Assembly (NCBI GenBank): GCA_036383255.1
Contig: DASVOS010000012.1
Coordinates: forward strand, 5,001 to 69,000
Origin: Gammaproteobacteria bacterium
Lineage (GTDB): Bacteria > Pseudomonadota > Gammaproteobacteria > Natronospirales > REEB76
Reading direction: 5' to 3'
DNA: 64,000 nucleotides
Of this stretch, positions 1 to 64,000 are shown in pieces. The notes beneath the pieces were generated by a model. It ran no database searches. It saw nothing but the letters and a program-made list of their open reading frames with translations, and was not told where the DNA came from. Numbering within the stretch: the stretch's first letter is position 1; every line of letters begins with the position of its first letter. The position numbers and the translations under genes were made by a program.

Positions 1-229
1 CACTAGCGTGCATCCCCGGGAAGTGGTGCGGGCAGCCCTAAAGCACAACGCGGCGGCGCTGATCTTCGCCCACAACCACCCCTCGGGGGTGGCGGAGCCC
101 AGCGACGCGGACCGGCGCCTCACCCGCCGCCTGCAGGACGCCCTGGCGCTGGTGGACATCCGGGTGCTGGACCACTTCGTGGTGGGGGATGGGGAGGTGG
201 CATCCTTCGCGGAAAGGGGCTGGCTCTGA
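1..229 (+). CDS. radC: RadC family JAB-domain protein, 3' fragment
   Basis: Only the C-terminal part is inside the window; the reading frame is open to the left edge, so the GTG at 8 is an internal valine codon, not a start. The visible 75 or so residues carry the metal-site signature of the JAB/MPN (RadC) fold: HNHPSG followed by SDAD, i.e. HxHP...SxxD. The VHPREVV segment just before it is also typical of RadC. RadC proteins are widespread and sit next to rpmB-rpmG in many gammaproteobacteria, as here; their biochemical role is unsettled despite the old name 'DNA repair protein'. The identification is firm, the function is not. Confidence 0.9.
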
Positions 230-276
230 ACGGCCTATTTAGAGGCGCGACCCCGCATCTAAGCCCCTAAATTTGC

Positions 277-304
277 TTGCTAAATGGGCGCCGGCTGCTA
301 AAAT
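277..304 (+). promoter_or_regulatory. Putative sigma70-type promoter of rpmB-rpmG
   Basis: A TTGCTA element (277-282) and a TAAAAT element (299-304) are separated by 16 bp in the gap between radC and rpmB. The -10 box lies 53 bp upstream of the rpmB ATG. This is pattern matching only; no transcription start is known. Confidence 0.45.
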
Positions 305-357
305 AGCCGCCCTTTCGCCCCCTGCCCGGGCGAAGCGTTTCCAAGAGGATTTCCGTC

Positions 358-594
358 ATGTCGAGAGTCTGCCAGGTCACGGGCAAAGCCCCCACCACCG
401 GTAACAACGTCTCGCACGCCAACAACAAGACGCGTCGTCGTTGGCTGCCGAACCTGCACACCCACCGCTTCTGGCTGGACAGCGAGAAGCGCTTCGTGAG
501 CCTGCGCGTGTCCACCAAGGGCATGCGCACCATCGACAAACTGGGCGTCGAGGCCGTGGTCGAGCAGATCCGCGCCCGCGGCGACAAGGTCTGA
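358..594 (+). CDS. rpmB: 50S ribosomal protein L28
   Basis: The 78-residue product has the usual L28 length and start ([10 protein letters not shown]) and the family's [10 protein letters not shown] stretch and RFW...RFVSLRVS core. L28 is a structural protein of the large ribosomal subunit. It is followed after 11 bp by rpmG, the standard bacterial rpmBG pair, and both probably use the promoter upstream and the strong hairpin downstream. The start ATG is preceded by AAGAGGA at a good distance. Call is secure. Confidence 0.98.
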
Positions 595-605
595 GGTAAC
601 AAGCC

Positions 606-761
606 ATGCGTGAGAAGATCAAACTCGTCTCGAGCGCCGACACCGGCCACTACTACACCACCACCAAGAACCGCCGCCTCCATCCGGACAAGCTGGAGAC
701 GATGAAGTTCGACCCGGTGGCGCGCAAGCACGTGAAGTACAAGGAAGCCAAGATCAAGTAA
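606..761 (+). CDS. rpmG: 50S ribosomal protein L33
   Basis: A 51-residue ORF reading [20 protein letters not shown] and ending ...YKEAKIK, which is the L33 sequence of Proteobacteria. It lacks the two CxxC zinc-ribbon pairs, so it is the zinc-independent (C-minus) form. It lies 11 bp after rpmB and 21 bp before a strong terminator hairpin, so it closes the operon. L33 is a small large-subunit protein. Its length and every landmark fit the family. Confidence 0.97.
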
Positions 762-782
762 GCGCTTCCGGTACCGGAAAAG

Positions 783-810
783 AAAAACCCCGCCTCTCGG
801 CGGGGTTTTT
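783..810 (+). terminator. Rho-independent terminator after rpmG, probably bidirectional
   Basis: AAAAACCCCGCC, a TCTC loop and GGCGGGGTTTTT form a perfect 12-bp stem with A and T runs on either side. It ends the rpmBG operon and, read on the minus strand, lies just past the desaturase stop codon, so it can serve both convergent transcripts. Confidence 0.9.
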
Positions 811-831
811 GTTTCTGCGTTTACTTGAGGC

Positions 832-2016
832 TTAGGCCGCTTGCGGCAGCGTGTAGCTGCGCAGGTGCGCGGCGAACTCCTGCAGGGAGGCGATGCCGCT
901 CTGCTCCGCCTCATGGCACCAGTCCTTGAAGTGCTGCAGCAGCGTGTCGTTGCTCTGGGCGTTGTTCTCCCACAGCTTCTCCAGCTTCATGCGGAAGCCG
1001 TACACCGTGTCCAGGGCCTGGCTGCGGGCCAGCGCCAGGCGCAGGCGCCGCTGCTCCACCGCGTTCAGGAGACCACGCTCACGGATCATCAGACGGCGGG
1101 TGCCGGCCAGGAGCTTGGTGCGCATGGCACAGGCGCCTTGCTTCTCGGCCTTGTAGGCCGGGACGATGACGTTGCGGCCGTAATGCCGCAGCACATGCAG
1201 GCGGTTCTGGATGATGGCCTGCACGGTATGCAGGTCCACGTTGGCGGCCTTGCTGATGACCGGCGTCGGGGCCACGCGGCGGACCTTCACGAGTCCCAGG
1301 GCCTTGAGGGCGCGGATGTACATCCAGCCGAGGTCGAACTCCCAGGGGCGCAGCGCGAACTTGGCCGAGCTCGGGAAGGCATGATGGTTGTTGTGCAGCT
1401 CTTCGCCGCCCAGGATGATGCCCCAGGGCATCACGTTGGTGGCCGCGTCCTTGCACTCGAAGTTGCGATAGCCCGAATGGTGGCCGATACCGTTCACCAC
1501 GCCGGCGGCGAGGAACGGGATGGCGATCATCTGCAGGGCCCAGATGGTGAGGCCGGGGATGCCGAACAGGGCGACGTCGACCACCAACATGATGGCCACG
1601 CCGAGCTTGCCGTGGGCGGTATAGACCTTGCGCTCGATCCAGTCGGCGGGCGTGCCGCGACCGTATTTCTCGAGGGTCTCGGGGTTCTGGGCTTCCTCGC
1701 GGTAGAGCTCGGCGCCTTCCAGCACGACCTTGGCCAGGCCCTTGAACTTGGGGCTATGGGGGTCTTCGGCGGTCTCGCACAGGGCATGGTGCTTGCGGTG
1801 CACCGCCACCCACTCCTTGGTGAGCATGCCGGTGGAGAGCCACAGCCAGGCGCGCATCACATGGCTCACCAGCGGGTGCATATCGAGACCCCGATGGGTC
1901 GCGGTGCGATGCAGGTAGAGAGTGACGCTGAGGATGGTGAAATGGATCATCAGGGCCGCGACCAGGACGTAAGCCCAGACCGGGAGCCCGAGGAGACCAT
2001 GGAGGAAGATGTGCAA
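832..2016 (-). CDS. Membrane fatty acid desaturase (acyl-CoA/acyl-lipid delta-9 type)
   Basis: A 394-residue membrane diiron desaturase. Hydrophobic segments sit near residues 10-30 and 155-190. The three histidine boxes are visible: HRTATH (about 37), HRKHH (about 74) and HNNHH (about 209). Such enzymes introduce a double bond into saturated acyl chains at the inner membrane, tuning fluidity. After the desaturase core comes a soluble tail of about 130 residues ending in TLPQAA; from memory this kind of tail is also found in Pseudomonas DesA and resembles the end of ISL3-type transposases. The start is a TTG: an in-frame stop lies four codons upstream and AGGTAGG precedes it, so no ATG start is available at the N-terminus. 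Closest known role is DesA; I leave the symbol open. Confidence 0.88.
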   Translation of the reverse strand: MHIFLHGLLGLPVWAYVLVAALMIHFTILSVTLYLHRTATHRGLDMHPLVSHVMRAWLWLSTGMLTKEWVAVHRKHHALCETAEDPHSPKFKGLAKVVLEGAELYREEAQNPETLEKYGRGTPADWIERKVYTAHGKLGVAIMLVVDVALFGIPGLTIWALQMIAIPFLAAGVVNGIGHHSGYRNFECKDAATNVMPWGIILGGEELHNNHHAFPSSAKFALRPWEFDLGWMYIRALKALGLVKVRRVAPTPVISKAANVDLHTVQAIIQNRLHVLRHYGRNVIVPAYKAEKQGACAMRTKLLAGTRRLMIRERGLLNAVEQRRLRLALARSQALDTVYGFRMKLEKLWENNAQSNDTLLQHFKDWCHEAEQSGIASLQEFAAHLRSYTLPQAA

Positions 2017-2213
2017 GTGACTGACCTACCTAGCTAATAACTGATTATGTTGACTATAGGGCATGGGGTTAGCGCAGTCCATCGGGGCAACCCTGATGCC
2101 TTGCAAACCGGGCATTAAGCCCGTAAAAAGGCCCTTCCCCCGCTTCACGATTGCGCAAAATTGCGCCAACGGAAGCTTGAACAACCCGTCGCCCTGGATA
2201 CTTTTTCGCCAGC
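2017..2213. promoter_or_regulatory. Divergent intergenic region between desaturase and ABC operon
   Basis: This gap must hold the promoters of two divergent units. It contains a direct repeat ATTGCGC at 2150-2156 and 2160-2166 (one helical turn apart), which could be an operator, and a small hairpin CGGGC-ATTAA-GCCCG near 2108-2122. No well-scoring promoter pair was obvious, so these are only candidate sites. Confidence 0.3.
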
Positions 2214-3179
2214 ATGCCTACCGGGACCTCTCGCGCGCTTGCAGCACCGCTGGTGAAGGTGGAAGACCTCCACCGTTCATATGGGCTGCGCCACGCCGTA
2301 CAAGGGCTCTCGTTCGAGCTGGCACGGGGCGAGATCCTGGGGCTCCTGGGCCCCAACGGCGCCGGCAAGACCAGCACCCTGCAGATGCTATCGGGGAACC
2401 TCGCCCCCAGCCGCGGACGGGTTCTCATAAACGGCATCGACCTCCTGGACGAACCGCTCCGGGCCAAGGCTGAGCTCGGCTACCTGCCGGAATTGCCGCC
2501 GCTCTACCCGGACCTCACGGTGGACGAATACCTGGATTACTGCGCGGCCCTGCACCGGCTGCCCAAGCCGCGGCGGCGCGCCGCCCGGGACAATGCCCGG
2601 GAGCGCTGCGGGCTCAAGGACACGGGCCGGAGGCTCATCGGCAACCTCTCCAAGGGCTACCAGCAGCGGGTGGGCGTGGCCCAGGCGATCATCCATGCGC
2701 CGGCGGTGGTGATCCTGGACGAGCCCACGGTGGGCCTCGACCCGATCCAGATCCGCGAAGTGCGCGCGCTCATCGCCGAACTCGGCAAGGAGCACGGCGT
2801 GATCCTCTCCACCCACATCCTGCCGGAGGTGCAGGCGGTGTGCAGCCGCGTGCAGATCATCCACAGGGGCCGCACCGTGTACAGCGACAGCGTGGCCGCG
2901 CTCGCGGCTCAGCAGCAGCCCCTGAGCCTGGTGCTGGACTGCCGCGAGCTGCCCGCGCTCAAGGAACTGCGCGCCATCGAGGGCGTGGAATCGGTGGAGA
3001 AGCTCGACGCCCATCGTGCGCGGCTGGGCTTCGCCGCCGGCACCGATCCCGCCGAGGCGGTGGCGGCCCTCGCGGTGCGCGGCAAGTGGGGCCTGCGCGG
3101 CCTCACCCCGGAGTACAAATCCCTGGAGCAGGTGTTCGTGGAACTCACCACCGCCGACGACGCGGGAGTCACGCCATGA
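2214..3179 (+). CDS. ABC transporter ATP-binding protein (GldA-like)
   Basis: A 321-residue ATPase of the ABC-2 export type. Walker A GPNGAGKTS is at about residue 45, the signature LSKGYQQRV at about 145, Walker B VVILDEPTVGLD at about 164 and the H-loop STH near 200. The C-terminal 90 residues form the regulatory domain typical of GldA/CcmA-like proteins. It is the first gene of a four-gene operon (ATPase, permease, GldG-like, DUF4340) with overlapping ends, so the complex probably comprises all four products at the inner membrane. The substrate is unknown. In Bacteroidetes the homologous gldA-gldFG set is needed for gliding, but it is also common in non-gliding Proteobacteria. Confidence 0.88.
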   Translation: MPTGTSRALAAPLVKVEDLHRSYGLRHAVQGLSFELARGEILGLLGPNGAGKTSTLQMLSGNLAPSRGRVLINGIDLLDEPLRAKAELGYLPELPPLYPDLTVDEYLDYCAALHRLPKPRRRAARDNARERCGLKDTGRRLIGNLSKGYQQRVGVAQAIIHAPAVVILDEPTVGLDPIQIREVRALIAELGKEHGVILSTHILPEVQAVCSRVQIIHRGRTVYSDSVAALAAQQQPLSLVLDCRELPALKELRAIEGVESVEKLDAHRARLGFAAGTDPAEAVAALAVRGKWGLRGLTPEYKSLEQVFVELTTADDAGVTP

Positions 3180-3913
3180 TGGCCTTCACCATCGCCTGGC
3201 GCGAGCTGCGCAACCTGTTCCTCTCGCCCCTGGCCTGGGTGCTGCTGGCGGTGATCGAGTTCATCCAGGCCTGGCTGTTCGCGGTGGCGGTGGAGACCTT
3301 CCGCGGCGACCCCAGCGGCATTGCCGGCGTCACCGACCAGGTGGGCGCTGGCCTGTTCAGCCTCGCCAGCATCATCATGCTGATGGTGGTGCCGCTCCTG
3401 TCCATGCGCCTCATCAGCGAGGAGCGGCGCAGCGGCAGCCTGACGCTGCTGCTCTCGGCGCCGGTGCGCATCAGCGAGATCGTGCTCGGCAAGTACCTGG
3501 GCCTGACCGCATTCCTGGCGCTGATGGTGGCGGTGCTGGCGGCCATGCCGCTCTCGCTCGCCGCCGGCACGCAGCTCGACTACGGCAAGCTCGCCTCCGG
3601 CGCCCTCGGGCTCATGCTGCTCCTGGGGGCCTTCGCCGCCGCCGGCCTCTACATGTCCACCCTCACGCGCCAGCCGGTGGTGGCGGCGGTTTCGGGCTTC
3701 GGCCTGCTGCTGTTCCTGTGGTTCATCGACTGGATCGGGCACGGCAGCCCGCGCTTCAGCGCGCTGCTCCACTACTTCTCCCTCACCGACCACTACACCT
3801 CGATGCTGCGCGGCAGCTTCGACAGCGCCGACGTGGCGTTCTACCTCATCTTCATCGGCACGTTCCTGGCGCTCGGCATCCGGCGCCTGGAATCAGCGCG
3901 GCTGCAGGGCTGA
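3176..3913 (+). CDS. ABC transporter permease (ABC-2 type, GldF-like)
   Basis: About 245 residues with six predicted membrane segments, the pattern of an ABC-2 permease. Conserved-looking landmarks are LFLSPLAWVL near the N-terminus and the RLISEERRSGSLTLLLSAPV segment after the second helix, which is characteristic of GldF/NatB-like permeases. The start ATG overlaps the stop of the ATPase gene, implying translational coupling (a second ATG follows directly). It should pair with the upstream ATPase to form the pore. Substrate not inferable from sequence. Confidence 0.86.
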   Translation: MMAFTIAWRELRNLFLSPLAWVLLAVIEFIQAWLFAVAVETFRGDPSGIAGVTDQVGAGLFSLASIIMLMVVPLLSMRLISEERRSGSLTLLLSAPVRISEIVLGKYLGLTAFLALMVAVLAAMPLSLAAGTQLDYGKLASGALGLMLLLGAFAAAGLYMSTLTRQPVVAAVSGFGLLLFLWFIDWIGHGSPRFSALLHYFSLTDHYTSMLRGSFDSADVAFYLIFIGTFLALGIRRLESARLQG

Positions 3914-3920
3914 GGCGCGC

Positions 3921-5267
3921 ATGCAGGTCACCTCGCACTCCCGCCGCCGGGTCCTGGCCCAGAACCTGCTCTCCACGCTGCTGGTACTGGTGGTGGCGGG
4001 ACTCCTGGCCTGGCTCAGCAACCAGTACGTGTACCGGGCGGACTGGACCTACGGCCACCGCAACTCCCTCTCGCCGGCGAGCGTGAAGCTGCTCGCGGCC
4101 CTCAAGGAGCCGCTCACCGTCACCGCCTATGCCCGCACCGAATCGCCGTTCCGCGACGCGCTGAAGCGCTTCATCCGCAACTACGAGACGGTGAAGCCGG
4201 ACGTGGCGCTCACCTTCGTGGACCCGGACCGGGAGCCGGAGGCGGCGCGCCGCGCCGGAATCACCCGCGACGGCCAAGTGGTGCTGCAGTACGCCGGGCG
4301 CAGCGAGAAGCTGGAGCAGGTGACGGAAGCCGAGATGGGCGACGCACTGCAGCGGCTGGCGCGCTCCTCGGAGCGCTACGTAGTCTTCCTCAGCGGCGAC
4401 GGCGAGCGCAGCCCCACGGGCGAGCACAACTTCGACCTGGGCGACTTCGGCAAGCAGCTTGAGGCCAAGGGCTTCAAGGTGCAGAGCCTGAACCTCGCGG
4501 CGAACCCCGGCGTGCCGCAGAACACCTCGGTGCTGGTGATCGCCGGCCCCCAAGCCCAGGTGCTGCCGGGCATGGTGCGCATGATCCGCGACTACGTGAA
4601 GCGCGGCGGCAACCTGCTCTGGCTCGGTGACCCGGGTCCGCTCTATGGGTTCGAGCCCCTGGCCTCGGACCTGGGCCTGCGCTTCGGCGCCGGCACGCTG
4701 GTGGATCCGGACACGCAGCTCTTCGGCATCGACGATCCCAAGGTGATCATGGTGCCCAAGTACCCGGCGGAGAGCGCCGTGGCCCACGGCCTCTCCACCA
4801 TCACCGCGTTCCCGGACGTGACCTCGGTCAGCGTGGACAAGGCCAAGGGCTGGGAGGAGGACCCGTTCCTTGAGAGCCTGCCGCGCAGCTGGCTCGAGAC
4901 CGGCAAGCTCGCGGGTTCGGTGGCCTATGATCCCAAGGCCGATACGCTCGGCCCCCTCACCATCGGCCTCGCGCTCACGCGCATGGTGGGCGACCATGAA
5001 CAGCGGGTGATGGTCACCGGCGATGGCGACTTCCTCTCCAACCAATATGTCGGCACCGCCGGCAACCTCGACCTCGGGCTCGACATGTTCAACTGGGCGA
5101 GCCACGACGACGCGTTCATCGACATCAATCCGCGGCCGGCGCCGGACCTGACGCTGGGCCTCACGCCCACCGCGCAGGGCGTGATCGGACTCGTGTTCCT
5201 GTTCCTGCTGCCGGTGCTGTTCCTCTCCGCCGGCCTCGGCGTGTGGCTGCGCCGGCGCCGCCGCTGA
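3921..5267 (+). CDS. GldG-family auxiliary protein of ABC system
   Basis: A 448-residue protein with one N-terminal membrane helix (about residues 17-35), a large soluble domain facing the periplasm, and a second helix close to the C-terminus (about 420-440) followed by an arginine-rich tail (WLRRRRR). This is the layout of the GldG / 'ABC-type uncharacterised transport system' family, whose soluble part is related to ABC-transporter-associated, amidotransferase-like folds; PEPLTVTAYARTES near residue 60 is in the region that family conserves. It starts 7 bp after the permease gene and overlaps the next gene by one base, so it belongs to the same operon. Its molecular role is not known. Confidence 0.8.
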   Translation: MQVTSHSRRRVLAQNLLSTLLVLVVAGLLAWLSNQYVYRADWTYGHRNSLSPASVKLLAALKEPLTVTAYARTESPFRDALKRFIRNYETVKPDVALTFVDPDREPEAARRAGITRDGQVVLQYAGRSEKLEQVTEAEMGDALQRLARSSERYVVFLSGDGERSPTGEHNFDLGDFGKQLEAKGFKVQSLNLAANPGVPQNTSVLVIAGPQAQVLPGMVRMIRDYVKRGGNLLWLGDPGPLYGFEPLASDLGLRFGAGTLVDPDTQLFGIDDPKVIMVPKYPAESAVAHGLSTITAFPDVTSVSVDKAKGWEEDPFLESLPRSWLETGKLAGSVAYDPKADTLGPLTIGLALTRMVGDHEQRVMVTGDGDFLSNQYVGTAGNLDLGLDMFNWASHDDAFIDINPRPAPDLTLGLTPTAQGVIGLVFLFLLPVLFLSAGLGVWLRRRRR

Positions 5268-6118
5268 TGGCGCTCAATCCACGCAGCCGCCTGAACCTCG
5301 CCCTGCTGGCCCTGGCGGCGCTGCTGGGCGCCTTCGCCTATTTCCGGCCCGGCCTGAAGGCGCCGGTACAGGCGCCCCCGGTGGCGGCAGACGCGACTGC
5401 GCTCTCGGACGTGCGCATCGCCCTCGCCGGCAAGCCGGAGATCCACCTGGTGCGCAAGGGCGAAGCCTGGCGCATGCGGGCGCCGCTGGATTTCCCCGCT
5501 GATGCGGCACTCATGCAGGGCTTACTAGACAGCTTGGCGGCGCCGCTGGAGCGGGGGTTCCCCGCCGCCGGCACCGAGCTCGCCAAGTACGGCCTGGATA
5601 AGCCGCTGGCCCGGCTCTGGCTCGATGGCAAGGAGTATGCGTTCGGCCTGCTTCAGCCCGTGAGCAAGCAGCGCTACGTACTGCACGGCGGCAAGGTGCG
5701 CCTCGTGGACGACTACGTGTTCTACCGCATCGCCCATGACACCTACTGGTGGCTGGACAAGCGGCTGGTGCCGGAGGGCGCGCGCATCACGGCGCTACAG
5801 CTGCCCCATGCCACCCTCACTCAGGACTCGAAAGGCATCTGGCAGCTCGCACCGGCAAACAAGGGTGCGACGCCAGAGACCATCCAGACGCTGGTAGATG
5901 CCTGGCAAGATGCCTACGCCATGGGCATGGCGCCCATCGGCAAGGGGAAGCGCCTGGGCGAGGTGGCCTTAAGCCTCGCCGGCGCGAAGGAACCGCTGCG
6001 TTTTCTCATCCTGGACGATCCGGACTACCTGATCCTGGCCCGGCCCGACCTTAAGCTCGAGTACCAGGTGGACATCAGCCGCAACGACGCGCTGCTCGCC
6101 CCCGGCACTGAACCTTGA
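5267..6118 (+). CDS. DUF4340 domain-containing membrane-anchored protein
   Basis: A 283-residue product: one N-terminal helix (about residues 8-27) and a periplasmic domain rich in tandem beta-strand modules, including GKPEIHLVRKGEAWRM and LPHATLTQDSKGIWQL, two repeats of the DUF4340 type. The start ATG shares one base with the stop of the GldG-like gene (TGATG), which decides the start. DUF4340 proteins habitually follow GldFG-type genes, so it is likely an extracytoplasmic partner of this transporter. No enzymatic motif is seen and no function can be assigned. Confidence 0.78.
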   Translation: MALNPRSRLNLALLALAALLGAFAYFRPGLKAPVQAPPVAADATALSDVRIALAGKPEIHLVRKGEAWRMRAPLDFPADAALMQGLLDSLAAPLERGFPAAGTELAKYGLDKPLARLWLDGKEYAFGLLQPVSKQRYVLHGGKVRLVDDYVFYRIAHDTYWWLDKRLVPEGARITALQLPHATLTQDSKGIWQLAPANKGATPETIQTLVDAWQDAYAMGMAPIGKGKRLGEVALSLAGAKEPLRFLILDDPDYLILARPDLKLEYQVDISRNDALLAPGTEP

Positions 6119-6124
6119 ACCCAC

Positions 6125-6940
6125 ATGCCTGAGCTTCCTGAAGTCGAGACTGCCCGGCGCGGCATCGCGCCGCACCTGGTCGGCCATCGGGTCACCGCGG
6201 TGGTGGTGCGGGACCGGCGCCTGCGCTGGCCGGTGCCGGCGGCACTGCTCAAGGAGCTGCCAGGCCAGCGCATCGAAGACGTGGCGCGGCGCGGCAAGTA
6301 CCTCCTGCTCAAGACCCGCGCCGGCACTGCGCTGCTGCACCTAGGCATGTCCGGGAGCCTGCGGATCACGTCCCGGGACACGCCGCCCCTGAAGCACGAC
6401 CATGTGGACCTCGTGATGGACACGGGCAAGGCGCTGCGCCTGCGCGACCCGCGCCGCTTCGGCGCACTGCTGTGGACCCGCGACGACCCCGGGAAGCACA
6501 AGCTGTTGAGGGGCCTGGGGCCCGAGCCCCTAGGCGACGAGCTCGACGGCGAGTACCTGTTCGAGGCCTCCCGCGGCCGCAAGGTGGCGGTGAAGCAGTT
6601 CATCATGGACAGCCACGTGGTGGTGGGCGTGGGCAACATCTACGCCAGCGAGAGCCTGTTCCTGGCGGCCATCAAGCCGCAGCGCGCCGCCGGCCGCGTG
6701 AGCCGCAAGGAATACGCCGCGCTGGCCCGCGGCATCAAGAAGGTGCTCACCGCCTCCATCAAGGCCGGCGGCACCACGCTGCGGGACTTCGCCCGGGAGG
6801 ACGGCGAGCCCGGCTACTTCAGCCAGCGCCTCAGGGTCTATGACCGCGCCGGTGAACGCTGCTACCGCTGCGGCGGGACCATCGCCGCGAAGGCCACCGG
6901 GCAGCGGATGACTTACTGGTGTCCGGATTGTCAGAGATAG
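6125..6940 (+). CDS. mutM: Formamidopyrimidine-DNA glycosylase
   Basis: 271 residues starting MPELPEVET; after removal of Met the N-terminal proline is the catalytic nucleophile, followed by the invariant glutamate of the PELPEVE motif. The C-terminus carries a zinc finger CYRCGG...CPDCQR that contacts DNA. The helix-two-turn-helix region contains VGVGNIYASE. The enzyme removes oxidised purines such as 8-oxoguanine and nicks the strand by beta/delta-elimination. The gene follows the DUF4340 gene after 6 bp and may be co-transcribed with it. Length and motifs fit the family completely. Confidence 0.97.
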   Translation: MPELPEVETARRGIAPHLVGHRVTAVVVRDRRLRWPVPAALLKELPGQRIEDVARRGKYLLLKTRAGTALLHLGMSGSLRITSRDTPPLKHDHVDLVMDTGKALRLRDPRRFGALLWTRDDPGKHKLLRGLGPEPLGDELDGEYLFEASRGRKVAVKQFIMDSHVVVGVGNIYASESLFLAAIKPQRAAGRVSRKEYAALARGIKKVLTASIKAGGTTLRDFAREDGEPGYFSQRLRVYDRAGERCYRCGGTIAAKATGQRMTYWCPDCQR

Positions 6941-6959
6941 ATCGGACCTGCGCCTCTTC

Positions 6960-7210
6960 TCTTACCCCGTAGCGCGAGCCGAGCACCGCCGCGAGCAAGT
7001 GAAGCCCGCAGGGGCGTCGGCAGGGATGCCGATGCCTTCACACGCGGGGCAGGAAGCCCCGTGTGTGAAGCTGCGCAGCGAGCAAGGCGCGCAGGGAAGG
7101 TGCGGCTTCCGCACCCCGCGCTCCGGGTGAGCGCTTTTGGTTACTTTTGGCGCGCCAAAAGTAACCCGCCGCCAGGAGGCGGCGGAATGGGATTTCGGCA
7201 GGGATGCCGC
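6960..7210. repeat. Composite palindromic repeat region downstream of mutM
   Basis: The gap between mutM and the adenosyltransferase gene holds several inverted repeats. A perfect 28-bp palindrome at 7139-7166 has the half-site GGTTACTTTTGGCG. Two hairpins with the same GGGA loop, CGGCA-GGGA-TGCCG, lie at 7018-7031 and 7196-7209 as 14-bp direct repeats. CACACGGGG/CCCCGTGTG pairing is also evident around 7050-7075. No protein is encoded. The palindrome type is familiar to me from Xanthomonadales-like genomes, where it is dispersed in many copies; that is recollection, not a search. Confidence 0.7.
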
Positions 7211-7212
7211 GT

Positions 7213-7218
7213 TACAAT
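7213..7218 (+). promoter_or_regulatory. Candidate -10 box just before the adenosyltransferase start
   Basis: TACAAT ends only 6 bp before the ATG at 7225. If it is the -10 element, transcription would start at or next to the A of the ATG, giving a leaderless message. There is no Shine-Dalgarno sequence in front of the ATG, which fits. No convincing -35 hexamer is visible. Confidence 0.4.
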
Positions 7219-7224
7219 CTTCAT

Positions 7225-7779
7225 ATGGGCAACCGCCTCTCCAAGATCTACACCCGCACCGGCGACGACGGTACCACCGGTCTCGGCGACGGCACGCGCG
7301 TGCCGAAAGACGACGCCCGGGTCGAGGCCTACGGCACCGTGGACGAACTCAACAGCGTCATCGGCATGCTGCTGGCGGAGGACGTGCACGTGGACATCCG
7401 CGCCTGCCTCACGCGGGTGCAGCATGAACTCCTGGACCTGGGGGGAGAGCTCTGCATCCCGGGTTACACCGCCATCACCGCCGAGCAGGTGGCGCGCCTG
7501 GAGAACGAGCTGGACGGCTTCAACGCGCCCCTGCCGCCGCTCAAGGAATTCATCCTGCCGGGCGGCAGCCCCGCCGCGGCCGCCTGTCACCTGGCCCGCA
7601 CCGTGTGCCGGCGCGCCGAGCGGCGCACCTACACGCTGCACCGGCACGCGCAGGTGAACCCCCTGGCGCTCCAGTATCTCAACCGCCTCTCGGACCTCTT
7701 GTTCGTGCTGGCGCGGGTGATCGCACGGCACGATAGAGGTACCGAGGTGCTGTGGAATCATGAGAAGAACAAAGACTGA
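7225..7779 (+). CDS. ATP:cob(I)alamin adenosyltransferase (PduO type)
   Basis: A 184-residue protein opening with KIYTRTGDDGTTGLGDG, the ATP-binding signature of PduO-type corrinoid adenosyltransferases, followed by EAYGTVDELNS and, near the end, ARTVCRRAERR, all core motifs. It transfers the adenosyl group of ATP to reduced cobalamin to make coenzyme B12. I chose the ATG at 7225 over that at 7204 because the protein family begins at this point and a TACAAT box lies between the two. It converges on a BtuF-like gene, so the two B12-related genes cluster although they are on opposite strands. Confidence 0.93.
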   Translation: MGNRLSKIYTRTGDDGTTGLGDGTRVPKDDARVEAYGTVDELNSVIGMLLAEDVHVDIRACLTRVQHELLDLGGELCIPGYTAITAEQVARLENELDGFNAPLPPLKEFILPGGSPAAAACHLARTVCRRAERRTYTLHRHAQVNPLALQYLNRLSDLLFVLARVIARHDRGTEVLWNHEKNKD

Positions 7780-7783
7780 AGCC

Positions 7784-8689
7784 TTAGTGCGCGGCTGCGC
7801 GCGTATCCCTGATCTTTTGCAATGATTCGCAGAGCTGCTTGCCTGCATCGAGCAGGCGCGGCGTGGAGCGCGAGATCCAGTCGTCGTTCACCACCACGAA
7901 GGCATCCGCTTTCACGGCGGCGAGCTTCGGCCAGCGCCGCCATTCCTTGATTCGCTGGGCCACGTCACCCTCCCCATCGCCGGTGGCGATCACCTCCGGG
8001 TCCCGGGCCAGCACCGCCTCCAGGCTCACGGCCGGCGCGAGGTCAGAGAGGTCCGCGAACACGTTGCGCCCGCCGCAGATCACGATGAGGTCGCTGATGC
8101 TGTGGGTGCCGCCCACGGTGAACAGGGGCTCGGCGGAGATCTCATAGAACACCTTGAGCGGCGCGGCGTGCTCATAGCGGCTGCGCAACGCGCCCAGGCG
8201 CGTGCGGAAGTCCTCGGCGGCAAGCTGGGCCGAGGCGGCATGGCCGGTGGCGAGGCCCAGGAGTTCCAGGTTCGCAGCGATGTCCGGCAGCCTGTGAGTG
8301 CCGACGGCGAGCACCGTGAACCTGAGGCTGCGCAGCTTGTCGATGAGGACCTGGGGCGTGCCGCCCTGCCACACCAGCACCAGATCCGGCTTGAGGGCCA
8401 GGAGCTTCTCGGCATCCACGTGGAAGGCATCGCCCACCCGGGGCAGCTGCTTTGCCGCCGCCGGCCAGTCGCTGTACTCCACGGTGCCCACCAAGGCATC
8501 GCCGGCACCCACGTCGTAGGTGAGTTCCGCCATGTCCGGCGCCAGGGCCACGATGCGCTTGGCCGGCGCCGCCAGCGTGACTTCCACGCCGTCGGCACCC
8601 TTGAGATGGATGTCCGCCAGCGCCGCGCCGGGAGCGCCAGCGAATAGCCAGAAGAAGATAAAACCTGAAACCTGTTTTCTGGCCGTCAT
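7784..8689 (-). CDS. btuF: Periplasmic cobalamin/iron-chelate binding protein (BtuF-like)
   Basis: 301 residues with a signal peptide (MTARKQVSG then a hydrophobic stretch ending GAALA). The mature part has the helical-backbone binding-protein fold: KRIVALAPDMAELTYDVGAGDALVGTV... fits the class III binding proteins, closest to BtuF. It should capture vitamin B12 (or a similar chelate) for an ABC importer; no permease or ATPase lies nearby. The ATG at 8689 is inside the terminal arm of a repeat element (8666-8813), and no Shine-Dalgarno sequence precedes it; the frame stays open upstream through the element. Cofactor identity is inferred from the neighbouring adenosyltransferase. Confidence 0.82.
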   Translation of the reverse strand: MTARKQVSGFIFFWLFAGAPGAALADIHLKGADGVEVTLAAPAKRIVALAPDMAELTYDVGAGDALVGTVEYSDWPAAAKQLPRVGDAFHVDAEKLLALKPDLVLVWQGGTPQVLIDKLRSLRFTVLAVGTHRLPDIAANLELLGLATGHAASAQLAAEDFRTRLGALRSRYEHAAPLKVFYEISAEPLFTVGGTHSISDLIVICGGRNVFADLSDLAPAVSLEAVLARDPEVIATGDGEGDVAQRIKEWRRWPKLAAVKADAFVVVNDDWISRSTPRLLDAGKQLCESLQKIRDTRAAAH

Positions 8690-8813
8690 GAGGCGGAGCG
8701 AGGCAAGGCGCGCGGCGGCGAGTGCCGGCGAGTGTACGGGCCAGTACATGAGCCGGTCGAGCCGGCGCGCAACGCGGCCGCAGCCCGCCGCAGTAGGCCA
8801 GAAACAGGTTTCA
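8666..8813. repeat. Structured inverted-repeat element, copy D
   Basis: 148 bp bounded by inverted arms: TGAAACCTGTTTTCTGGCC at 8666-8684 and its complement (one T fewer) at 8796-8813. The middle contains a TGTAC...GTACA hairpin followed by ATGAGCCGG. On one side it includes the TGA stop of ampE, on the other the first eight codons of btuF. Its architecture parallels the elements at 31781, 52294 and 53145, though the sequence has drifted strongly. Confidence 0.65.
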
Positions 8814-9677
8814 CCAAGACCACTGAAAGATCGAGAAAAGCGCGTACACGACAACCCAGATGATCAGGGTGCGCCGCACCAGGCCGAGGGAGGACTTGAG
8901 GCGGGTGAGACCGGTCTCCTCCCCCACGGTGCCGCGCACCGCGCCCAGGCCCGTGAACACCAGCACGTCGCCGCTCACCTGGAAGAAACGCAAGCTGCAG
9001 GCGTGGTAGTAGGCCTTGAGATCGGAGACCGCGTCCTCGAAGCTGCCTGCCAAGGCATACCCGATCGCAGTCAGGTGAGCCGGTATCCAGTCCAGCACAC
9101 CCAGGAGGCGCGCCGCCGCGGCATAGGTCTCCGGGCTCAAGTCCGGCAGCGGCCTGCGCTGCATGAGGTCGGCGCAGCGGTACAGCACCGCGCCGCCGGG
9201 GCCCAGGATCCCGAACCAGAACAGCACGCCGAACTGGCGCGCGTTCGCCTCGCGGAACACACACTGGGTCACGGCGCGGGTGCGCTCCGCGGCGTCGGCC
9301 GGCGGCTCGGTCTGCAGGAGCTCCGCCGCCAGGCGCTCGGCACGGACTTCGTCCCCGGCTTGCGCAGCCTCTATATAAGCGTCCACTTGGTCATGCAGGT
9401 CCTTCGGACCCAGGCAGAACCAGAACACCGCAGCGGCGAACACGAAGCCGAAGCCTTCCCAGATGTGGGAGAGCAGGTCCCCCAGGAACAAGGCCACCAC
9501 CGCCGGCACCAGCACGATGAGCAGCGCGCCGGCGGTGGCACGCACCGGATCGGCGTTGCGGGCGAGGCCGGCGAAGGCCTCGGCATAGGCATTGAACCAG
9601 CGCGCGTCGCGCAACCGCTCGAGCTGGCGCGCGGCCTGATCCAGCAGCAGGGCGAAGAGGACGGCCAGGAAACTCAT
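8811..9677 (-). CDS. ampE: AmpE-like inner membrane protein (CobD/CbiB superfamily)
   Basis: 288 residues, multi-pass: MSFLAVLFALLLDQ start, helices around 45-65, 72-90, a region LFWFGILGPGGAVLYR near 170 and a last helix near the C-terminus (IIWVVVYALFSIF). The GP-x-GAVLYR motif is shared by AmpE and the cobalamin-biosynthesis protein CbiB. The gene overlaps the ampD stop by ATGA, the standard ampD-ampE pair, which decides in favour of AmpE, although the following btuF makes a cobalamin link tempting. AmpE is reported as a sensory or auxiliary membrane partner of AmpD in beta-lactamase control; its mechanism is unclear. Confidence 0.87.
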   Translation of the reverse strand: MSFLAVLFALLLDQAARQLERLRDARWFNAYAEAFAGLARNADPVRATAGALLIVLVPAVVALFLGDLLSHIWEGFGFVFAAAVFWFCLGPKDLHDQVDAYIEAAQAGDEVRAERLAAELLQTEPPADAAERTRAVTQCVFREANARQFGVLFWFGILGPGGAVLYRCADLMQRRPLPDLSPETYAAAARLLGVLDWIPAHLTAIGYALAGSFEDAVSDLKAYYHACSLRFFQVSGDVLVFTGLGAVRGTVGEETGLTRLKSSLGLVRRTLIIWVVVYALFSIFQWSW

Positions 9678-10261
9678 GGCTGCGTAGTAGACCCGGCGCG
9701 CGGCTGGCTTGCAAGTATGTCGCGGTAGCGCATCCAGTCGAACGCGGGACCGGGATCGGTCTTGCGGCCGGGTGCGATGTCGCTATGGCCGACGATGCGG
9801 GACGTGGTGATGCCGGGATAGGCGCGCATCAGCGCGGCGCTGACGCAGGCGAGGGAGCTGTACTGGGGTCCCGCGTAGGGCGTGGTGTCGTCCCCCTCGA
9901 TCTCGATGCCGATGGAGAAGTCGTTGCAGGCTTCGCGGTCCTGGAAGCGGGAGGCGCCGGCGTGCCAGGCGCGCATGTGGAACGGCACGAACTGGACCAC
10001 CTCGCCGCCGCGGCGGATGAGGAGGTGCGGCGCCACGCGCAGGCCCGCGATGTCCTTGAAGTAGGGATGCGCGTCGGGCGGCAGCTGCCCGAGGAACAAC
10101 TGCTCGATCCAGGGGCCGCCGAACTCTCCCGGCGGAAGGCTGATGCCGTGGATCACCAGCAGGTCCACGGCCATGCCCGCCGGGCGCGCGTCGCAATGGG
10201 GCGAGGGCCGGTACGCGGCGCCGGACAGGAGTCCCGTGACGAGGTCCACTTCGTGCTGCAT
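9674..10261 (-). CDS. ampD: 1,6-anhydro-N-acetylmuramyl-L-alanine amidase AmpD
   Basis: 195 residues with the amidase_2 fold. Zinc ligands are readable: H in LLVIHGISLP (about 40), H and D in GHSDIAPGRKTDPGPAF (about 160-172); the segment AWHAGASRF is the usual substrate-side loop. The cytoplasmic enzyme cleaves the amide bond between anhydro-MurNAc and the stem peptide during cell-wall recycling and so keeps the AmpR signal low. It heads the ampD-ampE pair on the minus strand; the ampE start overlaps its stop. No signal peptide, as expected. Confidence 0.95.
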   Translation of the reverse strand: MQHEVDLVTGLLSGAAYRPSPHCDARPAGMAVDLLVIHGISLPPGEFGGPWIEQLFLGQLPPDAHPYFKDIAGLRVAPHLLIRRGGEVVQFVPFHMRAWHAGASRFQDREACNDFSIGIEIEGDDTTPYAGPQYSSLACVSAALMRAYPGITTSRIVGHSDIAPGRKTDPGPAFDWMRYRDILASQPRAGSTTQP

Positions 10262-10349
10262 CCCTTAAGTATCCCTCAAGCCGGGGTGGCGCGTGGCCCC
10301 CAAATGCGCAAGACTGCGCATACAGACTTTCCGGGGACCCCAAAAGCCC

Positions 10350-11516
10350 ATGGCCCAGCACCGTACCCCTGCCCTCCGGGAGATGCTCGCCGGCCTCATC
10401 CAGGCGCCCTCCGTCAGCAGCGTCAACCCCGAGTTCGACATGTCCAACCGCACCGCCGCCGAGCGCATCGCCGGCTGGCTGGACAGCGCCGGCTTCCAGG
10501 TGCGGCTGCAGGAGATCCCCGGGCACCCCGGCAAGGTCAACGTCATCGGCGTGCTGGGGCGCGGGCCCGGCGGCCTGGTGCTGGCGGGACACATGGATAC
10601 GGTCCCCTACGACCAGGGACGCTGGGATTCAGACCCCTTCAAGCTCACGGAGCGGGACGGCCAGTACTATGGCCTCGGCATCAGCGACATGAAGGGCTTC
10701 ATCGCCATGGCGGTGGAGGCCGGTGCGCGCCATAAGGCCGATGACCTCAAGCAGCCGCTCATCGTGATCGCCACGGCGGACGAGGAGAGCAGCATGTGCG
10801 GCGGCCGCGCGCTCAGCGAGGCCGACCTGCCGAAGGCGCGCTACGCCATCATCGGCGAGCCGACCGCCATGAAGCCTGTGCACATGCACAAGGGCATCCT
10901 CATGGAGGCGGTGAAGATCATCGGTCATTCCGGCCACTCCAGCGACCCCAGCCTCGGCAGGAACGCGCTGGAGGGCATGCACAAGGCCATCGCGGGCCTG
11001 CTCGAGTACCGCGGCGAACTGCAGCACAAGCACCACGACCACCACTTCAAGGTGCCGACGCCGACCCTCAACCTCGGCCACATCAAGGGCGGCGACAACC
11101 CGAACCGCATCTGCCCGGAGTGCGAGCTGCACTTCGACATCCGCATCCTGCCCGGCATGACCGTGGAAGCGGTGCGGGCCGAGGCGCGCGCGCGGCTCAC
11201 GGAGACGCTGGCCGGGAGCGGCTTCGGCATCGAGTTCAGGAGCCTGTTCAAGGGCACCGACCCCCTTGAAACACCTGGTACTTCGGCGTTGGTGCAGGCG
11301 GCGGAGAATCTCACCGGCCACAAGGCGGAGGCGGTGGCCTTCGCGACGGAAGGTCCCTTCCTGCAGAAGCTCGGCATGCAGACCGTGATCCTCGGTCCCG
11401 GCGACATCGACGTGGCGCACCAGCCCAACGAGCGCCTGCCCATCGCGAACGTGGAACCGACCTTGCAGATGCTCGAACGCTTCATCCAAAGGTTCTGCGT
11501 CACCCCCGAACCATGA
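10350..11516 (+). CDS. argE: Acetylornithine deacetylase (M20 family)
   Basis: 388 residues with the M20 metallopeptidase pattern: metal site GHMDTVPYD (H and D, about 80), catalytic Glu in TADEESSMCGG (about 148), GEPT and the dimerisation-domain segment HSGHSSDP near 200, and a late histidine in DVAHQPNERLP. The sequence PTAMKPVHMHKGI resembles ArgE rather than DapE, whose product would be succinyl-diaminopimelate. ArgE hydrolyses N-acetylornithine to ornithine in arginine synthesis. I start at the ATG at 10350 because the family begins near here and the upstream codons are low-complexity. The stop overlaps bioA by four bases. Confidence 0.87.
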   Translation: MAQHRTPALREMLAGLIQAPSVSSVNPEFDMSNRTAAERIAGWLDSAGFQVRLQEIPGHPGKVNVIGVLGRGPGGLVLAGHMDTVPYDQGRWDSDPFKLTERDGQYYGLGISDMKGFIAMAVEAGARHKADDLKQPLIVIATADEESSMCGGRALSEADLPKARYAIIGEPTAMKPVHMHKGILMEAVKIIGHSGHSSDPSLGRNALEGMHKAIAGLLEYRGELQHKHHDHHFKVPTPTLNLGHIKGGDNPNRICPECELHFDIRILPGMTVEAVRAEARARLTETLAGSGFGIEFRSLFKGTDPLETPGTSALVQAAENLTGHKAEAVAFATEGPFLQKLGMQTVILGPGDIDVAHQPNERLPIANVEPTLQMLERFIQRFCVTPEP

Positions 11517-12865
11517 GCGCGAACGACGCCTTCATACGCCGCGACCTCTCGGTGTTGTGGCACCCCTGCACCCAGATGAAGGACCACGAGTCCCTGCCGC
11601 CGGTGCCGATCCGGCGCGGCCAGGGCGTGTGGCTGGAGGACTTCGAGGGCAAGCGCTACCTGGACGCCATCAGTTCCTGGTGGGTGAACCTGTTCGGCCA
11701 CGCGAACCCGCGCATCAACGCCGCCCTAGCCCGGCAGATGGCCGAGCTCGAGCACGTGATCCTGGCGGGATTCAGCCATACCGCCGTGGTGGAACTCTCT
11801 GAACGGCTGGTGCAGCTCGTGCCGCCGGGCCTGTCCCGCTGCTTCTACGCCGACAACGGCTCATCGGCCGTGGAAGTGGCGGTGAAGATGAGCTTCCACT
11901 ACTGGAAGAACCTGGGGAAGCCGAAGAAGACGCGCTTCATCACCTTGAGCAACAGCTACCACGGCGAGACCCTCGGCGCCCTCGCGGTGGGCAACGTGGA
12001 GCTCTATAAAGAGACCTACAAGCCCCTGCTCATGGACGTGATCACGGTGCCGAGCCCGGACTGCTTCAGCCGCGAGCCCGGCGAGAGCTGGGAGTCCCAC
12101 ACGCGAAAGATGTTTTCCCACATGGAGCAGGCCCTGGAGCGGCACCATGACGAGGTGGCGGCGGTCATCCTGGAGCCCCTGGTGCAGTGCGCCGGCCACA
12201 TGCGCATGTACCACCCGGTATACCTCACGCTGCTGCGCGAGGCCTGCGATCGCCACGGCGTGCACCTCATCGCCGACGAGATCGCCGTGGGCTTCGGCCG
12301 TACCGGCACGCTGTTCGCTTGTGAACAAGCAAACATCACGCCGGACTTCCTGTGCCTCTCCAAGGGCCTCACGGGAGGCTACCTGCCCTTGAGCGTGGTC
12401 CTTACCCGCGAGGCGGTCTACGACGCCTTCTACGATGACTACACCAAGCTGAACGCGTTCCTGCATTCCCACAGCTACACCGGCAACGCCCTGGGCTGCC
12501 GCGCGGCGCTCGCGACCCTGGATATCTTCAAGGAAGACGACGTCATCACGAGGAACCGCACCCTCGCCGCCCACATGGCCAAGGCCGCGGCGCCGCTCGC
12601 GGACCATCCCCACGTGGCGGAGGTGCGCCAGCACGGCATGATCCTCGCCATCGAGCTCGTGAAAGACAAGAAGAACCGCAGGCCCTACGACTGGAAGGAG
12701 CGGCGCGGCCTCAAGGTGTACCGGCACGGCCTGCAAAAAGGAGTGCTGCTCAGGCCCGTGGGACCGGTGGTGTACTTCATGCCGCCCTACGTGATCACGC
12801 CGGAGGAGATCGGCCTCATGGTGCGCACGGCGGCAGAAGGCATCGAACTGGCGGTGGCGGACTAG
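11513..12865 (+). CDS. bioA: Adenosylmethionine-8-amino-7-oxononanoate aminotransferase
   Basis: 450 residues of class III PLP aminotransferase. BioA-specific landmarks: LWHPCTQMKDH at the N-terminus, SSWWVNLFGHANPRI, DNGSSAVEVAVKMS, and the PLP lysine in LSKGLTGGYLPLS (about 282). It uses S-adenosylmethionine as amino donor to make 7,8-diaminopelargonate in biotin synthesis. The ATG overlaps the argE stop (ATGA), and rsmE follows with no gap, so the three genes likely share a transcript. No other bio gene is in the window. Confidence 0.96.
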   Translation: MSANDAFIRRDLSVLWHPCTQMKDHESLPPVPIRRGQGVWLEDFEGKRYLDAISSWWVNLFGHANPRINAALARQMAELEHVILAGFSHTAVVELSERLVQLVPPGLSRCFYADNGSSAVEVAVKMSFHYWKNLGKPKKTRFITLSNSYHGETLGALAVGNVELYKETYKPLLMDVITVPSPDCFSREPGESWESHTRKMFSHMEQALERHHDEVAAVILEPLVQCAGHMRMYHPVYLTLLREACDRHGVHLIADEIAVGFGRTGTLFACEQANITPDFLCLSKGLTGGYLPLSVVLTREAVYDAFYDDYTKLNAFLHSHSYTGNALGCRAALATLDIFKEDDVITRNRTLAAHMAKAAAPLADHPHVAEVRQHGMILAIELVKDKKNRRPYDWKERRGLKVYRHGLQKGVLLRPVGPVVYFMPPYVITPEEIGLMVRTAAEGIELAVAD

Positions 12866-13603
12866 ATGCGCACGATCCGTGTGTTCCATGGCAGCCGCCT
12901 GATGGGCAAGGAGCGGGTGGCACTGGATGCTGCCGCCGCGAAACACGTGCTCACGGTGCTGCGCCTGAAGCCCGGCGCGGAGCTCACGCTGTTCGACGGC
13001 TCGGGCTTCGAGTTCCCGGCGCTGCTGGAGCAGGCGGACAGGAAGCAGGCGCTGGTGAAGATCACCGGCATGCACGGGCCGGCGGTGGAGTCGCCCCTGC
13101 AGGTGACCTTGGCCCAGGGCGTGTCCCGGGGCGAGCGCATGGACTACACCATCCAGAAGGCGGTGGAACTCGGTATCGCCGCCATCGTGCCGGTGCTCAC
13201 GGAGCGCAGCGTGGTGAAGCTGGACGACAAGGGAGCCGCCAAGAAGCGCGAGCACTGGCAGGGCGTGGCGACCAGCGCCTGCGAGCAGTCCGGCCGGGTG
13301 CGCGTCCCCGTGGTGGCGATGCCGGTGAGCCTGGCGCGCTTCCTGGCGGAGAAGCCGGAAGGGGATCTCAAGCTCCTGCTGGATCCGCAGGCAGGCGTGA
13401 CGGCGGGCAAGCTGCCCCGCCCCGCCGACGGCAAGGCCATGCTGCTGGTGGGGCCGGAGGGAGGTCTCAGTGAGAGCGAGGTCGCGCTGGCGGCGCGGGT
13501 GGGATTCCAGGGGCTGAAGCTCGGGCCGCGCATATTGCGCACCGAGACGGCGGCGCTGGTGGCGCTCAGCCTATTGCAGGCGTCGTGGGGTGATCTGGAT
13601 TAA
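12866..13603 (+). CDS. rsmE: 16S rRNA (uracil(1498)-N3)-methyltransferase
   Basis: 245 residues matching the RsmE SPOUT methyltransferase: N-terminal PUA-like part with HVLTVLRLKPG, then GVSRGERMDYTIQKAVELG (about 88), ERS at the loop, and the knotted SAM site LLVGPEGGLSESE and LGPRILRTETA (about 192-228). It methylates U1498 of 16S rRNA. The ATG follows the bioA stop directly. It converges on chpC, whose stop overlaps by four bases, so there is no room for a classical terminator between them. Confidence 0.96.
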   Translation: MRTIRVFHGSRLMGKERVALDAAAAKHVLTVLRLKPGAELTLFDGSGFEFPALLEQADRKQALVKITGMHGPAVESPLQVTLAQGVSRGERMDYTIQKAVELGIAAIVPVLTERSVVKLDDKGAAKKREHWQGVATSACEQSGRVRVPVVAMPVSLARFLAEKPEGDLKLLLDPQAGVTAGKLPRPADGKAMLLVGPEGGLSESEVALAARVGFQGLKLGPRILRTETAALVALSLLQASWGDLD

Positions 13604-14136
13604 GCCGGTGGGAGCGGGATTTCGGTGGCCGTGCCGGAGCCAGTGGCGGTGTCCGTGAAGCGCCGCTCCGGCATGACCTCCAGCAGCTTCGCCTCGATCG
13701 CTTCCAGGTCCGGGATGTAGGGCCGCTCGTTGGCCATGCGCACCCGGTTCAGCACCGGGCCGTCGTTGGCGCCGAAGTCGTTCTCAGGGTCTACCGAGAG
13801 CACCGCCGGGTTCACGCGCACCAGGTAGGGATAACCCTGGGTCAGGATGGCGAAGAGCGGCGGGTTGATCTGCTCGCCGATGGCGTGGGCCACGGCGATG
13901 CGGGTGCGGTTGGCCCGCTCCGGCACCTTGCGGCCGCACATGCCCTCGAAGGACACCAGCGGGATCTCCTGGCCGTTCCAGGTGATGATGCCGAGCAGCC
14001 ACTCCGGCGCGCCGCGCACGGGCTTCGGGCGCAGGAAACCGGTGACCTCGGTGATGGACAGGCGCGGCAGGATCATCTTGCCCCCGGCGAAGGGGATGAG
14101 CAGGCTGTAGACCTCTTCGAACTGCTGTTCAGCCAT
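13600..14136 (-). CDS. chpC: CheW-like adaptor ChpC
   Basis: 178 residues with a CheW domain: VYSLLIPFAGGKMILPRLSI at the start and the WLLGIITWNGQEIPLVSFE core near 45-65. It lies 3 bp after chpA at the end of the Pil-Chp cluster, the position of ChpC in Pseudomonas, where it is thought to link extra receptors to the ChpA kinase. The C-terminal 30 residues are low-complexity. Expected in the cytoplasm at the polar signalling array. The alternative is simply 'CheW-like'; context supports ChpC. Confidence 0.82.
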   Translation of the reverse strand: MAEQQFEEVYSLLIPFAGGKMILPRLSITEVTGFLRPKPVRGAPEWLLGIITWNGQEIPLVSFEGMCGRKVPERANRTRIAVAHAIGEQINPPLFAILTQGYPYLVRVNPAVLSVDPENDFGANDGPVLNRVRMANERPYIPDLEAIEAKLLEVMPERRFTDTATGSGTATEIPLPPA

Positions 14137-14139
14137 GCA

Positions 14140-17100
14140 TCACCAGCTGGTGCGCTGCGGGTTGAAGCTGCCCACCAGCTCCTGGATGTTCTCGAGGAGC
14201 TCGGCTTCCTGGTAGGGCTTGCCCAGGTAGCGGTTCACGCCGATCTCCATGGCGCGGTTGCGGTGCTTCTCGCCGGTGCGCGAGGTGATCATGATGATCG
14301 GGATGGCCTTGAAGCGCTCGTCGTTGCGCATGTGGGTCGCCAGTTCGTAGCCGTCCATGCGCGGCATCTCGATGTCCAGCAGCATGACGTCCGGGACGGT
14401 CTCCTGCAACGTCGCCAGGGCATCCACGCCGTCCTTCGCGGTGATGACGCGCATGTTGTAGCGCTCCAGGAGGCGCTGGGTCACGCGGCGCACGGTGATG
14501 GAGTCGTCCACCACCATGGCGAGGACACGGCGGTCCTCCTGCGGGGCCTCGCGTTCCTCCACCACGATCTGTTCGGCTTCCGGCTGCGCCACGCTGCGCG
14601 CCAGGGAAGAGACGTCCAGGATCAGGAGGATGCTGCCGTCGCCCAGGATGGTGGCGCCGGACAGGCCGCGGATGCTGCCCACCTGCGGACCGACGGACTT
14701 CACGACGACCTCGCGGCTACCCTGCATGCCTTCGGTGATGAGCGCGATGCTGGCGTCGCCGCTGCGCACCAGCAGCAGCGGGATGGTGGTGAGCTCCTCG
14801 GGGAACTGCGGGGCGCCGATGCCGAGCAGCACCGAGAGGTGCTGCAGCCGGTACTGGCGGCCGCCGTAGGTGTACACCGGGTCCTCGGTGGACATGAGCT
14901 GCTCGAGCTGCATGCGCGGGATGCGCGCGATGGCCTCGATGGAGGGCAGCGGCACCGCGTAGGGCTGATCAGCCACCTTCACCAGCAAGGCCTGGGTGAT
15001 GGAGAGGGTGAACGGCAGGCGCACGGTGAACTTGGCGCCCTGCCCTTCCGTCGAATCCATGCGCAGCGTGCCGCCGAGCTGCTTGATCTCGCTCGCCACC
15101 ACGTCCATGCCCACGCCGCGGCCGGCGGACTGGGTCACCTTCTGGGCGGTGGAGAAGCCGGGCTCCAGGATGAACTGCATGACGTCGCGGTCGCTGAGGC
15201 GCACGTCCTTGGCGGCCATGCCGAGTTCCTCGGCCTTCTTGCGGATGGCCTTGAGGTTCAGGCCGGCGCCGTCGTCCATGACCTCCATCACCACTTCCGA
15301 ACCCTCGCGGTGCAGGGCGATGGTGATGGTGCCGGACTCCGGCTTCTTGTGTTGCTTGCGGCTCTTGCCGTCCTCGATGCCGTGCACCACGGAGTTGCGC
15401 AGCATGTGCTCGAGGGGCGCCAGCACGCGTTCCAGCACCTGGCGGTCCATCTCGCCTTCTGCGCCGATGAACCTGAGGTCCACGGTCTTCTTCTCTTCGT
15501 CCGCGGTCTGGCGCACCACGCGGCGCAGGCGCTGGGCGTGGCGTGAGAACGGCACCATGCGCGTGCGCATGAGTCCGTCCTGCAGCTCGGTGGTGACGCG
15601 CGACTGCTGCAGCAGCAGCGTCTCGGTCTCGCGCGCCTGGTTGGTGAGCAGCGCCTGGATGCTCGCGAGGTCGCCCACGGACTCCGCCAGCGCGCGCGAC
15701 AGCTGCTGCATGGTGGAGAACTGGTCCAGCTCCAGCGGGTCGAAGTCGGGGTTGGCGTTCTCGCCCGCTTCCTGCACGTACTGGGAACGAATCTGGGTCT
15801 CGGTCTCGATCTCCATCTTGCGCAGCTGGTCGCGCAGTCGCACCACCGTCTGCTCGAGCTCGCCGAGGTTGAAGTTGATGGTGCTGACCTGCTGCTCCAG
15901 GCGCGAGCGGTAGATGCCCACCTCGCCCGCGTAGTTGAGCGCGTTCTCGAGCAGATCCGCGCGCACGCGCACCAGCTCGTACTGGATGCGCGAACCGGTG
16001 CGGCGCTCGGCCTCGCCGCCCATGGCGGCTTCGGCGGCGGCTTCCGTGTCCGGAAGCCCGTCCTCCTCGGGAGCGGCCTCGGGCGCGGCGGCCCGGGCGG
16101 CCGGCTCGGCCGCAGGTGCCTCTTCGGTGTGGTCGATGATCGGCGGCGGCGGCCTGATGGTGACCGACTCGAAGCGCTCCTCCGGAGCCTCCGGCTCCAG
16201 CTCCTGGTCCACGGTGTGGCCGTGCACGCGCTTGAGGTCCAGCACCAGGTCGCCGGCGTCGAAGATGGGCTGGTTCGCGTAGGCCTGCTCCATCATGCGG
16301 TGCAGGCGGTCCACGGAACGGTTGAGCAGGATGAAGAGCTCGCTGGAGGCGGCGATGCGGCCGTCCACCACGTCCGTCAGCACCGTCTCCATCTCATGGG
16401 AGAGGTCGCCCATGGGAGAGAGGCCCGCCATGCGCGCGCCGCCCTTGAGGGTGTGCAGGTTGCGCTGCAGCTGGGTGACCACGTCGGCATCGGTCTTGTT
16501 CTGGGACCAGTGGTGCAGGCTCGCGTCGGTGGACTCCAGGAGCTCATTGGCCTCCTCGAAGAAGATGGCCGCGAGGTCCGGATCGAAATCCTTGAGGTCC
16601 GAGAGCTGCACGAACTTGGGCGGCGCCGCGGGCTTGGGCGCCCCGGCGGCGCGGGCAGACGTGTCCGTCGTCCCCTTCTTGCCGCCCTTCTGCTTGGGCG
16701 GGGTCGGCATCGCCGGGCTCTCTTCAGCCACGTCGGCCGGGCCGGACATGACGATGTCCTCGCCCGCCAGTTCCTCGGCGATGCCCTCGGTGCCGGTGAT
16801 GATCCCGGTCTCGATGCCGGTGAGCGTGGTGGTGCCCTCCGGCCTGAGGTGCTTCAGCCGCTCCATCAGGCCCTTCGGCGGCGGGATCACCTCGCCGTTG
16901 CCCAGCGCGCCCAGCATGGCGCGCATGGAGGCGATCACGTCCTTCACCAGCGTGACGTGCTCGGAGGGCAGCATCAGGTCCTGCTCGCGCAGGTGCGCCA
17001 CGTAGCGGTGCATGGGCTCGATGAGCATGGCCATGTTGGCCGCGCCGGCCAGCGCCGCGCTGCCGTGCAGCGTGTGCAGGGCGCGCACCACGTCCTCGCC

Positions 17101-19686
17101 GATGCTGCGGTCGGTGAGGATCTGGTTGCGGAACGCGTCGAGGGCCAGGAGATGGTTCTCGGCCTCGCGCTTGAAGATGTCGTACAGCACCGGGTCCATG
17201 GCGACCGCCGGCGGCAGCACCTCGACCCGTGGCATGATGACCGTCGGCTCTTCCATCCCCGGCAGGCCCACGCCGGCGGGGCGGATCATGGTCGGCTCCT
17301 CGGGGGGCGCAGCCGCGGCGGCGGCGCTACCCGGCAGCGGCGGCTGTTCGCCGCGGCTGAAGGCGGCGGCGGCGTCCATCATCGGCGCCACGTCCACCTT
17401 GGGTGCGCTGCCGACCTCGAGCTGCTCGACGAGCTCGGGCAGGGCGGCGATGCCCATGTCGATGAGCGCGAACATGTCATCGCTCGGGTGCACCGTCTGG
17501 TCGATGACGCGGTTCAGCATGTTCTCGTAGGACCAGGCGAACTCGCCGATGAGGCGCGCGCCCACCATGCGACCGCTGCCTTTCAACGTATGGAACGAAC
17601 GGCGCAGCGTGGTCAGGGCCTCCCGGTCACCCGGGTTGCTGCGCCAGCGCGGGAAGGTCTCGCGTAGCGAGTTCATCTCCTCCTGGGCTTCCTCCAGGAA
17701 GATCTCCACGATCTCGGGATCCACGTCCTGCGCCAGCACCGGCACGGCCGGCATGGCAGGCGCCGCCGGCTTGGCCGCGGGCTTCGCGGCGGCGGGCTTG
17801 GCGGGCATGACCTTCGGCGCGTCCTGCTCCGAGACCATGATGGTCGGGACTTCCTTGATCTGGGTCGGCTCGTCGCTCGGGGTCTCGAGCGAGATCTCCT
17901 CGACCATGGCGCCCGACTCCATGGTGATGGTCTCGCCGGGCTCGGACTCGACACCGGTCATGTCGATGTCCTCGTCCTCCGGGTACTCCTGGTCGGCCGG
18001 GAAGCCGAGCGCCGAGACGCAGGCCTCGGCGTTGTCCAGCATGGAGAGCGGGTTGCCGCGCCCCTGCTGCACCGTCTCCAGGTAGAACTCCATGCTGACG
18101 ATGGCGTCCGCCATGCGGTCCAGCTCGTTGTGCGGCGGCGCGCCCTTGGTGACGAGCAGCTTCTTCAGGATGTACTGGCGCAGGCTGGCCAGCAGGCTCA
18201 CCACCCGCGGCATCTCCAGGAAGCGGAAACTGGCCTGGATCTCGCGGATGTGGCCCGGCAGGGGCTTGAGCATGTCGCGCCGCGCCGGGTCGTTCACGAA
18301 CTCGACGATGGCTTCCTTGACGCGCGCCATGTTGATGATGGATTCGCGGATGACCGCGGCCTGCACCTCGCGCATCTCCGCCTGGGAGGAGGCGGCGCTG
18401 GGGCTGGTGCTCTTGCCGCTGCCGTCCGGCGTGACGAGGTCGGACATGGCCTCGTCCAGGCCGCTCTCGACCTTGACGATGCCGCTCGCGATGTCCATGA
18501 GCGCCGTCTCGTCCGGCGCCTTCTTCTCGACGAGGATCTTCTTGAGGTTGCCGCGCTGGGCATCCAGTTCCTGGTTCAGGGCCGGCAAGCCCAGCACCGT
18601 GAGGGTGTCCCCCACCTTCTTGATGAGTTCGTCCAGGGGGCTAAGCTCGGCGGTGTCCGACTTGCCCATGCGCACGAAGATGTCGAGGGTGTCCTTGATG
18701 CGGCCGATGTCCTCGCGGATGGCCCCGGACACCGTGCGCATGAGGTTCACGTTCGGCCCGGACAGGCTGTCGCGCGCCTCCTGCACCTCGGATTCCTGCG
18801 GCAGCAGCTCGCCGAGCTTGAAGGACTCCTTGATCGAGAGGATGCGCTTGCCGGCGGTGTCGGCGCGGCCGATGTAGTAGAGCAGGTTGTTGACCAGGTC
18901 CTGGACCGGGTCCTCGGCCGCCTGGCTCTCGCCTTGCTCCATGAGCCGCTTCATCTGGCGGTCCACCTGGCCGAGCAGCTGCTTCAGGCTCACGTCCGCC
19001 TGGATGCCGCCCTCCTGCAGGCCCTCGATGATGCCGCCGACGATCCACCACAGCTCGAACACCGCCGGGGTGGTGGCGGCCTGCTCCAGCTTCTCGGCGC
19101 AGTCGGCCAGCACCGCGAGGTGCTTGGCCGCGTCGTCACCCTTGTACCAGCCGAGCAGCGCAGCCTGGAACTTCGGCCGCACCTTGCCGGCGAGGCTCTT
19201 GATGTCCACCGCCTTGGCGGGCGCCGCCTGCGGCGCCATGGTGGCGGTGCTGCGGCCGGCGAGGTTGTAGGCGAACAGCGCGCTCTCCGAGAGCAGCGGC
19301 TGGCCGCGCACGGTGCGCAGGTCGTTGAGCAGCGAGAGCAGCGCCAGCGGCATGTCGCGCCGGCCGCCGATGACGCGCTCCAGGTAGTCCGGGAGCTGCA
19401 GCATGGCGCGCATGAGCACCTCGAAGGCGGCGTCGTTGCGCGCCACCTCGCCGGTCTCGAAGCCGCGCACCACCGACTCCATCTCCTCGGCCAGCATCGC
19501 CGCGCCGTACACCTCGACGATGCGCAGCGTGCCCTGCACCTGGTGCAGGAGCTCGAGGCACTGGGTCAGGGATTCCTTGTCGTCGGCCTTCTCGACGTAG
19601 GTCTCGAGGGCCTGACGCGCGCGCACGAGCGTGTGATCAAGCTCGTTCTTGATCCACAGCAGCGAGTCTGAAGCGACCTGGCTCAT
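14140..19686 (-). CDS. chpA: Pil-Chp hybrid histidine kinase/response regulator ChpA
   Basis: 1848 residues. Hpt-type histidines are seen at LHQVQGT (about 48), HTLKGSGRM (about 698), HTLHGSA (about 869) and HTLKGGARM (about 1076); another N-terminal helical module near 500 lacks a clear His. Proline/alanine linkers separate the modules (around 640-660, 790-820, 1010-1030, 1180-1220). The CheA core follows: dimerisation from about 1240, ATPase with the N-box LRNSVVHGIED (about 1430) and GRGVGMDVV (about 1523), then a CheW-like domain (about 1560-1690) and a receiver with DD at about 1725, phospho-Asp in LLDIEMPRMDGY (about 1770) and lysine in GKPYQ (about 1823). It is the central kinase controlling type IV pilus extension and retraction. 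Confidence 0.96.
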   Translation of the reverse strand: MSQVASDSLLWIKNELDHTLVRARQALETYVEKADDKESLTQCLELLHQVQGTLRIVEVYGAAMLAEEMESVVRGFETGEVARNDAAFEVLMRAMLQLPDYLERVIGGRRDMPLALLSLLNDLRTVRGQPLLSESALFAYNLAGRSTATMAPQAAPAKAVDIKSLAGKVRPKFQAALLGWYKGDDAAKHLAVLADCAEKLEQAATTPAVFELWWIVGGIIEGLQEGGIQADVSLKQLLGQVDRQMKRLMEQGESQAAEDPVQDLVNNLLYYIGRADTAGKRILSIKESFKLGELLPQESEVQEARDSLSGPNVNLMRTVSGAIREDIGRIKDTLDIFVRMGKSDTAELSPLDELIKKVGDTLTVLGLPALNQELDAQRGNLKKILVEKKAPDETALMDIASGIVKVESGLDEAMSDLVTPDGSGKSTSPSAASSQAEMREVQAAVIRESIINMARVKEAIVEFVNDPARRDMLKPLPGHIREIQASFRFLEMPRVVSLLASLRQYILKKLLVTKGAPPHNELDRMADAIVSMEFYLETVQQGRGNPLSMLDNAEACVSALGFPADQEYPEDEDIDMTGVESEPGETITMESGAMVEEISLETPSDEPTQIKEVPTIMVSEQDAPKVMPAKPAAAKPAAKPAAPAMPAVPVLAQDVDPEIVEIFLEEAQEEMNSLRETFPRWRSNPGDREALTTLRRSFHTLKGSGRMVGARLIGEFAWSYENMLNRVIDQTVHPSDDMFALIDMGIAALPELVEQLEVGSAPKVDVAPMMDAAAAFSRGEQPPLPGSAAAAAAPPEEPTMIRPAGVGLPGMEEPTVIMPRVEVLPPAVAMDPVLYDIFKREAENHLLALDAFRNQILTDRSIGEDVVRALHTLHGSAALAGAANMAMLIEPMHRYVAHLREQDLMLPSEHVTLVKDVIASMRAMLGALGNGEVIPPPKGLMERLKHLRPEGTTTLTGIETGIITGTEGIAEELAGEDIVMSGPADVAEESPAMPTPPKQKGGKKGTTDTSARAAGAPKPAAPPKFVQLSDLKDFDPDLAAIFFEEANELLESTDASLHHWSQNKTDADVVTQLQRNLHTLKGGARMAGLSPMGDLSHEMETVLTDVVDGRIAASSELFILLNRSVDRLHRMMEQAYANQPIFDAGDLVLDLKRVHGHTVDQELEPEAPEERFESVTIRPPPPIIDHTEEAPAAEPAARAAAPEAAPEEDGLPDTEAAAEAAMGGEAERRTGSRIQYELVRVRADLLENALNYAGEVGIYRSRLEQQVSTINFNLGELEQTVVRLRDQLRKMEIETETQIRSQYVQEAGENANPDFDPLELDQFSTMQQLSRALAESVGDLASIQALLTNQARETETLLLQQSRVTTELQDGLMRTRMVPFSRHAQRLRRVVRQTADEEKKTVDLRFIGAEGEMDRQVLERVLAPLEHMLRNSVVHGIEDGKSRKQHKKPESGTITIALHREGSEVVMEVMDDGAGLNLKAIRKKAEELGMAAKDVRLSDRDVMQFILEPGFSTAQKVTQSAGRGVGMDVVASEIKQLGGTLRMDSTEGQGAKFTVRLPFTLSITQALLVKVADQPYAVPLPSIEAIARIPRMQLEQLMSTEDPVYTYGGRQYRLQHLSVLLGIGAPQFPEELTTIPLLLVRSGDASIALITEGMQGSREVVVKSVGPQVGSIRGLSGATILGDGSILLILDVSSLARSVAQPEAEQIVVEEREAPQEDRRVLAMVVDDSITVRRVTQRLLERYNMRVITAKDGVDALATLQETVPDVMLLDIEMPRMDGYELATHMRNDERFKAIPIIMITSRTGEKHRNRAMEIGVNRYLGKPYQEAELLENIQELVGSFNPQRTSW

Positions 19687-19712
19687 GTGCGCGTCACGTC
19701 TCCGCCGTCATC

Positions 19713-21782
19713 TCAGGCCATCTGCTCGGGCCGCATCACCAGGGTCTCCTGGCTGCGGTTGCTGGGCAGCTTGAAGCCGGCGACCGACTTTCTCATCTCG
19801 GTCGCGAGGGCCGCGAGCTTGCCTACGCTGACCGCCGTGGCGTTGGTGCCTTCGGTGGTCTGCGCGGTGATCTCTCTAATCACGTTCATGGTGCGGGACA
19901 CCTCGCCGGCGGTCTGCGCCTGCTGGCGCGCCGCGTTGGAGATGCTCTGCACCAGCGTCGCGATGTGGTTGGCCACCTTCTCGATCTCGTCCAGTGCCGA
20001 ACCTGCGTTCTCGGCCAGCTGGGCTCCGCCCACCACGCCCGCAGTCGACTGTTCCATCGAGATCACCGCTTCGTTGGTGTCGGTCTGAATGGTCTTCACC
20101 AGCGCTTCGATCTGCCGCGTCGCGTTGGCGGAGCGTTCTGCGAGGCGTTGCACTTCGTCCGCCACCACCGCGAAACCGCGGCCCGCTTCGCCGGCCATGG
20201 ACGCCTGGATCGCGGCGTTGAGTGCCAGGATGTTCGTCTGTTCGGCGATGTCGTTGATGAGTTCCACGATGTCGCCGATCTCCTGGGAGGATTCGCCCAG
20301 CCGCTTGATTCGCTTAGAGGTCTCTTGAATCGTTTCACGGATCGAGTTCATGCCGTCGATGGTGCGGCGCACCGCCTGGCCGCCCTTGTGCGCGATCTCC
20401 ACCGACTGCGCGGCCACCTTCGCCGAGCGTTCGGCGTTAGCGGACACCTGCTCAATGGACTTCGCCATCTCGGTGATCGACTGGGATGCCGTGTTGATCT
20501 GCTTGGACTGGTTCACGGACGCCTCGGCGAGGTGCGTCGTGGTCGCCTGCGTCTGGCGGGCGGCGGCGTCCACCTGCACCGCGGTGTCGTTGATGGTGGC
20601 CACCAGGCCGCGCAGGGCCTCGAGGGCGTAGTTGATCGAGTCCGCGATCGCGCCCGTGATGTCCTCGGTCACGGTCACCTGCACGGTGAGGTCGCCGTCT
20701 GCCAGCGAGCCGAGTTCGTCCAGGAGCCGCAGAATCGCCTGCTGGTTTCGTTCGTTGGTCTCGAGCTGCATCTGCGCCGCGCGGCGGGCGTCGCCGCCCA
20801 GCACGTACAGGTAGAGGATGCCCACCAGCAGCAGGATGCCGACGAGGCCGAGGCCGTAGCCCACCGAGGGCCGCGTGAGGCGGCGGTTCACGTCGCGCAC
20901 GTAGCTGGTGTTGATGGCCTGGGCGTTGTTGAGCAGCTGGTCGCTGATGTCGTGGATGGTGGCGTTGGCCTTCTGCACGTTGATGAGCAGCTCGACCAGC
21001 GGCATCAGGGTGTTGAGGTTGTCGTTGACCGCGCGGAAGCGGACGTTGGTCTGGGTCTGCAGCGGCAGGAGGCCCGCGTCGTTCACCGCGGTGAGGCCGA
21101 GCGAGGGGCTGCCCTCGAAGATGGCCTGGTTGATGCGGTTGAGGTTCTGCACCGCGTCGCTCAGCTCCTGCGGGATGCCGGAGACGTCGCCGTGGTTGCC
21201 GCCGGTGGTGAGCAGGTTCACGTCGCGCAGGATCACCTGGCCGTAGTAGCTGCGCTTGGTGGCGTAGTAGATCAGCGCGGCCGAAGCCTTGCGGTTCTTG
21301 GCCTCGTCGGAGAACTTGTCCCAGGCGGCGAGCAGGTCCGGCATGGTCTGGCGGATGCCGTTGGCGGCCTGGTTGGCGTTGGTGAGCTGGTCCTTGGCCG
21401 AGAGGATCACCTGCAGCGCGGCCCGCACCTGGCCCCACTGGTTCTGCAGCACGGAAAGCTCGGAGAGCACTTCGCCGGTAGCGGCGGGCATCAGGGTCTG
21501 GGGGTCGCCGTTGCCCATGAGGGTGATGGTGTTGTCGAACTGGTCACGCCCGTTGGAGAGCTGCGTGAACGCGTCCTGGTTGCCGGCGACCGCTTCGTCC
21601 GCCGAACGCACCACGCTCTGTGAGATCAGCGACTGCTGCGCCGAGAGTCTCAGGAACTGGGTGTCGCGGGTGGAGTCGCGCGCCACGACCACGAAGTCGT
21701 ATACCGCCGCGGCCACCATGATGGCTGCCAGGAACAGCAGCAGGTACAGCGGTGTATTGGATCGCTTCTCGTTGTCGGCCAT
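19713..21782 (-). CDS. pilJ: Type IV pilus chemoreceptor PilJ
   Basis: 689 residues: cytoplasmic Arg/Lys-containing start, first membrane helix at about 11-33, a periplasmic helical domain to about 300, second helix at about 308-330 (GLVGILLLVGILYLYVL), HAMP, and a methyl-accepting signalling domain whose hairpin tip reads EQTNILALNAAIQA (about 525). It is preceded by pilI and followed by chpA, the standard Pil-Chp order. In Pseudomonas PilJ senses surface contact via the pilus and signals through PilI to ChpA. The methyltransferase gene pilK that normally follows is absent here. Confidence 0.95.
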   Translation of the reverse strand: MADNEKRSNTPLYLLLFLAAIMVAAAVYDFVVVARDSTRDTQFLRLSAQQSLISQSVVRSADEAVAGNQDAFTQLSNGRDQFDNTITLMGNGDPQTLMPAATGEVLSELSVLQNQWGQVRAALQVILSAKDQLTNANQAANGIRQTMPDLLAAWDKFSDEAKNRKASAALIYYATKRSYYGQVILRDVNLLTTGGNHGDVSGIPQELSDAVQNLNRINQAIFEGSPSLGLTAVNDAGLLPLQTQTNVRFRAVNDNLNTLMPLVELLINVQKANATIHDISDQLLNNAQAINTSYVRDVNRRLTRPSVGYGLGLVGILLLVGILYLYVLGGDARRAAQMQLETNERNQQAILRLLDELGSLADGDLTVQVTVTEDITGAIADSINYALEALRGLVATINDTAVQVDAAARQTQATTTHLAEASVNQSKQINTASQSITEMAKSIEQVSANAERSAKVAAQSVEIAHKGGQAVRRTIDGMNSIRETIQETSKRIKRLGESSQEIGDIVELINDIAEQTNILALNAAIQASMAGEAGRGFAVVADEVQRLAERSANATRQIEALVKTIQTDTNEAVISMEQSTAGVVGGAQLAENAGSALDEIEKVANHIATLVQSISNAARQQAQTAGEVSRTMNVIREITAQTTEGTNATAVSVGKLAALATEMRKSVAGFKLPSNRSQETLVMRPEQMA

Positions 21783-21868
21783 GTCAGTTCACCCTAGCTA
21801 TTTATGTGAGCCTTTCTCGTCTCTCCCAAGCGGCAGCGCGGGCGGCTCACGCCGCGTGCCCTCCCCCA

Positions 21869-22423
21869 TCAGCGCGAGGCCTGCATGAACACGGCGCTCT
21901 CCACCAAGCCGTGCAGTCCCAGGATCCCCCACACGTCGTCCTCGTTGCCGTAGGCGCCCGCCAGGAACGGCGTCATGCCGGGCAGCGTCTCCGGCATCAC
22001 CTCGGCCTTCTCCGAGGCGATGAAGCGGCGGAAGCCGCGTACCTCGTCCACCAGCAGGCCGGCGGGGATGTCGCCGTGGTTCACCATCAGCACCCGCGAG
22101 GTGCGGCTGAGCGTGATGGGCTCGCCGCCGAAGAACGCGGAGAGGTCCGTCACCGGCAGCAACTGGCCGCGCACGTTGGCGAGGCCCAGCATCCAGGGCT
22201 TGGCGCCCGGCAGCGGCGTGACGCCGGGCCACACCAGTACTTCACGCACCTCCTGCCGCGCCGCCACCAGGCGGGTCTTGCCCACCCGGAAGCCGACGCC
22301 CACCCATTCCTCCTCGTGGCCGGCCTCCTGGCCGCGGCCCGAGGCCGCGATGCGGCTGCGACGCTCCAGCTCCTGCAGGAGCTCGAAGGGTCGTTCGCGG
22401 AGTTCGAGGAGTGCGCTCGCCAT
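21869..22423 (-). CDS. pilI: CheW-like adaptor PilI
   Basis: 184 residues with a CheW domain: GVGFRVGKTRLVAARQEV at about 41, WMLGLANVRGQLLPVTDL near 83-100 and VDEVRGFRRF near 127. The N-terminal RPFELLQELERRS helix is typical of PilI. It couples the receptor PilJ to the kinase ChpA. The start lies 3 bp after pilH; a spacer of about 85 bp separates it from pilJ. Confidence 0.93.
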   Translation of the reverse strand: MASALLELRERPFELLQELERRSRIAASGRGQEAGHEEEWVGVGFRVGKTRLVAARQEVREVLVWPGVTPLPGAKPWMLGLANVRGQLLPVTDLSAFFGGEPITLSRTSRVLMVNHGDIPAGLLVDEVRGFRRFIASEKAEVMPETLPGMTPFLAGAYGNEDDVWGILGLHGLVESAVFMQASR

Positions 22424-22426
22424 GGG

Positions 22427-22792
22427 TTATCCCGCGATCACTTCCTTGATCTTGTCCACGAGCTGCTTCTCGGTGACGGGCTTGGGCAGGTACGCGACCG
22501 CGCCCTGGCGCATGCCCCAGATCTTGTCCGTCTCCTGGTCCTTGGTGGTGACCATGACCACCGGGATGCGGGAGGTGTCCGGATCCTTGGAGAGCTGGCG
22601 CGTCGCCTGGAAGCCGCTCATGCCGGGCATCACCACGTCCATGATGATGGCGTCGGGCTTCTCGGCCTTGGCCTTGTCGATGCCTTCCTCGCCGCTCTCG
22701 GCGGTGATGGTGCTGAAGCCGTTCTTCTCCAGCCAGGTCTTGAGGACATGCACCTCGGTCGGCGAATCGTCGATGATGAGCACGGTGGACAT
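22427..22792 (-). CDS. pilH: Response regulator PilH
   Basis: 121 residues, a stand-alone receiver domain: acidic pocket in IIDDSPTEVHVLKTWLEK, phospho-Asp in IIMDVVMPGMSGF (about 52), Thr in MVTTKDQETD and Lys in LPKPVTEKQL. The LKTWLEKNGF and TDKIWGMRQGA segments match PilH rather than PilG. In Pseudomonas PilH counteracts PilG and is tied to PilT-driven retraction. It lies between pilG and pilI in one operon. Confidence 0.94.
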   Translation of the reverse strand: MSTVLIIDDSPTEVHVLKTWLEKNGFSTITAESGEEGIDKAKAEKPDAIIMDVVMPGMSGFQATRQLSKDPDTSRIPVVMVTTKDQETDKIWGMRQGAVAYLPKPVTEKQLVDKIKEVIAG

Positions 22793-22846
22793 GACTACTC
22801 TTCCTCTCTAGTTGCGCTGCGCCCGGACCCGCCGGACGCATGGAAA

Positions 22847-23251
22847 TCAGGCGCTCTTCCGCACGTGGCGGTGGATGGCGCCCACCAGTTCGTCCTTCGT
22901 GAAAGGCTTGGTCAGGTACTGCTCTGAGCCGACGATGCGGCCGCGCGCGCGGTCGAACAGGCCGTCCTTGCTGGACAGCATGATCACCGGGGTCGCCTTG
23001 AAGTTGTTGTTGTGCTTGATGAGGGCGCAGGTCTGGTAGCCGTCGAGGCGCGGCATCATGATGTCCACGAAGATGATGTCGGGCTTGTGGTCGGCGATCT
23101 TGGAGAGCGCCTCGAAGCCGTCCACGGCGGTCACCACCTCGCAGCCTTCCTTGGAGAGGAGCGTCTCCGCCGTCTTGCGGATGGTCTTGCTGTCGTCGAT
23201 CACCAGGACCTTGAGGCCCTGCAGACCGCCCTCCGTGTTCTCACTAGCCAC
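22847..23251 (-). CDS. pilG: Response regulator PilG
   Basis: 134 residues, receiver domain: VIDDSKTIRKTAETLL, phospho-Asp in IIFVDIMMPRLDGYQTCALIK, then VIMLSSKDGLFDRARGRIVG and YLTKPF, the unmistakable PilG sequence. PilG promotes pilus extension and cAMP signalling in Pseudomonas. The start is taken as the GTG at 23251, which has GGAGG five bases upstream and gives the usual N-terminus; an ATG 20 codons upstream would add a non-conserved, cysteine-containing leader. It is the first gene of the Pil-Chp operon and is divergent from gshB. Confidence 0.95.
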   Translation of the reverse strand: MASENTEGGLQGLKVLVIDDSKTIRKTAETLLSKEGCEVVTAVDGFEALSKIADHKPDIIFVDIMMPRLDGYQTCALIKHNNNFKATPVIMLSSKDGLFDRARGRIVGSEQYLTKPFTKDELVGAIHRHVRKSA

Positions 23252-23299
23252 CGTCACCTCCGCGCATAAACCCCCGGCCGCCGCGCAGTCGCGGGGCAG

Positions 23300-23420
23300 C
23301 AGCCTTGACATATTATGCCCAAACGATGCGCCCTGCAGCCCTTGGACGCTCGGGAATGGGGGTGGGGCCCGGTTCTGCCCCGACTGGCTGCCTTACTTGG
23401 GATTTAAGCATAATATCCTT
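23300..23420. promoter_or_regulatory. Divergent promoter region between pilG and gshB
   Basis: The same 9-mer GCATAATAT occurs twice in opposite orientation: on the minus strand around 23309-23318, pointing towards pilG, and on the plus strand around 23407-23416, pointing towards gshB. CATAAT is a fair -10 hexamer. Neither has a good TTGACA partner at 16-18 bp, so activator-dependent promoters are possible. Confidence 0.4.
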
Positions 23421-23496
23421 ACTTAATCCCTTGAATGCAATAAATTTCACCACCCCGCGGCCTTGAAGGCCGCCACCCCGAAAAGAGCCGCCCGCG

Positions 23497-24468
23497 ATGG
23501 CAAAGACCCACCCCCTGAGCCTCGGCGTCGTGATGGACCCCATCGGGGCCATCAAGCCCGCCAAGGACACCACCCTGGCCATGCTGCTGGCAGCCCAGAA
23601 GCGGGGCTGGAAGCTGCTCTACATGGAGCAGCAGGACGTCTATCTAGCCCAAGGGGAGGCCCGGGCCCGGTACCGGGAGCTCACCGTCAAAGATGACCCT
23701 GAGGACTGGCATACGTTCGGTCCTGAACACGATGGACCGCTGGCCGGGGCCATGGACCTCGTCCTGATGCGCAAGGATCCGCCCTTCGACATCGAATACA
23801 TCTACACCACCTACATCCTGGAACGGGCCGAGTTCGCGGGAGTGCGGGTGGTGAACAAGCCCCAGTCACTGCGTGACGCCAACGAGAAGGGTTACACCGC
23901 CTGGTTCCCCCAGTGCTGCCCGCCCACGCTCATGAGCCGCGACATGGCGCGCATCCGCGCCTTCGTCACTGAACACCGCAAGGTGGTGGTGAAACCCCTG
24001 GACGGCATGGGCGGCAGCCAGGTCTTCGTGCTCGAGGCGGGCGATGCCAACCTCTCGGTGGTGCTGGAGACCCTGACGCACTACGGCACGCGCCTCGCCA
24101 TGGCGCAGCTGTATCTCCCCGAGATCAAGGCCGGCGACAAGCGCATCCTGGTCATCGACGGCGAGCCGGTGCCCTATGCCTTGGCGCGGGTGCCGGCGCC
24201 GGGCGAGTCCCGCGGCAACCTCGCCGCCGGCGGCAAGGGCGTGGGCGTGGCGCTCACGGAACGCGACCGCTGGATCGTCTCCCAGGTGGGCCCGACGCTG
24301 CGGGAGAAGGGCCTCCTGTTCGTGGGCCTCGATGTCATCGGCGACTGGCTCACGGAGATCAACGTGACGAGCCCCACCTGCGTGCGCGAACTGGACAAGC
24401 TCTACAAGCTCGACATCGCCGGCGGCTTCATGGACGTGCTGGCTCGCAAGCACGCGGCGCGCGCCTGA
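23497..24468 (+). CDS. gshB: Glutathione synthetase
   Basis: 323 residues, the bacterial ATP-grasp glutathione synthetase: LGVVMDPIGAI at the start, RKDPPFDIEYIYTTY (about 90), VVKPLDGMGGSQVF (about 165), then LVIDGEPVPYALARVP and the C-terminal INVTSPTCVRELD metal/ATP site. It joins gamma-glutamylcysteine and glycine. The stop shares its last base with the start of the tonB-like gene. Its divergent placement beside pilG is also found in Pseudomonas, so the order is ancient rather than specific to this strain. Confidence 0.97.
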   Translation: MAKTHPLSLGVVMDPIGAIKPAKDTTLAMLLAAQKRGWKLLYMEQQDVYLAQGEARARYRELTVKDDPEDWHTFGPEHDGPLAGAMDLVLMRKDPPFDIEYIYTTYILERAEFAGVRVVNKPQSLRDANEKGYTAWFPQCCPPTLMSRDMARIRAFVTEHRKVVVKPLDGMGGSQVFVLEAGDANLSVVLETLTHYGTRLAMAQLYLPEIKAGDKRILVIDGEPVPYALARVPAPGESRGNLAAGGKGVGVALTERDRWIVSQVGPTLREKGLLFVGLDVIGDWLTEINVTSPTCVRELDKLYKLDIAGGFMDVLARKHAARA

Positions 24469-25424
24469 TGGCCGCGATGCCGAACCCGCGGCTCGACTCG
24501 CCGGCGGTCACGGCCCGCGACCGGCTGGTGACCACGTTGTTCTTCGCCGCGCTGCTGCACGGCATCCTCATCCTCGGCATCACCTTCCGGCCGGACAGGC
24601 CGAGCGGCAGCCCGACCCTCGAGGTCACCATGGTGCAGACCCGCAGCGTGGCGCCCCCGGACAAGGCCCAGTACCTGGCCCAGGCGAACCAGCGCGGCGA
24701 GGGCAACACCACCGAGCAGGTGCGCCCGGAGAGCCCGCTCTCCATGCCGGCGGCGCTGAACAACGCCGGCCGCGCAGAGGCGCCGGACCTCACCGACAAT
24801 CCAGGCGCGACGCGCACCGCCAGCCGCAAGCAGGGCCAGGACCGCAGCCACGATTCGGAGCGCGATGCCGCCGTCACCACCAGCGCCATGACCGGCAACA
24901 GCGCCAACGCGAAGGCCGCCGCCGCGCCCATGAGCCTGGAGCCACGCATCCTGGTGGCGCGGCTGCTGACGCCGGGCGACGACGCACTGATGCCGAACGA
25001 CGACGGGCTGGAGCTGCCCCAGGCCACCGACCCCAACCCGCGGGTGGCGTTCGTCTCCGTGAACGCGCGCGAGTCGCGCTTCGCTCCATACCTCGACGCC
25101 TGGCGCCGCAAGGTGGAGCGCATCGGCAACCTGAACTTCCCGGCGGAGATCCGCAGCCGTCACCTCTCGGGCTCGCTGGCGCTGGAGGTGTCGCTGAACG
25201 CCGACGGCAGCATCCGGGAGCTCAACCTGAACCAACCCTCGGGCCAGGCGCTGCTGGACAACTCGGCCCAGCGCATCGTCAGGCTGGCGGCGCCCTTCGC
25301 GCCCTTCCCCGCCGCCATCCGCCGCGACACCGCGGTGCTGCGTTTCGTGTACGTGTGGCGCTTCAACGGCGGGAAGCTTGATGCCCGTCACAGTTCAATA
25401 AAATCAGCGGCTTCCGGGTATTAA
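24468..25424 (+). CDS. TonB-family energy transducer (TonB3-like)
   Basis: 318 residues with one N-terminal helix (LVTTLFFAALLHGILILGIT, about 18-40), a long polar, alanine/proline-poor linker, and a C-terminal TonB-like domain that keeps the YLDAWRRKVERIGNLNFPAE motif and LNADGSIRELNL. The YP-box usual in TonB is replaced by NFPAE. In Pseudomonas the gene in this exact position (tonB3) is required for twitching motility, so a role in type IV pilus function rather than iron uptake is plausible here; that is inferred from synteny. Start ATG overlaps the gshB stop by one base. Confidence 0.85.
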   Translation: MAAMPNPRLDSPAVTARDRLVTTLFFAALLHGILILGITFRPDRPSGSPTLEVTMVQTRSVAPPDKAQYLAQANQRGEGNTTEQVRPESPLSMPAALNNAGRAEAPDLTDNPGATRTASRKQGQDRSHDSERDAAVTTSAMTGNSANAKAAAAPMSLEPRILVARLLTPGDDALMPNDDGLELPQATDPNPRVAFVSVNARESRFAPYLDAWRRKVERIGNLNFPAEIRSRHLSGSLALEVSLNADGSIRELNLNQPSGQALLDNSAQRIVRLAAPFAPFPAAIRRDTAVLRFVYVWRFNGGKLDARHSSIKSAASGY

Positions 25425-25470
25425 GTCATACCCGCTTGTACGGTCCGAAGGGGACGCGGATACTTGTTCC

Positions 25471-26031
25471 ATGTCCCAAGACTTCCTCACCAATCAGTTC
25501 CTGGTGGCCATGCCCTCGATGGAAGACCCGAACTTCCGCGAGAGCGTGACTTTCATCTGCGAGCACAGCGCGCAGGGCGCGCTCGGCATCATCATCAACC
25601 GGCCCATGAACGTGGTGCTGGACGACGTGCTCAAGCAGCTCGCGCTTAAGACCGACGACCCGGACACGGCGGCGAGCCCGGTGTACCTCGGCGGCCCGGT
25701 GCAGACGGAGCGCGGCTTCGTGATCCACGAGCCCCACGGCGACTGGGAGGCGACGCTCAAGGTCACCGACAGCATCGGCGTCACCACCTCGCGCGACGTG
25801 CTGGAGGCGCTCGCCGCCGGCGGCGGCCCGCGCCGCTGCATGGTGGCGCTCGGCTATGCCGGCTGGACCGCCGGCCAGCTCGAGGAGGAGATCAAGGGCA
25901 ACTCCTGGCTCTCGGTCCCCGCCGACAGCCGCATCATCTTCGACACCCCGGTGGAACTGCGATGGCAGGCGGCCGCGCGCCTGCTCGGGGTGGATCTCGC
26001 GTTGCTCTCGGGCGACGCGGGCCATGCGTAG
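25471..26031 (+). CDS. yqgE: YqgE/AlgH family protein (UPF0301)
   Basis: 186 residues: FLTNQFLVAMPSMEDPNF at the N-terminus, HSAQGALGIIINRP (about 30), GGPVQTERGFVIH (about 73) and AGWTAGQLEEEI (about 130). These are the conserved blocks of UPF0301. Function is not established; AlgH in Pseudomonas was linked to alginate gene expression. It sits between tonB-like and ruvX, the conserved order. A minor start ambiguity does not arise, as an ATG with the expected N-terminus is present. Confidence 0.94.
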   Translation: MSQDFLTNQFLVAMPSMEDPNFRESVTFICEHSAQGALGIIINRPMNVVLDDVLKQLALKTDDPDTAASPVYLGGPVQTERGFVIHEPHGDWEATLKVTDSIGVTTSRDVLEALAAGGGPRRCMVALGYAGWTAGQLEEEIKGNSWLSVPADSRIIFDTPVELRWQAAARLLGVDLALLSGDAGHA

Positions 26032-26096
26032 CTAAGGGATCGGACTCGTCTCGGTTCGGCTCGCGCGCAGCACGCCTCTGTGCTGCAATAGCTCTT

Positions 26097-26539
26097 ATGA
26101 CCCAACCTCCCCAGACCTTCCTCGGCTTCGATTTCGGACTGAGGCGCATCGGCGTGGCCGTGGGCCAGACCCTGACCGGCAGCGCCTCACCCCTCGGCGT
26201 GGTGACGCCCCGGGCCGGCGAACCGGACTGGGAGGCCATCGGCCGGCTGGTGGCGGAATGGCGGCCCGCGGCCCTGGTGGTGGGTCTGCCCTATAATATG
26301 GACCTCAGCGAGCAGGAGATGACGGCGCATGCGCGCCGCTTCGCCGAGGGGCTCGCACAACGCTTCCCGCTGCCGGTGCACACCGTGGACGAGCGACTTT
26401 CGTCCCGCGAGGCGGAGGCACAGCTGAAGGAACGGCGCCAGCAGGGACGGCGTCGCGTGACTCGCGAGGACATCGACGGCGCCGCCGCCTGCGTGATCCT
26501 CGAGAGCTGGTTCAACTCCACGAGGGGCCGGGACAGTCC

Positions 26540-26543
<4 letters not shown>
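26097..26543 (+). CDS. ruvX: RuvX/YqgF, pre-16S rRNA 5'-end processing nuclease
   Basis: 148 residues with an RNase H-like fold: FLGFDFGLRRIGVAVGQ holds the first catalytic Asp (about 11), VVGLPYNMDLSEQEMT the second block (about 65) and VDERLSSREAE plus DIDGAAACVILE the last acidic residues. The family processes the 5' end of 16S rRNA in E. coli and was earlier suspected of Holliday junction cleavage. The stop overlaps the pyrB start by four bases. The ATG at 26097 gives the family's normal N-terminus; the longer open frame upstream has no conserved residues. Confidence 0.93.
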
Positions 26544-27481
<938 letters not shown>

Positions 27482-27489
27482 AGGCCGAG

Positions 27490-28374
27490 ATGAAACACCC
27501 CGAACACCGCGGCAGCATCTTCGTGGAGGATGCCGAGATCCTTGCGCACGAGCACTTCGCCGGCGCCCAGCACGTGCTGCGCCTCAAGGCACCCCAGTGC
27601 GCCGCCCGGGCGCTGCCCGGCAGCTTCGTGCACCTCTCCTGCGACGCGGCGCTGCCCATGCGCCGGCCCATGTCCATCATGCGGGTCTCGCCCCAGGACG
27701 GCTGGGTGGAGTGCCTATACAAGGTGGTGGGGGAAGGCAGCCGGCTCTTGGCGGCGCGCCGCCCCGGCGAGAAGTTGAGCTGTCTGGGCCCCATCGGAAA
27801 GCCGTTCGTATTGCATCCTGAGAAGCCGCGCCCGCTGCTGCTGGGCGGCGGCGTGGGCATCCCGCCCATGGTGTTCATCGCCGACGCCATGCGTACCGAC
27901 AAGCGCGCCCATTGGAACCCGCTAGTGCTGATGGGCTCGGAAGTGCCCTTCCCCTTCACCAGCCGCCCCTCCACCATCCTGGTGCCCGGCATGCCCGAGG
28001 GCGTGATCGGCTGCATGCCGCTGATGGAAGACTGGGGTTTCCCCAGCCGCCTCGCCAGCAAGCAGGGTTACGCCGGTTGCTTCGACGGCTTCATCACCGA
28101 CCTGGCCCGTGCCTGGCTCAAGACCCTGGACGCGAAGGCGCTGGCCGAGGTGGAAATCTTCGCCTGCGGCCCCACGCCCATGCTCAAGGCCGCCGCGGCC
28201 CTGGCGCAGGAGTTCAAGCTGCCGAGCCAGGTGTCGCTGGAGGAGTTCATGGCCTGTGCGGTGGGCGGCTGCGCCGGCTGCGCGGTGGAAGTGCGCACGC
28301 CGGACGGCCCGGCGATGAAACGCGTATGCGTGGACGGGCCGGTGTTCGACGGAGCTTCGGTATTCCCTGTCTAA
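27490..28374 (+). CDS. Dihydroorotate dehydrogenase electron-transfer subunit-like flavoprotein (PyrK-like)
   Basis: 294 residues of the ferredoxin-reductase type: FAD-binding RRPMSIMRVS (about 58), GPIGKPF, the NAD-site start LLLGGGVGIPPMVF (about 115), IFACGPTPML (about 220) and a C-terminal [2Fe-2S] cluster motif with CAVGGCAGC and a further Cys about 20 residues on. These features are those of PyrK, the subunit that lets class 1B dihydroorotate dehydrogenase use NAD. The N-terminal half is longer than usual. It directly follows pyrB, so a pyrimidine role is likely, yet no pyrD partner is in the window. Other iron-sulfur flavoprotein reductases cannot be excluded. Confidence 0.82.
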   Translation: MKHPEHRGSIFVEDAEILAHEHFAGAQHVLRLKAPQCAARALPGSFVHLSCDAALPMRRPMSIMRVSPQDGWVECLYKVVGEGSRLLAARRPGEKLSCLGPIGKPFVLHPEKPRPLLLGGGVGIPPMVFIADAMRTDKRAHWNPLVLMGSEVPFPFTSRPSTILVPGMPEGVIGCMPLMEDWGFPSRLASKQGYAGCFDGFITDLARAWLKTLDAKALAEVEIFACGPTPMLKAAAALAQEFKLPSQVSLEEFMACAVGGCAGCAVEVRTPDGPAMKRVCVDGPVFDGASVFPV

Positions 28375-28394
28375 CCCTTCCCCGCATCTAAAAA

Positions 28395-28420
28395 GAAAAG
28401 GCGCCTGACGGCGCCTTTTC
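28395..28420 (+). terminator. Bidirectional terminator between pyrK-like and S9 peptidase genes
   Basis: GAAAAGGCGCC, loop TGAC, GGCGCCTTTTC: a perfect 11-bp stem with A/T ends on both sides, placed between two convergent genes. Confidence 0.88.
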
Positions 28421-28440
28421 CATTTCGGCAATGGAGTTAT

Positions 28441-30495
28441 TCAGGGTTTGCCGGCCGGCGCGGTGGCCGGTGTGCCGGCCTTGCCTGCATCGGGACCGAT
28501 GTACTTGTCGAAGAATGCCAGCATCTGCTCGTAGAGGTCGAAGTTGTGTTCCTGCTTGGTGAAGCCGTGGGCCTCGTTGGGGTAGTAGATGGGCCCCTCG
28601 TAGGACTTACCCGCCTTCTTCATGGCAGCCATCATGTTCTCCGCATGCTCCGGCACCACACGCACATCCGCGCCGCCATAAGCGATGAGCACCGGGATGT
28701 TGAGCTTATCGGCATTGTAAACGGGGGACTCGCGTTTGCGCTGCTCCATGTCCTCGCCCAGGTAGATGTCGATGGCGTGCGTACCGCCAGCGAAATGCGA
28801 GATATCGCCGTGCTCGCCGAGGATGGTGAGATCATAGGCACCCACGTAGCCCACGGCGCACTTGTAGAGGTCCGGATAGCGGATCGGGTTCTCGAAGGCG
28901 GCATAGCCACCGTAGCTGGCGCCGTAGATGCAGACGCGTTTCGGGTCAGCATAGCCCTGCTTCACGGTCCAGGCTACGCCGTCCGCCAGATCGTCCTGCA
29001 TGGTGCTGGACCAGTGCCGGTAGCCGGCTTGCTGATAGCGCAGGCCGTAGCCGCCGGAGCCGCGGAAGTTGAGCTGCAGCACCGCGTAGCCGCGGTTCGC
29101 GAATAGCTGCACCTCGGGATTGAAGCCCCATTCGTCACGCGGGCCGTGCGGGCCGCCATGGGGATTCACGATGAGCGGCAGGCCTTTTCCGGCGCCGCCC
29201 GATGGCAGCGTGAGATACCCATGCAGCACCATGCCATCGCGGGCGGTGACGTTGATGGGCATCATGGTGGCCATCTTGTCCGCATCGATCTCGGGCTTGG
29301 CCGCGAACAACATCCTCACCTGACCAGATTTGGTGTCGTAGAGATAAAACTCCGCGGGGATCTTGTCGCTGTACGTGGCCACCACGAGCCGCGAGTGGTC
29401 GCGAGTACCACTGGTGATGAGCACCTGCCGGCCCGGGAAGGCATCATATAACTGACCCAGGTACTGCACCTTGACGTCGTCGCCCTCGATGACGTGTACG
29501 GCCGGCAGTCCTGGCATGGTGTCAACCGCCACGATGCTGGGTGTCTCGCTACCCGTGGAGAATCCGCCGACAACATCGGTGATGTCGTATTGCGGATCCT
29601 CGTAGACAGGCTGACGGGTCATAGTGTCCGGATCTACCAGATACAGGCTCAATGTGCTGTCTTTGCTGCGGCCCAGCCAGTAGAAATGCTTGCCGTCCTT
29701 CGCGAAGGACACTGGATGGGATTCTGACTGCGCCGGATCCTCTCCCTGGAACAAAAGACTGCTCATGTCCTTCCAGTCGCCGCCGGAATCGGGTCTGTAA
29801 TAGGCTACTGCGTGGCCGTTCTGGTCCTCGCCCCAGGTGAGACGAACGTTGCCGGCGCTGTCCGCCATGAGTCGGCCCTGAGCCTCATTACCCTCTGCCA
29901 CCTGGCGGATTTCCCCAGTGTAGATGTCGAGGCGGAAGGCCTTGGGCTTCTGCTCGTAGCGTGAACCCTCGTCCACGTACCCCTGGATCAGCACGTGCTT
30001 GGGATCCGTGTCCGGAGACAAATAAACCAGGCCGCCGTAGTACACATTGCTGCTGACCGAGCTGTGCATGTGTCCGCCCTCGGTACTGGGCATGTAGGGC
30101 ATCAACTGTCTCTTCTGGGTGCCGTCCACGTTGATGGCGTACAAGTCGCCATCCGCCTGCGGACGGTCGAGGCTGCCAGTCTGGGTGGCGGTGGCCACCA
30201 ACACGCGGGTGTCATTGGCCCACCAGAAGTTGAGGATGGACTGCTCGCCCTTCAACCAGAAGTTGGCCTTGGGTTTCATGTCGTCTGTACCCAGTACCAG
30301 CAGAACGTTCTTCTCGAGTCCGGTCTTCTCGTTGGCGACAGACATGGCCAAGTATTTGCCATCCGGCGAGATCTTGGCACCGGAGACCTTGGCATAGGTG
30401 AAGAAGGTCTGCACCGGGATCGGCGCGGGCGCATCGGCATAAACGAAAGAAGCGAAGGCGCTGAGCACCAGGCTCAGAAAAAGCTGACGTGACAT
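28441..30495 (-). CDS. S9 family prolyl oligopeptidase-like peptidase, exported
   Basis: 684 residues. A signal peptide (LFLSLVLSAFASFVYA) leads into a beta-propeller-like N-terminal part (to about 400) and a C-terminal alpha/beta hydrolase. Catalytic residues are readable: Ser in GASYGGYAAF (about 527), Asp in GGADVRVVPEH (about 609) and His in NEAHGF (about 643). The family cleaves oligopeptides or removes dipeptides from proteins; a periplasmic role in peptide use is likely. It stands alone between a terminator and the pilT-like genes. The exact specificity (dipeptidyl, acylaminoacyl) cannot be told. Confidence 0.9.
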   Translation of the reverse strand: MSRQLFLSLVLSAFASFVYADAPAPIPVQTFFTYAKVSGAKISPDGKYLAMSVANEKTGLEKNVLLVLGTDDMKPKANFWLKGEQSILNFWWANDTRVLVATATQTGSLDRPQADGDLYAINVDGTQKRQLMPYMPSTEGGHMHSSVSSNVYYGGLVYLSPDTDPKHVLIQGYVDEGSRYEQKPKAFRLDIYTGEIRQVAEGNEAQGRLMADSAGNVRLTWGEDQNGHAVAYYRPDSGGDWKDMSSLLFQGEDPAQSESHPVSFAKDGKHFYWLGRSKDSTLSLYLVDPDTMTRQPVYEDPQYDITDVVGGFSTGSETPSIVAVDTMPGLPAVHVIEGDDVKVQYLGQLYDAFPGRQVLITSGTRDHSRLVVATYSDKIPAEFYLYDTKSGQVRMLFAAKPEIDADKMATMMPINVTARDGMVLHGYLTLPSGGAGKGLPLIVNPHGGPHGPRDEWGFNPEVQLFANRGYAVLQLNFRGSGGYGLRYQQAGYRHWSSTMQDDLADGVAWTVKQGYADPKRVCIYGASYGGYAAFENPIRYPDLYKCAVGYVGAYDLTILGEHGDISHFAGGTHAIDIYLGEDMEQRKRESPVYNADKLNIPVLIAYGGADVRVVPEHAENMMAAMKKAGKSYEGPIYYPNEAHGFTKQEHNFDLYEQMLAFFDKYIGPDAGKAGTPATAPAGKP

Positions 30496-30672
30496 GGAAC
30501 CCCCCCAAGGAATGATCTAGTAATAATAGGTGCGCAAAATGTCTTTCCGGATACGCATCTCGCCGGAGGGCCTCAGCCCGCACGCCCGCGGCCCTGCCGC
30601 TTTCAGCCTCGCATCACGTTCCGCTGAAAATCCAGGCGTGACATCCTGGCATTCTGTTCGGCGCTTCGCGCC

Positions 30673-31728
30673 TCACCCAAAATTGATCTTGGCCTCGAGG
30701 TTGGCGCGCGAGTCGGCGTTCTTGAGCGCCTCCTCGAGCTCGATGCGCCCTTCCTTGTAGAGCCGGTGCAGCGCCTCGTCGAAGGACTGCATGCCGCCCT
30801 CGGGACTCTCCTCCATCGCCTCGCGGATCTCGTCCACCTGGCCCTTGAGGATGAGGTCGGCGATGTGCGGGGTGTTCAGCATCACCTCCACCGCCGCCAC
30901 GCGCTTGCCGTCCTTGCCGATGACCAGGCGCTGGCTGATGATCGCGCGCAGGTTCAGGGACAGGTCCATGAACAGCTGCTTGTGCAGCTCCTGCGGGAAC
31001 ATGTTGATGATGCGGTCCATGGTCTGATGCGCGTTGTTCGCGTGCAGCGTGGAGATGGCGAGGTGGCCCGTGCCGGCCAGCTCGATCGCCGCCTCCATGG
31101 TCTCGCGGTCGCGGATCTCGCCGATCAGGATCACGTCCGGCGCCTCGCGTAGCGAGCTCTTGAGCGCGTTGGCGTAGGACAGGGTGTCCTGGCCCACCTC
31201 GCGCTGGTTCACGATGGACTGGATGTTGGGGTGGCTGAACTCGATGGGGTCCTCGATGGTGAGGATGTGCCCCGCCTGGCTCTCGTTGCGGTGGTTGATC
31301 ATCGCCGAGAGCGTGGTGGACTTGCCGGAGCCGGTGGAACCCACCATCAGCATCAGGCCGCGCTTGTGCAGGATGAGGTCCTTCAGCACCGGCGGCAGGT
31401 TCAAGTTCTCGAACTTCGGCACCTCGGAAGGGATGTAACGCAGCACCATGGCCACATTGCCGCGCTGCACGAACACGTTGACGCGGAAGCGGCCCACGCC
31501 CTCCTCGGCGATGGCGAAGTCGGACTCGTGCTTCACCTCGTAGGACTTGCGCTGCTTCTCGTTCATGATGCCGTAGGCGGCCTCGCGGACCATCTCCGGC
31601 GTCAGCAGCGTCTTGCCCACGGGCACCTGCTTGCCCTCGATCTTGATCTTCACCGGCGCGTTGGTGGTGAAGTACAGGTCCGAGGCCTTCTTCTCCACCA
31701 TGAGCTTGAGATAGGGGCTGATGTTCAT
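30673..31728 (-). CDS. Third PilT-family retraction ATPase (PilU-like paralogue)
   Basis: 351 residues with all features of PilT/PilU ATPases: Walker A GSTGSGKSTTLS (about 130), Asp box TIEDPIEFSHPN, REVGQDT, Walker B VILIGEIRDRETME (about 200) and the His box HLAISTLHANNAHQT. It resembles PilU more than PilT (EIRDRETME, ASDLYFTTNAPVKIK) but lacks the long C-terminal tail of PilU. It lies downstream of pilT and pilU on the same strand, with a repeat element between. Such hexameric motors disassemble pilin subunits; a third copy may be an accessory motor. No symbol assigned. Confidence 0.88.
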   Translation of the reverse strand: MNISPYLKLMVEKKASDLYFTTNAPVKIKIEGKQVPVGKTLLTPEMVREAAYGIMNEKQRKSYEVKHESDFAIAEEGVGRFRVNVFVQRGNVAMVLRYIPSEVPKFENLNLPPVLKDLILHKRGLMLMVGSTGSGKSTTLSAMINHRNESQAGHILTIEDPIEFSHPNIQSIVNQREVGQDTLSYANALKSSLREAPDVILIGEIRDRETMEAAIELAGTGHLAISTLHANNAHQTMDRIINMFPQELHKQLFMDLSLNLRAIISQRLVIGKDGKRVAAVEVMLNTPHIADLILKGQVDEIREAMEESPEGGMQSFDEALHRLYKEGRIELEEALKNADSRANLEAKINFG

Positions 31729-31780
31729 TCCGGTCCCATTCCGTGATTCGTTGGTTCTCTAAACCCCAAAAAGTCTCTCA

Positions 31781-31908
31781 CTAAAAGCGTCACGAGCGAA
31801 GGCGGGGCTAGGCGGGCGAGGCGAGCAGGAGGGAGTGCACTCTTAGTGTGCATGACCGACTGCGAGTCCGAAGCCCAACAACGCCCCGCCGAGCGCAGTA
31901 GCTTTTAG
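31781..31908. repeat. Structured inverted-repeat element, copy A
   Basis: 128 bp with ends CTAAAAGC (31781-31788) and GCTTTTAG (31901-31908). An internal hairpin TGCAC-TCTTAGT-GTGCA (31836-31852) is followed by TGACCGACTGCGAGTCCGAA. The element is colinear and largely identical with the reverse complement of the copy at 52294-52423, except that ends and hairpin differ in compensating fashion. The TAA stop of pilU lies in the terminal arm. No coding potential of its own. Confidence 0.8.
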
Positions 31909-33062
31909 AGTTTATGGCCCTTGCCCGGGTCGACCAGCTGCATCGAGTCGATGCCCTCGTCCACCGCCGGCTTGTCCAGCTTGCTCTCCAGCTTGATCCT
32001 GAGGCGCAGCTCGTTCTGCGAGTCGGCGTTGCGGATGGCCTCCTCGTAGCTGATGTTGCGCTCCTCGTAGTGGTTGAAGAGGGCCTGGTCGAAGGTCTGC
32101 ATGCCGAGCTGGGTGGACTTGGACATGATCTCCTTGATCTGGGCGATCTCGCCCTTGAAAATCAGGTCCGAGATCAGCGGCGAGTTGAGCAGGATCTCCA
32201 GCGCGGCCACTCGGCCCTTGCCGTCCGGCTTCTTGATGAGGCGCTGGGAGATGATGCCCTTGATGTTCAGGGAGAGGTCCATCAGCAACTGGTGGCGGCG
32301 CTCCTCCGGGAACAGGTTCACGATGCGGTCCAGCGCCTGGTTGGCGCTGTTCGCATGCAGGGTGGAGAGGCAGAGATGGCCGGTCTCGGCGAACTGCACC
32401 GCGTGCTCCATGGTCTCGCGGTCGCGGATCTCGCCGATCAGGATCACGTCCGGCGCCTGGCGCAGGGTGTTCTTGAGTGCGATCTCCCAGGAGTCCGTGT
32501 CCACGCCCACCTCGCGCTGCGTGATGAGGCAGCCCAGGTGCGGGTGCACGTACTCGATCGGGTCCTCGATCGTGATGATGTGGCCCTTGGTGTTCTTGTT
32601 GCGGTAGCCCAGCATCGCCGCGAGCGAGGTGGACTTGCCGGAGCCCGTGCCGCCCACCATGATCACCAGGCCGCGCTTGGACATCACCACTTCCTTCAGG
32701 ACGGGCGGCAGGCCCATCTTGTCGAAGTCCGGGATCTCGGTGGTGATGGTGCGCAGCACCGCGCCGGCGCGGCCCTGCTGCACGAAGGCGTTGACGCGGA
32801 AGCGGCCGATACCCGGCGGGTTGATCGCGAAGTTGCATTCCTTGCTGGCGTCGAACTCCTTGGTCTGGCGGTCGTTCATGATCGCGCGCACCAGCATGGC
32901 GCTCTGGTCCGCCGTGAGCGGCTTGTCCGTGATCGGCGTGATCTGTCCGTCCACCTTCATGGCCGGCGGGAAGCCGGAGGTGATGAACAGGTCGGACCCC
33001 TTGCGCTGGATCATCGCGCGCAGCAGGTCCTGCATGAACTTTATCGCTTGGTCTCTTTCCAT
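31905..33062 (-). CDS. pilU: Pilus retraction ATPase PilU
   Basis: 385 residues: MERDQAIKFMQDLLRAMIQRKGSDLFITSG-type N-terminus, Walker A GGTGSGKSTSLA (about 140), IEDPIEYVHPHLG, ITQREVGVDTDSWE, GEIRDRETMEHAVQFAETGH and the PilU-type C-terminal tail beyond ADSQNELRLRIKLES. PilU works with PilT to supply retraction force. The gene follows pilT after 34 bp and ends inside a repeat element. Confidence 0.95.
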   Translation of the reverse strand: MERDQAIKFMQDLLRAMIQRKGSDLFITSGFPPAMKVDGQITPITDKPLTADQSAMLVRAIMNDRQTKEFDASKECNFAINPPGIGRFRVNAFVQQGRAGAVLRTITTEIPDFDKMGLPPVLKEVVMSKRGLVIMVGGTGSGKSTSLAAMLGYRNKNTKGHIITIEDPIEYVHPHLGCLITQREVGVDTDSWEIALKNTLRQAPDVILIGEIRDRETMEHAVQFAETGHLCLSTLHANSANQALDRIVNLFPEERRHQLLMDLSLNIKGIISQRLIKKPDGKGRVAALEILLNSPLISDLIFKGEIAQIKEIMSKSTQLGMQTFDQALFNHYEERNISYEEAIRNADSQNELRLRIKLESKLDKPAVDEGIDSMQLVDPGKGHKL

Positions 33063-33096
33063 CTCGAGCTCCGCGCCTCCCCCTGACGGGACACGC

Positions 33097-34140
33097 TCAG
33101 GTGAAGAGTTCTTTCTGGGTCGCCTTGTTGCGCGCCTCTTCCTTGGTGACGATGCCCTTGCGCACCAGGTCCTGCAGGCACTGGTCGAGCGTCTGCATGC
33201 CGTGCTGCTGGCCGGTCTGGATCGCCGAATACATCTGCGCGATCTTGTTCTCGCGGATGAGGTTGCGGATGGCGCCGGTGCCGATCATGATCTCGTGGGC
33301 CGCGGCACGGCCGCCGCCGATCTTCTTCAGCAACGACTGCGAGATCACCGCGCGCAACGACTCGGAGATCATGGACCGCACCATGTCCTTCTCGGCCGCC
33401 GGGAACACGTCCACGATGCGGTCAATGGTCTTGGCGGCGGAGCTCGTGTGCAGCGTGCCGAACACCAGGTGGCCGGTCTCGGCACCAGACAGCGCCAGGC
33501 GGATGGTCTCAAGGTCGCGCATCTCGCCCACCAGGATCACGTCCGGGTCCTCTCGCAGGGCCGAGCGCAGCGCCTCGCTGAAACCGAGGGTATCGCGGTG
33601 CACTTCGCGCTGGTTGATGAGGCACTTCTTGGATTCGTGCACGAACTCGATGGGATCCTCGATGGTGAGGATGTGGCCGAACTCGCTCTCGTTCTTGTAG
33701 TTGATCATGCCGGCGAGCGTGGTGGACTTGCCGGAGCCCGTCGGGCCTGTCACCAGCACGATGCCGCGCGGGTTGTCGGCGATCTCCTCGAAGATCTTCG
33801 GCGCGTTCAGCTCCTCGAGCGAGAGGATCTTGGACGGGATGGTGCGGAACACGGCGCCGGCGCCGCGGTTCTGGTTGAAGGCGTTGACGCGGAAGCGCGC
33901 GAGGTTGGGGATCTCGAACGAGAAGTCGCACTCGAGGAACTCCTCGTAGTCCTTGCGCTGCTTGTCGTTCATGATGTCGTACACCATGTCGTGCACGTCC
34001 TTGTGCTCGAGCGGCGGCATGTTGATGCGCCGCACGTCGCCGTCGACACGGATCATGGGAGGCACGCCCGCGGAGAGATGCAGGTCGGAGGCCTTGTTCT
34101 TGACGCCGAAGGCGAGCAGTTGCGAGATGTCGGCTGGCAT
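33097..34140 (-). CDS. pilT: Twitching motility ATPase PilT
   Basis: 347 residues, starting MPADISQLLAFGVKNKASDLHLSAG-like and carrying PMIRVDGDVRRINMPPLEH, Walker A GPTGSGKSTT (about 133), TIEDPIEFVHESKKC, QREVHRDTLGF, GEMRDLETIRLALS (Walker B), the His box VFGTLHTSSAAKTIDR and AIRNLIRE near the end: PilT throughout. It is the main pilus retraction motor. It heads a minus-strand row of three retraction ATPases and is divergent from yggS, a conserved pairing with yggS-proC-yggT in Pseudomonas. Confidence 0.97.
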   Translation of the reverse strand: MPADISQLLAFGVKNKASDLHLSAGVPPMIRVDGDVRRINMPPLEHKDVHDMVYDIMNDKQRKDYEEFLECDFSFEIPNLARFRVNAFNQNRGAGAVFRTIPSKILSLEELNAPKIFEEIADNPRGIVLVTGPTGSGKSTTLAGMINYKNESEFGHILTIEDPIEFVHESKKCLINQREVHRDTLGFSEALRSALREDPDVILVGEMRDLETIRLALSGAETGHLVFGTLHTSSAAKTIDRIVDVFPAAEKDMVRSMISESLRAVISQSLLKKIGGGRAAAHEIMIGTGAIRNLIRENKIAQMYSAIQTGQQHGMQTLDQCLQDLVRKGIVTKEEARNKATQKELFT

Positions 34141-34286
34141 GTCTCTCCCCTAGAAACAGTGTGAGGCGCGGATCCCATCCCCTGGGGCCCCGGGGCGGCG
34201 GCTCCGGGACGTGGGCTAGAGTATAACGGACTCATTTTGTGTGCATATGCATGCCGGCCCGCCGGACGGATATTAAGGAGCCCTAC

Positions 34287-34982
34287 CTGGACGACATAGC
34301 CCGGAACCTCGTCGCCGTGCGCGCGCGCATCGCCGCCGCGGCCATGCGTGTGGGGCGCGACCCCGCCGGCATCCGCCTGCTGGCGGTGAGCAAGATGCAG
34401 CCCGTGGCAGCCCTGGAGGCGGCGTGGACGGCCGGCCAGGCCGACTTCGGCGAGAACTACCTGCAGGAATCCCTGCCCAAGCTCGCCGCGTTCGCCGGCC
34501 GTGCCGTCGCCTGGCACTTCATCGGCGCGCTGCAATCCAACAAGTCGCGCGAGGTGGCCGAACACTACCAATGGATGCATACCCTGGACCGGGAGAGCGT
34601 CGCGCGGCGGCTCTCAGAGCAGCGGCCGGCGGCGCTGCCGCCGCTGCAGGTCTGCCTGCAGGTGAACGTGTCGGGCGAGTCCAGCAAGGGCGGCGTGGAC
34701 CCGGAGCGCCTGGCGGAGCTCGCCGCCGCGGTGGCGGCGCTGCCGCGCCTGAGACTGCGGGGCCTGATGGCGATCCCGGCGCCGGAGCAGGACCTGGAGG
34801 TCCAGCGGGTCCCGCATCGTGCGCTGCGGACGCTGCTGGCGGACCTCAACCGCCGGGGACATACGCTGGACACACTGTCCATGGGCATGTCCGAGGACCT
34901 GGAAGCGGCGGTGATGGAGGGTTCCACGATCGTTCGCGTAGGAACAGCGATCTTCGGCGCGCGCCCGCCCAAGCACGCCTGA
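34287..34982 (+). CDS. yggS: PLP homeostasis protein YggS, apparent CTG start
   Basis: 231 residues from the proposed start. The PLP lysine is in LLAVSKMQ (about 32), followed by FGENYLQE, WHFIGALQSNKSR, MHTLDRES, NVSGESSKGG and the C-terminal SMGMSEDLEAA. The family normally begins M-x-D-I-A-x-N-L; here that point is a CTG at 34287 preceded at 6 bp by a perfect AAGGAG. The nearest ATG (34251) or GTG (34239) would add a non-conserved 12-16 residue leader with no Shine-Dalgarno. YggS binds pyridoxal phosphate and buffers PLP and amino-acid pools. It is first in yggS-proC-yggT-yggU. Confidence 0.9.
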   Translation: MDDIARNLVAVRARIAAAAMRVGRDPAGIRLLAVSKMQPVAALEAAWTAGQADFGENYLQESLPKLAAFAGRAVAWHFIGALQSNKSREVAEHYQWMHTLDRESVARRLSEQRPAALPPLQVCLQVNVSGESSKGGVDPERLAELAAAVAALPRLRLRGLMAIPAPEQDLEVQRVPHRALRTLLADLNRRGHTLDTLSMGMSEDLEAAVMEGSTIVRVGTAIFGARPPKHA

Positions 34983-35016
34983 CGTTATCATTACGTCACC
35001 TATCGGAGGCTTCGCC

Positions 35017-35853
35017 TTGCTGGACGACCTGCGCATCACGTTCATCGGCGGCGGCAACATGGCCCGCAGCCTCGTCGGCGGCCTGGTCGAGAAGGGCTGC
35101 AAGCCGGGACGCATCAGCGTCGCGGAGCCGAACCCGGAACAGCGCGCGCTGCTCGCGAAGCGCGCGCCGGTGCGCATCAGCGACGATGGCGCGGCCGCGG
35201 CGCAGGACGCGGACGCGGTGGTGTTCGCGGTGAAGCCCCAGGTGATGCGCGAGGTGGCAGAGAACCTCGCCGCCGCGGTGCAGGCGCGCCGGCCGCTGGT
35301 GATCTCCATCGCCGCCGGCATCGCGACCCCGGACCTCGACCGCTGGCTGGGCGGGAACACCGCCATCGTGCGGGTCATGCCCAACACTCCGGCGCTATTG
35401 GGTGCCGGCGCGGCCGGTCTCTACGCGAACCCCAGGGTGGATGCGAAGCAGCGCGCCGTGGCCCAGGCCCTGATGGAGGCGGTGGGCAGCGCGCTCTGGA
35501 TAGAAGACGAATCCCTCATGGACGCCGTCACCGCCCTCTCCGGCAGTGGGCCAGCCTATTTCTTCCTGCTCATGGAATGCATGGAGGCCGCCGCCCTGGA
35601 ACTCGGCCTGCCGGCCGCCGCGGCCCGCGCGCTCACGCTGCAGACCGCCTTCGGCGCCGCGCGCATGGCGCTGGAATCCGGCGAGGCGCCGGCCGCGTTG
35701 CGCCAGCAGGTCACATCGCCCAAGGGCACCACCGCCGCCGCGCTCCAGGTCTTCGAGGACGAGCACCTGCGCGCCGTGGTGCTGAAGGCGCTCACCGCCG
35801 CCCGCGACCGCGGCCGGCAGCTCTCGCAGGAATCCGCCAAGGGGAAAGCATGA
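35017..35853 (+). CDS. proC: Pyrroline-5-carboxylate reductase
   Basis: 278 residues: Rossmann start ITFIGGGNMARSLVGG, FAVKPQVM (about 70), MPNTPALLGAGAAGLYAN (about 127) and the signature SGSGPAYFFLLMECM (about 172) followed by VTSPKGTTAAAL. It makes proline from pyrroline-5-carboxylate with NAD(P)H. The start is a TTG with CGGAGG seven bases upstream. The stop overlaps the yggT start by ATGA. Confidence 0.96.
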   Translation: MLDDLRITFIGGGNMARSLVGGLVEKGCKPGRISVAEPNPEQRALLAKRAPVRISDDGAAAAQDADAVVFAVKPQVMREVAENLAAAVQARRPLVISIAAGIATPDLDRWLGGNTAIVRVMPNTPALLGAGAAGLYANPRVDAKQRAVAQALMEAVGSALWIEDESLMDAVTALSGSGPAYFFLLMECMEAAALELGLPAAAARALTLQTAFGAARMALESGEAPAALRQQVTSPKGTTAAALQVFEDEHLRAVVLKALTAARDRGRQLSQESAKGKA

Positions 35854-36422
35854 TCGCCTCCAACTCCATCCACGCCCTGGTGTTCCTCATCAACACCCTC
35901 ATGGGGCTCTACACCGCGGCGGTGATGCTGCGTTTCCTGATGCAGCAGGTGCGGGCCGACTTCTACAACCCGCTGGCGCGGGTGGTGATGCGCCTGACCA
36001 ACCCGCTGCTGCTGCCGCTACGCCGGGTGATCCCGCCCTGGCGGAAGATCGACCTGGCGGCGCTGGTGGCGATGCTGGTGCTGCAGCTCGCGAACGTGGA
36101 GATCGTGCTGGCGGTGGCGGGCACGCCCTACGTGACCGCCTGGGGCTACGTGCTGTTCTGGGCCCTGTGCAAGCTCGTGTACATCCTGGTGAACCTCTAC
36201 TTCTTCACGGTGCTGATGGAGGCGGTGATGAGCTGGTTCGGCCAGGGCCGCAACCCGATGGACGGGGTGCTGCGGCCGGTGAATGCGCCGCTGCTCGGGC
36301 CTGCCCGGCGCATCCTGCCGCCCATGGAGGGCCTGGATTTCTCGCCGCTGCTGGTGATGCTGGCGCTGCAGATCATCGGCAACTACTTCCTGCCGCTCGC
36401 CTGGCCCCTGGCCGGCTGGTGA
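35850..36422 (+). CDS. yggT: YggT family membrane protein
   Basis: 190 residues with two YggT repeats: each has a pair of helices around a PxxxPxRRxIPP motif, here NPLLLPLRRVIPPWRKID (about 50) and NAPLLGPARRILPPMEGLDFSP (about 150). The membrane protein belongs to the conserved yggS-proC-yggT group and has been linked to osmotic tolerance and cell-division/turgor effects in other bacteria. It starts in the proC stop and ends in the yggU start. Function not established. Confidence 0.92.
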   Translation: MIASNSIHALVFLINTLMGLYTAAVMLRFLMQQVRADFYNPLARVVMRLTNPLLLPLRRVIPPWRKIDLAALVAMLVLQLANVEIVLAVAGTPYVTAWGYVLFWALCKLVYILVNLYFFTVLMEAVMSWFGQGRNPMDGVLRPVNAPLLGPARRILPPMEGLDFSPLLVMLALQIIGNYFLPLAWPLAGW

Positions 36423-36706
36423 GCTTCTACCGCGTCGACAGCGACGCGCTCATCCTCGACGTGAAGGTGCAGCCCGGCGCCAAGGCGGATGCCTTGGCCG
36501 GTGTCGTGGGTGGCGTGCTCCGGATAAAACTGAAGGCACCGGCCATCGAGGGACGGGCCAACGAAGCCCTGCGCACCTTCCTGGCGGAACGCCTCCGGAC
36601 CAGCAAAACAAGGGTCGAAATCGTCAGGGGCGAGGCCGGCAGGCTGAAGCAAGTGCGGGTGACAGGCGCGCGGGTATCGCCTGAAACCCTATATTCACAG
36701 GCCTAA
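36419..36706 (+). CDS. yggU: YggU family protein (DUF167)
   Basis: 95 residues starting at GTG 36419, overlapping the yggT stop. The conserved blocks are LDVKVQPGAKADALAGV, LRIKLKAPAIEGRANEAL and the C-terminal IVRGEAGRLKQVRV. It is a small alpha/beta protein of unknown role that accompanies yggT in many gammaproteobacteria. Only a non-ATG start fits the coupling and the family's N-terminus. Confidence 0.92.
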   Translation: MSFYRVDSDALILDVKVQPGAKADALAGVVGGVLRIKLKAPAIEGRANEALRTFLAERLRTSKTRVEIVRGEAGRLKQVRVTGARVSPETLYSQA

Positions 36707-36820
36707 ACGCATCCCTCGTCAAAAAAACCGCGTTTTCCCCGGAAAAAACCTAACATTCCTGTCTGCCGTGTGCTAGATTTCGCGGCGTGCATCTGCATTA
36801 GCCATCTACAGGAGACCTAA

Positions 36821-37195
36821 ATGGCTGCAAAGAAAAAGGCTGTCGCGAAAGTCGCCGCCAAGGCCGCCAAGGCCCCGGCCGTCAACGCTGACAAGCCGTT
36901 CACCAAGTCCGAGACCTATGCCTACCTCGCCCATGCGACCGGCCTCAGCCGCAAGCAGGTGGCCTCGATCTTCGAGAACCTCGGGAGCCTCATCGGCAAG
37001 AGCCTGGGCAAGAAGGGCCCTGGCCTCTACGTCGTCCCGGGCCTCATGAAGATCAAGGTGGTGCGCAAGCCCGCCACCAAGGAACGTGAGGGCATCAACC
37101 CCTTCACGGGCGAGAAGACCATCTTCAAGGCGAAGCCCGCCCGGAACGTGGTCAAGGTGCAGGCCCTCAAGGGCCTCAAGGACATGGTCAAGTAA
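36821..37195 (+). CDS. HU/IHF-family histone-like DNA-binding protein with basic N-terminal tail
   Basis: 124 residues. The first 25 are lysine/alanine-rich (KKKAVAKVAAKAAKA), like a histone H1-type tail. Then an HU-like domain: helix pair FTKSETYAYLAHATGLSRKQ and the beta-arm region with INPFTGEKTIFKAKPARNVVKV, in place of the usual RNPxTG arm. It probably binds DNA as a dimer. It is monocistronic, with its own upstream region containing AGGAGA before the ATG and a long hairpin downstream. Such tailed HU proteins are known from Xanthomonas-like bacteria; a chromosomal architecture role is inferred. Confidence 0.85.
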   Translation: MAAKKKAVAKVAAKAAKAPAVNADKPFTKSETYAYLAHATGLSRKQVASIFENLGSLIGKSLGKKGPGLYVVPGLMKIKVVRKPATKEREGINPFTGEKTIFKAKPARNVVKVQALKGLKDMVK

Positions 37196-37203
37196 GCCAT
37201 CCT

Positions 37204-37237
37204 GGCCGGAGCCGCGCCCGGGAGCGCGGCTCCGGCC
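37204..37237 (+). terminator. Strong GC hairpin after the HU-like gene
   Basis: GGCCGGAGCCGCGC, loop CCGGGA, GCGCGGCTCCGGCC: a perfect 14-bp stem starting 9 bp past the stop codon. It lacks a T run, being followed by CCCCTTAAAGG, so it could stabilise the 3' end or terminate inefficiently rather than act as a classic terminator. Confidence 0.6.
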
Positions 37238-37285
37238 CCCTTAAAGGATGGCCCCGCCGAACTCCGGTGTCCCGCCGGACAGTCT

Positions 37286-37750
37286 CTATCTCTCTCGCGA
37301 TTTTTCCCGCGCCGCTTCTTTCAGGCGCATCAGGTCACGCAGCGGCACATACATGAGGTCCGCCAGCTTGTGCATGAGCGCGTCCTCGTGCTTGTCGAGA
37401 CTGCCGTCCGCATAGGCTACCTCCCACAACATGGACATGAGGGTGAGCTTGTCCGGCATCTCGAGGTGCTGGTTCACGAGGTGGGTGAAGCGGAACAGCG
37501 ACACGGTGTGGTCCGCCTCGCGCCGCGCCGCATCCAGCAGCCGTTCCGCATCCTGTGCGTCCAGTCCGTAGCGGTGCGTGAGCAGGGCACGTGCCCGCGT
37601 GAGCTCCTCGCCGCCCTCGTCGAAGTCGGCCCGCACCATCTCCACCAGCAGCGCCGCCACGGCGATGCGCAGCTCGTCGCGCGGCACCGGTGCGGATCCG
37701 CCGCCGGGGCCGAAGCGCTGTTCCAGGAAGGAGACGAGGGAACTGAACAT
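37286..37750 (-). CDS. TerB-like (tellurite resistance TerB domain) protein
   Basis: 154 residues. The C-terminal two thirds have TerB-type helices: LRIAVAALLVEMVRADFDEGGEE (acidic DFDEGG) and LWEVAYADGSLDKHEDALMHKLADLM (ADGSLDKHED), the two metal-binding-type repeats of the family. Many TerB-domain proteins are soluble helical modules of unknown role. I start at the ATG at 37750 because the residues upstream are not typical. It is followed towards smaller coordinates by a GC hairpin and stands alone. Confidence 0.83.
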   Translation of the reverse strand: MFSSLVSFLEQRFGPGGGSAPVPRDELRIAVAALLVEMVRADFDEGGEELTRARALLTHRYGLDAQDAERLLDAARREADHTVSLFRFTHLVNQHLEMPDKLTLMSMLWEVAYADGSLDKHEDALMHKLADLMYVPLRDLMRLKEAAREKSRER

Positions 37751-37813
37751 GGGAACCGTCCGCCGCGAAGACAAGCCCTCCGCCGGTATCCCGGCGGAGG
37801 GCCTGGGTGACTC

Positions 37814-38521
37814 TTAGAAACCGAAGCCGAACTTGAGGCTGTAGGTGGTGTTGCCGGCGAGGTGGTTGTATTCCAGCGCCATGTGCACGCCCAGGTTGAA
37901 GGTCAGGCCCGCGAAGAACTCGGTGTCCGTGAAGTTCGCGGACTTGAGTCCGGTGGAGGCGTCCGGCGTGCTGTCCGTCCACACCTCGCCCACGCCCACG
38001 TAGGGGGTGACGGGGCCGAAGCCCTTGGACACGGAGACGTCCACGGTCTTGGTGTTGAAGGACAGGTTGTCCACGCCCGTGAGGTGGGTGTAGGCCGCAC
38101 GCAGGCCCACCGCCGGGGCGATCACGCCGCCGTCCACCAGCGCGTAGCGCGCCTGCACGCCGTACAGGTGCACGTTCGAGCCCGGCACGAAGCTGTATTC
38201 GCCGCCCACGTCGAAGCCGAAGGGCAGGCCCTTGGACACGCTGACGTTGGCGAACGGCACGGTGGAGACGTCGTTGCCGGTGGCGGCCTTCCACGCCGCT
38301 TCGTGACTCACCTGGGTGGCGCCGGCGTTGAAGGAGAAGTCGAAGCCAGCGATGCCCTCGGATGCGGAGCCCTGCAGCTGCTTGTAGCTGGTCACAGCGC
38401 CCAGGTCCTGGGACAGGTCGTTGAAATCGGTCTGCACCAGGCCGTCGACGGTGATGTCGTCGGCTGCGGCGGCGATGCCGCTGAACGCCAGGAGACCGCA
38501 AGCCAGTAGTACGCGACGCAT
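37814..38521 (-). CDS. Outer-membrane beta-barrel protein, exported
   Basis: 235 residues: signal peptide MRRVLLACGLLAFSGIAAAA, then alternating polar/hydrophobic strands with Gly/aromatic turns, and a C-terminal strand ending LKFGFGF with terminal Phe, the BAM recognition signature. Predicted 8-10 strand barrel. The name cannot be narrowed further; the family of YfaZ-like or general outer membrane beta-barrel proteins is possible. It is adjacent to but probably separate from the TerB-like gene (63 bp gap). Confidence 0.8.
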   Translation of the reverse strand: MRRVLLACGLLAFSGIAAAADDITVDGLVQTDFNDLSQDLGAVTSYKQLQGSASEGIAGFDFSFNAGATQVSHEAAWKAATGNDVSTVPFANVSVSKGLPFGFDVGGEYSFVPGSNVHLYGVQARYALVDGGVIAPAVGLRAAYTHLTGVDNLSFNTKTVDVSVSKGFGPVTPYVGVGEVWTDSTPDASTGLKSANFTDTEFFAGLTFNLGVHMALEYNHLAGNTTYSLKFGFGF

Positions 38522-38602
38522 AGAGATACCCCTCGAGAATACGTGGAAAGACCCTGAATCCAGTCTAACAAAACGCCCCAGCCCGGGCCCGGGATGACGC
38601 CT

Positions 38603-39226
38603 TCAGAAGCTATTGACCACGAGTTCCCTGAGTTCGTTCAGACGGCCGTGGAAGAAGTGCCCGGCACCCGCCATCACCGCGAGCTTGGGTGGATGCACCA
38701 ACGCGCGCGCCCAGGCCAGCACAGCCTGCGGCGACACCACCTCGTCCGCGTCGCCCTGCACCAGCAGCCAAGGGCATTGGGGCACTTCGATCGCGGCGGT
38801 GTCGAAGCGCTCCACCGCCGGGGCCACCGTCACCAGCCGCTCCACCGGCCGCTGCGACTGCGCGCGCAGCGCCACGTAGGAGCCGAAGGAGAACCCGCCG
38901 AGCCAGAGCGGCAGGCCGGGATGCCGCGCCATGAGCCAATCGACCGCCGCGAGTGCGTCGCCGGTCTCCCCCACGCCGTGGTCGAACGCGCCCTCGCTCC
39001 TGCCGACACCGCGGAAGTTGAAGCGCAGGCTTGCCGCGCCCATGTCGTTGAACGCTCGCGCCAGCATATAAGCCACCTTGTTCTGCATCGCGCCGCCCTG
39101 CAAGGGATGCGGATGACAGACCACCGCGACCGCGATGGGCTCGCCCGGCGGATGGTCGAGCAGGCCTTCGATGAGCCCGGCGGGCCCAGCGAAGCTCACG
39201 GGCTCGGTATTTCGCTTCTCACTCAT
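38603..39226 (-). CDS. Alpha/beta hydrolase (YsgA/KANL3-like)
   Basis: 207 residues: GLIEGLLDHPPGE, VVCHPHPLQGGAMQNKV (oxyanion region, about 37-52), LRFNFRGVGRSEGAFDHG, LGGFSFGSYVAL with the nucleophile Ser in GFSFGS (about 117), a late Asp in VQGDADEVV and a late His in GAGHFFHG (about 190). This set of motifs is typical of the small esterase-like family annotated as alpha/beta hydrolase. The substrate is unknown. It is divergent from rocD. Confidence 0.85.
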   Translation of the reverse strand: MSEKRNTEPVSFAGPAGLIEGLLDHPPGEPIAVAVVCHPHPLQGGAMQNKVAYMLARAFNDMGAASLRFNFRGVGRSEGAFDHGVGETGDALAAVDWLMARHPGLPLWLGGFSFGSYVALRAQSQRPVERLVTVAPAVERFDTAAIEVPQCPWLLVQGDADEVVSPQAVLAWARALVHPPKLAVMAGAGHFFHGRLNELRELVVNSF

Positions 39227-39247
39227 TATTTGACGGGATTTAGGGGG

Positions 39248-39276
39248 TTAAGACGGGTTCGGGCCCCCGGTATAAT
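39248..39276 (+). promoter_or_regulatory. Putative sigma70 promoter of rocD
   Basis: TTAAGA (39248-39253) and a perfect TATAAT (39271-39276) are 17 bp apart, 37 bp before the rocD ATG. Confidence 0.6.
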
Positions 39277-39312
39277 AGCGGTTTCGTCCCGCGAATCGCA
39301 CCGAGAACCCCC

Positions 39313-40539
39313 ATGAACAAGACCCCCAATCAAACCATCGCGCTCGAAGACCAGTACTGCGCCCACAACTATCACCCGCTGCCGGTGGTGCTCACGCGCG
39401 GTGAGGGCGTGCACGTGTGGGACGACGCGGGCAACAAGTACCTGGACATGATGAGCGCCTACTCCGCCGTGAGCCACGGCCATGCGCACCCGCGCCTCGT
39501 CAAGGCGCTGACGGAGCAGGCGGCGCAGCTCGCCATCTGCTCGCGCGCCTTCCACAGCGACAAGCTCGGGCCGTTCCTGGAGCGCCTGTGCGGCCTCACC
39601 GGCATGGACATGGCGCTACCCATGAACACCGGTGCCGAGGCGGTGGAGACCGCACTCAAGGCCGCGCGCAAGTGGGCCTACAAGGTGAAGGGCGTGGCGG
39701 CGGACAAGGCCGAGATCATCGCCTGCACCGGCAACTTCCACGGCCGCACCATCGCGATCGTCTCCATGTCGAGCGACGCGCAGTACAAGGACGGCTTCGG
39801 CCCCTTCCCCGGCGGCATGAAGCTCATCCCCTACGGCGACGCGGATGCGCTGGAGCAGGCCATCACCCCCAACACCGCAGCGTTCCTGGTGGAGCCGATC
39901 CAGGGCGAGGCCGGCATCGTGGTGCCACCCGCCGGATTCCTGAAGAAAGCTGCCGAGATCTGCAGGAAGCACAAGGTCCTGTTCATCGCCGACGAGATCC
40001 AGACCGGCCTCGGCCGCACCGGCAAGCTCCTGGCCTGCGAGCACGAGGGCGTGAAGCCGGACGGCCTGATCCTGGGCAAGGCGCTCGGCGGCGGCTTGTT
40101 GCCCGTATCAGCGTTCCTGGCGCGCAAGGACGTGATGGAAGTGTTCCACCCGGGCGACCACGGCAGCACCTTCGGCGGCAACCCGCTGGCGGCGGCGGTG
40201 GGACTCGCGGCGCTGGACGTGATCGCGGAGGAGAAGCTCGCGGAGTGCTCCGCCGAGCTCGGCACCTATCTCTTGGACAAGCTCTCGGGCTTGAAGAGCC
40301 CCCTCATCAAGGGCCTGCGCGGCAAGGGACTTTTCGTAGGTATCGAGATCGACCCGAGCCAGGCCCGCGCCCGTGAGGTCTGCGAGCGGCTCATGGCCCA
40401 GGGCATCCTCAGCAAGGAGACCCACGAGACCGTGGTGCGCCTCGCGCCGCCCTTGGTCATCACCCGCGAGGAGATCGACTGGGCGGTGGAGCGCATCGCG
40501 CTTGTGCTGAAGGAGATGGCCCTCAAGGCCGCATCCTGA
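39313..40539 (+). CDS. rocD: Ornithine--oxo-acid aminotransferase
   Basis: 408 residues, class III PLP aminotransferase: NYHPLPVVLTRGEGVHVWD, MMSAYSAVSHGHAHPRLV, NTGAEAVETALKAARKW (about 105), FHGRTIAIVSMS, DEIQTGLGRTGK and PLP lysine in LGKALGGGLLPVSA (about 257). These are the signatures of ornithine 5-aminotransferase. It turns ornithine and 2-oxoglutarate into glutamate semialdehyde, which spontaneously cyclises to the substrate of ProC, encoded 4 kb upstream. It is monocistronic with its own promoter and terminator. Confidence 0.93.
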   Translation: MNKTPNQTIALEDQYCAHNYHPLPVVLTRGEGVHVWDDAGNKYLDMMSAYSAVSHGHAHPRLVKALTEQAAQLAICSRAFHSDKLGPFLERLCGLTGMDMALPMNTGAEAVETALKAARKWAYKVKGVAADKAEIIACTGNFHGRTIAIVSMSSDAQYKDGFGPFPGGMKLIPYGDADALEQAITPNTAAFLVEPIQGEAGIVVPPAGFLKKAAEICRKHKVLFIADEIQTGLGRTGKLLACEHEGVKPDGLILGKALGGGLLPVSAFLARKDVMEVFHPGDHGSTFGGNPLAAAVGLAALDVIAEEKLAECSAELGTYLLDKLSGLKSPLIKGLRGKGLFVGIEIDPSQARAREVCERLMAQGILSKETHETVVRLAPPLVITREEIDWAVERIALVLKEMALKAAS

Positions 40540-40558
40540 AGCAGGACTGAGAGACAAA

Positions 40559-40586
40559 AAAAGGCCGGTCTTTAGACCGGCCTTTT
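40559..40586 (+). terminator. Rho-independent terminator after rocD
   Basis: AAAAGGCCGGTC, loop TTTA, GACCGGCCTTTT: a perfect 12-bp stem preceded by further A residues and followed by CTTTTC. It lies between rocD and the convergent DUF4870 gene and should act in both directions. Confidence 0.9.
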
Positions 40587-40604
40587 CTTTTCGGAGCGCG
40601 CCGC

Positions 40605-40946
40605 TCAGACCCAGGCTGTCGCGGACATGGGCTTGTCGGACGAGAGGTCGATGAGGCCCTTGATGTGCCGGTAGATGTACCAGAGCCAGGCGCTGATGCC
40701 GAGCAGCCAGGCCAGCGGGATGCCGATGATGGTGATGATCAGCACGAAGCAGGCCACGTAGGCCAGCACCGTGATCCAGAAGGTGCGGATCATCCAGTTG
40801 TGGTGGCTGGCCATGAGCTCGCCGTGGTCGTCACGCACCACGTAGTTCACGATCAGCGCCACGATGCTGAGGATGCCGCTGACCGCGCCGACGAGGTGCA
40901 GCACGTAAGCGACGATGACCAGGGTACGGCCGTTGTCAGAGCTCAT
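40605..40946 (-). CDS. DUF4870-type small membrane protein
   Basis: 113 residues with three hydrophobic segments (about 8-35, 57-80, 82-95): VIVAYVLHLVGAVSGILSIVALIVNYVVRDD, then HHNWMIRTFWITVLAYVACFVLIITIIGIPL. The segment SHHNWMIRTFW, following a pair of helices, is the typical layout of the DUF4870/Tic20-like family of unknown function. It stands alone, with a terminator on its 3' side. Confidence 0.8.
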   Translation of the reverse strand: MSSDNGRTLVIVAYVLHLVGAVSGILSIVALIVNYVVRDDHGELMASHHNWMIRTFWITVLAYVACFVLIITIIGIPLAWLLGISAWLWYIYRHIKGLIDLSSDKPMSATAWV

Positions 40947-40971
40947 TTCCCCACTCCCCGAAGTTGAAGGC

Positions 40972-41688
40972 CTAGCTGATTGTAGCCGGGAATTCGAGCC
41001 TCACCCGGCGGTTCTGCTTACCCTTCTTCTCGATCTTGGCGATGAGCACCTCGCCGATCTCGCCGATATTGCGCACGTGGGTGCCGCCGCAGGGCTGCAG
41101 GTCGATGCCCTCCACCTGCACCAGGCGCACCTTGCCGGCGCCCCGGGGCGGCTGCACCGACAGGGTCTTGACCAGCTCGGGCTGCGCGTCCAGCTCCGCG
41201 TCGGTGATCCAGCGGAAGGACACCGGGGCATCCCGCTTGATGAGGGCGTTCAGCTTCTCCTGCACCTCGGCCTGGTCAGGGCTCTGCGGCAGGTCGAAGT
41301 CCAGGCGGCCGTAGCCGTCCCCGACGGCGCCGCCCGTGACCGGCGCCACGATCACCGCCGACAGGAGGTGCAGGCAGGTATGCATGCGCATCAGCCGGTG
41401 CCGCCGCTCCCAATCTATGCGGCCCGCGAGGCGCGTGCCCGCCGGGATCTCGGCGGCCGCGTCGCCGAGGAGATGGGCCACTTCGCCAGCCTGCTCGCCC
41501 TTGCGGGTGTCCGCTACCTTAAGCTCGCGCCCATCCGGGAGCACGAGCACGCCCGTGTCTCCGGGTTGGCCGCCGCCCTCCGGATAGAAGAGCGTGCGGT
41601 CCAAGACCACCCGTCCCGGTACGGCGCCGGTCACCACGGCCTCGAAGCCGGCGGCATAGGCGTCGTCCCGGAACAGGAGCTCGGTCAT
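40972..41688 (-). CDS. alaX: Alanyl-tRNA editing protein AlaX
   Basis: 238 residues, a free-standing trans-editing domain related to the editing part of Ala[17 protein letters not shown] at about 30, zinc ligands in MHTCLH (HxxxH, about 102) and CGGTH (CxxxH, about 200), and the C-terminal [16 protein letters not shown]. It hydrolyses Ser or Gly mischarged to tRNA-Ala. The ATG at 41688 overlaps the msrB stop by four bases, so the pair is translationally coupled. Confidence 0.92.
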
Positions 41689-42083
41689 TTCTCGCCTTTC
41701 TTGAAGTCGAGGGAGCAGGAGTTGATGCAGTAGCGCAGGCCCTCCGGACCCGGGCCGTCCGGGAACACGTGCCCGAGGTGCGCGTCGCACTTCGCGCACA
41801 CCACCTCGGTCCGCTCCATGAAGTGGCTGCTGTCCCGGTGCATCTCCACGTTGGCCTGACCGGCGGGCGCGGTGAAGCTCGGCCACCCGGAGCCGGAATC
41901 GTACTTGGTGCCGGAGCTGAACAGCGGATTGCCGCAGCTCGCGCAGCGGTACATCCCGGCCTCGTGGTTGTCCACGTACTTGCCGGTGAAGGGCCGCTCG
42001 GTGCCCTTCTTGCGCATCACCGCGTACTGCTCGGGGGTGAGCTCCTGCTGCCACTCCGCGTCGCTCTTCCTGATCTTGTCCAT
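41685..42083 (-). CDS. msrB: Peptide methionine-R-sulfoxide reductase
   Basis: 132 residues: zinc cysteines CASC (about 43) and CAKC (about 93), [16 protein letters not shown], and the catalytic region GHVFPDG...[11 protein letters not shown] with Cys in RYCINS (about 120). An additional Cys follows at RYCINSCS. It reduces R-methionine sulfoxide in damaged proteins. The start is the ATG at 42083 where the family begins; an upstream in-frame ATG adds a non-conserved stretch. It is followed directly by alaX. Confidence 0.94.
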
Positions 42084-42268
42084 CTGCCTCGCCTCTCGCA
42101 TGTGAAGTCCCACGTACCCAGGACCCGCCCCGCCGCCGGGCTATTACCAGTATGCGCCCGCGCCCTACGGCTACAGGAACGGGCCGGGTTTTGATACCCT
42201 AGGCGCCCTCGGACGGCCGCTTGGCCGCCCAGGCACCCTCCAAAAGTACGTCCATAGGGAGACAATCG

Positions 42269-42604
42269 ATGCGGACCCGCGCATTCGCTCTAGGGCTGGC
42301 CGCCATGCTGGTGAGCCTGGCCGCCCACGCCGATGGCGACCCCGCCAAGGGCCGCGTCACTGCCTATACCTGCATCGGCTGCCACGGCATCCCGAACTAC
42401 ACCAACAACTACCCGACCTACCGCGTGCCGAAGCTCGCGGGCCAGCATGCCGCCTACATCGTGCAGGCACTCAAGGAATATAAGGCCGGCGACCGCGCCC
42501 ACAAGACCATGCACGCCCAGGCCTCGTCCCTGAGCGACCAGCAGATGCAGGACATCGCCGCCTACTTCGAGAGCTTGGGGCATGCGACCCCGGCCGGCCA
42601 GTGA
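42269..42604 (+). CDS. Class I cytochrome c, small, periplasmic (first of a pair)
   Basis: 111 residues: signal peptide (MRTRAFALGLAAMLVSLAAHA), one heme site CIGCH (about 35) and the distal Met region KTMHAQASSLSDQQMQDIAAYFESL, which is the C-terminal helix of cytochrome c4/c5-like domains. Single-heme electron carrier of the periplasm. It starts at the ATG with GGGAGAC upstream, and the next cytochrome gene lies 11 bp further on. Confidence 0.88.
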   Translation: MRTRAFALGLAAMLVSLAAHADGDPAKGRVTAYTCIGCHGIPNYTNNYPTYRVPKLAGQHAAYIVQALKEYKAGDRAHKTMHAQASSLSDQQMQDIAAYFESLGHATPAGQ

Positions 42605-42615
42605 GGGGAGACACC

Positions 42616-42972
42616 ATGAACAAGCACATCGCCCTCGCCCTCGCCCTGGTACTTTCCATTGCCGCTCCGGCGGCCCTCGCCCACGGCGATGCCGCTTCCG
42701 GCAAGGAACTCGCGGGCAAGACCTGCGCCGCCTGCCACAACGCCAACGGCATCAGCAACAAGGGCCAGGATCCGCAGCCGCCGATCCTCGCGGGCCAGTA
42801 CAAGGACTACATCATCCAGGCCCTGCACGAGTACAAGCTCAACCAGCGCAAGGGTTCGCCCATGAACGCCATGGTGGCCCCGCTCTCGGAGCAGGACATC
42901 AAGGACCTGGCGGAGTACTTCTCCGGCTTGCCGGGCCCGCTGGACACCATCCCGGACGGCCACAAGCACTGA
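42616..42972 (+). CDS. Class I cytochrome c, small, periplasmic (second of the pair)
   Basis: 118 residues: signal peptide ending APAALA, heme site CAACH (about 37), ILAGQYKDYIIQALHEYKLNQRKG, and PMNAMVAPLSEQDIKDLAEYFSGL as the distal Met helix. It shares with its neighbour the LAGQ-x2-Y-I-x-Q-AL-x-EYK block, so the two arose by duplication of one domain; together they mimic a di-heme c4 cytochrome made from separate chains. A terminator follows. The electron partner is unknown. Confidence 0.88.
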   Translation: MNKHIALALALVLSIAAPAALAHGDAASGKELAGKTCAACHNANGISNKGQDPQPPILAGQYKDYIIQALHEYKLNQRKGSPMNAMVAPLSEQDIKDLAEYFSGLPGPLDTIPDGHKH

Positions 42973-42994
42973 GCGCGCCCTGCTCTGATTTAAG

Positions 42995-43020
42995 AAAAGC
43001 CTCGCTAACGCGGGGCTTTT
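42995..43020 (+). terminator. Rho-independent terminator after the cytochrome pair
   Basis: AAAAGCCTCGC, loop TAAC, GCGGGGCTTTT: 11-bp stem with one G-T pair, followed by TCTTTTT. Confidence 0.85.
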
Positions 43021-43041
43021 TCTTTTTAGTAGGATGTCGCC

Positions 43042-43869
43042 ATGACGATGCTCGGCAGCAAGGTGGTGGTCCTCACCGGCGCTTCCCAGGGACTGGGAGC
43101 GGTGATGGCGGCGGCGCTGGCGGACGAGGGCGCGACGCTGCTGCTGGCGGCCCGTTCCGCCGACAAGCTCGCCGAGGTGGCCGCGGGCCTGCCTCGCGGC
43201 ACCCGCGTGCTCACCCAGCCCACGGACGTGACCCGCACCTCGGACCGGCGCGCGCTCCTGGAGCGGGCGCGGCACGAGTTCGGCCAGGTGGACGTGCTCA
43301 TCAACAACGCAGCCATCGAGGAGCTGGGCGTCTACGCCGAGCAGGACCCGGCGGTGTTGCAGCGCATCCTGGAGACCAACCTGCTCGCGCCCATGCTGCT
43401 CGCCCGCGAGGCGCTGCCGGAGATGCTGGCGCGCCGGAGCGGCCACGTGGTCAACATCGCTTCCCTCGCCGGCCGCACCGGTATGCCCTACGGCGCTGCA
43501 TATTCAGGCAGCAAGGGCGGGCTGGCGGAATGGAGCATCTCGCTGGCGGCGGAACTGCGGGACAGTGGCGTCGCGGTCTCGGTGATCTGCCCGGGCTTCG
43601 TGGACGAGGCCGGCATGTTCTCCCGCAAGCAAGCGGCAGCGCCCCGCAGCGTGGGTGCTTCGCATCCAAAAGATGTCGCCCATGCCGTGCTGGGGGTGCT
43701 CAAGAGCCGCAAGATCGAGGTGGTGGTCAACCCCAAGCCGGTGCGGCTGCTCATGGCCCTGAAGGCGCTCTCCCCGGAAGCAGCTCTCGCCCTGGGCCGG
43801 CGCCTGGGTTTGGTGGCGTTCCTTAAGCGCATCGCCACTACCCATCCACCCGACAACCGGATGTTGTAA
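43042..43869 (+). CDS. Short-chain dehydrogenase/reductase
   Basis: 275 residues, classical SDR: VVVLTGASQGLGAVMAAALAD with the TGxxxGxG site (about 10), NNAAIEELG, catalytic Ser in NIASLAGRTG (about 142) and YxxxK in YGAAYSGSKGGL (about 155-160). NAD(P)-dependent oxidoreductase of unknown substrate. The C-terminal tail of about 30 residues with a basic stretch is additional. The TTGTAA of the next promoter overlaps its stop codon. Confidence 0.88.
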   Translation: MTMLGSKVVVLTGASQGLGAVMAAALADEGATLLLAARSADKLAEVAAGLPRGTRVLTQPTDVTRTSDRRALLERARHEFGQVDVLINNAAIEELGVYAEQDPAVLQRILETNLLAPMLLAREALPEMLARRSGHVVNIASLAGRTGMPYGAAYSGSKGGLAEWSISLAAELRDSGVAVSVICPGFVDEAGMFSRKQAAAPRSVGASHPKDVAHAVLGVLKSRKIEVVVNPKPVRLLMALKALSPEAALALGRRLGLVAFLKRIATTHPPDNRML

Positions 43870-43891
43870 ACCCTGTCGAGGGTGCTACACT
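43864..43891 (+). promoter_or_regulatory. Putative promoter driving the c-di-GMP riboswitch transcript
   Basis: TTGTAA (43864-43869) and TACACT (43886-43891) with a 16-bp spacer. Transcription would begin around 43898, a single base before the first base pair of the riboswitch P1 helix, which supports the assignment. Confidence 0.6.
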
Positions 43892-43898
43892 CTGTTAA

Positions 43899-43992
43899 GT
43901 ACACGAAATGGCAAACCCGTCCGAAAGGCGGGGGCGCAAAGTCACCGGTCTAAGGGGTGCAAACCCTAAGATGGCGGGATTACCGAATGTGC
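43899..43992 (+). promoter_or_regulatory. Class I cyclic-di-GMP riboswitch (GEMM-I)
   Basis: The aptamer's conserved blocks appear in order: GGCAAACC (43910-43917); the P2 hairpin CCCGTC-CGAAAG-GGCGGG-like with its GAAA loop; GGGCGCAAAG (43932-43941); then the CACCGGTCTAA receptor, P3 tip AGGG-GTGCAAA-CCCT, AAGATGGC and CGGGATTACCGA (43973-43986). P1 closes as GTACA/TGTGC (43899-43903 with 43988-43992). These match the pattern of Vibrio Vc2-type GEMM-I RNAs. Cyclic di-GMP binding here would control the downstream methyltransferase gene, which begins about 145 nt later. Assigned by consensus reading, not by a covariance model. Confidence 0.87.
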
Positions 43993-44002
43993 CAACCCCT
44001 GT

Positions 44003-44075
44003 GTCCAGGCCCCTCCCTCTTGCCTGGACCGGCTTTCGGAACCCCTGACCCGCCCTCAGAAGGTTTGCACCCCTT
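44003..44075 (+). promoter_or_regulatory. Expression platform candidate of the riboswitch
   Basis: Hairpin GTCCAGGC...GCCTGGAC (44003-44010 with 44022-44029) is followed by GGTTTGCACCCCTT at 44062-44075, which is the exact complement of the aptamer's P3 tip (43952-43965). Pairing of these 14 nt would break the aptamer, so aptamer and partner appear mutually exclusive. No T run marks a terminator. Confidence 0.55.
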
Positions 44076-44135
44076 TCTATTTGGGGCGCTCCATCCATCC
44101 TGTTACCCTCGCGCCTGACAAACGAGCGAGCGGCC

Positions 44136-45008
44136 ATGTCTGAACCTGCCATCCGCAACGTCTCCGACACGGCCCTGTGGGTCGCGGTCTACCGCGCCCA
44201 GGAGAGCGAGCGTCCCGATCCCCTCTTCTACGATCCCTACGCGCGCCAGCTCGCGGGCGAGCGCGGCGAGGAGATCGCGAAGCAGGTGGGCATGCCCGGC
44301 TGGCCCATCGTGGTGCGCACGCAGATCCTGGATGAGCTCATCCTGAAGGCGGTGGAAGAGGACGGCTTCGACACGGTCCTGAACCTGGCCGCCGGCCTCG
44401 ACACCCGCCCTTACCGCCTGGCGCTGCCGGCGACGCTGCGCTGGATCGAGGTGGACTTGGCGCCCATGGTCGAATACAAGCGCGACAAGCTGAAGGAAGC
44501 CAAGTGCTTCTGCCGGCTGGAGCGCCACGCCGTGGACCTCGCGGACCCCGCGGCGCGGCGCGCGCTGTTCGCGAAGGTGGGTGCGGCCGCGAACAAGGTG
44601 CTGGTGATCACCGAGGGCCTGCTGGTGTACCTCGACCCGGAGGAGGTGAAGGTGCTAGCGGCGGACCTGCACCAGCCGGTGCCGTTCAAGCGTTGGCTGC
44701 TGGACATCGCCTCGCCACAGCTCCTCGAGATGCTGGCGAAGCGCGGCATGACCGGCGACCGGAGCCAGCTGCTCGAGAACCAGGAGGTGCGTTTCCGGTT
44801 CGCGCCGGCGGAGTCCCTGGATTTCTTCGCCCCCCTGGGCTGGCGGCCGTCGCAGTACCGCTCCGTGGCGGATGAAGCGAGGCGCCTGAAGCGCTTCGAT
44901 ATCCCGCTGCCACTCAAGGTGGTGGGCTTCCTGGTGGGGTTGCTGGCGCCCAAGCAGGGCGAGAAGCTGCGCCGCATGAGCGGCATCGGCGTGCTGGAAC
45001 GGGCTTAG
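44136..45008 (+). CDS. SAM-dependent methyltransferase, LCM/PPM1-type (TIGR00027-like)
   Basis: 290 residues: FYDPYARQLAGERGEEI (about 30), VRTQILDELIL, and the SAM site VLNLAAGLDTRPYRLALP (about 82) with IEVDLAPMVEYK, then the ITEGLLVYLDPEEVK block (about 155). This pattern is that of leucine carboxyl methyltransferase-like enzymes (pfam Methyltransf_18/LCM family), used in bacteria in small-molecule or polyketide methylation. The gene is preceded by a c-di-GMP riboswitch, so its expression is probably tied to the motile/sessile switch. Its stop overlaps the mtgA stop by four bases on the opposite strand. The substrate is unknown. Confidence 0.85.
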   Translation: MSEPAIRNVSDTALWVAVYRAQESERPDPLFYDPYARQLAGERGEEIAKQVGMPGWPIVVRTQILDELILKAVEEDGFDTVLNLAAGLDTRPYRLALPATLRWIEVDLAPMVEYKRDKLKEAKCFCRLERHAVDLADPAARRALFAKVGAAANKVLVITEGLLVYLDPEEVKVLAADLHQPVPFKRWLLDIASPQLLEMLAKRGMTGDRSQLLENQEVRFRFAPAESLDFFAPLGWRPSQYRSVADEARRLKRFDIPLPLKVVGFLVGLLAPKQGEKLRRMSGIGVLERA

Positions 45009-45706
45009 CGTCCGAGACTCGCCAGGTAACCTGATCCCAGCTCCTGCATCTGCTCCAATATCCAGTCCTCGCGCCGCTGCAGGCGCGCCGACGGATCGTT
45101 CACGTCGAAACGGTCCGGCGCCGGCAGCGAGGCGGCGAGCAGCGCCGCCTGCTCGCGGCTCAGGGCCGCGGGCGTCACGCCATAGAGCCGCCGCGATGCG
45201 GCGCCCACGCCGAAGGTGTAGTCGTCGAGCTGGGCCACGTTGAGGTAGACCTCGAGGATGCGCCGCTTCGGCCACTCCAGCTCCATCATCACCGTGAACC
45301 AGGCCTCCACCGCCTTGCGGGTGTAGCTCCTGCCCGGCCACAGCCACAGGTTCTTGGCGGTTTGCTGGCTGATGGTGCTGGCGCCGCGCACGTGGCGGCT
45401 CTTCGCGTTGTGCTCGAAGGCCGCTCCTATGGCGTCCCAGTCGAAGCCGTCGTGGAAGGGGAACTGCTGGTCCTCGGCGGTCACCACCGCGAGCGGCATG
45501 TCCGGCGCGATGGCCGAATAGGGAGTCCATTGGTACTGCACCCGGGCGCGGGACTTCTTCGCCAGGAGCTCGACCTGCTTCTGCTGCATGAACGCGCTGG
45601 TGGCCGGGTCCACCACGCCGCGGAACGCCACGCCGCAGGCGGTGGCCAGGAACCATAGCCAGGCCAGCACCAGGGCGCGCCGCCACAGGCGCGGCCAGAG
45701 GCTCAT
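45005..45706 (-). CDS. mtgA: Monofunctional biosynthetic peptidoglycan transglycosylase
   Basis: 233 residues: one N-terminal membrane helix (about 8-28) and a GT51 domain with VVTAEDQQFPFHDGFD (catalytic Glu in AEDQ, about 83), RGASTISQQTAKNLWLWPGRSYTRKA (about 117) and ELEWPKRRILEVYLNV. It polymerises lipid II into glycan chains. The ATG at 45706 overlaps the DUF2891 stop (ATGA). The open frame upstream of 45706 is a shadow with arginine-rich, non-conserved translation. Confidence 0.93.
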   Translation of the reverse strand: MSLWPRLWRRALVLAWLWFLATACGVAFRGVVDPATSAFMQQKQVELLAKKSRARVQYQWTPYSAIAPDMPLAVVTAEDQQFPFHDGFDWDAIGAAFEHNAKSRHVRGASTISQQTAKNLWLWPGRSYTRKAVEAWFTVMMELEWPKRRILEVYLNVAQLDDYTFGVGAASRRLYGVTPAALSREQAALLAASLPAPDRFDVNDPSARLQRREDWILEQMQELGSGYLASLGR

Positions 45707-46731
45707 GCCAGGCCCCGGCCGGTGAGGTGGTAGACCGCGAAGCTCGGCAACCAGTGGCTGCCTGCGTATTCCTCCTCGCGGATGGCGGCGAGGCCCTGTT
45801 CGGCGTGCTCGGCCGCCGCCGACTCCAGCGCGGCACGGCGCGCATCGGCAGCAGGCAGCGCGGCGGCGATGCCGCGCAACATCCAGGCGCGGCTCAGGTT
45901 GAGCCCATCCAGGTGCGCGAGCTTGCCATCGGAAGGATCGCGGCTCACGGCGGGCTCGAGCCACCGGCTGCCGTCCGCCGGCAGCTTCGGCAGGAACTTG
46001 GCCAGCCAGCGCACATACTCGACTTGCGGCACGAGGCGGCGCATCAGGTCCGCTTCCGCCAGCACCGGCGAGAGGAAATCCTGGCCCGAGGGCTCGTAGG
46101 CGAGCGGGCCGCCCACGTCGAAGCGGTGGAACTCCACGCCCTTGGCGCGCACCAGCTCTTGCATCGGAACGTCGCCGATGACGCGGGCCCAGTCATGCGC
46201 CAACCCCAGGGCGAAGGCGCTCTGGGAATGTTCGCCGCTGCGGATGGGATAGAAGAGCTTGGGCAGCCAGGTGCGCAAGCGCTCCCGCGCCAGCGCTTCC
46301 AGTGGCGCCAGCACCGAGCGCCAGCGCTGTGCCTCAGGCGTGTTCCATTCATGCAGCTCTGCGTTGAGCTGCAGCAGCCAGGCGAGGCCGTAGGGCCGTT
46401 CCCAGGAAGCGCGCCGCGGGTCGTCGAAGTAGCGGCATTCCTGCGCCACGTCCGCGAGGTTGAACCGCCTCTCCACGAACGCCCGCGCCTCCGGGGCGAA
46501 GCGCCCCTCCGGCAGGAGCCGGAGCAGCCGCACCAGCAGCCAGTAGTTGTGCACCGCCGAGTGCCAGTCGTAGGCGCCGCAGAACACCGGGTGCAGCTCG
46601 CGTGGAGCGGCCGCGTCCTGGTCGCCATCCATCAGGTGCTGGATGTGGTTGGGGTACTCGCGGCCGAGGTTGGCGAGCGCCATGCGCGCCATGCGCTCGA
46701 GAAAAACCACGTCCTGGGTGGAATCTTTCAT
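45703..46731 (-). CDS. DUF2891 domain-containing protein
   Basis: 342 residues, helical, without signal peptide. Blocks such as HPVFCGAYDWHSAVHNYW (about 46), NLADVAQECRYF, ERPYGLAWLLQLNAELHEW and RSGEHSQSAFALGLAHDW match DUF2891, whose conserved Cys, Asp, His and Glu suggest a glycoside- or alginate-lyase-like (alpha/alpha toroid) fold. The function has not been shown. I start at the ATG at 46731. It is translated into mtgA via an ATGA overlap, so it may be associated with cell-wall metabolism, a guess from context only. Confidence 0.8.
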   Translation of the reverse strand: MKDSTQDVVFLERMARMALANLGREYPNHIQHLMDGDQDAAAPRELHPVFCGAYDWHSAVHNYWLLVRLLRLLPEGRFAPEARAFVERRFNLADVAQECRYFDDPRRASWERPYGLAWLLQLNAELHEWNTPEAQRWRSVLAPLEALARERLRTWLPKLFYPIRSGEHSQSAFALGLAHDWARVIGDVPMQELVRAKGVEFHRFDVGGPLAYEPSGQDFLSPVLAEADLMRRLVPQVEYVRWLAKFLPKLPADGSRWLEPAVSRDPSDGKLAHLDGLNLSRAWMLRGIAAALPAADARRAALESAAAEHAEQGLAAIREEEYAGSHWLPSFAVYHLTGRGLA

Positions 46732-46850
46732 GCTGACCCGGAGTCTACTGGGACGGTACCCCTTGGCGACAGTCCCGCCGGGCTGCCATGATGGGCCCCG
46801 CCAGAGCCGGATGACCGGCCTCGCATCCATACCTGATAGGGAAACAGCGC

Positions 46851-48449
46851 ATGTCGAACAAATCCTCCCTGCGCCGGGACGTGGGCCTCGTCGCCCTCAC
46901 CATGACCGGCATCGGCTCCATCATCGGTTCCGGATGGCTCTTCGGCGCCGCCAAGGCCGCGCGCCTGGCCGGCCCTGACGCGGTCTGGGCCTGGGTCTTG
47001 GGCGCCGTGATCATCCTGGTGATCGCCCTCACCTACGCCGAGCTTGGCGCCATGTTCCCGGAGTCAGGCGGCATGGTGCGCTTCGGCCTCTATACCCATG
47101 GCTCCCTGGTGGGCTCCATCGCAGCCTGGGCCGCCTGGATCTCGGTGGTCTCGGTGATCCCGGTGGAGGCCTTCGCCTCGGTGCAGTACATGGCTTCCTG
47201 GCCATGGGACTGGGCCAACCCATGGGCCCACAACCTGTTCCAGGACGGCAAGGTGAGCGACACCGGCCTCGCCATCGGCGCGGTGCTGGTGGTGATCTAC
47301 TTCCTGCTCAACTTCTGGAGCGTGAAGCTGTTCGCGCGCAGCAACACCATAATCACCACCTTCAAGCTGGTGATCCCGGCGCTGACGGCGCTACTGCTGA
47401 TCGCCTCGGGCTTCCACGCGGAAAACTTCAGTGTGGGCACCCACGGCGGCGCCCATGTCACTGACATCGCCGCGGTGCTCACCGCGGTGGCCACCGCCGG
47501 TATCGTGTTCAGCTTCAACGGCTTCCAGAGCCCGGTGAACCTGGCGGGCGAGTCCAAGAACCCGAGCCGCGACGTGCCCATCGCCGTGATCGGCTCCATC
47601 GTTATCTGCGCCATCATCTATGTGCTGCTGCAGATCGGCTTCCTGGGCGCGGTGCCCTCCGAGATGCTGCAGCAGGCCGGCTGGAGCGGCGTCCAGTTCA
47701 GCTCGCCCTACGCGCAGCTGGCGCTGGCGGCCAATATCAACTTCCTGGCGATCCTGCTCTACGTGGACGCGTTCGTGAGCCCCAGCGGCACCGGCTCCAC
47801 CTACACCGCCTCCAGCTCGCGCATGCTCTGGGGCATGGAGAAGAACGGCATCCTGCCCAAGATCTTCGGTACGGTGCACCCGGTATATGGCATCCCGCGG
47901 CCGGCCATGTGGCTGAACCTGGCGGTGGCGTTCCTGTTCTTCTTCTGGTTCCAGGGCTGGGACAAGGGCGCGGACGTGACCTCCGTGGCCTGCGTGCTCT
48001 CCTACCTCATCGGCCCGGTGAGCGTAGCGGTACTGCGCAAGATCGACCCGGATCGCGCGCGGCCCCTGAAGGTACCGGCGCTGAAGTGGGTAGCCGGCAT
48101 CGCCTTCACCTTGGGCACCCTGGTGCTGTACTGGGCCAAGTGGCCGCTCACGTGGCAGGTGATCCGCACGCTGTCGCCGGTGCTGCTGTTATGGGGCTAC
48201 TACGAGTACGTGGGCGGCTGGAAGGACTTCCGCCAGCACGCGCGCGGCGCGCTGTGGCTGGTCATCTACCTGCCGGGCGTGGCCGTACTCTCGTACATCG
48301 GGAGTGACCAGTTCGGCGGCATCGGCTTGCTGCCGTTCGGCTGGGACCTGCTGGTGGTGGCGGTCTTCGGCGCGGTGTTCTTCCTGTGGGGCCTGAAGAG
48401 CGGCTGGAAGACGGTGCATCTCGAGGCCAGCAACCAGACTCTGCATTGA
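46851..48449 (+). CDS. APC family amino acid permease
   Basis: 532 residues with about 12 membrane helices. The first helix region VALTMTGIGSIIGSGWLFGAAKAA (about 13) carries the GSG-like substrate/Na motif of LeuT-fold APC transporters, and FSFNGFQSPVNLAGESKNPSRDVP (about 221) is the hallmark amphipathic loop of amino acid permeases. Probably imports an amino acid with proton coupling. Monocistronic, ending in a 12-bp terminator. Confidence 0.87.
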   Translation: MSNKSSLRRDVGLVALTMTGIGSIIGSGWLFGAAKAARLAGPDAVWAWVLGAVIILVIALTYAELGAMFPESGGMVRFGLYTHGSLVGSIAAWAAWISVVSVIPVEAFASVQYMASWPWDWANPWAHNLFQDGKVSDTGLAIGAVLVVIYFLLNFWSVKLFARSNTIITTFKLVIPALTALLLIASGFHAENFSVGTHGGAHVTDIAAVLTAVATAGIVFSFNGFQSPVNLAGESKNPSRDVPIAVIGSIVICAIIYVLLQIGFLGAVPSEMLQQAGWSGVQFSSPYAQLALAANINFLAILLYVDAFVSPSGTGSTYTASSSRMLWGMEKNGILPKIFGTVHPVYGIPRPAMWLNLAVAFLFFFWFQGWDKGADVTSVACVLSYLIGPVSVAVLRKIDPDRARPLKVPALKWVAGIAFTLGTLVLYWAKWPLTWQVIRTLSPVLLLWGYYEYVGGWKDFRQHARGALWLVIYLPGVAVLSYIGSDQFGGIGLLPFGWDLLVVAVFGAVFFLWGLKSGWKTVHLEASNQTLH

Positions 48450-48462
48450 TAGAGAAGATGGC

Positions 48463-48490
48463 ACGCCCCGCCACGCAAGTGGCGGGGCGT
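48463..48490 (+). terminator. Bidirectional terminator between the permease and murI
   Basis: ACGCCCCGCCAC, loop GCAA, GTGGCGGGGCGT, followed by TTTCTTTTAG: a perfect 12-bp stem. murI converges on it. Confidence 0.88.
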
Positions 48491-48496
48491 TTTCTT

Positions 48497-49318
48497 TTAG
48501 AGGTCCACGATCTCGACGTCAGGCGCTCTGAGCGTCTGCCCCAGGAACAGGCTGCCGACCCGCGCGAAGCGCTCGGGGCCGTCGGTCGCGAGGTAGCGCG
48601 CGCCGCCTTCGCCCTGAGCGCGGGCGATCTTTCCCTCGCCCAACAGCTTCTCCACGGCCCGCGCCGCGATCTCGGCGGAATCCACGATGCCGACTTCCGG
48701 TCCCGCCACCGCGGCGATGGCATCCTTGAGCAGCGGGAAGTGGGTGCAGCCCAGCACCAGGCAGTCCAGGCCCTCGCGGCGCTTCTCGTCGAGCAAGGGC
48801 TGCAGGTACTCGCGCACCACTGATTCCACCAGCGGGCCCTTCACCCAGCCTTCCTCCGCCAGCGCCACGAACAGCGAGCAGGCCTGGGCATACACCTGTG
48901 CATCCGGCCGGCGCGCCGTGATCGCGCGCTCGTAGGCACCGCCCCGCACCGTGCCTTCGGTGGCGAGCACGGCGATGTGCCCGGTCCTGGACGCCGCCAC
49001 GGCGGCCTCCGCCCCCGCTTCCACCACGCCCACCACCGGCAGCGGCGCGAACCCGGCGGCGAGGGCTGGCATGGCCACGGCGGAGGCGGTGTTGCAGGCC
49101 ACCACCAGCAGCTTGATGCCGCGTCCGACCAGGTGCCCCGCCGCCTGCACCGCGTAGCGGTTCACCGTGTCCGGCGCCTTGGTGCCGTAGGGCAGGCGCG
49201 CCGTATCGCCGAGGTAGAGCAGGTGCTCGCCCGGCAGGCGGGCGCGCAGCGCCTTCAGCACCGTGAGGCCGCCCACGCCGGAATCGAAGATGCCTATCGG
49301 AAGTTCGGCGGGACTCAA
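48497..49318 (-). CDS. murI: Glutamate racemase
   Basis: 273 residues: IGIFDSGVGGLTVLKAL at the N-terminus, LYLGDTARLPYGTK, catalytic Cys in VVACNTASAVA (about 73) and GCTHFPLL (about 185). It supplies D-glutamate for peptidoglycan. The start is a TTG at 49318 that overlaps the fadD stop (TTGA); no ATG lies nearby in frame with the conserved N-terminus. It is unusual but well fixed by the coupling. Confidence 0.94.
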   Translation of the reverse strand: MSPAELPIGIFDSGVGGLTVLKALRARLPGEHLLYLGDTARLPYGTKAPDTVNRYAVQAAGHLVGRGIKLLVVACNTASAVAMPALAAGFAPLPVVGVVEAGAEAAVAASRTGHIAVLATEGTVRGGAYERAITARRPDAQVYAQACSLFVALAEEGWVKGPLVESVVREYLQPLLDEKRREGLDCLVLGCTHFPLLKDAIAAVAGPEVGIVDSAEIAARAVEKLLGEGKIARAQGEGGARYLATDGPERFARVGSLFLGQTLRAPDVEIVDL

Positions 49319-50985
49319 GCTTTCTCGCGCAGTTCTCTACGCAGGATCTTTCCGACGTTGGATTTCGGAAGCTCGTCGCGGAACTCGATGTGCTTCGGGA
49401 CCTTGTAGCCCGTCAGGTACTTGTGGCAGTGGGCGATGAGTTCCTCGGCGGTGAGCGCCGGGTCCTTGCGCACCACGAACAGCTTCACCACCTCGCCGGA
49501 ATGCTCGTCGGGCACGCCCACGGCCGCGCACTCGCGCACGCCCGGGTGCATCATGGCCACGTCCTCCACCTCGTTCGGGTACACGTTGAAGCCCGACACC
49601 AGGATCATGTCCTTCTTGCGGTCCACGATGTAGACGAAGCCGCGCGCATCCACCCGGCCCATGTCGCCGGTGCGCAGCCAGCCGTCCGGCGACAGCACCT
49701 TGGCGGTCTCGGCCGGCTGCTGCCAGTAACCGCGGGTCACCTGCGGCCCGCGGAAGCACAGCTCGCCCACCTCGCCCACGCCCAGCTCGCGGCCGTCATC
49801 GTCGCGGATCGAGAGCTCGGTGGAGGGGATGGGAAGGCCGATGCTGCCGTTGTAGTCCTTGAGGTCCAGCGGGTTGATGCAGGCGGCCGGGGAGGTCTCG
49901 GTGAGGCCGTAGGCCTCGACGATGGGCCGGGCCGTGACTTTCTTCCATTGCTCGGCCACCGCGCGCTGCACCGCCATGCCGCCGCCCAGCGCCAGCTTCA
50001 GATGCGAGAAGTCCAGCTCGGCGAAACCCTGGGCGTGCAGCAGCCCGTTGAACAGCGTGTTCACGCCGGTGATGACGCTGAAGGGATACTTGCCCAGCGT
50101 CTTCACGAAGTCCTTCATGTCGCGCGGGTTGGTGATGAGGATGTTCTTGCCGCCCAGCGTCATGAACACCATGCAGTTCGCGGTGAGCGAGAAGATGTGG
50201 TACAGCGGCAGCGCGGTGATCACGATCTCGGTGCCGGGCGTGAGGCCCTTGCCGAGCCAGGCGGCGGCCTGCAGCACGTTCGCGGTCATGTTGCCGTGGC
50301 TGAGGATCGCGCCCTTGGACACGCCGGTGGTGCCGCCGGTGTACTGCAGGAACGCCACGTCGTCGTGGCCGAGGTCCACGGGCTCGAGCTTGTAGCGCGC
50401 GCCGGCCGCCAGGGCATCGCGGAAACCCACGCTGCCCGGGAGCTGCCAGGGCGGCACCATCTTCTTGACGCGCTTCACCACGAGGTTCACCAGCGCGCGC
50501 TTAGGCTGCGGGAACAGGTCGCCAATCTGGGTGGTGACCACGGTGTCGAGCGCGTCGCAGCCCTTCACGTCCTGCAGGGTATGGGCGAAGTTCTCGAGGA
50601 TCACGATGCCGCGGGCGCCAGAGTCGCGGAGCTGGTGCTCCAGCTCGCGCGCGGTGTAGAGCGGATTGACGTTCACCACCGTGAGGCCGGCCCGCAGCAC
50701 ACCGAACAGCGCCACCGGGTACTGCAGCAGGTTCGGCATCATGATGGCGACCCGGTCGCCCTTCCTGAAGCCGCGCTCCTGCTGGAGCCAGGCACCGAAC
50801 TTCGCGCTCTCGCGGTCCAGCTCGCCGTAGCTCATGGCCACGCCCATGTTCACGTAGGCGGGCAGTGCGGCGAAGTCCCGGCAGCACTCCTCCATGATCT
50901 GCTTGACCGAAGCGTAGCGGCCGGTGTCGATCTCGGCGGGCGTGCCGGCGGGATACTGCTTGAGCCAGAGCTTTTCCACGTCCAC
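49315..50985 (-). CDS. fadD: Long-chain acyl-CoA synthetase
   Basis: About 556 residues of the ANL superfamily: P-loop-like YTGGTTGVSKGAILSH (about 215), YGLTETSPA (about 360), the adenylate-binding GDMGRVDARGFVYIVDRKKDMI (about 440) and the C-terminal lysine region PKSNVGKILRRE. It activates long-chain fatty acids for beta-oxidation or lipid synthesis. The N-terminus is uncertain: a GTG at 50985 gives MDVEKLW, a GTG at 50979 gives MEKLWLKQYPAG, which fits FadD better. Neither has a strong Shine-Dalgarno. The stop overlaps the murI start. Confidence 0.94.
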   Translation of the reverse strand: MDVEKLWLKQYPAGTPAEIDTGRYASVKQIMEECCRDFAALPAYVNMGVAMSYGELDRESAKFGAWLQQERGFRKGDRVAIMMPNLLQYPVALFGVLRAGLTVVNVNPLYTARELEHQLRDSGARGIVILENFAHTLQDVKGCDALDTVVTTQIGDLFPQPKRALVNLVVKRVKKMVPPWQLPGSVGFRDALAAGARYKLEPVDLGHDDVAFLQYTGGTTGVSKGAILSHGNMTANVLQAAAWLGKGLTPGTEIVITALPLYHIFSLTANCMVFMTLGGKNILITNPRDMKDFVKTLGKYPFSVITGVNTLFNGLLHAQGFAELDFSHLKLALGGGMAVQRAVAEQWKKVTARPIVEAYGLTETSPAACINPLDLKDYNGSIGLPIPSTELSIRDDDGRELGVGEVGELCFRGPQVTRGYWQQPAETAKVLSPDGWLRTGDMGRVDARGFVYIVDRKKDMILVSGFNVYPNEVEDVAMMHPGVRECAAVGVPDEHSGEVVKLFVVRKDPALTAEELIAHCHKYLTGYKVPKHIEFRDELPKSNVGKILRRELREKA

Positions 50986-51044
50986 CCCATCCGTGCTTTT
51001 GCCGAATCATACCGCAGGCCGCGCGGGACAAGCCGGCGGGGCCT

Positions 51045-51050
51045 TACAAT
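51045..51050 (+). promoter_or_regulatory. Candidate -10 box just before the SDR start
   Basis: TACAAT ends 8 bp before the ATG at 51059, with no Shine-Dalgarno in the leader. A transcript would start within a few bases of the ATG. The same layout is seen at 7213. Confidence 0.4.
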
Positions 51051-51058
51051 ATCGGGAC

Positions 51059-51811
51059 ATGGAGACTGGACAGAAACTGGCCTGGATCACCGGCGGCGGC
51101 TCTGGCATCGGCCGGGCGCTCGCGCTCCGGCTCGCCGCCGACGGCTGGCGCGTGGTGGTGTCGGGACGCCGCCCCGAGCCGCTGGCGGAGACCGCGGAGC
51201 AGGCGCCAGGCGCCATCTTCCCCTGGCCGCTGGACGTGGCCGACCTCGCGGCGGTGCGCCGCGCCGTGGCCGGCATCGAGGGCGCCCACGGCGCCGTGGC
51301 GCTGGCGGTGCTCAACGCCGGCATGTACCGCTCCGTGAAGCTCGACACCTTCAAGGGCGAGACCTTCGCCGAGCACATGCAAGTGAACTTCCTGGGCGTC
51401 GTCAACTGCATGGACGCGCTCTTGCCGGCGATGCGCGCGCGCCGCGCCGGGCACATGGTGCTGGTGGCGAGCGTGGCGGGCTACCGCGGCCTGCCGCTGG
51501 CGGCGGCCTACGGTCCCACCAAGGCGGCGCTCATCAACCTCGCCGAATCCATGAAGGGCATGTTCGCCCGGGCCGGCCTCACGCTCTCGGTGTGCAATCC
51601 GGGCTTCGTGGCCACGCCGCTCACCGAGCACAATGCCTTCCCGATGCCGTTCCTGATGCAGGTGGACGACGCGGCCGAGGCGCTGCATCGCGGCATCCGC
51701 GCCGGGAAGTTCGAGATCGCCTTCCCCACCCGCTTCGTGCTGATATTGAAGCTGCTACGCGCCCTTCCCTACGCGCTGTATTTCCCGCTGATGCGGCGCC
51801 TGACCCGCTAG
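51059..51811 (+). CDS. Short-chain dehydrogenase/reductase
   Basis: 250 residues: TGGGSGIGRALALRLA (about 11), LNAGMYRS, VNFLGVVN, catalytic Ser in VASVAGYRG (about 140) and YGPTKAAL (YxxxK, about 150). The C-terminal 40 residues contain a hydrophobic run (FVLILKLLRALPYALYFPLM) that may contact the membrane. Substrate unknown. It is followed after 8 bp by osmC-like, and a possible -10 box lies right before its ATG. Confidence 0.87.
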   Translation: METGQKLAWITGGGSGIGRALALRLAADGWRVVVSGRRPEPLAETAEQAPGAIFPWPLDVADLAAVRRAVAGIEGAHGAVALAVLNAGMYRSVKLDTFKGETFAEHMQVNFLGVVNCMDALLPAMRARRAGHMVLVASVAGYRGLPLAAAYGPTKAALINLAESMKGMFARAGLTLSVCNPGFVATPLTEHNAFPMPFLMQVDDAAEALHRGIRAGKFEIAFPTRFVLILKLLRALPYALYFPLMRRLTR

Positions 51812-51819
51812 GAGGCAAC

Positions 51820-52293
51820 ATGGCCGAGACTCGCGACCACATCTATACCGTGGACTGCCGCTGGAAGGGCAGCACCGGCGAGGGCTACGAGGCCTATACG
51901 CGCGAGCATGAGGCTGCCGCCCCGCCTGCCGAGGGCGAGCTCATGCTCTCCTCCGACCCCCACTACCGCGGCGACCCCAAGCTCCTGAACCCGGAGCAGC
52001 TCCTGGTGATGGCGGCCGCCTCCTGCCAGATGCTGTCGTTCCTGGCGGTGGCGGCACGCAAGCGCCTCAACGTGGTGGAGTACGAGGACCACGCCGAGGG
52101 CGTGATGCCGGAGCAGGACAAGCCCATGCGCATCGCGCGCATCATGCTCAGGCCCCGCATCGTGATCGACGGCCCGGCGGACCCGGGCACGGTGGAGAAC
52201 CTGGTGCATCTGGCCCACGGCCACTGCTTCATCGCCAACAGCTTGAAAACTGACATTCGAATAGAACCACAAATCGTGATTCTTAAACTGTGA
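51820..52293 (+). CDS. OsmC family peroxiredoxin-like protein
   Basis: 157 residues: DCRWKGSTGEGYE, LLNPEQLLVMAAASCQMLSFLAVAARK with the first redox Cys (about 66) and a second Cys in HGHCFIANSLK (about 137). OsmC/Ohr proteins reduce organic hydroperoxides via two cysteines. Strong GGAGG at 51811 before the ATG. The stop codon TGA (52291-52293) abuts the next repeat element with no spacer. Confidence 0.9.
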   Translation: MAETRDHIYTVDCRWKGSTGEGYEAYTREHEAAAPPAEGELMLSSDPHYRGDPKLLNPEQLLVMAAASCQMLSFLAVAARKRLNVVEYEDHAEGVMPEQDKPMRIARIMLRPRIVIDGPADPGTVENLVHLAHGHCFIANSLKTDIRIEPQIVILKL

Positions 52294-52423
52294 CCCCAAA
52301 GCTGCTGCGCTCGCCGGGGCGTTGTTGCGCTTCGGACTCGCAGTCGGTCACGTACGCCAAGAGTACGCTCCCTCCTGCTCGCCTCGCGCGCCTAGCCCCG
52401 CCTTCGCTCGCGACGCTTTGGGG
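52294..52423. repeat. Structured inverted-repeat element, copy B
   Basis: 130 bp between CCCCAAAGC (52294-52302) and GCTTTGGGG (52415-52423). Internal hairpin CGTAC-GCCAAGA-GTACG (52351-52367) with a 7-nt loop. Reading the opposite strand, it follows copy A (31781-31908) almost base for base outside the ends and hairpin arms. It begins directly after the OsmC stop. Confidence 0.8.
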
Positions 52424-52441
52424 AGCTTTTTGCCTAGATTG

Positions 52442-53143
52442 CTAAGAGGCGCCTAATCCGATCGAGTTGAGCCATTCTTCGAGCATCGCCGCGGCTTGCC
52501 GCTCCATGGCGGGCGCATGGCGCTGTGCGTCACGGCGCAGGCCCGCGGGCGTCAGGCCCTGCTCGCGGATCTCGCCCACGTTCCCCGCGTACCACTGCTC
52601 CAGTCCCCGCGCCGTCACCTCGGGGTGGAACTGCAGCGCGAGCGCGCGGCCCCAGCTGAAGCCCTGGCAAGGCGTGAGGTCGGTGGCGGCGAGCGCCAGT
52701 GCATCCTTCGGCAGGTCGAACTGGTCGCCGTGCCAGTGCAGCACTGGACCCAAGAAGTGCCGGATGGCCGAGCTCTGCCCGGCTTCCGTGAGGGTAAGCG
52801 GCTTCCAGCCGATCTCCATGCGCTCGCCCTTCCGCACCGTGGCGCCCAGCGCCTTCGCCAGGAACTGGCTGCCGAGGCAGATGCCGAGCGTCGGCAGCGC
52901 GGCCTTGAGGCGAGTCTCGATGAACCTGAGCTCCGGGGCCATGAAGGGGTAATCCTCCATGTCGTTCACGCCGATGGGTCCGCCCAGCACCACCAAGAGG
53001 TCCCACTGCCCCTTGGCGAGCAGCAGGAAGTCGGCGGTGGGCGCGTCCACGTAGCGGATCGCATATCCCTTTTCTGCCAGCACCGGCGCGAGGGAGCCCA
53101 GGTCCTCGAATGGGACATGACGTATAGCTAGAAGATTTTTCAT
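52442..53143 (-). CDS. Class I glutamine amidotransferase-like protein
   Basis: 233 residues: MKNLLAIRHVPFEDLG, WDLLVVLGGPIGVND, the nucleophile Cys in LGICLGSQFLAKALG (about 88), RMEIGWKPL, HWHGDQFDLP and the His-x-Glu part in LQFHPEV (about 168). It resembles the glutamine amidotransferase domain of GuaA without the synthetase. The ATG has no Shine-Dalgarno; it overlaps the TGA of a leader ORF running through element C (ATGA). The amidotransferase acceptor is unknown. Confidence 0.87.
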   Translation of the reverse strand: MKNLLAIRHVPFEDLGSLAPVLAEKGYAIRYVDAPTADFLLLAKGQWDLLVVLGGPIGVNDMEDYPFMAPELRFIETRLKAALPTLGICLGSQFLAKALGATVRKGERMEIGWKPLTLTEAGQSSAIRHFLGPVLHWHGDQFDLPKDALALAATDLTPCQGFSWGRALALQFHPEVTARGLEQWYAGNVGEIREQGLTPAGLRRDAQRHAPAMERQAAAMLEEWLNSIGLGAS

Positions 53144-53370
53144 ACCAAAAGCGTCGCGAGCGAAGGGTGCGGCACATGTGCCGCGCGGGCATACAGGGAT
53201 GTATGCCCCGGGCCATGAGCGGAGCAGGAAGCGCAGCGAATGGGGCTAGGCGCGTCCCCGCGCCCGTCGCTCCCGGGCATCCTGCCCTCTCGCGACGTTA
53301 GGCCGTCCTGGCCGTCACAGCGCCCTGCCGAGCGCAGCAGCTTTTGGCGGATGGCGAGCAGATTCTTCAC
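53140..53370 (-). CDS. Small ORF through repeat element C beginning with a second copy of the amidotransferase N-terminus
   Basis: 76 codons starting at GTG 53370. The first eight residues MKNLLAIR equal those of the amidotransferase start, but nearly every codon differs at the third base. The rest translates repeat element C without a stop, ending in TGA that overlaps the ATG of the amidotransferase. A TAGAAT box is seen just upstream of the GTG, so it could be a leaderless leader ORF that couples translation to the next gene. Whether it is translated is unknown; the peptide beyond residue 8 resembles no family. Confidence 0.45.
   Translation of the reverse strand: MKNLLAIRQKLLRSAGRCDGQDGLTSREGRMPGSDGRGDAPSPIRCASCSAHGPGHTSLYARAAHVPHPSLATLLV
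53145..53347. repeat. Structured inverted-repeat element, copy C
   Basis: 203 bp with ends CCAAAAGC (53145-53152) and GCTTTTGG (53340-53347), and the same GCGTCGCGAGCGAAGG and GCCGAGCGCAGCAG blocks as copies A and B. It holds additional hairpins: the palindrome GCGGCACATGTGCCGC (53169-53184) and GGGCATACA-GGGA-TGTATGCCC (53187-53208). It lies directly in front of the amidotransferase ATG, with one base between. Confidence 0.78.
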
Positions 53371-53559
53371 CCGGCCATTCTAGCAGCCCGTGCGCTAAGC
53401 GCCTGTCGCCATTGGGTTTTTCCCCTGGGCCGGGCTGCCACGAGGCTGCCATGCGGCAGGGATACCCTCGAGTGCATAGAATGTGACTATCGCTCCCGCC
53501 TCCGGCAGCCCGAGGCTGTCCGTATGACCGGCAGGGCACCGCACAAGCGAGATACATCG

Positions 53560-54390
53560 ATGCTTTATCCCGAGCTGTTCCGTTCCCTGGAAAGACTGCG
53601 CTGGAGCATGGAGAAGGATATCCCCTGGGACCGCTTCGATCCCAGCCTCCTCAGCGACGAGCAGGCCCAGACCATCAAGATGAACGCGATCACGGAGTGG
53701 TCGGCGCTGCCCGCCACCGAGATGTTCCTGCGCGACAACCGCGGGGACTCGGACTTCTCGGCGTTCATGTCCATATGGTTCTACGAGGAGCAGAAGCACT
53801 CGTTGGTGCTGCAGGAGTACCTGCGCCGCTTCCGCCCGGACCTGCTGCCCACCGAGGAGGAGCTGCACGCGGTGCGCTTCGAGTTCGACCCGGCCCCGCC
53901 GCTCGAGACGCTGATGATGCACTTCTGCGGCGAGATCCGCCTGACCCACTGGTACCAGTGCGCCTCGCAGTGGCACACGGAACCCCTGATCAAGTTCATC
54001 TACGACATCATCTCCCAGGACGAGGCGCGCCACGGCGGCTGCTACCGCCGCTTCATGGAGCGCGCCGTGGAACAGCAGGGCGACACGGCGCGCCTGGCCT
54101 TCGCCAAGATGGGTGTGCTGATGGCGAGCATCCGCACCGGCAACGCGCTGCATCCCACCAACCTGCACGTGAACAAGGCGCTCTATCCCAAGGACCGGGT
54201 GCAGGACCACGTCCCGGACCCGGGCTGGATGGAGCACTGGCTCAACGAGCAGATCCATTTCGACCGCAGCTGGCAGGAGAAGGTGATCGCCCGCATCCTG
54301 CAGAACCTCTCCCTAATCCTGAAGGTGAAGCTCGAGTCAGTGCGGGACCTGTCCCAGTTCCGCAAGCAACTGGCCGCCGACGCCGCCTGA
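53560..54390 (+). CDS. Ferritin-like diiron protein (acyl-ACP desaturase type)
   Basis: 276 residues, mostly helical. Diiron-site motifs: EEQKH in MSIWFYEEQKHSLVLQEYL (about 85) and DEARH in IISQDEARHGGCYRRF (about 158). This EExxH...DEARH pattern is that of soluble diiron enzymes related to acyl-ACP desaturases and ferritins. I start at the ATG at 53560, which gives MLYPELFRSLERLRWSM; an ATG at 53524 would add 12 residues. The preceding gap (53371-53559) holds no other gene. Substrate unknown; neighbouring Nudix gene starts 18 bp after. Confidence 0.78.
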   Translation: MLYPELFRSLERLRWSMEKDIPWDRFDPSLLSDEQAQTIKMNAITEWSALPATEMFLRDNRGDSDFSAFMSIWFYEEQKHSLVLQEYLRRFRPDLLPTEEELHAVRFEFDPAPPLETLMMHFCGEIRLTHWYQCASQWHTEPLIKFIYDIISQDEARHGGCYRRFMERAVEQQGDTARLAFAKMGVLMASIRTGNALHPTNLHVNKALYPKDRVQDHVPDPGWMEHWLNEQIHFDRSWQEKVIARILQNLSLILKVKLESVRDLSQFRKQLAADAA

Positions 54391-54408
54391 GGGCGGCACG
54401 CTTCCCCC

Positions 54409-54840
54409 ATGGACGCGAAGCGACGCTTGTCGGCCGGCGTGGTGGTGGTCCGCGACACCGCGGAGGGGCCGCGCTATCTCCTGCTGCGCGCCTACAAGCA
54501 CTGGGACTTCCCCAAGGGCATGGTGGAGGCGGGCGAGACGCCGCTGGAAGCCGCGCGCCGCGAGGTGGCGGAGGAGACCGGCATCGCCTCCCTGGATTTC
54601 GCCTGGGGCGACGTCTACCGCGAGACCGCGCCCTATGCCCGGGGCAAGGTGGCGCGCTACTACCTGGCCCGCACCGATAGCGAAGAGGTGGCGCTCACGC
54701 CCAACCCCCAGACCGGCATCCATGAGCACATGGAATACCGCTGGGTGGACCTGGACGAAGCCCTGTCCCTGGTCACGCCGCGGGTGAAACACATCATCGA
54801 CTGGGCGCAGGGCTGCATGTCCCCCGGCTTACGCGCCTAG
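54409..54840 (+). CDS. Nudix hydrolase
   Basis: 143 residues with a complete Nudix box, G-x5-E-x7-REVAEETG, at about 40-62 (GMVEAGETPLEAARREVAEETG). The N-terminal SAGVVVVRDTAEGPRYLLLRAYKHWDFPKG is typical of diadenosine tetraphosphate hydrolase-like Nudix enzymes of the (di)nucleoside polyphosphatase kind. It probably cleans up nucleotide derivatives. The stop overlaps the yeiH-like stop by 12 bases on the opposite strand. Confidence 0.87.
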   Translation: MDAKRRLSAGVVVVRDTAEGPRYLLLRAYKHWDFPKGMVEAGETPLEAARREVAEETGIASLDFAWGDVYRETAPYARGKVARYYLARTDSEEVALTPNPQTGIHEHMEYRWVDLDEALSLVTPRVKHIIDWAQGCMSPGLRA

Positions 54841-55773
54841 CTGCAGCACCGCCGCTAGCGCCGCCGCGCTGATGAAGGCCCACAGGCACACGCCCTGCAG
54901 GAGCGGCCGGTAGCCCACCTGCTTCAAGGCCGCGCGGGAGAGTCCGGCGCCGATGCAGAACAGGGTGACCGCGAAACCGGCGCGCGCCGCGCGCACCAGC
55001 CATGGCACCGCCGGCTGCAAAGCCGGCAAGAGACTCCCCAGGGCCGAGGCCCCCAGGAATCCCAGGATGAACCACGGCAGTGGCAAGCGCCGCGCACCCG
55101 CACCGCCTGCGCGCGGGAACAGCAGGGCCGCCGCGAAGGTCACGGGCACGATCCACAGCACGCGCGAGAGCTTCACCACCGTGGCCACCCGCAAGGCCTC
55201 CTCGCCATAAGCGGAGGCGGCGCCCGCCACGGAAGAGACGTCGTGGATCGCGACGCCGGCCCAGGTGCCGAACTGGACCTGCGAGAGGTGCAGCGCATGG
55301 CCGAGGGGCGGGAACAGGTAGAGCGCGACCGCGTTCAGGAGGAACACGGTGCCGATGGCGACGGACATCTCGCCCTTGTCCGCATCCACGGCGCCGCCCA
55401 CGGCGGCGATGGCGGAACCGCCGCAGATGGCGGTGCCGGCGGAGATGAGCAGCGAGGTCTTGAGGTTGATCCGCAAGAGCCGCGCGAGCGCGTACCCCAG
55501 GGCGAAGGTGCCGAAGATGGTGGCGGCGGCGAACAGGAGGCCCTGGCTGCCGACGCGGATCACCGCGCCCAGGTCCACGCCGAAGCCCAGCAGCACCACG
55601 CAGCCTTGCAGCAGCCAGCGTACGTACTTGGAACCGCTGTCCCGGTAGGGGTTGTCCGCCAGCAGCGCGAACGCGAGGCCGAGCGCCAGCGCGAGGCCGG
55701 GCGAGGCCCAGGGCGTGAGGCAGAACAGGATGCCGGCGCCGTAGACGCCGAGGGCCAGCGGGCGCGGGGTCAC
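54829..55773 (-). CDS. YeiH-family putative sulfate exporter
   Basis: 314 residues with about ten membrane helices. The signature is YVRWLLQGCVVLLGFGVDLGAVIRVGSQG near 45-70 and GTAICGGSAIAAVGG (about 117), which matches the YeiH/UPF0324 family. The start is a GTG at 55773 overlapping the neighbouring stop (GTGA). The export of sulfate is suggested for relatives; the direct function is unproven. Confidence 0.86.
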   Translation of the reverse strand: MTPRPLALGVYGAGILFCLTPWASPGLALALGLAFALLADNPYRDSGSKYVRWLLQGCVVLLGFGVDLGAVIRVGSQGLLFAAATIFGTFALGYALARLLRINLKTSLLISAGTAICGGSAIAAVGGAVDADKGEMSVAIGTVFLLNAVALYLFPPLGHALHLSQVQFGTWAGVAIHDVSSVAGAASAYGEEALRVATVVKLSRVLWIVPVTFAAALLFPRAGGAGARRLPLPWFILGFLGASALGSLLPALQPAVPWLVRAARAGFAVTLFCIGAGLSRAALKQVGYRPLLQGVCLWAFISAAALAAVLQLGA

Positions 55774-57020
55774 GTCGCGGGCACGCGGTAGCGCAGGAAC
55801 CCGAAGCCCGGCAACCGCGTCACGGGACGCAGGAGCCCGTGCTCCTCCATCCACAGTGCGTACTGCACGTAGACGGGGTCCCGGGAGAGGTGCCGCTCCT
55901 CGGTGCGGGCGCGCAGCCAGTAGAGGGCGTTCACCCCGAGCAGCATCAGGCAGCGCAGCGCGCCATCCCAGGCGCCGCCCTCCGCCAGGAACGGCACCGC
56001 GACCAGCCACCAGGACAGGTTCTTCGCGAGGTAGGCCGGGTGCTTGCTGAAGCGGTAAGGCCCGTTGGTGAGGATGCCTCGGTGTGTGAGGTTCGAGAAC
56101 CGGCAGCCGAACGCGAGCGTGGCCCACAGGTACACCGCGGTCAGCAGCAGGATCACGCCGCCCCATCCTATATAGAGCGCCGGCAGGCCAGCCGCCCAAT
56201 CCTGCCAGTCATGCGCGCCGCGGTAGGCGAGGTAGCGCTCCGAGAGCATGCCCCAGAACGGCTGGTAACAGGCCAGCGCCACCGCCCAGCCGAGCAGCGT
56301 GGGTTCCGCGCTGCGGATGTGGCTGCCGGCGATGCGCAGGGTGGCGAGGTAGCCCACGGCGGCGAGCGTCACATCCACGAAATACATGCCGTTGCTGGCG
56401 AGGACATACCAGGACCGGGACTCGCCCGGCAGTCCGGCGCCGTAGTCCAGGATCTTCTCCAGGCCCAAGCCGAGGTAGCCGAACATCAGCGGCAGGAAGA
56501 AGCCCTTCACCAGCCAGCCGAGCACGTGCTGCGCGAAGATCGCGCGGTCCACCTCGCGCCAGCGCAGGCGCAGCAGCTGCCCCATCTGCCAGTAGCCGTC
56601 GTGGGGCTCGCGCATGCGGCGGTCCACGAGATAGAAATAAGGCACCGCTGCCACGAGCCAGGCCGGCACCAGCCAGGGCAGCATCGCGAAGAACGGGCCG
56701 TACAAGGGATCGCTGTACACGGGAAACAGCAGGTAGCCGAGCGCCAGGAACGCGAGCGTGCCAAGGAAGCCCAGGAGCTTGACCGCGGTGCGCTCCAGGG
56801 AGGGCGCGTGGCGCGCCGCATCCAAGCCGTTGTCCGAGCGCGGTCCGAGGAACTCGGCGCCCACGAGCGCTGCACCCACCACCCCCACCAGCAGGAGCCC
56901 TGCCAACGCCACCTCGCCCCAGGGCGCGAGCGCACGCACCACCAGCACGCCGGCGGCGAAGGCCGCGAGACCGAGCAGGGGGACGGCGCCGTGGACCGCC
57001 GACTTGGGGAGCGTCTGCAT
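55770..57020 (-). CDS. Isoprenylcysteine carboxyl methyltransferase-family membrane protein
   Basis: 416 residues with about ten hydrophobic segments. The C-terminal 150 residues carry the ICMT/PEMT motifs: GPYRFSKHPAYLAKNLSWW (about 328) and RARTEERHLSRDPVYVQY (about 375), which hold the SAM-binding region. The N-terminal half is an added membrane part. Bacterial members methylate unknown lipids or cysteines. Its stop overlaps the YeiH-like start. Confidence 0.83.
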   Translation of the reverse strand: MQTLPKSAVHGAVPLLGLAAFAAGVLVVRALAPWGEVALAGLLLVGVVGAALVGAEFLGPRSDNGLDAARHAPSLERTAVKLLGFLGTLAFLALGYLLFPVYSDPLYGPFFAMLPWLVPAWLVAAVPYFYLVDRRMREPHDGYWQMGQLLRLRWREVDRAIFAQHVLGWLVKGFFLPLMFGYLGLGLEKILDYGAGLPGESRSWYVLASNGMYFVDVTLAAVGYLATLRIAGSHIRSAEPTLLGWAVALACYQPFWGMLSERYLAYRGAHDWQDWAAGLPALYIGWGGVILLLTAVYLWATLAFGCRFSNLTHRGILTNGPYRFSKHPAYLAKNLSWWLVAVPFLAEGGAWDGALRCLMLLGVNALYWLRARTEERHLSRDPVYVQYALWMEEHGLLRPVTRLPGFGFLRYRVPAT

Positions 57021-57074
57021 GGCGTCAGGTGTGGCCTGGAGAGGACGCCAGTCTAGCCGCTCGCGCGGCGCATT

Positions 57075-57710
57075 TCATTGGTGGCTGCGGACCGGCTTCT
57101 GCAGCATGGGCACGAGGTAGGGCCAGATGTTGTCCAGCACATGGGGCTCGGCACCGGCCAGGGGATGCAGCCCGTCTGCCTGCATCAGCTCCCGGTGCTG
57201 GGCCACGCCATCCAGCAGGAACGGCACCAGCGGCGTCTTGTATTGCTTCGCCACCGCCGTGTAGGCGGCGCGGAAGTCGCGGGTATAAGCGGCGCCGTAG
57301 TTGGGCGGCAACAGCATGCCCACCAGCAGGACTTTCGCGCCGGCCTGCCTTGAAAGCGCCACCATCTTCCCCAGGTTATCCTGCATGGCCTTGATGGGTG
57401 TGCCGCGCAGGCCATCGTTCGCGCCGAGTTCCACCACCACGATACCCGGCTTGTGGCGCGCCAGTGCCTCGGTGAGGCGGGTGAGGCCGCCGGCGGTGGT
57501 CTCTCCCGAGACGCTGGCGTTGACCACGGTATAGTCATAACCCTGGGCCTGGAGCCGCGCGTCCAACAGCGCCACCCAGCCCTGGCTGGTGTCTATGCCG
57601 AAGGCGGCGCTCAGGCTGTCGCCCATCACCAGCACCGTGTGCGCGGGCTGCGCCTGCGACGCCAGCGGCGCGAGCCACAGGATCACAAGAAGAAGGATGC
57701 GTCTCGACAT
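57075..57710 (-). CDS. tesA: Arylesterase/acyl-CoA thioesterase I (TesA, SGNH hydrolase)
   Basis: 211 residues: signal peptide ending SQAQP, block I GDSLSAAFGI (Ser about 33), Gly-containing NASVSGETT, block III GANDGLRG, and C-terminal DGLHPLAGAEP with catalytic Asp/His. TesA is a periplasmic esterase/thioesterase. Its ATG (complement of 57708-57710) shares two bases with the ATG of the divergent ybbA gene, an arrangement also common in E. coli and relatives. Confidence 0.94.
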   Translation of the reverse strand: MSRRILLLVILWLAPLASQAQPAHTVLVMGDSLSAAFGIDTSQGWVALLDARLQAQGYDYTVVNASVSGETTAGGLTRLTEALARHKPGIVVVELGANDGLRGTPIKAMQDNLGKMVALSRQAGAKVLLVGMLLPPNYGAAYTRDFRAAYTAVAKQYKTPLVPFLLDGVAQHRELMQADGLHPLAGAEPHVLDNIWPYLVPMLQKPVRSHQ

Positions 57711-58401
57711 GTCCAAGGTCTCCAACGGCGACGCGTTGCTGCTCGCCGCCCATCTCAGCAAGCAGGTTAGCAGTCCCGACGGCGTGTTGACCATTCTGGA
57801 CGACGTGAGCCTGGCGATACGCCGCGGCGAATCCGTCGCCATCGTCGGGCCCTCCGGTTCCGGCAAGTCCACGCTGCTTGGCCTGCTGGCCGGGCTGGAC
57901 GTGCCGAGCTCCGGCGAGGTGTGGCTGGACGGTGAGCCCTTCAGCAGCCTGGACGAGGACGCGCGGGCGGAGCGGCGCGCGCACGAGATCGGTTTCGTGT
58001 TCCAGTCCTTCCACCTCCTGCCCGGGCTCACGGCCCTGGAGAACGTGATGCTGCCGCTGGAGCTCGGTGACGGCAGCGGCGCGGAGGCGGCGGCGCGGGA
58101 GGTGCTGGACGCGGTGGGCCTCGGCGCCCGCGCCCGCTACTACCCGCAGAAGCTCTCCGGCGGCGAACAGCAGCGCGTGGCCATCGCCCGCGCCTACGCC
58201 ACCCGCCCTCACCTCCTGTTCGCCGACGAGCCCACCGGCAACCTCGACGCCGCCACCGGCCACGTGATCGTGGACCTCTTGTTCAAGCTCAACGCCGAAC
58301 GCACCACCACGCTTGTGCTCGTGACCCATGACCAGGAGCTGGCTGGGCGCTGCGACCGGGTGTTGCGCCTGCATGCCGGACGGCTGGAGCCGGCGGCATG
58401 A
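57709..58401 (+). CDS. ybbA: ABC transporter ATP-binding protein (YbbA/LolD type)
   Basis: 230 residues: Walker A GPSGSGKSTLLG (about 47), LSGGEQQRVAIARA (about 144), Walker B LLFADEPTGNLD (about 164), and HDQ at the H-loop. Of the MacB/LolD class. It is followed by the permease ybbP with an ATGA overlap. The start is the ATG at 57709 or, with a better AAGAAGG upstream, the in-frame ATG at 57697; the divergent tesA start overlaps. Confidence 0.9.
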   Translation: MSKVSNGDALLLAAHLSKQVSSPDGVLTILDDVSLAIRRGESVAIVGPSGSGKSTLLGLLAGLDVPSSGEVWLDGEPFSSLDEDARAERRAHEIGFVFQSFHLLPGLTALENVMLPLELGDGSGAEAAAREVLDAVGLGARARYYPQKLSGGEQQRVAIARAYATRPHLLFADEPTGNLDAATGHVIVDLLFKLNAERTTTLVLVTHDQELAGRCDRVLRLHAGRLEPAA

Positions 58402-60887
58402 CCCTGCTGCGGCTCTCGGCGCGCCAGTTCCGCCGCGGCTGGAAGAGCGGCGAGTACGGCGTGATGGCGGCGGCGCTGGCGCTGGCCCTGGCCGCGGTCT
58501 CGGCGGTGGGCTTCTTCACCGGGCGCGTGCGCACCGCGGTGGTACAGCAGGCCGGCGAGAGCCTGGCGGCTGACCTGGTGCTGGCGAGCGGCGAACCGCT
58601 GCCGCCCCGTTTCGAACAGGAGGCACGCGCCGCCGGCGCGCTCACCGTGCCGGTGCTGGACTTCAACACCGTGCTGCTCAACGGCCAGGACACCCAGCTC
58701 GTGGGAGTGCATGCGGTGAGCGCGGGTTATCCCTTGCGCGGCAAGGTGCGCCTCAGCCAGCAGGCCTTCGGCGCGGCGCGGACGACGGAGGACATCCCTG
58801 CTCACGGCGTCCTCTGGGCCGAGCCGCGGGTGCTGGGGTCGCTGCGTCTCGCGGTCGGCGACGTGATCACGGTGGGCAACATCAAGATGCGCGTCGGTGC
58901 CGCCACCGCCTACCTCCCGGACGGCGGCTTCGGCTTCGCGGCGCTGGAACCCAAGGTGGTGATGGACCTGGCCGACGTGCCGGCCACGGGCCTGGTCAAC
59001 GCCTATTCCCGGGTCGAGCACAAGCTGCTCGTCTCCGGCGATCAGGACACGGTGGCAGCGCTGGAGGCGCGCTGGCGTACCGCTCTGCCCGCCGGCGTGC
59101 GCCTGCAGGACGCCCGCGACGGCCGCCCCGAACTCGTCAACGCCATAGACCGGGCGCAACGCTTCCTGGCGCTGGCGGCGCTGGTGAGCGCGCTCATCTC
59201 CGCGGTGGCGGTGGTGCTGGCGGCGCGCCGCTACGCGCTGCGCTACACCGATACCGCCGCAGTGCTGAAGTGCCTGGGGCTCACGCGCCGCCGCGTGCAG
59301 GGCGTGCTGCTCTTGGAGCTCCTGTGGCTGGGCCTCTCGGCCGGCCTCGCAGGCGTGGCACTGGGTTACCTCGCGCAGTACGGCCTGGTGGCGGCGGTGC
59401 GGGACCTCCTGCCCGCCCAGATGCCGCCGGCGCCGGTGACGCCGGCGCTCGCGGCGCTGGGCATGGGACTGGTGCTGCTGCTCGGCTTCGCGCTGCCGCC
59501 GCTCATGCGCCTCGGCGACACGCCGCCGGCGCGGGTGCTCAGGCGCGACCTCGCGCCCCCGCCGGTGCGCGGCTTCGCCGTGTACGGCGCGGCGGTGGCG
59601 GCGAGCTTCGGCATCACCCTCTGGCAGGTGAAGACGCTCGGACTCGCGCTCGCGGTGCTGCTGGGCCTGGCCCTGACGGTGCTGCTGCTGGGCCTCGGCG
59701 CCTTCGGCATGCTTTTCCTGCTCAAACGCCTGCGCAGAGGCGGCGGTGCCGGCTGGCGCTATGGGCTCGCGAACCTCAACCGCCACCGGCGCGATACCGT
59801 GATCCAGATGGTGGCGTTCGGTATCGGCCTCATGGTGCTGCTCCTGCTGGCGCTGGTGCGGGCCGACCTGCTGAGCAGCTGGCGTACCAGCCTTCCGGAC
59901 GACGCGCCCAACCAGTTCATCATCAACATCCAGCCGGACGAGCGCGCCACGGTGACGAAGTTCTTCACCGACCGCGGCGTGCCGGCGCCCCGCCTCTATC
60001 CCTTCGTGCGGGCACGCCTCTCGGACATCGCCGGCAAGCCGGTCACGGGCATGCGCTTCGAGACCGAGGATGCGCGCCGCTTCGCCCAGCGGGAGCAGAA
60101 CCTGAGCTGGTCCTATGACCCGCCGCCGGCGAACACGCTCACCGCCGGCAAGTGGTGGGAGGGGACCCAAGCGAAGCAGCCGCTCGCCTCCGTGACCGAG
60201 GAGTTCGCCACCAGCCTCAAGCTCAAGCCCGGCGACCGGCTGACCTTCGACGTGGCCGGCACGCCGGTGGCGGTGACCGTGGCCAGCATCCGCAAGGTGC
60301 GCTGGGACTCGTTCCAGCCGAACTTCTTCGTGGAGCTCTCTCCGGGTGCCCTGGAGGACCACCCCGGCACCTGGATCACCAGCGTCTACCTGCCGGCGGA
60401 GAAGGCCGCCATGCTGGCGGACCTGATCCGCGCGCTGCCTTCCCTCACGCTGTTCGACGTGGACGCGATCATGCAGCAGGTGCGCCGGCTCATGGACGAG
60501 GCTTCCCTCGCGGTGGAATATGTCTTCCTGTTCACCCTCGGCGCCGGCATCGTGGTGCTCCTGGCGGCGGTGCAGGCGACCCGGGACGAGCGGCGCTTCG
60601 AGGCGGCGGTGCTACGCGCCTTGGGCGCCTCGCGCCGGCGCGTGAGCTCCGCCGCCGCCGCGGAGTACGCAGCCCTGGGGTTCACGGCCGGCCTGCTGGG
60701 GGCGCTGGCGGCGACGCTGGTGGCCTGGATCCTGGCGGTGCGGATCTTCAGCCTGCCCTATGCGCCGGACTGGCGGGTGTGGGCGGCGGGCCTCCTGGCG
60801 GGGACCTTCATCGTGGCGCTGAGCGGCCTCCTCGCCACCCGCGGCGTGCTCAAGGCGCCGCCGGTGGAGACGCTACGTGACAGTTAG
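58398..60887 (+). CDS. ybbP: ABC transporter permease (YbbP, FtsX-like)
   Basis: 829 residues in two halves, each with FtsX-type four-helix sets and a large periplasmic loop; helices occur near 22-42, 255-275, 305-335, 345-365, 400-425, 460-480, and 705-725, 755-780, 800-820. The pattern ALGASRRRV near 740 and LKCLGLTRRRVQGVLLLELLWLG near 288 are FtsX/MacB coupling motifs. Together with YbbA it forms an envelope transporter, likely in lipid or lipoprotein trafficking. Its role has not been clearly shown. Confidence 0.88.
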   Translation: MTLLRLSARQFRRGWKSGEYGVMAAALALALAAVSAVGFFTGRVRTAVVQQAGESLAADLVLASGEPLPPRFEQEARAAGALTVPVLDFNTVLLNGQDTQLVGVHAVSAGYPLRGKVRLSQQAFGAARTTEDIPAHGVLWAEPRVLGSLRLAVGDVITVGNIKMRVGAATAYLPDGGFGFAALEPKVVMDLADVPATGLVNAYSRVEHKLLVSGDQDTVAALEARWRTALPAGVRLQDARDGRPELVNAIDRAQRFLALAALVSALISAVAVVLAARRYALRYTDTAAVLKCLGLTRRRVQGVLLLELLWLGLSAGLAGVALGYLAQYGLVAAVRDLLPAQMPPAPVTPALAALGMGLVLLLGFALPPLMRLGDTPPARVLRRDLAPPPVRGFAVYGAAVAASFGITLWQVKTLGLALAVLLGLALTVLLLGLGAFGMLFLLKRLRRGGGAGWRYGLANLNRHRRDTVIQMVAFGIGLMVLLLLALVRADLLSSWRTSLPDDAPNQFIINIQPDERATVTKFFTDRGVPAPRLYPFVRARLSDIAGKPVTGMRFETEDARRFAQREQNLSWSYDPPPANTLTAGKWWEGTQAKQPLASVTEEFATSLKLKPGDRLTFDVAGTPVAVTVASIRKVRWDSFQPNFFVELSPGALEDHPGTWITSVYLPAEKAAMLADLIRALPSLTLFDVDAIMQQVRRLMDEASLAVEYVFLFTLGAGIVVLLAAVQATRDERRFEAAVLRALGASRRRVSSAAAAEYAALGFTAGLLGALAATLVAWILAVRIFSLPYAPDWRVWAAGLLAGTFIVALSGLLATRGVLKAPPVETLRDS

Positions 60888-60973
60888 CGCGCTCGGTTAA
60901 AACGGGGCGCGCCGTAGTACGCTGCACCCATAGTTAAAGAACCTGCCCCTTTCTTCCGTCTCTTTACATTCGC

Positions 60974-61951
60974 ATGACTGCACCGACCCGGACACTGCTG
61001 TTGTTCATCGCGCTGGCCGCGGCCCTCCTAGCGGCGCGGCCCGCGGCGGCATCCTGCGACGTATCGAACCCCGCCAAGGGCATCTTCGCCTACCCGCACC
61101 TCGTGGAATCCCAGGCGAAGTTCGAGGACTACGAGGTGCGCGTCTACGACGCCAAGGACTGCGGCGCGGTGCCCGTGTTCGCGGACCGCTCGGGCCTCGA
61201 GATCCTGAAGCACGGCAAGCCCGTGTACCGGCAGATGGGCTGGAGCTTCGCCATCGGCTACCCCTACGAGCAGAACCAGGCGCCGGACAGCGTGAAAGCG
61301 AAGCCGGGCGCCGATCTCACGGGAGACGGCGTGCCGGACCTCCTGGTCTCGGAGTGGTCCGGCGACGGGCATTGCTGCTTCACCTTCCACCTGTTCCAGC
61401 TCGGCAAGAAGACCTTCAAGAAGCTCCAGAGCCTGCCGCTCCTGGACGCGGACGAATCCGCGTTCGTGAAGCGCAAGGGGACCAAGAGCCTGGTGCTCTA
61501 CACCTCGGACTACAGCGCGTTCTCCTACTTCCCATCGAGATTCATCGGCTCGCCGGCAGGACGGGTGTTCCTGAGCTACCAAGGGGGCCGCTTCCGCCCC
61601 GACCGGGCGCTGATGCGCGCGAACCGCCCGGCGCCGGGCGAGGTGGAGAAGTGCGCGGCGTTGTTCAGGAAGAGCCGGGACTGGCACAACCAGGAAGAGC
61701 AGCCCATGGGCATGTGGTACTACGCCACGGACCTCATCTACACCGGCAATCAGGAGCCGGCCTGGAGGTTCCTGGACGCGGCCTGGGGCGGCAGCGATTC
61801 CGACAAGAAGAAATACCTGGGCGAGTATCGCAAGCGCTTCACCCTCAGCACCTACTACTCCGACCTGATGCTATTGCCGAAGACGTCCGTGCCGAAGGAT
61901 GCCCAGAAGATCGACTGGAACCGGCACTGCTTCGACTACATGCACGGCTGA
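60974..61951 (+). CDS. Exported protein of unknown function
   Basis: 325 residues with a signal peptide (TLLLFIALAAALLAARPAAAS) and a Cys-containing mature region. The stretch DLTGDGVPDLLVSEWSGDGHCC (given here only by its pieces: DLTGDGVPDL at about 117, then SGDGHC) looks like a calcium-binding FG-GAP/EF-hand-like loop. The rest is mixed beta with DWHNQEEQP and YYATDLIYTGN in the last third. I do not recognise the family. No enzyme motif is evident. It is flanked by ybbP and a short membrane protein gene on the other strand. Confidence 0.6.
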   Translation: MTAPTRTLLLFIALAAALLAARPAAASCDVSNPAKGIFAYPHLVESQAKFEDYEVRVYDAKDCGAVPVFADRSGLEILKHGKPVYRQMGWSFAIGYPYEQNQAPDSVKAKPGADLTGDGVPDLLVSEWSGDGHCCFTFHLFQLGKKTFKKLQSLPLLDADESAFVKRKGTKSLVLYTSDYSAFSYFPSRFIGSPAGRVFLSYQGGRFRPDRALMRANRPAPGEVEKCAALFRKSRDWHNQEEQPMGMWYYATDLIYTGNQEPAWRFLDAAWGGSDSDKKKYLGEYRKRFTLSTYYSDLMLLPKTSVPKDAQKIDWNRHCFDYMHG

Positions 61952-61952
61952 T

Positions 61953-62315
61953 TCATGCCGGGCGCCGCCACCCGGCGAGCGCCATCACTGCTGCTGCGAT
62001 CGCCCCCGTGATTACTGCCGCCATCAGGCAGGCACCGATGCCCTGCCCGCCCCAGATCATGGGCGCGGTGGCGCCCGTGAGCAGCAGCGTCCCCGCCCAG
62101 GCCCACAGCACCGGCCGGAGCCAACGCGCCCGCATGAAGATGCCGGCGATGGCCGCGAGGCCCAGCAGCGCACAGGCGCTCTGCACCCAGTTGGAGAACA
62201 GCTGGCCGAAGCCCGCACTGTCGGCCCAGCGGTTCTCCAGGTCCCAGACGCTGAGGAGGCTGAAGGCCAGCATCAGTAGGGCCGCGAGCGCCATGCGGAT
62301 CATCCGCCATCTCAT
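61953..62315 (-). CDS. Small integral membrane protein of unknown family
   Basis: 120 residues with four hydrophobic segments: about 8-25, 40-60, 67-85 and 90-115. Near the start MALAALLMLAFSLLSVWDLENRW, ends with GWRRPA. I chose the ATG at 62315, which sits in the TGA of the next gene upstream (62312-62314), so the two small genes are coupled. No function is inferable. Confidence 0.6.
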   Translation of the reverse strand: MRWRMIRMALAALLMLAFSLLSVWDLENRWADSAGFGQLFSNWVQSACALLGLAAIAGIFMRARWLRPVLWAWAGTLLLTGATAPMIWGGQGIGACLMAAVITGAIAAAVMALAGWRRPA

Positions 62316-62698
62316 CCGGACCTCCCCTCCCGCTCGCGCCTTCGATGCAGCCGCCAGGCGACAGCGTAGATCGCGACGTAGCAGACGACCAGCAGCGTGC
62401 CCAAGGCATCCTGCATCCAGGGCTTGAGGCCCGGCGGGTAGAGGGACGGCATGATGTAGTGAGCGATGAAGCCGCCTTCGTAGGTCCGCTCCCCTGCCAA
62501 CGCACGCAAGTGATTCTCCAGCGGCGTGAGCGGGCAGTACCGCACGTAGATCTCCACCAGCGCCGCCCAGGCCACGGCCGGAAGGTGCAGCCAGGCCAGC
62601 CGCCACCAGCGCAGCACCAGCAAGCCGCCGAAGATGGCGAAGGCCATGTAGGCGAGATGCAGCAGCACCACCAGGTCGGCGAGGACGCGGTACGGCAT
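62312..62698 (-). CDS. DUF2784-type small membrane protein
   Basis: 128 residues with three or four helices; the N-terminus ADLVVLLHLAYMAFAIFGGLLVLRWW and the block CPLTPLENHLRALAGERTYEGGFIAHYIMPSLYP (kept in parts: CPLTPLENHLR, then FIAHYIMPSLYP) match DUF2784. The family is of unknown function. It is coupled to the downstream small membrane gene by ATGA. Confidence 0.82.
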   Translation of the reverse strand: MPYRVLADLVVLLHLAYMAFAIFGGLLVLRWWRLAWLHLPAVAWAALVEIYVRYCPLTPLENHLRALAGERTYEGGFIAHYIMPSLYPPGLKPWMQDALGTLLVVCYVAIYAVAWRLHRRREREGRSG

Positions 62699-62714
62699 CC
62701 CGCTAGTGTGCCAC

Positions 62715-63554
62715 TCAGGCGCGGCGGCGCGCGAGCACCGTGAGAGCGATGCCCCCGAGGATCGCGCAGGAAGCGGCCACGAGGCGCGGCGTGAGCGGCT
62801 CGGCGAGCAGCAGCACCCCGCCGAAGGCCGCGATCACCGGCACACTGAGCTGCACCACCGCGGCGCGGACGGCGGTGAGGCCCTTGAGCGCGGCGTACCA
62901 GAGGACATAGCCGAGGCCTGAGGTGAGCGCGCCGGAGCAGAGCGCCAACGCCCAGCCTTGCGCATCCACCTGCAGCCGCGGCAGGAAGGGCAGCAGGGAC
63001 AGCAGCGCGAAGGGTACGGCGCGCAGGAAGTTGCCCGCCGTCACGGCCACCGGATCGCCCCTGCCCCGGCCCAGCAGGGAGTACACGCCCCAGGCCACGC
63101 CGGCGACAGCCATGAGCATGGCGCCCAGGGGATCCGGCGCCGCCAGGCCCGGCATCACGAGGTAGACCAAGCCGGCCAGCGCGAGCATAAGGCCGGCGAG
63201 CTGCGTGGGACCTGGCCGCTCGCCCTTCCACCAGCCGATGCCGAGCATGCTGAGCTGCACGGCGCCGAAGGCGATGAGCGCGCCCGCTCCCACGCCCAGG
63301 CTGACGTAGGCGAAGGAGAAGGCGATGGCGTAGACGAACAGCGCCAGCGCCGCAGTCCAATCCCCCGCCGGACGCCCGCGGCCCTGCAGCCGCAGCATCA
63401 GCCACAGGACCGCGGCGCCGGAGAGCACACGGATGCAGGTGAAGGCGGCGGGATCGGCGTGGCCGCCGCGCAGCGTCAGGCGGCAGAGCAGCGAGTTCGC
63501 GGCGAACGCCGCCAGGGCGGCCGCCGTGAACAGGAGCAGCCGCGGGCGCGGCAT
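62715..63554 (-). CDS. DMT-superfamily transporter (EamA type)
   Basis: 279 residues with ten membrane helices in two EamA repeats. The segment FAANSLLCRLTLR (about 17) and FSFAYVSLGVGAGALIAFGAVQLSML (about 80) are typical, as is SVPVIAAFGGVLLLAEPLTPRLV in the second repeat. It exports or exchanges metabolites such as amino acids; substrate unknown. It follows the partial gene at the window edge after about 19 bp, so the two may be co-transcribed. Confidence 0.87.
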   Translation of the reverse strand: MPRPRLLLFTAAALAAFAANSLLCRLTLRGGHADPAAFTCIRVLSGAAVLWLMLRLQGRGRPAGDWTAALALFVYAIAFSFAYVSLGVGAGALIAFGAVQLSMLGIGWWKGERPGPTQLAGLMLALAGLVYLVMPGLAAPDPLGAMLMAVAGVAWGVYSLLGRGRGDPVAVTAGNFLRAVPFALLSLLPFLPRLQVDAQGWALALCSGALTSGLGYVLWYAALKGLTAVRAAVVQLSVPVIAAFGGVLLLAEPLTPRLVAASCAILGGIALTVLARRRA

Positions 63555-63573
63555 CGGGTTCAGGCGCGCGCCA

Positions 63574-64000
63574 TCAGAAGCGGATCACCTCGGCCACATC
63601 CGCCGCACTCAGCCGTTCGCTGTCGTGGCCCATGGTGGCGGAGCAGATGTCCCGCTCGTGGGCCTCCTTGCGCAGCTTCTTCGGCAGGCTGGCGATGTCC
63701 TCGAGGCGGTTCGCGTTCGCCACATGGTTGGCATCCTCGCCCTCGGTGAAGGTGTACATGCCGCCGTAGTTGAAGCAGTTGTTCTGCACCTCGAAGTAGG
63801 CGTTCGGCGACTCCAGCGGGATGACGCGGGCGTTATCGGGGCTGTAGGTCTCCAGGTAATAGCGGCCCGGCGGCAGCGAGGCGACCATGTAGCCCTCGTC
63901 ACGGCCTGAGAGGTGCACCACCTTGACCTGCGTGATCTCGCCGGTCTGGGCGCTCTTCACGCCGACGCTGGTGTTCACGTAGATGTTCGTGGCGGCCACG
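63574..64000 (-). CDS. C-terminal part of an unknown protein, running off the window
   Basis: The frame is open to the right edge, so its GTG near 63999 is probably internal. The visible 142 residues contain YMVASLPPGRYYLETYSPDN, a beta-rich stretch suggesting a carboxypeptidase-regulatory-like or Ig-like domain, then FEVQNNCFNYGGMYTF and a helical C-terminus. The protein family is not recognised; a possible exported or lipoprotein origin cannot be checked without the N-terminus. Confidence 0.55.
   Translation of the reverse strand, partial: VAATNIYVNTSVGVKSAQTGEITQVKVVHLSGRDEGYMVASLPPGRYYLETYSPDNARVIPLESPNAYFEVQNNCFNYGGMYTFTEGEDANHVANANRLEDIASLPKKLRKEAHERDICSATMGHDSERLSAADVAEVIRF

Follow-up and report, generated by a model that had tools for sequence, protein, structure and literature searches.

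Two copies of an amidotransferase gene start on either side of a hairpin repeat in a gammaproteobacterial genome

We analysed a 64,000-nt stretch (the window) of contig DASVOS010000012.1 from the Gammaproteobacteria bacterium assembly GCA_036383255.1, in which the start region of a class-I glutamine amidotransferase gene occurs twice on the minus strand, once on each side of a 203-nt hairpin element (element C). The features of the locus, in window coordinates, are:

52298-52416, plus strand: ordinary 119-nt copy of the repeat, 4 nt past the stop of a convergent OsmC-like gene
52442-53143, minus strand: class-I glutamine amidotransferase gene, 233 aa (PF00117, 1.3e-15; NF005458, PRK07053)
53120-53143, minus strand: second copy of codons 1-8, A/T-ending (ATG...CGT), the actual gene start and first start codon in frame
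53140-53370, minus strand: leader ORF of 76 aa, open through element C, its TGA overlapping ATG 53143 (ATGA)
53145-53347, minus strand: element C, a 203-nt hairpin of a post-stop repeat family, its basal stem formed by CCAAAAGC (53347-53340) with GCTTTTGG (53152-53145)
53347-53370, minus strand: start-region remnant, GTG and codons 2-8 (MKNLLAIR), G/C-ending, recognised from the sequence and from comparison with orthologues
53377-53382, minus strand: TAGAAT, a conserved -10 box 6 nt before GTG 53370, probably a leaderless promoter (seven orthologues)

The NF005458 (PRK07053) match of the amidotransferase scores 289 bits, above the curated cut-off of 250. Orthologues in the sister genus are 62-65% identical, begin with MKSLLAIR or MKTLLAIR and lack the element, and OsmC-like and NUDIX genes neighbour the amidotransferase there too. 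Several genomes of the sister genus seem to have the NUDIX gene immediately next to the amidotransferase; in the window, a diiron/AurF-like gene (about 53560-54390, plus strand) lies between the two. GuaA excepted, no second amidotransferase copy or complete paralogue was found in the genome, nor was a tandem pair of the gene found among 56 relatives. Searches of genome and viral collections for an element-free congener turned up no genomes closer than those of the sister genus, some giving more distant relatives or no match at all, and the comparison of orthologous loci that the first-pass annotation had called for was made with the sister genus only, where the element is absent and both the promoter box and the start position are conserved.

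On the minus strand, positions 53370-53347 (GTG AAG AAT CTG CTC GCC ATC CGC) and 53143-53120 (ATG AAA AAT CTT CTA GCT ATA CGT) both encode MKNLLAIR. Six of codons 2-8 differ, each at the third base, with AAT common to both copies, and the first base distinguishes the two start codons. Every one of these seven base changes leads from G or C upstream to A or T downstream, and the A/T-ending run at ATG 53143 goes on to codon 11, past the duplicated part. The first-pass annotation had described this arrangement, namely the same N-terminus on both sides of a 203-nt element and seven of eight codons differing synonymously, and the sequence confirms it (six third-base changes and the first-base change of the start). 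Its placement of one element edge at codon 8/9 also holds; as a small correction, the matched DNA takes in the CA of codon 9 as well. The direct match of the two start copies spans 25 nt with a score of 13, against best direct scores of 4-8 at the other 63 repeat copies, and the peptide common to both flanks is 7 aa long, against 5 aa or fewer at those copies; by this comparison the start-region match around element C exceeds chance. The direct repeats adjoin both ends of element C but mismatch at 7 of 24 positions, and none of the 63 other copies checked has flanking direct repeats.

A TAGAAT, TAAAAT or TACAAT box lies 6-8 nt 5' of the single start in seven orthologues from the same family, and a box of this type at a distance of 5-9 nt is rare upstream of other starts in the window. 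Because orthologues without the element carry a like box just before their single start, we read GTG 53370 as the ancestral start position, in agreement with the first-pass annotation, and the spacing of the box suggests that the transcript from GTG 53370 is probably leaderless. A scan of the window found no TAGAAT box in front of ATG 53143, which is the first start codon in the amidotransferase frame and the sole remaining canonical start of the gene. No new sigma-70 promoter appeared beside ATG 53143 in a promoter scan, which also misses the TAGAAT box.

Element C belongs to a repeat family with fixed termini, each copy of which has its own complementary basal stem. Its ends match the family termini (AAAGCTGCTGCGCTCG...CGCTCGCGACGCTTT) without a mismatch at either end, its basal stem (CCAAAAGC/GCTTTTGG) is complementary and specific to this copy, its stems are intact, and it is a long variant of the ~118-nt repeat. 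What sets it apart is its position: 27 of 39 copies lie in sense orientation -4 to +11 nt from the stop of an upstream frame with gene-like GC3, and several further copies of the 39 sit behind frames of lower GC3, whereas element C does not lie right behind a stop codon and follows codons 1-8 of the start region. Another 25 weaker matches show the same post-stop behaviour, though they vary in sequence and may in part represent other hairpin families. The ordinary copy at 52298-52416 ends 25 nt from the amidotransferase stop codon at its far end and faces that stop, and a further copy lies in the window at 31787-31905. Within element C, the family member is placed at 53151-53344.

Covariation within the family is strong, with compensatory changes in 20 of 37 predicted pairs. 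The predicted hairpin of element C has a free energy of about -114 kcal/mol; the structure z-score of the wider stretch is only -1.05, a modest value because the region is GC-rich. A covariance model finds 64 matches in the organism's own genome and related hairpins in 21 of 114 sampled gammaproteobacterial genomes. An Rfam search of a stretch with two repeat copies gave no match within the element at the gathering score, and just a sub-threshold microRNA match outside element C.

Several side observations concern the family as a whole. Weaker matches of the model in the same genome resemble more post-stop hairpin families (e.g., AAAACGGG...CCTCGTTTT), which share the placement and the complementary feet and differ in sequence. 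Long variants, element C among them, are mosaics that combine standard ends with additional hairpin modules, and CAGGGATG-type loops occur in some of them. A GTTCTWA-like box recurs 10-17 nt beyond the B end in several copies (5 of 39, against a mean of 0.3 in shuffles); GGTTCTWA downstream of the B end (four copies) was considered as a cause of the recoded codons and fails to explain them. A precise empty site in the sister genus was sought for another family copy and not found, the intergenic DNA there not being alignable.

We tentatively favour, at somewhat under even confidence, a reading that joins two parts, a relic of a tandem gene copy as the history of the duplicated start and re-initiation coupled to the leader as its present behaviour. 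On the history we lean, with some uncertainty, toward the relic; duplication of the start followed by A/T recoding is a close rival. Repaired insertion, paralogue remnant and coupling leader, the alternatives raised by the first-pass annotation, are the appropriate ones to weigh. According to the relic history, the locus would formerly have held two diverged gene copies in tandem, in the order copy 1, hairpin element, copy 2, and the hairpin would originally have lain behind the stop codon of copy 1, like the rest of its family. A deletion would have removed the body of copy 1 and fused its codon 8/9 (CGCCA) to the CCA at the element foot, so that the promoter and initial eight codons of copy 1 survive as a relic before copy 2. 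The third-base differences would then represent the divergence of two genes, each selected for the same N-terminus.

Several observations are consistent with this history. CCA is common to codons 8/9 and the element foot, as a microhomology deletion would leave. Third-base divergence between the start copies (6 of 7 codons) equals the upper end of the range among sister-genus genomes (1-6 of 6-7), yet the stems of the element are intact, so that the divergence of the codons appears to predate the junction. No amino acid has changed in the upstream copy across ~17 non-synonymous sites, which together with the intact stems suggests that little neutral change has accumulated. An ordinary target duplication would have produced copies identical at first, so that 7 of ~8 possible synonymous sites would have changed since, which would require that A/T was strongly favoured by directional selection at the new start, or else that the divergence preceded the junction. 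We favour the relic because the family lacks target duplications and lies mostly behind stop codons. The second gene copy is hypothetical, given that none of the 56 relatives has a tandem pair; the first-pass annotation had offered a paralogue remnant as one source of the upstream codons, a complete paralogue is missing from the genome, and a relic of a diverged copy is the origin we prefer. Two points speak against the relic: the ATG lies within 1 nt of the element and the relic adjoins its other side, which resembles a target duplication, and the sole unchanged codon, AAT, already ends in T, so that seven changes toward A/T would also fit recoding of a recent copy.

The absence of amino acid changes in the upstream copy bears on a further claim of the first-pass annotation, that the shared residues reflect selection on the peptide in both places. 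Zero changes in so few sites allow a neutral, recent upstream copy, what remains being accounted for by purifying selection on the real gene, and upstream MKNLLAIR is no proof of selection there.

A realistic possibility, though not the one we would put first, is that the element entered codon 8/9 of a single gene by insertion or local duplication, with a 24-26-bp duplication of the start, and that the new start was then recoded toward A/T, driven by initiation beside a hairpin without a Shine-Dalgarno sequence. The start copies adjoin the element exactly, as target duplications do, and all seven changes are synonymous and run from G/C to A/T, in a run that passes beyond the duplicated part. 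Start regions in the window are A/T-biased (GC3 of 0.58-0.76 at codons 2-8 vs. 0.87 overall), and the computed opening energy falls from 9.1 to 7.5 kcal/mol on recoding, a gain of 1.6 kcal/mol. These figures lend modest support to directional selection having driven the new start toward A/T; among synonymous variants, the openness of the recoded start lies only at the 20th percentile in a short context and at the 7th in the full context. Optimisation of RNA structure is weakly supported as the one driver of the A/T-ending codons and was set aside; 20% of random synonymous variants do equally well. Insertion with target duplication is weakened by the family itself, none of whose 63 other copies carries such a repeat, and reversion by deletion would be expected of identical 24-bp repeats spaced 227 bp apart.

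The frame that begins at GTG 53370 runs open through the element to a TGA overlapping ATG 53143, as originally described, and the resulting 76-aa ORF has no Pfam or NCBIfam match. Such an open frame is ordinary and unremarkable: 65 of 117 frames across the 39 repeat copies are stop-free, under a Markov model 68 codons stay open with P=0.32, and an open leader in the ATGA register is expected by chance at ~0.1 (0.32 x 1/3 for the register). Leader and amidotransferase have the overlapping stop and start, on the same strand, by which termination-reinitiation pairs are recognised. ATG 53143 is predicted to lie 1 nt behind the basal stem with its upstream side buried in the stem, no Shine-Dalgarno sequence was found before it, and opening of the region is computed to cost ~12 kcal/mol in the leader context; de novo initiation there should be poor.

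In the reading we prefer, transcription would begin at about GTG 53370 from the TAGAAT promoter, ribosomes starting at the GTG would read the 76-codon leader through the hairpin and stop at its TGA, and they would re-initiate at the ATG that overlaps it. We consider such termination-reinitiation from the leader plausible. In overlapping gene pairs tested elsewhere, 13 of 14 were coupled (PMC6728339). Removal of the Shine-Dalgarno sequence lowered re-initiation in most E. coli pairs, and its absence here means that the efficiency of re-initiation at ATG 53143 could be low. That the locus acts as a natural leaderless bicistronic switch, in which the repeat made the old start into a leader cistron and the displaced, recoded-start gene is expressed only if translation of that leader melts the hairpin, seems to us unlikely.

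We regard as quite improbable the stronger proposal of an adaptive regulatory role for the leader cistron, in which its translation, MKNLLAIR included, would be under selection to control the amidotransferase. An in-frame ORF ending in ATGA, a leaderless-type promoter and a start buried in a stem would suit it, and engineered leaderless bicistronic cassettes act similarly in Corynebacterium (PMC10367133). Against it, the open frame has the chance probability of ~0.1 given above, the leader is without a family match and absent from the sister genus, and the common residues require no selection on the leader. An assembly artefact or strain chimera is very unlikely: the draft genome is in 18 contigs and the repeat has many relatives there, but element C is a unique 203-nt variant whose longest exact run in common with any other copy compared is 25 nt, short for a typical collapse, and the locus lies 58 kb into a 114-kb contig, far from its ends.

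Dispersed, non-coding, palindromic repeats that are intergenic and often near gene ends are familiar in Gammaproteobacteria as REP/BIME and ERIC-like sequences. The family described here differs in being ~118 nt long, with a single long imperfect hairpin and a basal stem unique to each copy, and element C is not intergenic in the usual sense. Integrative elements such as phage 21 and e14 in icd swap a gene end for a recoded copy. They share with this locus two versions of a gene end with mostly synonymous differences and an element between them, but the element here is 203 nt long and has no integrase, and the other repeat copies lack such a duplication. The ATGA-coupled pairs of PMC6728339 have the same 4-nt overlap of stop and start on one strand; here, by contrast, a repeat-derived frame of 76 codons stands in place of a conserved first gene, no Shine-Dalgarno sequence is present, and coupling is putative. 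The leaderless bicistronic design of PMC10367133 likewise places a leaderless first cistron ahead of the gene of interest, but is engineered and depends on a Shine-Dalgarno motif for its strength.

The locus is real, single and unusual, a genomic accident made of ordinary ingredients, with a proposed history and a putative effect on translation. With one locus in one draft genome, its general weight is limited. It can be read as a fossil of a gene that lost its start and then regained it around a repeat, and provides one clean test case for translational coupling by a repeat-derived leader. The post-stop hairpin family, to which hairpins in 21 of the 114 gammaproteobacterial genomes sampled are related, may be the broader lead.
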